DNA of 14,088 nucleotides from Magnetococcales bacterium (lineage in GTDB: Bacteria; Pseudomonadota; Magnetococcia; Magnetococcales; UBA8363): NCBI GenBank assembly GCA_015232865.1, contig JADFYU010000062.1, forward strand, positions 1 through 14,088. Reading direction: 5' to 3'. This document shows, one piece after another, positions 1 to 14,088 of this stretch; positions within the stretch are counted from its first letter, which is position 1, and the number at the start of each line of letters is the position of its first letter. Both the position numbers and the translations under genes were made by a program. A model generated the notes under the pieces. It saw only the letters and a list, made by a program, of their open reading frames with translations, did not search any database and was not told the DNA's origin.

Positions 1-61
1 AAGAGTAGGCTGGTTGGTGTTACTCTGTTGCCTCGGGGTCACTTGGTTCATAATGTTGTCT

Positions 62-108
62 CCTCAGTGGTGTAAATAAATCTTAACACCTTATTTTTAC
101 CACGGAGG
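62..108. repeat. Imperfect 18-bp inverted repeat (hairpin)
   Basis: The arms at 62-79 and 91-108 pair at 15 of 18 positions around an 11-nt loop. They contain GTGGT/ACCAC and AAATAA/TTATTT blocks. No T-run follows on either strand, so a classical intrinsic terminator is not supported. It could be the processed 3' end of a gene left of the window, or a DNA site. It lies 35 bp before the first palindromic element and shares no sequence with it. No gene is visible in 1-300 apart from this hairpin and that element. Confidence 0.45.
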
Positions 109-142
109 TGGACCAGTGACCCTCTTCATAGTTTCTAGAAAA

Positions 143-287
143 GGCAGTTGGAAGTGCGTAAGCGGTGCAACATATTGGTTTATCTGGTGAACTAGAAAAA
201 ATCGAGGTCACCTTATTGGTGATGAGACTTTTTTCTAGTTTGCCAGGTGAATCAAGAGGTTGTGCCGATTGCGTGTTTACAACTGCC
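143..287 (+). repeat. 145-bp palindromic repeat element, copy 1
   Basis: Two 70-nt arms (143-212 and 218-287) surround a TTATT loop. Aligning the left arm with the reverse complement of the right arm needs no gap: I count 49 Watson-Crick pairs, and 12 further positions form G-U pairs if the plus strand is transcribed. The outer ends read GGCAGTTG...CAACTGCC. The inner stem is CTGG..AACTAGAAAAAA against its complement, and the tip stem is TCACC/GGTGA. The sequence is almost identical to the copy at 842-986, with 3 differences in 145 bases. Both strands have an open frame across it, but neither frame resembles a known protein. It is 13 bp downstream of the stop codon of the minus-strand gene at 301-612. 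It looks like a non-autonomous palindromic element (MITE or RPE type) or a repeated structured RNA. The orientation is assigned from the G-U pattern. Confidence 0.85.
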
Positions 288-300
288 GAATCTGGGATCA

Positions 301-612
301 TCAAACTGTCTGGCGGGGAATCCTGGCCACCAATTCAGCAACAACCCGCTCCAACTGCTCGGATGAAAGCTCCAATGTCGCCAGTTTTGCATCGGCACCC
401 GCCCAAAAAGCGCGCTGACTTCCAAACAAAAAGCGCATCCGACCGACGGCGTCCTCTTCTACGGTCACATGACCCAACGGGATGCTCAATGAAGAGTCAT
501 CACCTTCCACCCCAAACTCTCCGGTAATCAGGCTGGCCGATAGATCATAATTTTTGTTTGGATAGGTCGCTTGATTGAATCCGTACGCCTGATTTATCCA
601 TTTAATGTACAT
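301..612 (-). CDS. Hypothetical protein, 103 aa
   Basis: I do not recognise this protein. The start at 612 is preferred because GGAGAGG lies about 4 bases upstream; the frame extends 17 codons further to 663 without a comparable ribosome site. The product starts MYIKWINQAYGF, has no signal peptide or membrane segment, and is acidic in the middle (EGDDSS, TVEEDAVG). It ends in a probable amphipathic helix (LSSEQLERVVAELVARI), which suggests a small soluble protein. It contains no cysteine or metal-binding motif. It is flanked on both sides by copies of the palindromic element, and its stop codon is 13 bp from copy 1, whose stem could shape the 3' end of its mRNA. Codon composition matches the neighbouring genes. 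It is probably a real gene with unknown function. Confidence 0.55.
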   Translation of the reverse strand: MYIKWINQAYGFNQATYPNKNYDLSASLITGEFGVEGDDSSLSIPLGHVTVEEDAVGRMRFLFGSQRAFWAGADAKLATLELSSEQLERVVAELVARIPRQTV

Positions 613-651
613 GACACCTCTCCATTTTCCGGACCTCTTCACCCCCATTTC

Positions 652-680
652 ATTCTGAAACATTGATCGAATACCGACAA
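652..680 (-). promoter_or_regulatory. Possible sigma70-type promoter for the 301-612 gene
   Basis: Read on the minus strand there is TTGTCG (680-675), a 17-nt spacer and CAGAAT (657-652), each matching 4 of 6 consensus bases. It is about 40 bases upstream of the chosen start codon at 612. The position is reasonable but the match is weak. Confidence 0.25.
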
Positions 681-806
681 CCTCTTTAGCCCGATCTGAT
701 CCGATTATCGACGTGATGCGTATAAAGGTTTACTATTCACCGTCCCCCTTGGCATTCCGAGTAATATTACGAAAACAAGATAATTATCGACATCTTAGTA
801 ATTACA

Positions 807-835
807 TTGTCAATGTGTTAATATTCAATTATCTT
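807..835 (+). promoter_or_regulatory. Possible promoter abutting palindrome copy 2
   Basis: TTGTCA (807-812) is followed by a 17-nt spacer and TATCTT (830-835), matching 5 of 6 and 4 of 6 consensus bases. The surroundings are AT-rich. Initiation 6-7 bases after the -10 box would fall at 841-842, the first bases of the GGCAGTTG arm. A transcript from here would begin with the hairpin and could run into sqr at 1167, giving a leader of about 325 nt. This is inferred from pattern only. Confidence 0.35.
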
Positions 836-997
836 AGATTCGGCAGTTGGAAGTGCGTAAGCGGTGCAACATATTGGTTTATCTGGTGAACTGGAAAAAA
901 TCGAAGTCACCTTATTGGTGATGAGACTTTTTTCTAGTTTGCCAGGTGAATCAAGAGGTTGTGCCGATTGCGTGCTTACAACTGCCGAATCTAGGAT
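831..997 (+). repeat. Palindromic repeat element, copy 2 (145-bp core at 842-986)
   Basis: The core at 842-986 differs from copy 1 at three positions. Two are in the helix and keep pairing in plus-strand RNA: one is A-U to G-U in the inner stem, the other is G-U to G-C near the outer end. The third is in the internal loop. In this copy the pairing extends 11 bp outward (831-841 against 987-997), so the full inverted repeat has 81-nt arms. The direct repeat ATTAT occurs at 828-832 and 996-1000 and could be a target-site duplication, although five bases in AT-rich DNA is weak evidence. The element lies in the 554-bp gene-free stretch 613-1166. Apart from this element, the 1045-1098 relative and possible promoters, I see nothing in that stretch. 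Confidence 0.85.
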
Positions 998-1044
998 TAT
1001 AATTCTACATGGTATCCATTTTTTTCTTCATTCAGTTAGACGTG

Positions 1045-1098
1045 GGCAATTGGAGGAAACTGGTGTTCTGTTTTGCCAGGGACGTGACGACAACTGCC
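1045..1098 (+). repeat. Short degenerate relative of the palindromic element
   Basis: This 54-bp segment begins GGCAATTGG and ends CAACTGCC, like the outer ends of the 145-bp element. Inside it has ACTGGTG and TTTTGCCAGG, resembling the middle-stem sequences CTGGTGAACT and AGTTTGCCAGG of the full copies. The distal parts of both arms appear to be missing. Its right flank CGTTTCTAGGA is the reverse complement of sequence much like the left flank of copy 1 (TTTCTAGAAAAGG). It looks like an internally deleted derivative. The match is short enough that chance cannot be excluded. Confidence 0.45.
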
Positions 1099-1166
1099 GT
1101 TTCTAGGATAATGGAAATGAGGCGCATTGGCGCACGATCTTAACAACTACTCAAGGTGGACGATTT

Positions 1167-2453
1167 ATGGCACATATTATTATTCTGGGGGGCGGGATCG
1201 GCGGTTGGCCAGCAGCATACGAGTTGCGCGGAGAACTGGGAAAAGAACACAGAATCACTGTTGTCCATAACAGTGAATATTTCCAATTCACCCCATCCAA
1301 CCCCTGGGTCGCCGTCGGCTGGCGTTCTCGCGATGAGGTGACCCTACCCATGCGCGGGTATCTGGAGAAAAAAGGAATTGAGTTCATTCCAACAGCGGTC
1401 GAAAAACTCAGCCCCAACGAAAACACGATTACCCTCATCGATGGCTCGGTTTTGACCTACGATTTTCTGATCATTACCACCGGACCAAAGTTGGCTTTTC
1501 ACGAAGTCGATGGCCTGGGTCCGGAGCACAATACCCATTCCGTCTGCACCACCGATCATGCCGAACGTTCCTGGGCTGATTGGAAAAAATTCATTAAAAA
1601 CCCCGGCCCAATCGTCGTCGGAGCTGCCCAGGGAGCCTCCTGTTTTGGTCCAGCCTACGAATTTGCCTTTATCATGGATGCCGATCTGCGCAAAAGAAAG
1701 CTTCGTGACAAGGTGCCGATGACATTCGTCACCTCCGAACCCTATATCGGTCATCTGGGCCTGGCCGGTGTCGGCGACTCCAAGGGAATGCTGGAGTCCG
1801 AATTGCGCCAACGTCATATTCCCTGGATCTGCAACGCCAAGATCGCCCGAGTCGAGCCGGGCAAAATGATCGTCCATGAGTTGGACTCAAATGGCGAATT
1901 ATTGAAGGAACATGAACTGCCCTTTGATTATTCCATGATGCTCCCGGCCTTTCTGGGTATTGATGCCGTCGCGGCTGTGGGAGACGATTTGTGCAACCCC
2001 CGCGGATTTGTCAAGGTTGATGAATATCAAATCAATCCAAAATGGCGCAACATCTATTCTGCCGGAGTCTGTGTCGCCATTCCACCGGTTGAGGCCACAC
2101 CGGTTCCGACTGGCACGCCAAAAACCGGATATATGATCGAATCCATGGTGACAGCCATTGTGCACAATATCAAAGATGAACTCAAAGGAATCGCGCCAAG
2201 CCATCGTGGGACCTGGAGCGCCATCTGTCTGGCCGATATGGGAGATACCGGTGCGGCTTTTGTTGCTATTCCGCAAATTCCACCACGCAATATTGCCTGG
2301 ATGAAAAAGGGCAAATGGGTCCATCTGGCCAAAGTCGGCTTTGAAAAATATTTCCTCCGTAAAATGAAAAAGGGATCGTCCGAACCCATGTTTGAAAAAT
2401 TCCTGCTCAAAACAGTCGGTCTTTCCCGTCTCAAAGAGTCCGACAAAAAATAG
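1167..2453 (+). CDS. sqr: Sulfide:quinone oxidoreductase, type I
   Basis: This FAD flavoprotein of the membrane surface oxidises sulfide to sulfane sulfur and passes electrons to the quinone pool. The 428-aa product opens with the dinucleotide-binding loop GGGIGG (residues 8-13). It carries the three cysteines expected of type I SQR at C127 (SVCTTDHAE), C159 (GASCFGPAYE) and C354 (AICLADMGD), close to C128, C160 and C356 as I recall them for the Acidithiobacillus ferrooxidans enzyme. The segment VCVAIPPVEATPVPTG (301-316) and the C-terminal stretch WVHLAKVGFEKYF (384-396), followed by a basic amphipathic tail, are also typical; the tail probably anchors it to the membrane. There is no signal peptide, as expected. 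AAGGTGG seven bases before the ATG supports the start. Flavocytochrome c subunits or plain NADH dehydrogenases lack this cysteine set. The gene stands alone, with the palindromic elements upstream and a hairpin downstream. Confidence 0.95.
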   Translation: MAHIIILGGGIGGWPAAYELRGELGKEHRITVVHNSEYFQFTPSNPWVAVGWRSRDEVTLPMRGYLEKKGIEFIPTAVEKLSPNENTITLIDGSVLTYDFLIITTGPKLAFHEVDGLGPEHNTHSVCTTDHAERSWADWKKFIKNPGPIVVGAAQGASCFGPAYEFAFIMDADLRKRKLRDKVPMTFVTSEPYIGHLGLAGVGDSKGMLESELRQRHIPWICNAKIARVEPGKMIVHELDSNGELLKEHELPFDYSMMLPAFLGIDAVAAVGDDLCNPRGFVKVDEYQINPKWRNIYSAGVCVAIPPVEATPVPTGTPKTGYMIESMVTAIVHNIKDELKGIAPSHRGTWSAICLADMGDTGAAFVAIPQIPPRNIAWMKKGKWVHLAKVGFEKYFLRKMKKGSSEPMFEKFLLKTVGLSRLKESDKK

Positions 2454-2466
2454 ACCGACTCGCCCT

Positions 2467-2502
2467 GATTGGCCGGTCCGAATTGATATGGACCGGCCAA
2501 TC
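2467..2502 (+). terminator. Strong hairpin after sqr (likely terminator)
   Basis: A perfect 13-bp GC-rich stem, GATTGGCCGGTCC at 2467-2479 with its complement at 2490-2502, surrounds a 10-nt loop and starts 13 bp after the sqr stop codon. No T-run follows, so it may act as a Rho-assisted or mRNA-stabilising 3' end rather than a textbook intrinsic terminator. Confidence 0.6.
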
Positions 2503-2722
2503 CGCCACATCGCCACCCTCCTCCGGTTCTGACAAATCTAAACGTTGCGACAGAGACAGACTGAAAACCGCCGCTTCCAGAGAGAAAGCCCGGTATCAGA
2601 TTTTTCTGGACGAATCAGGTGAATTAATGGAAAATCAAGGGACGCTGAAGACCGGTGAGTCCATTTGGAGCCAACAGCCAAATCAACCCGGATGATTGTA
2701 AACCCTTTCGAGGATAGACCAA

Positions 2723-3171
2723 GTGGCAAGCCACGATAGCGGTTACAAGCAGATTTTCAGTCACCAAGTGATGGTTCGGGATCTTCTCCAGGGGTTCGTA
2801 AAATAGGACTGGGTTGACGAGTTGGATTTCAATATCCTTGAGAAGGTCAACGGCAGCTATGTCACTGATGACCTGCGTGACCGGCAAGATGATATCATCT
2901 GGAAAGTGCGTTGGGGTCAAGATTGGATCATCATCTATCTGATTTTGGAGTTTCAATCGACAGTCGATCCGTTTATGTCGGTCAGAATGTCGGCTTATGT
3001 CATGCTTCTTTATCAGGATCTGATCAAGAGTGGGCAAATCAAACCTGGGGAGAAGTTACCACCTGTTCTTCCCGTGGTACTGTTCAATGGAAAGCCGGAA
3101 ATCAGGGCAGCCTGGAGATCTGGTGTGATCGTATACTGGATGCCAAAACATTGGATGATGTATTTATGTGA
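2723..3171 (+). pseudogene. Rpn-family / PD-(D/E)XK 'transposase' remnant
   Basis: Intact relatives are proteins of about 300 aa (recombination-promoting nuclease, transposase_31 type). A GTG at 2723 opens the characteristic N-terminus ASHDSGYKQIFSHQVMVRDL, but the frame hits TAG at 2804-2806. The same frame continues after the stop with DWVDELDFNILEKVNGSYVT, then DDIIWKVRW and LEFQSTVDPFMSVRM, the region holding the nuclease acidic and E-x-Q residues, up to LPPVLPVVLFNGKP near 3100. After that a second frame supplies WCDRILDAKTLDDVF, which matches the usual family C-terminus and ends at TGA 3169-3171. The gene therefore has an in-frame stop, a large internal deletion and a frameshift at the junction. 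Readthrough of one TAG would not restore it because the core is missing. It is convergent with ligA and has no visible partner. Confidence 0.8.
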
Positions 3172-3235
3172 TCGATCACATGACCCTGAGTCCAACCGTT
3201 GACCGTGCATGAACCTGAATACGACAACGGGTTGC

Positions 3236-5309
<2,074 letters not shown>

Positions 5310-5392
5310 TTATCTTGGGAGTAGTGGTCGGTGCTGCGTATCGACAACGGCCACTCCCAATTTTACCAATAGTTGTGGAGCAACCCGACTGC

Positions 5393-6091
5393 TCAGCGCC
5401 ACAAACCCGGAATGATTCGGACTTGTTGACGTTGCTGCTTCAGACGCTGAATAAACTCGGACCGTGGCACCTCCCAGGCTCCAAACCGCAGCAGATGATC
5501 GGTTTTCATCTGGCAGTCGATCAGCCCGATCCCTCTTTGTTGTAAATGTTCCACCAGGAAAACAAAGGCCACCTTGGAGGCGTCCGGTCGAAGATGAAAC
5601 ATGGACTCCCCAAAAAAACAGCCCCACCAGGCGATGCCGTAGGTGCCGCCAACCAAAACCGGCCCCGACTCTTCCAAAACCCAAGCCTCCACCGAATGGG
5701 CATAGCCCAATCGATGCAGGCTTGTGTAGGCAGTGATCATCTCTTCCGTAATCCAGGTTCCCCCTCCCTGCTCCGGGCCTCGTTTGGCCTCGGCACACTG
5801 GCGGATAACCCGATCGAAGGCACAATCGAAGGTGAGGACAAAGGGATTTTTACGCAAGATCTTCTTTAGGCTGCGCGAGAGGTGCAACCCCTGAGGAGTC
5901 AGGATCAATCGAGGGTCCGGGCTCCACCATAAATAGGGGTCACCCTGGGAAAACCAGGGGAAAATCCCGGCGCCGTATGCGGCCAACAGCCGTCCGACGG
6001 ACAGATCTCCGCCCACAGCCAGCAACCCATTGGGTTCCGCCTCCGAAACCGGTGGAAAAATCGCCTCTTCGGGCAATGCATAGACCGGCAT
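5393..6091 (-). CDS. aat: Leucyl/phenylalanyl-tRNA-protein transferase
   Basis: Aat transfers Leu or Phe from charged tRNA to proteins with N-terminal Lys or Arg, marking them for ClpS/ClpAP degradation by the N-end rule. The 232-aa product has the usual length and the family motifs in order: NGLLAVGGDLS (21-31), YGAGIFPWF (39-47), WWSPDPR (55-61), TWITEEM followed by GYAHSVEAW, GGTYGIAWWGCFFGESMF, and near the end LIDCQMKTDHLLRFGA. It begins 8 bases after the polA stop codon with only a weak ribosome site, so translational coupling to polA is likely. Aat commonly neighbours clpA or infA in other bacteria; placement between polA and ligA is less usual. No truncation or odd residue is seen. 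Confidence 0.96.
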   Translation of the reverse strand: MPVYALPEEAIFPPVSEAEPNGLLAVGGDLSVGRLLAAYGAGIFPWFSQGDPYLWWSPDPRLILTPQGLHLSRSLKKILRKNPFVLTFDCAFDRVIRQCAEAKRGPEQGGGTWITEEMITAYTSLHRLGYAHSVEAWVLEESGPVLVGGTYGIAWWGCFFGESMFHLRPDASKVAFVFLVEHLQQRGIGLIDCQMKTDHLLRFGAWEVPRSEFIQRLKQQRQQVRIIPGLWR

Positions 6092-6099
6092 GATCGCGC

Positions 6100-8868
6100 C
6101 TAATGAGCCTCATCCCAATTAACACCCACACCCATATCCACTTTCAGGGGAACCGACAACTCCATAGCCCCTTCCATAGCTTCCCGAACCCAGAGCTTGA
6201 CACGCTCCAACTCCTCTTTGGGCACCTCCAAGACCAACTCGTCATGCACCTGCAAGATTATCCGACTGCGGCTGTTGTTCTCCTGAAGGGTCCGGTGGAG
6301 TCGAATCATGGCCATTTTGATCAAATCGGCCGCTGATCCTTGCAAGGGCGCATTGATGGCGGTGCGCTCGGCCAACTCCCGGAGATTGCGGTTGCTATTT
6401 TCGATATCTCGGATGAAACAGCGCCGACCACCGATGCTCTCGACATAACCATGGGTCTGGGCAAACTGAACATTGCTCTCCATGTAGCTGCGCACCCCGT
6501 CATATCGTTTAAAATAGAGGCTCATATAGTCGCGGGCGTCCATGTTGGAGATGCCCAACCGTTTGGCCAGTCCATATTCGCTCATGCCGTAGACCAAACC
6601 AAAGTTGATGGTTTTGGCCATGCGCCTCTGTACGGGGTCCACCCCAAACAGAGACGCACCAAAGAGTTCTGCCGCCGTTGCCGAGTGAATATCCTGATCC
6701 TGAGCAAAGGCCTCCATCAATCGGGGAACCTGCCCCAGGTGCGCCAACAGACGCAGTTCGATCTGGCTGTAATCTGCCGCCAGCAACAACCACCCCTCCG
6801 GGGCGATAAAAGCCTGACGGATGGCGCGGCCCTCTTCGGTGCGGATGGGAATGTTTTGTAAATTGGGTTCGGAGGAGGAGAGGCGACCGGTCAAGGCCAC
6901 CCCTTGATTATAGCTGGTGTGTACCCGTCCGGTTTCGGGATTGATCAGCTCTTGCAGGGCGTCGGTATAGGTGGATTGCAGTTTAGTCAGGGAGCGGTAT
7001 TCCAGCAATTTGATCGGCAACTCATGACCCTTGTCAGCCAGTTTGGTCAAAACCGTCACATCGGTAGAAAAGCCGGTCTTGGTTTTTCTACCCCCTTTCA
7101 GACCCATTTTTTCAAAAAGAATCTGGCCCAACTGTTGGGTGGAGTTGACATTGAAGCTCTCTCCGGCCAAACCATGAATCTGTTCGACCAGCACCTCCCG
7201 ACGTTTGGTAAACCCTTCGGACATCTGTTTTAGAAGCGGCCTGTCGATCAAGACTCCGGCCTGCTCCATATCCCCTAAAACCGCAATCAGCGGGCGTTCC
7301 ACCTGCTGATACAGTTGCCATACCGACGCCATGGCCGCCAAAGTAGACTCCATTCGTTCTGCGGCCTGCCAGGTCACCTCGGCATCCTCACAGGCATAAG
7401 GTCCGGCCTTTTCCAGTGAGACATCATTGAAACAGACCTGTTTTTTCCCGACCCCGGCCACCTCCTTGAAGGTGATGGTGGTTCGACCCAGCTCGTCAAA
7501 GGCGATGGCATCCAGGTTGTGGCGGCGGATATTGCCGTAAATCAGGTGTGAAAAAAGCATGGGGTCTCGGTCCATGCCGGCCAGACGGATGCCATATTTT
7601 AGTAGGATCACATACTCATATTTTATGTTTTGGCCGGTTTTAGAGCGGTCGGGATCTTCGAGGATGGGTTTGAGTGCCGCCAAGACCCGATCTCGATTGA
7701 GCTGTCCGTTGGGGGCAGCCTCTTCGCTATGGGCGACCGGCAGATAGGTGGCCTGTCCGGTTTTCCAGGAGAAGGACAACCCGACCAACTCCGCCCGAAC
7801 CGGATCTGTTCCGGTTGTCTCCGTATCCAAGCTAAACCGTTTTTTACTTTGAAGTTCAGCCAGAAAACCACGAAAAGCCCCTTCCGTGACCAAAATCCGA
7901 TAGTCCAGGGATCGGACGGCTAAAGCTTCCTGTTGACGAGCCGTCTCATCATCCGATGCCGGGGAAACAGTGACCACCCCATTTGACGACGAGTTGCTCG
8001 CTTCGGCCTGCTCCAACTGTCTGAGCAGGGAGGTGAATTCCATTTCGGTATAGAGGGCTTTCAACGCCGCTGCATCCGGCTCCGCCCGTTTCAACCGAGC
8101 CAGATCACAGTCAACCGGAGCTTGGCGATCAATGGTCACCAACCGCATGGAGAGCCGGGCTTGATCGGCAAACTCGATGAGGTTATTGCGCCGCATGGTC
8201 TGTTTGATGGTATGGGCCTGGGCCAAAAGGTTTTCCAGGTCTCCAAATTCGTTGATCAGTTGAGCGGCGGTTTTCATGCCGATTTTCGGCACACCGGGAA
8301 TATTATCCGAGGTATCGCCGGTCAAGGCCATCACCTGGGTCACCTTTTCTGGGGGCACTCCCCATTTTTCTTGAACTTCCGCCGCTTGGAACCATTGATC
8401 CTTGCCGGTATCCAACAGAGAGACATTGGGGGTCACCAGCTGCATCATGTCTTTGTCGCCGGAGACAACAACCACCGACATGCCGGCCCGTTCACCGGCA
8501 TCGGACAGAGTCCCGAGAATATCGTCGGCCTCATATCCGGCCAGGGAAAAAATAGGGATGTTGAATGCCGACACCGCCTGGCGAATCAGCGGCACCTGCA
8601 CCCGCAACTCGTCCGGCATGGGCTTCCGATTGGCCTTATAATTGACATCCAAATCGTTGCGAAAGGTCGGCCCTTTTTCATCGAAGACCAGAGCCAGATA
8701 ATCCGGTTTTTGCTCCAGGACCACTTTTTGCAACATTTTGATAAAGCCAAACAGGGCATTGGTGGGAAAACCATCCCGGCGAGACATATTGCGAATGCCA
8801 TAGAAAGCTCGATAAATGTATCCAGAGCCATCGATTAGAAAAAGTTTTTTTTGCTCCATGGATTCCAT
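6100..8868 (-). CDS. polA: DNA polymerase I
   Basis: PolA fills gaps and removes RNA primers in lagging-strand synthesis and repair. The 922-aa product has three domains. The 5' nuclease domain (about 6-290) has SGDKDMMQLV and GDTSDNIPGVPKIG. The 3'-5' exonuclease fold (about 322-515) retains D348 and E350 (SLDTET) and Y491/D495 (YACED). The polymerase domain has motif A DYSQIELR with D699, motif B with R748, K752 and F756, and motif C HDE with D876. One deviation stands out: the ExoII position, aspartate in E. coli (D424, KYD), is E418 here (IKYEY). The metal site is thus conservatively altered, and proofreading may be changed. ATGs at residues 1 and 4 are both possible starts; GAGA about 7 bases upstream supports the first. 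It leads aat and ligA on the same strand. Confidence 0.97.
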   Translation of the reverse strand: MESMEQKKLFLIDGSGYIYRAFYGIRNMSRRDGFPTNALFGFIKMLQKVVLEQKPDYLALVFDEKGPTFRNDLDVNYKANRKPMPDELRVQVPLIRQAVSAFNIPIFSLAGYEADDILGTLSDAGERAGMSVVVVSGDKDMMQLVTPNVSLLDTGKDQWFQAAEVQEKWGVPPEKVTQVMALTGDTSDNIPGVPKIGMKTAAQLINEFGDLENLLAQAHTIKQTMRRNNLIEFADQARLSMRLVTIDRQAPVDCDLARLKRAEPDAAALKALYTEMEFTSLLRQLEQAEASNSSSNGVVTVSPASDDETARQQEALAVRSLDYRILVTEGAFRGFLAELQSKKRFSLDTETTGTDPVRAELVGLSFSWKTGQATYLPVAHSEEAAPNGQLNRDRVLAALKPILEDPDRSKTGQNIKYEYVILLKYGIRLAGMDRDPMLFSHLIYGNIRRHNLDAIAFDELGRTTITFKEVAGVGKKQVCFNDVSLEKAGPYACEDAEVTWQAAERMESTLAAMASVWQLYQQVERPLIAVLGDMEQAGVLIDRPLLKQMSEGFTKRREVLVEQIHGLAGESFNVNSTQQLGQILFEKMGLKGGRKTKTGFSTDVTVLTKLADKGHELPIKLLEYRSLTKLQSTYTDALQELINPETGRVHTSYNQGVALTGRLSSSEPNLQNIPIRTEEGRAIRQAFIAPEGWLLLAADYSQIELRLLAHLGQVPRLMEAFAQDQDIHSATAAELFGASLFGVDPVQRRMAKTINFGLVYGMSEYGLAKRLGISNMDARDYMSLYFKRYDGVRSYMESNVQFAQTHGYVESIGGRRCFIRDIENSNRNLRELAERTAINAPLQGSAADLIKMAMIRLHRTLQENNSRSRIILQVHDELVLEVPKEELERVKLWVREAMEGAMELSVPLKVDMGVGVNWDEAH

Positions 8869-8884
8869 AGTGTTTCTCTTTTAT

Positions 8885-8906
8885 CCGTCTTTCCAGGAAA
8901 AGACGG
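8885..8906 (-). promoter_or_regulatory. Hairpin in the polA leader
   Basis: CCGTCTTT and AAAGACGG form a perfect 8-bp stem with a 6-nt loop between the Cache-protein gene and polA, 16 bp before the polA start codon. On the minus strand it is followed by ATAAAAGAG, not a U-run, so termination is unlikely. A leader structure or an mRNA processing site fits better. Confidence 0.4.
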
Positions 8907-8944
8907 TCTCTCGCTTATATTTTTTTGAAACAATCGGGATTGAT

Positions 8945-9433
8945 TTATCGGTTTTCCAACTCTTTATACGCCCCCACCCCACAGAAAAAACCGGAAGGGT
9001 GGGCGATGATATAGCTCAATTTTTCTCGCACCTCTCCGGTTCCGGGATAGGGCCAATGGTAGCTGATCCACCCCTCTCGAGTGGTCCGGGCGAGATTGAT
9101 CATTTCTTGGAAAAGTGGCTCGCCAAATTGGTTGAAGTTGATCATGTTTTGTCCTACCAGTTCCGGTTTTTCACCATGGGACAGCATCACCCCATCCTTG
9201 TCCATGCAGAACACGTAAAGATCTTTCTCCAAAAATCCGCCGTTCGGGTCAGCAAATTGTTTAAAAGCCTGTTCGGAGCCGATTTTATAAAGGGTGATCA
9301 TGGCTTTTCGGCACAAAGTTCTGGCCTCAAAAACTGTTCCCATCTCTGCGGCCAGTTCGACCGCCGTTGATGTTCGCCCGGTCACCAGCATCATCCCGAC
9401 CACCAGCAGAATACCCAACACTCTTTTTTGCAT
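8945..9433 (-). CDS. Secreted single-Cache-domain sensor-like protein
   Basis: The 162-aa product starts at 9433, where GGAGG five bases upstream decides between this ATG and one four codons earlier. A signal peptide is evident (QKRVLGILLVVGMMLV, residues 2-17, with cleavage probably near residues 23-25). The mature part resembles a stand-alone Cache domain of the sCache_2 type: a long N-terminal helix, FADPNGGF, LYVFCMDKDGVMLSHGEKPELVGQNM, a GWISYHWPYPGTGEV strand region and GFFCGVGAY at the end. Such domains bind small ligands in the periplasm, usually as parts of chemoreceptors or histidine kinases. Here no membrane or signalling domain is attached, so it would act through a partner or as a binding protein. 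It lies 76 bp upstream of polA on the same strand and may be cotranscribed with it. The ligand cannot be told from the sequence. Confidence 0.8.
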   Translation of the reverse strand: MQKRVLGILLVVGMMLVTGRTSTAVELAAEMGTVFEARTLCRKAMITLYKIGSEQAFKQFADPNGGFLEKDLYVFCMDKDGVMLSHGEKPELVGQNMINFNQFGEPLFQEMINLARTTREGWISYHWPYPGTGEVREKLSYIIAHPSGFFCGVGAYKELENR

Positions 9434-9804
9434 GAGCTCCTCCATCGTCCGGAATCAGGGTCACGGAAAGAATTGATTGTCCAGATTGTGGTTCATCAGC
9501 CGTTTTAAAAAATAGTTCTCATATTTAATGTATGTAAATCTTTTTTCAAACAACAGATGGGCCAAAAGAGAGACAAGATGGATGATCAACGCTTTCCGCA
9601 ACCCTTATTGATTGATCATCTCTGTTCAGAATAGAACAAACACCGAAAAACAACAAGCAGCCCTCATTTTAACTCCTGGCCAAAAGAAAACAGCATAACT
9701 TATTGGTTTATCATAAAAAACACCAAAAATCCACACTGAAAGCTTGACAATTCTGGCGGAAAGGACGATTTTTAAACCGGTTTCGACTTCCGAATCTGGA
9801 TTTT
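9434..9804. other. Divergent intergenic region
   Basis: This AT-rich region of 371 bp separates the minus-strand Cache-polA block from the plus-strand transporter. It holds a 9-bp inverted repeat, GATGATCAA at 9581-9589 and TTGATCATC at 9612-9620, which could be an operator, and a possible plus-strand promoter at 9744. No open frame with a ribosome site and no tRNA-like or other RNA gene is seen in it. Confidence 0.5.
9744..9772 (+). promoter_or_regulatory. Possible promoter of the transporter operon
   Basis: A consensus -35 box TTGACA (9744-9749) is followed after 17 bases by GATTTT (9767-9772), a poor -10 match. It lies about 32 bases before the ATG at 9805. The -35 is strong, so an activator-dependent promoter is possible. 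Confidence 0.35.
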
Positions 9805-11022
9805 ATGGCTGAATTGCGTAGAAATCCGGTCCGATCAACAAAAATCAACCCCCCGACAAGATTCAAGAATTTGACAACTGGAACCTATTGGACCCTCTCT
9901 GGCTTTTACGCCTGTTATTTTGCCGTTTTGGGGGTTTGGATTCCCTTTTGGCCGCTCTACATGTCTCACCTGGGCCACAATGCCGAGTCTATCGGCTTGC
10001 TGACCGCTCTGGCTCTGGGCATCAAGGTTCTGGCTCCGCCGATTTGGGGCGGATTGGCCGACCGAGGCTCCCGACATCGGGTGATCATTTTCACCTCTTT
10101 TGCCGCCGCAGTTTCAGCCACTCTGTTTCTCTTCGGGACAACCCTCTCCCTACTTCTGATGGCAACCGGTATCTACAGTTTTTTTCATACCGGTCCGCTG
10201 GCTCTGGTTGAGGTGACCACCTTGGAGGTGGTGACGCGACATAACGCCGATTATGGCCGGGTTCGACTCTGGGGCTCCTGGGGATTCATCCTGCTCTCCC
10301 TAACCATGGGCCAGATTACCGATTTTTGGGGGGTAGGGATGGTCCCCGGCATCCTGGTTTTACTCTTATCGATGGGCGGCATCATCTCCCTTTTTCTTCC
10401 TCAAGGCGAAACCCATCCACAGCAGGTCGAGCCGGGCGCCCGTCGGCTTTTTGAAAAACCGGAGGTACGCTGGTTTTATCTGACCACTCTCTTGATGCAA
10501 CTCTCTCATGGGGCCTATTATGGTTTCATGTCCATCCATCTCCATCAAAACGGGTTTTCCAAAACGGCCATCGGCCTGCTTTGGTCTCTCGGGGTGTTGG
10601 CGGAGGTGGTATTCATGATGCGTGCACGTCCGGTTTTGCTTCGGTTCGGTCTGTCGGCCATCCTGACCGGGTCGTTGATATTGGCCAGCCTGCGCTGGGG
10701 TATCTATGCCCTGACCCTCTACTGGCCCTTGCTGATTATCGGTCAACTGCTGCATGGCGCCACATTTGGATCATTCCATGTCGCCTCGGTACAACGAATA
10801 TTTGAAATGGCTCCCCACGGCACCCGCGCGACAGCTCAGGCCTGGTATTCGGCCCTCTCTTTTGGGGTGGGGGGGGGAATCGGTCTGCTGAGTTCCGGCT
10901 TTCTCTTTGAAAGGATTGGTGCTGAACCGCTTTTTGCCATCATGTCGATGGTTGCCGGATTGGGGGTCTTGGTCTCCATTCGAGCGGCCAATCACCACGC
11001 CCGCTCTCTCCATTCACAATGA
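9805..11022 (+). CDS. Major facilitator transporter, HcaT / MFS_1-like
   Basis: This inner-membrane secondary transporter of 405 aa is predicted to have 12 membrane helices. It begins with a short basic cytosolic tail, then YWTLSGFYACYFAVLGVWIPFWPLY as helix 1 (residues about 28-52). The loop between helices 2 and 3 has the MFS motif A form GGLADRGSRHR (82-92). The YGRVRLWGSWGF element (about 149-160) is typical of the HcaT / nucleoside-proton-symporter-like branch. Family members have been linked to phenylpropionate or nucleoside uptake, but the substrate here is unknown. The ATG has only a weak ribosome site; a later start would cut only the basic tail. It is followed 7 bp downstream by an ATP-grasp-like gene, which suggests the pair moves and modifies the same compound or exports its product. 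Confidence 0.85.
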   Translation: MAELRRNPVRSTKINPPTRFKNLTTGTYWTLSGFYACYFAVLGVWIPFWPLYMSHLGHNAESIGLLTALALGIKVLAPPIWGGLADRGSRHRVIIFTSFAAAVSATLFLFGTTLSLLLMATGIYSFFHTGPLALVEVTTLEVVTRHNADYGRVRLWGSWGFILLSLTMGQITDFWGVGMVPGILVLLLSMGGIISLFLPQGETHPQQVEPGARRLFEKPEVRWFYLTTLLMQLSHGAYYGFMSIHLHQNGFSKTAIGLLWSLGVLAEVVFMMRARPVLLRFGLSAILTGSLILASLRWGIYALTLYWPLLIIGQLLHGATFGSFHVASVQRIFEMAPHGTRATAQAWYSALSFGVGGGIGLLSSGFLFERIGAEPLFAIMSMVAGLGVLVSIRAANHHARSLHSQ

Positions 11023-11029
11023 GGTACTC

Positions 11030-12139
11030 ATGACTGAAGCGACTCCCAACGCCAAAGATTGTCCGGTAGATTTAACGGCCAGAGATTTAAAAAAAATGAT
11101 TCGCCTGGTAGAATCCCTCCATCAACTCCATAAACAGCCCGAATACCTGGCTCTGGTCACTCCACAGCTACCGGAGGTCGCCCAATACGACCCCGGCCAC
11201 GATTCCGTCATGATGGGCTACGATTTTCACCTGACCCCCCAGGGGCCACGACTCATCGAGGTCAACACCAATGCCGGCGGCGCCCTGATGGCCTGGCAAT
11301 CCCATCGGGATCAAGCCCCAAAATTCAATCAGAGACCCGTCCAACTCCTGCTCTCCACTTTTACACAAGAGATGGAAAAGTTCAGCCACGGTACGCTTAA
11401 AAAACCCAAGCGGATTGTGATTTTGGACAGCGAACCGGAAAAACAGTACCTCTACCCGGAAATGCTCGAATATGCCCGGCTCTTTCAGGAATGGGGGGTT
11501 GACGCTCATGTGGTGGCACCCGAGGCGTTGCAATCGGGGGCCGATGGGGTTTTATTGGCGGGAAAAGAGGTGGATCTGATCTACAACCGCCACTGCGACT
11601 TCTACCTGGAAACCGAAGAGATGACCGGATTGCGGGCCGCTTATCTGGCTGGACGGGTCTGTCTCACCCCCAACCCCAGAAGTTACGGGCTGCTGGCGGA
11701 CAAACGCCGTCTGCTGATTTGGAGCGATGAAGAGACACTAAAAAAACTGGGGCTGCCCCAAAATACGATCAAAACCCTTTTGGAGACCGTTCCAACCTGC
11801 CAACTGCTCTCCCAACGCACCCCCGCCAAAGTCTGGCAGGAGCGGCAACGCTGGGTCATCAAGCCGGTGGACTCCTTTGGCAGTCGTGGCGTTGCCCTGG
11901 GAAAGAGCATCAGCCGCACCCGCTTTTTCTCTCTGGAAGCCGAGAAGACCCTCTTGCAACAGCTGGTTTTACCCTCTCTGACCCCGGCACCCTGGACAGA
12001 CAAGCCGATGAAAACCGATCTGCGACTGTTTGTCTACGGAAAGAAAGTGCTCGGCGTCAGTTCCCGGATTTATCAGGGCCAGGTGACCAGCTTCAAGGAG
12101 CCGGGCAGCGGTTATGCCCCGGTACGAATCACCAGGTGA
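11030..12139 (+). CDS. ATP-grasp-like ligase, circularly permuted motif order
   Basis: The 369-aa product is probably an ATP-dependent carboxylate-amine ligase. The start at 11030 is set by GAGG five bases upstream; the open frame extends earlier but overlaps the transporter gene. In ordinary ATP-grasp enzymes the metal-binding E-x-N-x-N-x-G element comes last. Here it is near the N-terminus (RLIEVNTNAGG, 74-84). The nucleotide-binding lysine segments come later (LADKRRLL at K225; WVIKPVDSFGSRGV with K278), and then DLRLFVYGKKVLGVSSRIY (330-348, with D330, R332 and R346) and a C-terminal GQVTSFKEPGSGYAPVR (350-366). This order fits circularly permuted ATP-grasp proteins, the group that includes glutathionylspermidine synthetase-like enzymes. 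No signal peptide or membrane segment is present. Substrate and product are unknown. It is clearly cotranscribed with the transporter. Confidence 0.75.
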   Translation: MTEATPNAKDCPVDLTARDLKKMIRLVESLHQLHKQPEYLALVTPQLPEVAQYDPGHDSVMMGYDFHLTPQGPRLIEVNTNAGGALMAWQSHRDQAPKFNQRPVQLLLSTFTQEMEKFSHGTLKKPKRIVILDSEPEKQYLYPEMLEYARLFQEWGVDAHVVAPEALQSGADGVLLAGKEVDLIYNRHCDFYLETEEMTGLRAAYLAGRVCLTPNPRSYGLLADKRRLLIWSDEETLKKLGLPQNTIKTLLETVPTCQLLSQRTPAKVWQERQRWVIKPVDSFGSRGVALGKSISRTRFFSLEAEKTLLQQLVLPSLTPAPWTDKPMKTDLRLFVYGKKVLGVSSRIYQGQVTSFKEPGSGYAPVRITR

Positions 12140-12171
12140 ACGGTAATGGGGAGAAGGGCTGAATTATGGGG

Positions 12172-12459
12172 TTATGGTGTACTCGCCGCTTTTGCCAAAG
12201 CCGCTTTCAGATCGACCAGAATCTCGGGCAATGTCTGTTCGCTGACGCCGTAGTAAAAACTTCCACCCGGCGCAATCCGCATGTTCGGGCCTTTGAGGCA
12301 CTCTCCCAGACAACGCACCCGATCGATCGATACCGGCAGACCGGCCTTATTGATCGCCTCTTCAAGTTGGATTATGAGGGCTTCGCTGCCCCGTCCGGCA
12401 CAGGAAGGCTTTCCGGTTGTCCGATCTTTGTTGCAGGCAATCAAGGTTATGTTCATCAT
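12172..12459 (-). CDS. (2Fe-2S) ferredoxin, thioredoxin-fold type
   Basis: This small electron carrier has 95 aa from the first of two adjacent ATGs (GGAG five bases upstream), or 94 aa from the second. Four cysteines form the cluster signature: CNKDRTTGKPSC (C-x10-C) near the N-terminus and CLGEC (C-x3-C) in the middle, as in Shethna-type and NuoE C-terminal-like thioredoxin-fold ferredoxins. The motif KGPNMRIAPGGSFYYGV (about residues 57-73) is typical. There is no signal peptide, so it is cytoplasmic. It starts 20 bp after the stop of the unknown gene at 12480 and is probably cotranslated with it. It is convergent with the ATP-grasp gene (32 bp between stops). Its redox partner is not identifiable here. 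Confidence 0.88.
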   Translation of the reverse strand: MMNITLIACNKDRTTGKPSCAGRGSEALIIQLEEAINKAGLPVSIDRVRCLGECLKGPNMRIAPGGSFYYGVSEQTLPEILVDLKAALAKAASTP

Positions 12460-12479
12460 CTCAACTCCATGACATTCAT

Positions 12480-12962
12480 TCACTCATCATATGTTTTGAT
12501 CAATTCCTCGCCGAACGGTTCCAGAATGACCAGTAAAGCTGGCGCATGTTGGGGAAATCGGCTTTCAACAAAAGCAACCTGTTTTTGCAGCACATCTCTG
12601 GCAATAGCCAGATAAGGCGGTGGCGGGGTGGCCTTGACCAGGGCGTTCACGGTACGATCCAATGCCTGAGAGAGTCGGGTCAGGGCTTCAACCTGCTTGA
12701 TGGAATCCTGCACCTCCGCCTTGACCGATGCCATCGCTTCGGTATGGAGGAGCAGAAACTCCCCAAGCAAACGGTCGAGTTGGTGCTGTCGTGTGGTCTT
12801 GGAAAACCAATCTTTGGTCGTTGATCTCTTGATCCCGGCTGCGGCAGTTGGCTGTGCGTAATCGGTACAACAGTTTGATTTATCGAGAGAAACGGATTTG
12901 GATTTTTTCACACCACCCGGCCCGATTCGGGTCTGTGATGGGGGAGTGATCATGCGGCTCAT
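12480..12962 (-). CDS. Hypothetical protein carrying a palindromic-element insert
   Basis: I do not recognise this protein, about 160 aa from the ATG at 12962. Starts at 12953 (ATG), 12911 (GTG) and 13004 (TTG) are also possible, and none has a convincing ribosome site. The C-terminal two thirds looks like a genuine folded domain: helical, with a probable coiled coil (EVQDSIKQVEALTRLSQALD), a PPPP turn, and an end of APALLVILEPFGEELIKTYDE. The N-terminal part is low in recognisable structure. Residues about 27-40 (DKSNCCTDYAQPTA) are encoded by a half-copy of the palindromic element at 12843-12884. Because the repeat lies so near the N-terminus, it may have supplied new start and leader codons or sit just upstream of an unrecognised true start. 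The gene is followed by a ferredoxin gene 20 bp on and may work with it. Confidence 0.55.
   Translation of the reverse strand: MSRMITPPSQTRIGPGGVKKSKSVSLDKSNCCTDYAQPTAAAGIKRSTTKDWFSKTTRQHQLDRLLGEFLLLHTEAMASVKAEVQDSIKQVEALTRLSQALDRTVNALVKATPPPPYLAIARDVLQKQVAFVESRFPQHAPALLVILEPFGEELIKTYDE
12843..12884 (+). repeat. Diverged half-copy of the palindromic element inside a gene
   Basis: These 42 bases match the first 42 bases of the left arm of copy 1 at 35 positions without gaps, beginning GGCAGTTGG, with GTGCGTAA and CGGTACAACA inside. The rest of the element is absent. Translated on the minus strand the half-copy gives DKSNCCTDYAQPTA. The same strand and frame of the full copies gives DKPICCTAYALPTA, so the insertion uses the frame that is open in the element. 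Confidence 0.7.
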
Positions 12963-13163
12963 GCAGTGGCTGTCCCAATTCGAAATAGGTGAACATTTTT
13001 CCAACCAATCCGACTCTATGGAAAGACCCCCTTTAGCAAAAGGTGAAGGGATTCCGTTGTCTTTATTTTTTTCTTTGCAAGAGAGGTTAACAGCTCGGTA
13101 TTATTCATGCTAATATCCAACTTTGAGGCGAGTCTTACCTATTTTACCAAGTCTTATTGATTT

Positions 13164-13193
13164 TTGAGACGACCGGTCGGACTATAACATAAT
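13164..13193 (+). promoter_or_regulatory. Possible promoter for the 13230 gene
   Basis: TTGAGA (13164-13169), an 18-nt spacer and CATAAT (13188-13193) lie about 36 bases before the ATG. The match is 4 of 6 and 5 of 6. The 225-bp region 13005-13229 is otherwise AT-rich and shows no gene. Confidence 0.35.
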
Positions 13194-13229
13194 TGTCAAG
13201 AATCTTCCCAACAAATCCAGGGTACGTTC

Positions 13230-13874
13230 ATGAAAATAAATGAAGAAACCAAAAATATCGGTATTGTAGGCGGCGGAAAAGAGGGTAAGATTTTGCTGGA
13301 TTTTCTATCTAAAAGCGATGGGATAAAGATTCTTTTCATTGTTGACTCCGATAGCAATGCGCCGGCGATGGCCGCCGCCAGCAAGGTGGGCGTCAAAACC
13401 ATGGCCAATCTGGATATGGCCATCAAAAATTTTCCGGTTGACCTACTCATCAACGCAGGCGTCAGCGATGAAAATGAACAAATTCTCCAACAGCAGGATC
13501 AGCATGACGTCGTGCAGGCCTCCGTCGCTCTAATGCTGATCAATATTTTGGAGGCCGAACGGGGCAAGACCAACAAACGGGTCTTTACCGATCTCTCCGA
13601 TGTTCGCCAGGAGATCGACCGCAATACGCGCGATGCCTCCAAAGCACTGCACGGTATTGAAAAAATTTCCAACGAGTTGGAAGTTCTCGCTATCAATGCC
13701 GGTATTCAGGCTTCCCGTGCCGGCGAGTTTGGCAAAGGTTTTTCGGTCGTCGCCGGAGAGGTCAAAAGCACGGCGCGTGTGGCACGTGATCTGGCAAACG
13801 ACATCGATCGGATTATCGGGGAGGTCTCCTCTTCATCCCATAAAATAGAGCAGGCATTGAAAAAAGTCATGTAA
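13230..13874 (+). CDS. Soluble Rossmann-like / mini chemoreceptor fusion protein
   Basis: The 214-aa cytoplasmic protein has no membrane segment. Residues 9-78 read as a Rossmann-type nucleotide-binding half: NIGIVGGGKEGKILLDFL (9-26, a GxGxxG-like loop), a beta strand ILFIVDSD with acidic residues at 39 and 41, and LLINAGVSDENEQIL (72-86). Residues about 115-214 match the tip of a methyl-accepting chemotaxis protein: LEVLAINAGIQASRAGEFGK (150-169) and GFSVVAGEVKSTARVARDLA (170-189), where canonical receptors have L-A-L-N-A-A-I-E-A-A-R-A-G-E..G-x-G-F-x-V-V-A-x-E-V-R. The usual long heptad arms are missing; only about 30 residues flank each side. It may sense a nucleotide or redox state and bind CheA/CheW, or act as a scaffold. 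AGGG seven bases before the ATG supports the start. Confidence 0.7.
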   Translation: MKINEETKNIGIVGGGKEGKILLDFLSKSDGIKILFIVDSDSNAPAMAAASKVGVKTMANLDMAIKNFPVDLLINAGVSDENEQILQQQDQHDVVQASVALMLINILEAERGKTNKRVFTDLSDVRQEIDRNTRDASKALHGIEKISNELEVLAINAGIQASRAGEFGKGFSVVAGEVKSTARVARDLANDIDRIIGEVSSSSHKIEQALKKVM

Positions 13875-13881
13875 AGCCAAT

Positions 13882-13908
13882 CTCGGCCAGGAGCCTCTTC
13901 TGGCCGAG
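13882..13908 (+). terminator. Hairpin after the 13230 gene
   Basis: CTCGGCCAG (13882-13890) and CTGGCCGAG (13900-13908) form a perfect 9-bp stem with a 9-nt loop, 7 bp after the stop codon. No T-run follows directly. It resembles the hairpin after sqr in being GC-rich without a U-tail, which may be the style of 3' ends in this genome. Confidence 0.55.
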
Positions 13909-13963
13909 TCCCTCACCAAACCACTCTTACTCATCAATAAACCTTCTATGAAGAGAGCCTTTG

Positions 13964-14088
13964 TCAACCCTCCACTTTTTTTAATCCGTCAAACAACGTA
14001 AACTGCTCCCTTTTTTCACCCAGATCAGCCGTTGCGTTCAATGTACAGCCATGTGCGAACAAAAGAGCTTTGATTCTGTTGCCATGAC
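13964..14088 (-). CDS. Possible C-terminal end of a gene running off the window
   Basis: On the minus strand a frame is open from the right edge to TGA at 13964-13966, about 40 codons. It reads ...RIKALLFAHGCTLNATADLG, then EKREQFTLFDGLKKVEG. The composition looks protein-like but no family is recognised, and a frame of this length can occur by chance. Nothing else is seen between 13909 and the edge. Confidence 0.25.
   Translation of the reverse strand, partial: HGNRIKALLFAHGCTLNATADLGEKREQFTLFDGLKKVEG

Follow-up and report, generated by a model that had tools for sequence, protein, structure and literature searches.

Among the repeats described in bacteria, the Correia/NEMIS elements of Neisseria appear, by analogy, to be the closest in how it works to the element described here. 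They are about 105-155 bp long, with terminal repeats, a target duplication and a long RNA hairpin; the longer type includes an IHF site and transcripts are cut by RNase III, according to excerpts of two accounts (PMC2229807, PMC10969869). Set against those excerpts, the element here is alike in size, terminal repeats, duplication and hairpin, and has a predicted IHF site of its own. Correia elements in Neisseria, however, duplicate a TA target, whereas the element here carries a 5-bp duplication, occurs in other hosts and appears to have other ends. The one-strand conservation of G-U pairs reported below is not mentioned in the excerpted Correia/NEMIS sources. A core common to three classes, and near-symmetric ends set against a one-strand interior, are the features that distinguish the element from NEMIS/Correia.

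ERIC, QMITE and other bacterial MITEs are intergenic, mostly shorter than 200 bp and transcribed into RNAs with stable stem-loops. The present element is likewise intergenic, short and stem-loop-forming, but it differs from them in ends and duplication and shares its core across three classes. REPs measure 20-40 bp, as given in an excerpt of one source (PMC3733652). REP/BIME sequences are similarly dispersed intergenic palindromes, whereas the element here is about 163 bp long and has target duplications. Integron attC sites are brought in by an integrase, leave no target duplication and lie in cassette arrays; the 5-bp duplications and dispersed copies rule against such a site.

Two copies in a Magnetococcales contig

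The window, the whole stretch of 14,088 nucleotides analysed here, comes from a member of the Magnetococcales. It encodes a sulfide:quinone oxidoreductase-like protein with its closest match in Magnetococcus sp. WYHC-3 (76%) and a DNA ligase that was compared with four MAGs of the order, three of which share 71-73% identity and the other 59%. The initial annotation described a pair of near-identical 145-bp palindromes with ungapped 70-nt arms and a TTATT loop. The near identity holds, since the two 145-bp cores, spaced 699 bp apart, differ at only three positions (52, 64 and 134; 97% identity), and the long hairpin is confirmed. The TTATT loop is present in both copies. The palindrome, on the other hand, is not perfect: as DNA, the ungapped 70-nt arms of each copy contain 49 Watson-Crick, 12 G-T, one A-C and eight other mirrored pairs, and the plus-strand fold, which is nearly complete, includes G-U pairs, internal loops and one bulge. 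The best other 145-mer in the window reaches 37 Watson-Crick pairs and the best of 20 base-shuffled windows 35. Pairing survives between the two copies because two of the three differences merely swap A-U for G-U and G-U for G-C; position 64 is unpaired in the fold of copy 2.

The element also exceeds the 145 bp first assigned to it, as copy 2 extends over about 163 bp between outer repeats with a direct 5-bp repeat on either side (Table 1). Copy 1 has no target duplication (flanks TAGTT and ATCAT) and its two ends are unlike each other, a combination that would fit recombination or conversion.

Table 1. Positions of the element copies, their parts and related remnants in the window.
Feature	Position	Strand	Details
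Element copy 1	134..296	+	outer repeats 134-142 and 288-296; core 143-287
Target-site duplication ATTAT, left of copy 2	828..832	+	
Element copy 2	833..995	+	outer repeats CTTAGATTC (833-841) and GAATCTAGG (987-995); core 842-986
Target-site duplication ATTAT, right of copy 2	996..1000	+	
Inner hairpin of copy 2, described by model R1	868..961	+	copy 1 equivalent 169-262
Predicted IHF consensus-fitting site WATCAANNNNTTR (AATCAAGAGGTTG), right arm of copy 2	949..961	+	copy 1: 250-262
Right-end remnant of a different subtype, CAACTGCCGTTTCTAGG-ATAAT	about 1070..1116	+	
Remnant, left arm only	12842..12896	+	78% identity over 55 nt; in first part of DUF1804-match ORF

The left-arm remnant lies in an open reading frame (12480-13004, minus strand) whose match to the DUF1804 profile begins only at residue 69, and it falls within the unmatched first part, so an old insertion of the element may have changed the start of this gene.

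The small minus-strand gene between the copies (301-663, annotated initially as 301-612) encodes a conserved hypothetical protein of about 103 aa with no Pfam match. It is real, having four homologues besides the window's own and matches in 12 of 48 Magnetococcales genomes. The idea that the two copies bracket this gene as a unit did not survive: none of the 12 related loci has a copy of the element near it, in flanks of up to about 1.5 kb on each side, although four of these genomes (G002, G004, G012 and G033) carry many copies elsewhere, and the bracketing consequently looks incidental.

Family, ends and spread

Comparison of the copies reveals common borders, CCTAGAWWC...GWWTCTAGG, with direct 5-bp repeats just outside. 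Exact ends were found at least 102, 53, 60 and 10 times in four genomes, as against 0, 0, 0 and 1 occurrences of the reversed pattern among those listed. From 113 located matches, 104 copies were aligned, with cut or short copies and the left-arm remnant set aside; a perfect 5-bp duplication flanks 62 of these, compared with 6.8% for ends paired from different copies. By genome (those with more than five copies), the rate ranges from 6 of 24 copies (G002) to 9 of 9 (G014). Nine poorly aligned copies were excluded from the segment, IHF and 135-copy counts, leaving 95, and the addition of 40 further loci gave a set of 135, in which 92 copies have a perfect duplication, most often TTTAA, TTAAA, ATTAT, TTCAA or ATAAT. 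These duplications stand in for empty-site orthologues as evidence of mobility. Fetched loci outside further analysis include L226-L230, L232, L233, L280-L283, L286 and L287. A tree of 86 copies has an arbitrary root and carries none of our conclusions.

At 163 bp (below 500 bp), with shared terminal inverted repeats, a target-site duplication and a non-coding interior, the element is, as judged from its sequence, a MITE. The initial proposal of a MITE-like family is thus supported: the copies are dispersed, have their terminal repeats in common and are in many cases flanked by 5-bp target duplications. A coding function was considered and rejected, as there is no codon periodicity (391/350/379). 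We note that one minus-strand frame (frame 1) is free of stops over the 145-nt core in 90 of the 135 Magnetococcales copies. This is not general: among the 26 cores from outside the order (93-94 nt), any one frame is open in 12 at most, with minus frames open in 7, 3 and 1 and plus frames in 0, 9 and 12, the frames of the two sets not being matched one to one.

The family is widespread in the order. Searching four Magnetococcales genomes with the 145-mer by blastn (E<=1) gave at least 41, 42 and 22 matches in three of them (at least 105 altogether) and none in the fourth among the matches listed; at a threshold of 0.001, at least 9 of 48 Magnetococcales genomes contain matches. R1, a covariance model that describes the inner 94 nt and leaves out the element ends, raised this to at least 10 of 48 genomes at 0.01, with at least 85, 75, 68, 57, 44, 30, 20, 11, 1 and 1 matches each, numbers in which one place can count on both strands, so that copy numbers are uncertain. 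R1 also hits the minus strand of the same copies with lower scores, and the tenth genome (G039) is positive through one weak match (E 0.0025). The dispersed-copy check suggested in the initial annotation, blastn together with a covariance model, has returned tens of copies in relatives.

Outside the order, R1 at 0.001 found at least 25 positive genomes in a 299-genome sample of the phylum, nine of them Magnetococcales and 16 from elsewhere, among the latter one (G203) that encodes a protein 100% identical to a Mariprofundaceae protein. A second sample of 398 genomes at 0.0001 gave at least 25 positives, 24 already present in the first. A MAG of the Ectothiorhodospiraceae holds at least 23 R1 matches on many contigs, one place being matched on both strands; five other genomes searched alongside had none among the matches listed. 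Of the 20 loci fetched from genomes outside the order, 19 show by eye a CCTAG-type end on at least one side (the end at L275 is degenerate), as do all five gammaproteobacterial loci opened from the at least 23 matches. Because R1 was built without the ends, their presence is an independent check that the outside matches are the same element and not any hairpin.

Plasmids and phages gave no blastn match to the window element, nor did plasmids to two variants from outside the order. A left-arm pattern scan of genome contigs, probably with too strict a pattern, and an apex pattern scan of viral contigs both returned zero matches. We found no account of the element in the titles and abstracts of open-licence literature on MITEs or palindromes of Magnetococcus and Mariprofundus. 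A number of copies sit at contig ends, and the element seems to break assemblies; R1 can be used to annotate this abundant repeat in magnetotactic and iron-oxidising bacteria.

Several 44-55-bp mini-palindromes consist of the two ends only (L219, L220 and L221 in G012, and 5733-5787 of contig C171 in G203). L219 and L220 retain a TTTAA duplication, while none is visible at L221. These scars look like hairpin deletions between short repeats, with a mini-MITE as the alternative.

One-strand folding and its possible causes

Folded as RNA, the plus strand of copy 2 reaches -88.1 kcal/mol (z -15.2), a value that none of 200 shuffles equals, and even as DNA the plus strand (-42.4) folds better than the minus strand (-23.9). 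The plus strand is the better folder in all 106 Magnetococcales copies compared, for which likeness to the window, not folding, set the orientation. Among copies from elsewhere, which were oriented by R1, it folds better in 20 of 20 and in 5 of 5. Across 104 copies and 72 pairs, 5476 cells are Watson-Crick, 1234 G-U, 184 A-C and 566 other, with 28 gap cells. Known RNA families are not represented, as no Rfam model matches the window at gathering score; below it, copy 2 matches miRNA-precursor models and one snoRNA model, and six other loci gave one unrelated match.

Covariation was assessed in alignment A2, the 62 sequences that remain from A1 (64 copies below 95% identity) after removal of L126 and L183 by hand. 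Over 72 pairs, 90.7% of cells are paired, compared with 34-43% in slid structures, and 375 cells are changed on both sides, compared with 128 +- 12 in shuffles. The number of pairs with a both-side change, 38 as against 31.4 +- 2.5, was reached by 4 of 500 shuffles, and none of the 500 matched the other measures. By the cell and score measures A2 stands far above the slid structures, though by pair count a slide of +2 reaches 37 and one of +3 reaches 38 (observed 38). Similarly, 26 sequences from outside the order, in an alignment fitted to the model, have 85 both-side-changed cells compared with 26 +- 5.

The interior is further distinguished by the kind of imperfection that it accumulates. 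In 135 copies, G-U outnumbers A-C by 1505 to 98 (15.4) in the interior and by 128 to 61 (2.1) in the terminal repeats. By segment, in 95 copies, the terminal repeats have a ratio of 1.5 and the outer arm one of 12.6; the segment adjoining the IHF-like site reaches 33, and the values for the inner arm and the apex are 9.3 and 7.6. Terminal and interior pairs of the same copies thus provide a built-in control, which makes selection on MITE hairpins as RNA directly testable. As far as sequence goes, covariation and strand-specific G-U pairing also support the earlier suggestion of a mobile structured RNA: the terminal repeats look like a DNA signal, acting nearly as plain DNA signals, and the interior resembles a fold that selection has kept in RNA or in single-stranded DNA.

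Recent mutations display the same bias in weaker form. Scored relative to unanimous close relatives, private interior mutations give G-U:A-C ratios of 30:17, 31:12 and 27:12 at 85, 88 and 92% (p 0.08, 0.005 and 0.02), and those in the terminal repeats 11:16, 4:8 and 8:8; a smaller earlier set that included part of the terminal repeats gave 25:8. Because this bias of about 2:1, which is non-significant at one of the three thresholds, is far weaker than the accumulated one, the data suggest that selection bears chiefly on those copies that continue to transpose.

We consider it probable that the element is a MITE moved through its duplex-DNA ends, with an interior plus-strand hairpin under selection, likeliest as transcribed RNA. 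In such a scheme, a transposase supplied in trans would recognise the CCTAGAWWC (GGCAGTTG) ends in duplex form and place the element at WTNAW sites, which are AT-rich and mostly intergenic; the 5 bp duplicated there would point to a DDE transposase. The interior would form a second layer. Both the covariation and the strand bias argue that selection holds its plus strand in a long hairpin, of which the apical helix is conserved and the wobble pairs are often kept. The transcribed hairpin RNA would bear on how the element spreads or is tolerated: a transcript crossing it could form an RNA duplex of about 80 bp, a natural substrate of RNase III, and host mRNA might be cut or shielded as a result. 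RNase III action on host transcripts has been reported for the NEMIS/Correia elements of Neisseria in excerpts of two sources (PMC2229807, PMC10969869). G-U pairs in place of perfect complements may additionally keep the DNA from becoming a perfect long palindrome. Cells tend to delete such palindromes. Bending of the DNA for transposition may be the role of the predicted IHF site that many copies carry in their right arm.

Several observations count against this explanation, among them the weak recent bias, the lack of a matching transposase among the loci opened and the ends listed, and the absence of the IHF consensus from some groups of copies. There is no preferred orientation toward neighbouring genes, unlike what a cis-acting RNA might show: gene orientation is the same as or opposite to that of the copy in 58 and 43 cases upstream and in 51 and 50 downstream, as determined from simple calls of open reading frames of at least 90 aa. 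The terminal repeats, moreover, also lean toward G-U (128:61). G-T pairs favour single-stranded DNA hairpins as well, and on sequence grounds RNA over single-stranded DNA is not proven. Copies occur in both orientations, so any strand bias of the host should cancel. Of 109 copies, 24 overlap an open reading frame of at least 90 aa, 19 of them antisense.

It is unlikely that the element is an ordinary MITE whose hairpin is a by-product of its arms, kept similar by mutual correction or by the youth of the copies. The ends, duplications and groups of near-identical copies suffice for a MITE, and recent interior mutations do drift, with 30-38 transversion mismatches compared with 27-31 G-U changes. 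Correction between arms, however, would restore the complement on both strands and not G-U on one, the G-U:A-C ratio in the same copies is 15:1 inside and 2:1 in the terminal repeats, and covariation extends to copies outside the order.

It seems distinctly improbable that selection acts on the hairpin as single-stranded DNA, through a nuclease or transposase that recognises one strand, as happens with REP palindromes and integron attC sites. DNA hairpins tolerate G-T wobble and the DNA fold likewise favours one strand, but the direct 5-bp duplications and near-symmetric ends would indicate a DDE enzyme that works on duplex DNA, and the lack of an orientation preference toward genes also counts against it.

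We give very little credence to the explanation that DNA-protein sites in one arm, for instance for IHF, impose the asymmetry. The IHF consensus is matched on the plus strand by 52 of 95 Magnetococcales copies (chance 0.3% per strand by base shuffling), always at one place in the right arm (48 copies at position 122, four at 121), and by 16 of 26 cores outside the order. Such sites would nonetheless yield mismatches of all kinds and not G-U only, and the bias is strong away from the site (12.6:1, 9.3:1 and 7.6:1 in the outer arm, inner arm and apex). The consensus is missing from the examined copies of G014 (9), G035 (14), G033 (2) and G009 (1) and from all five gammaproteobacterial cores, yet G014 and G035 still show G-U:A-C of 95:3 and 187:34. 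In G001, it fits on the plus strand in 17 of 20 copies and on the minus strand in 10 of 20, the latter being the only minus-strand fits among the 95. The predicted site could explain part of the asymmetry of the nearby arm, not the rest.

The spacing and 97% identity of the two copies might suggest that they arose by one local duplication at the small gene, the finding that the initial annotation named as its own refutation. This alternative is refuted by the tens of dispersed copies in relatives and by copy 2 having an ATTAT duplication of its own.

Returning to a MITE with a selected transcribed hairpin, a more speculative version, which we regard as unlikely, would make the hairpin RNA part of the mobility mechanism. 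The elements would then be class-spanning, RNA-dependent miniature transposons whose ends are read as DNA, while the wobble-folded transcript of one strand helps in trans, for example by binding transposase or target, or is needed for amplification. MITE interiors are usually seen as free to drift and MITEs as staying within close relatives; here, a one-strand fold and core letters are kept in Magnetococcales, at least one zetaproteobacterial genome and a gammaproteobacterial MAG.

Candidate transposases and nested insertions

The initial annotation proposed looking for a transposase with matching terminal repeats; none was found among the loci opened and the ends listed. The ISEcp1 (IS1380 family) repeat CCTAGATTCTACGT, which occurs alongside the name ISEcp1 in six listed papers, has the same first nine letters as the CCTAGATTC ends of the element. 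ISEcp1 makes a 5-bp AT-rich duplication. PF13701 is encoded in 5 of 11 genomes searched; of the 11, ten have the element (G039 weakly) and G003 lacks it. The 17 IS1380-type loci fetched from these five genomes, however, have no element-like pair of ends around the transposase in the fetched flanks, though one of them (L255) holds the end of an ordinary copy, and the resemblance to ISEcp1 is only a lead. MAG contigs break at repeats, and no autonomous partner with the same ends appeared among the ends listed and loci opened.

Three pairs of ends 1-3 kb apart, among those listed, were opened as candidate autonomous elements, and each proved to be something else. At L279, host genes lie between two element ends. 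L278 (G162:C3) holds an insertion sequence in the right arm of a copy, DDE-type by eye, with its frame in two pieces and a direct ATGTAT repeat on both sides. In L218 (1081-2560; G012:C277), an IS110-family insertion, with a recombinase assigned by eye, occupies the apical loop of a copy between CACCTT and ATTGGTG. IS110 elements that prefer the hairpin loops of repeats are known from REP; the insertion here is a single case, as its protein gave one match in the 12 genomes searched. At L112 (G002:C41), an IS1380-family element directly adjoins a partial right arm of a copy (AATCAAGAGGTTGTGCCAGTGATG) and seems to have inserted into the hairpin element.
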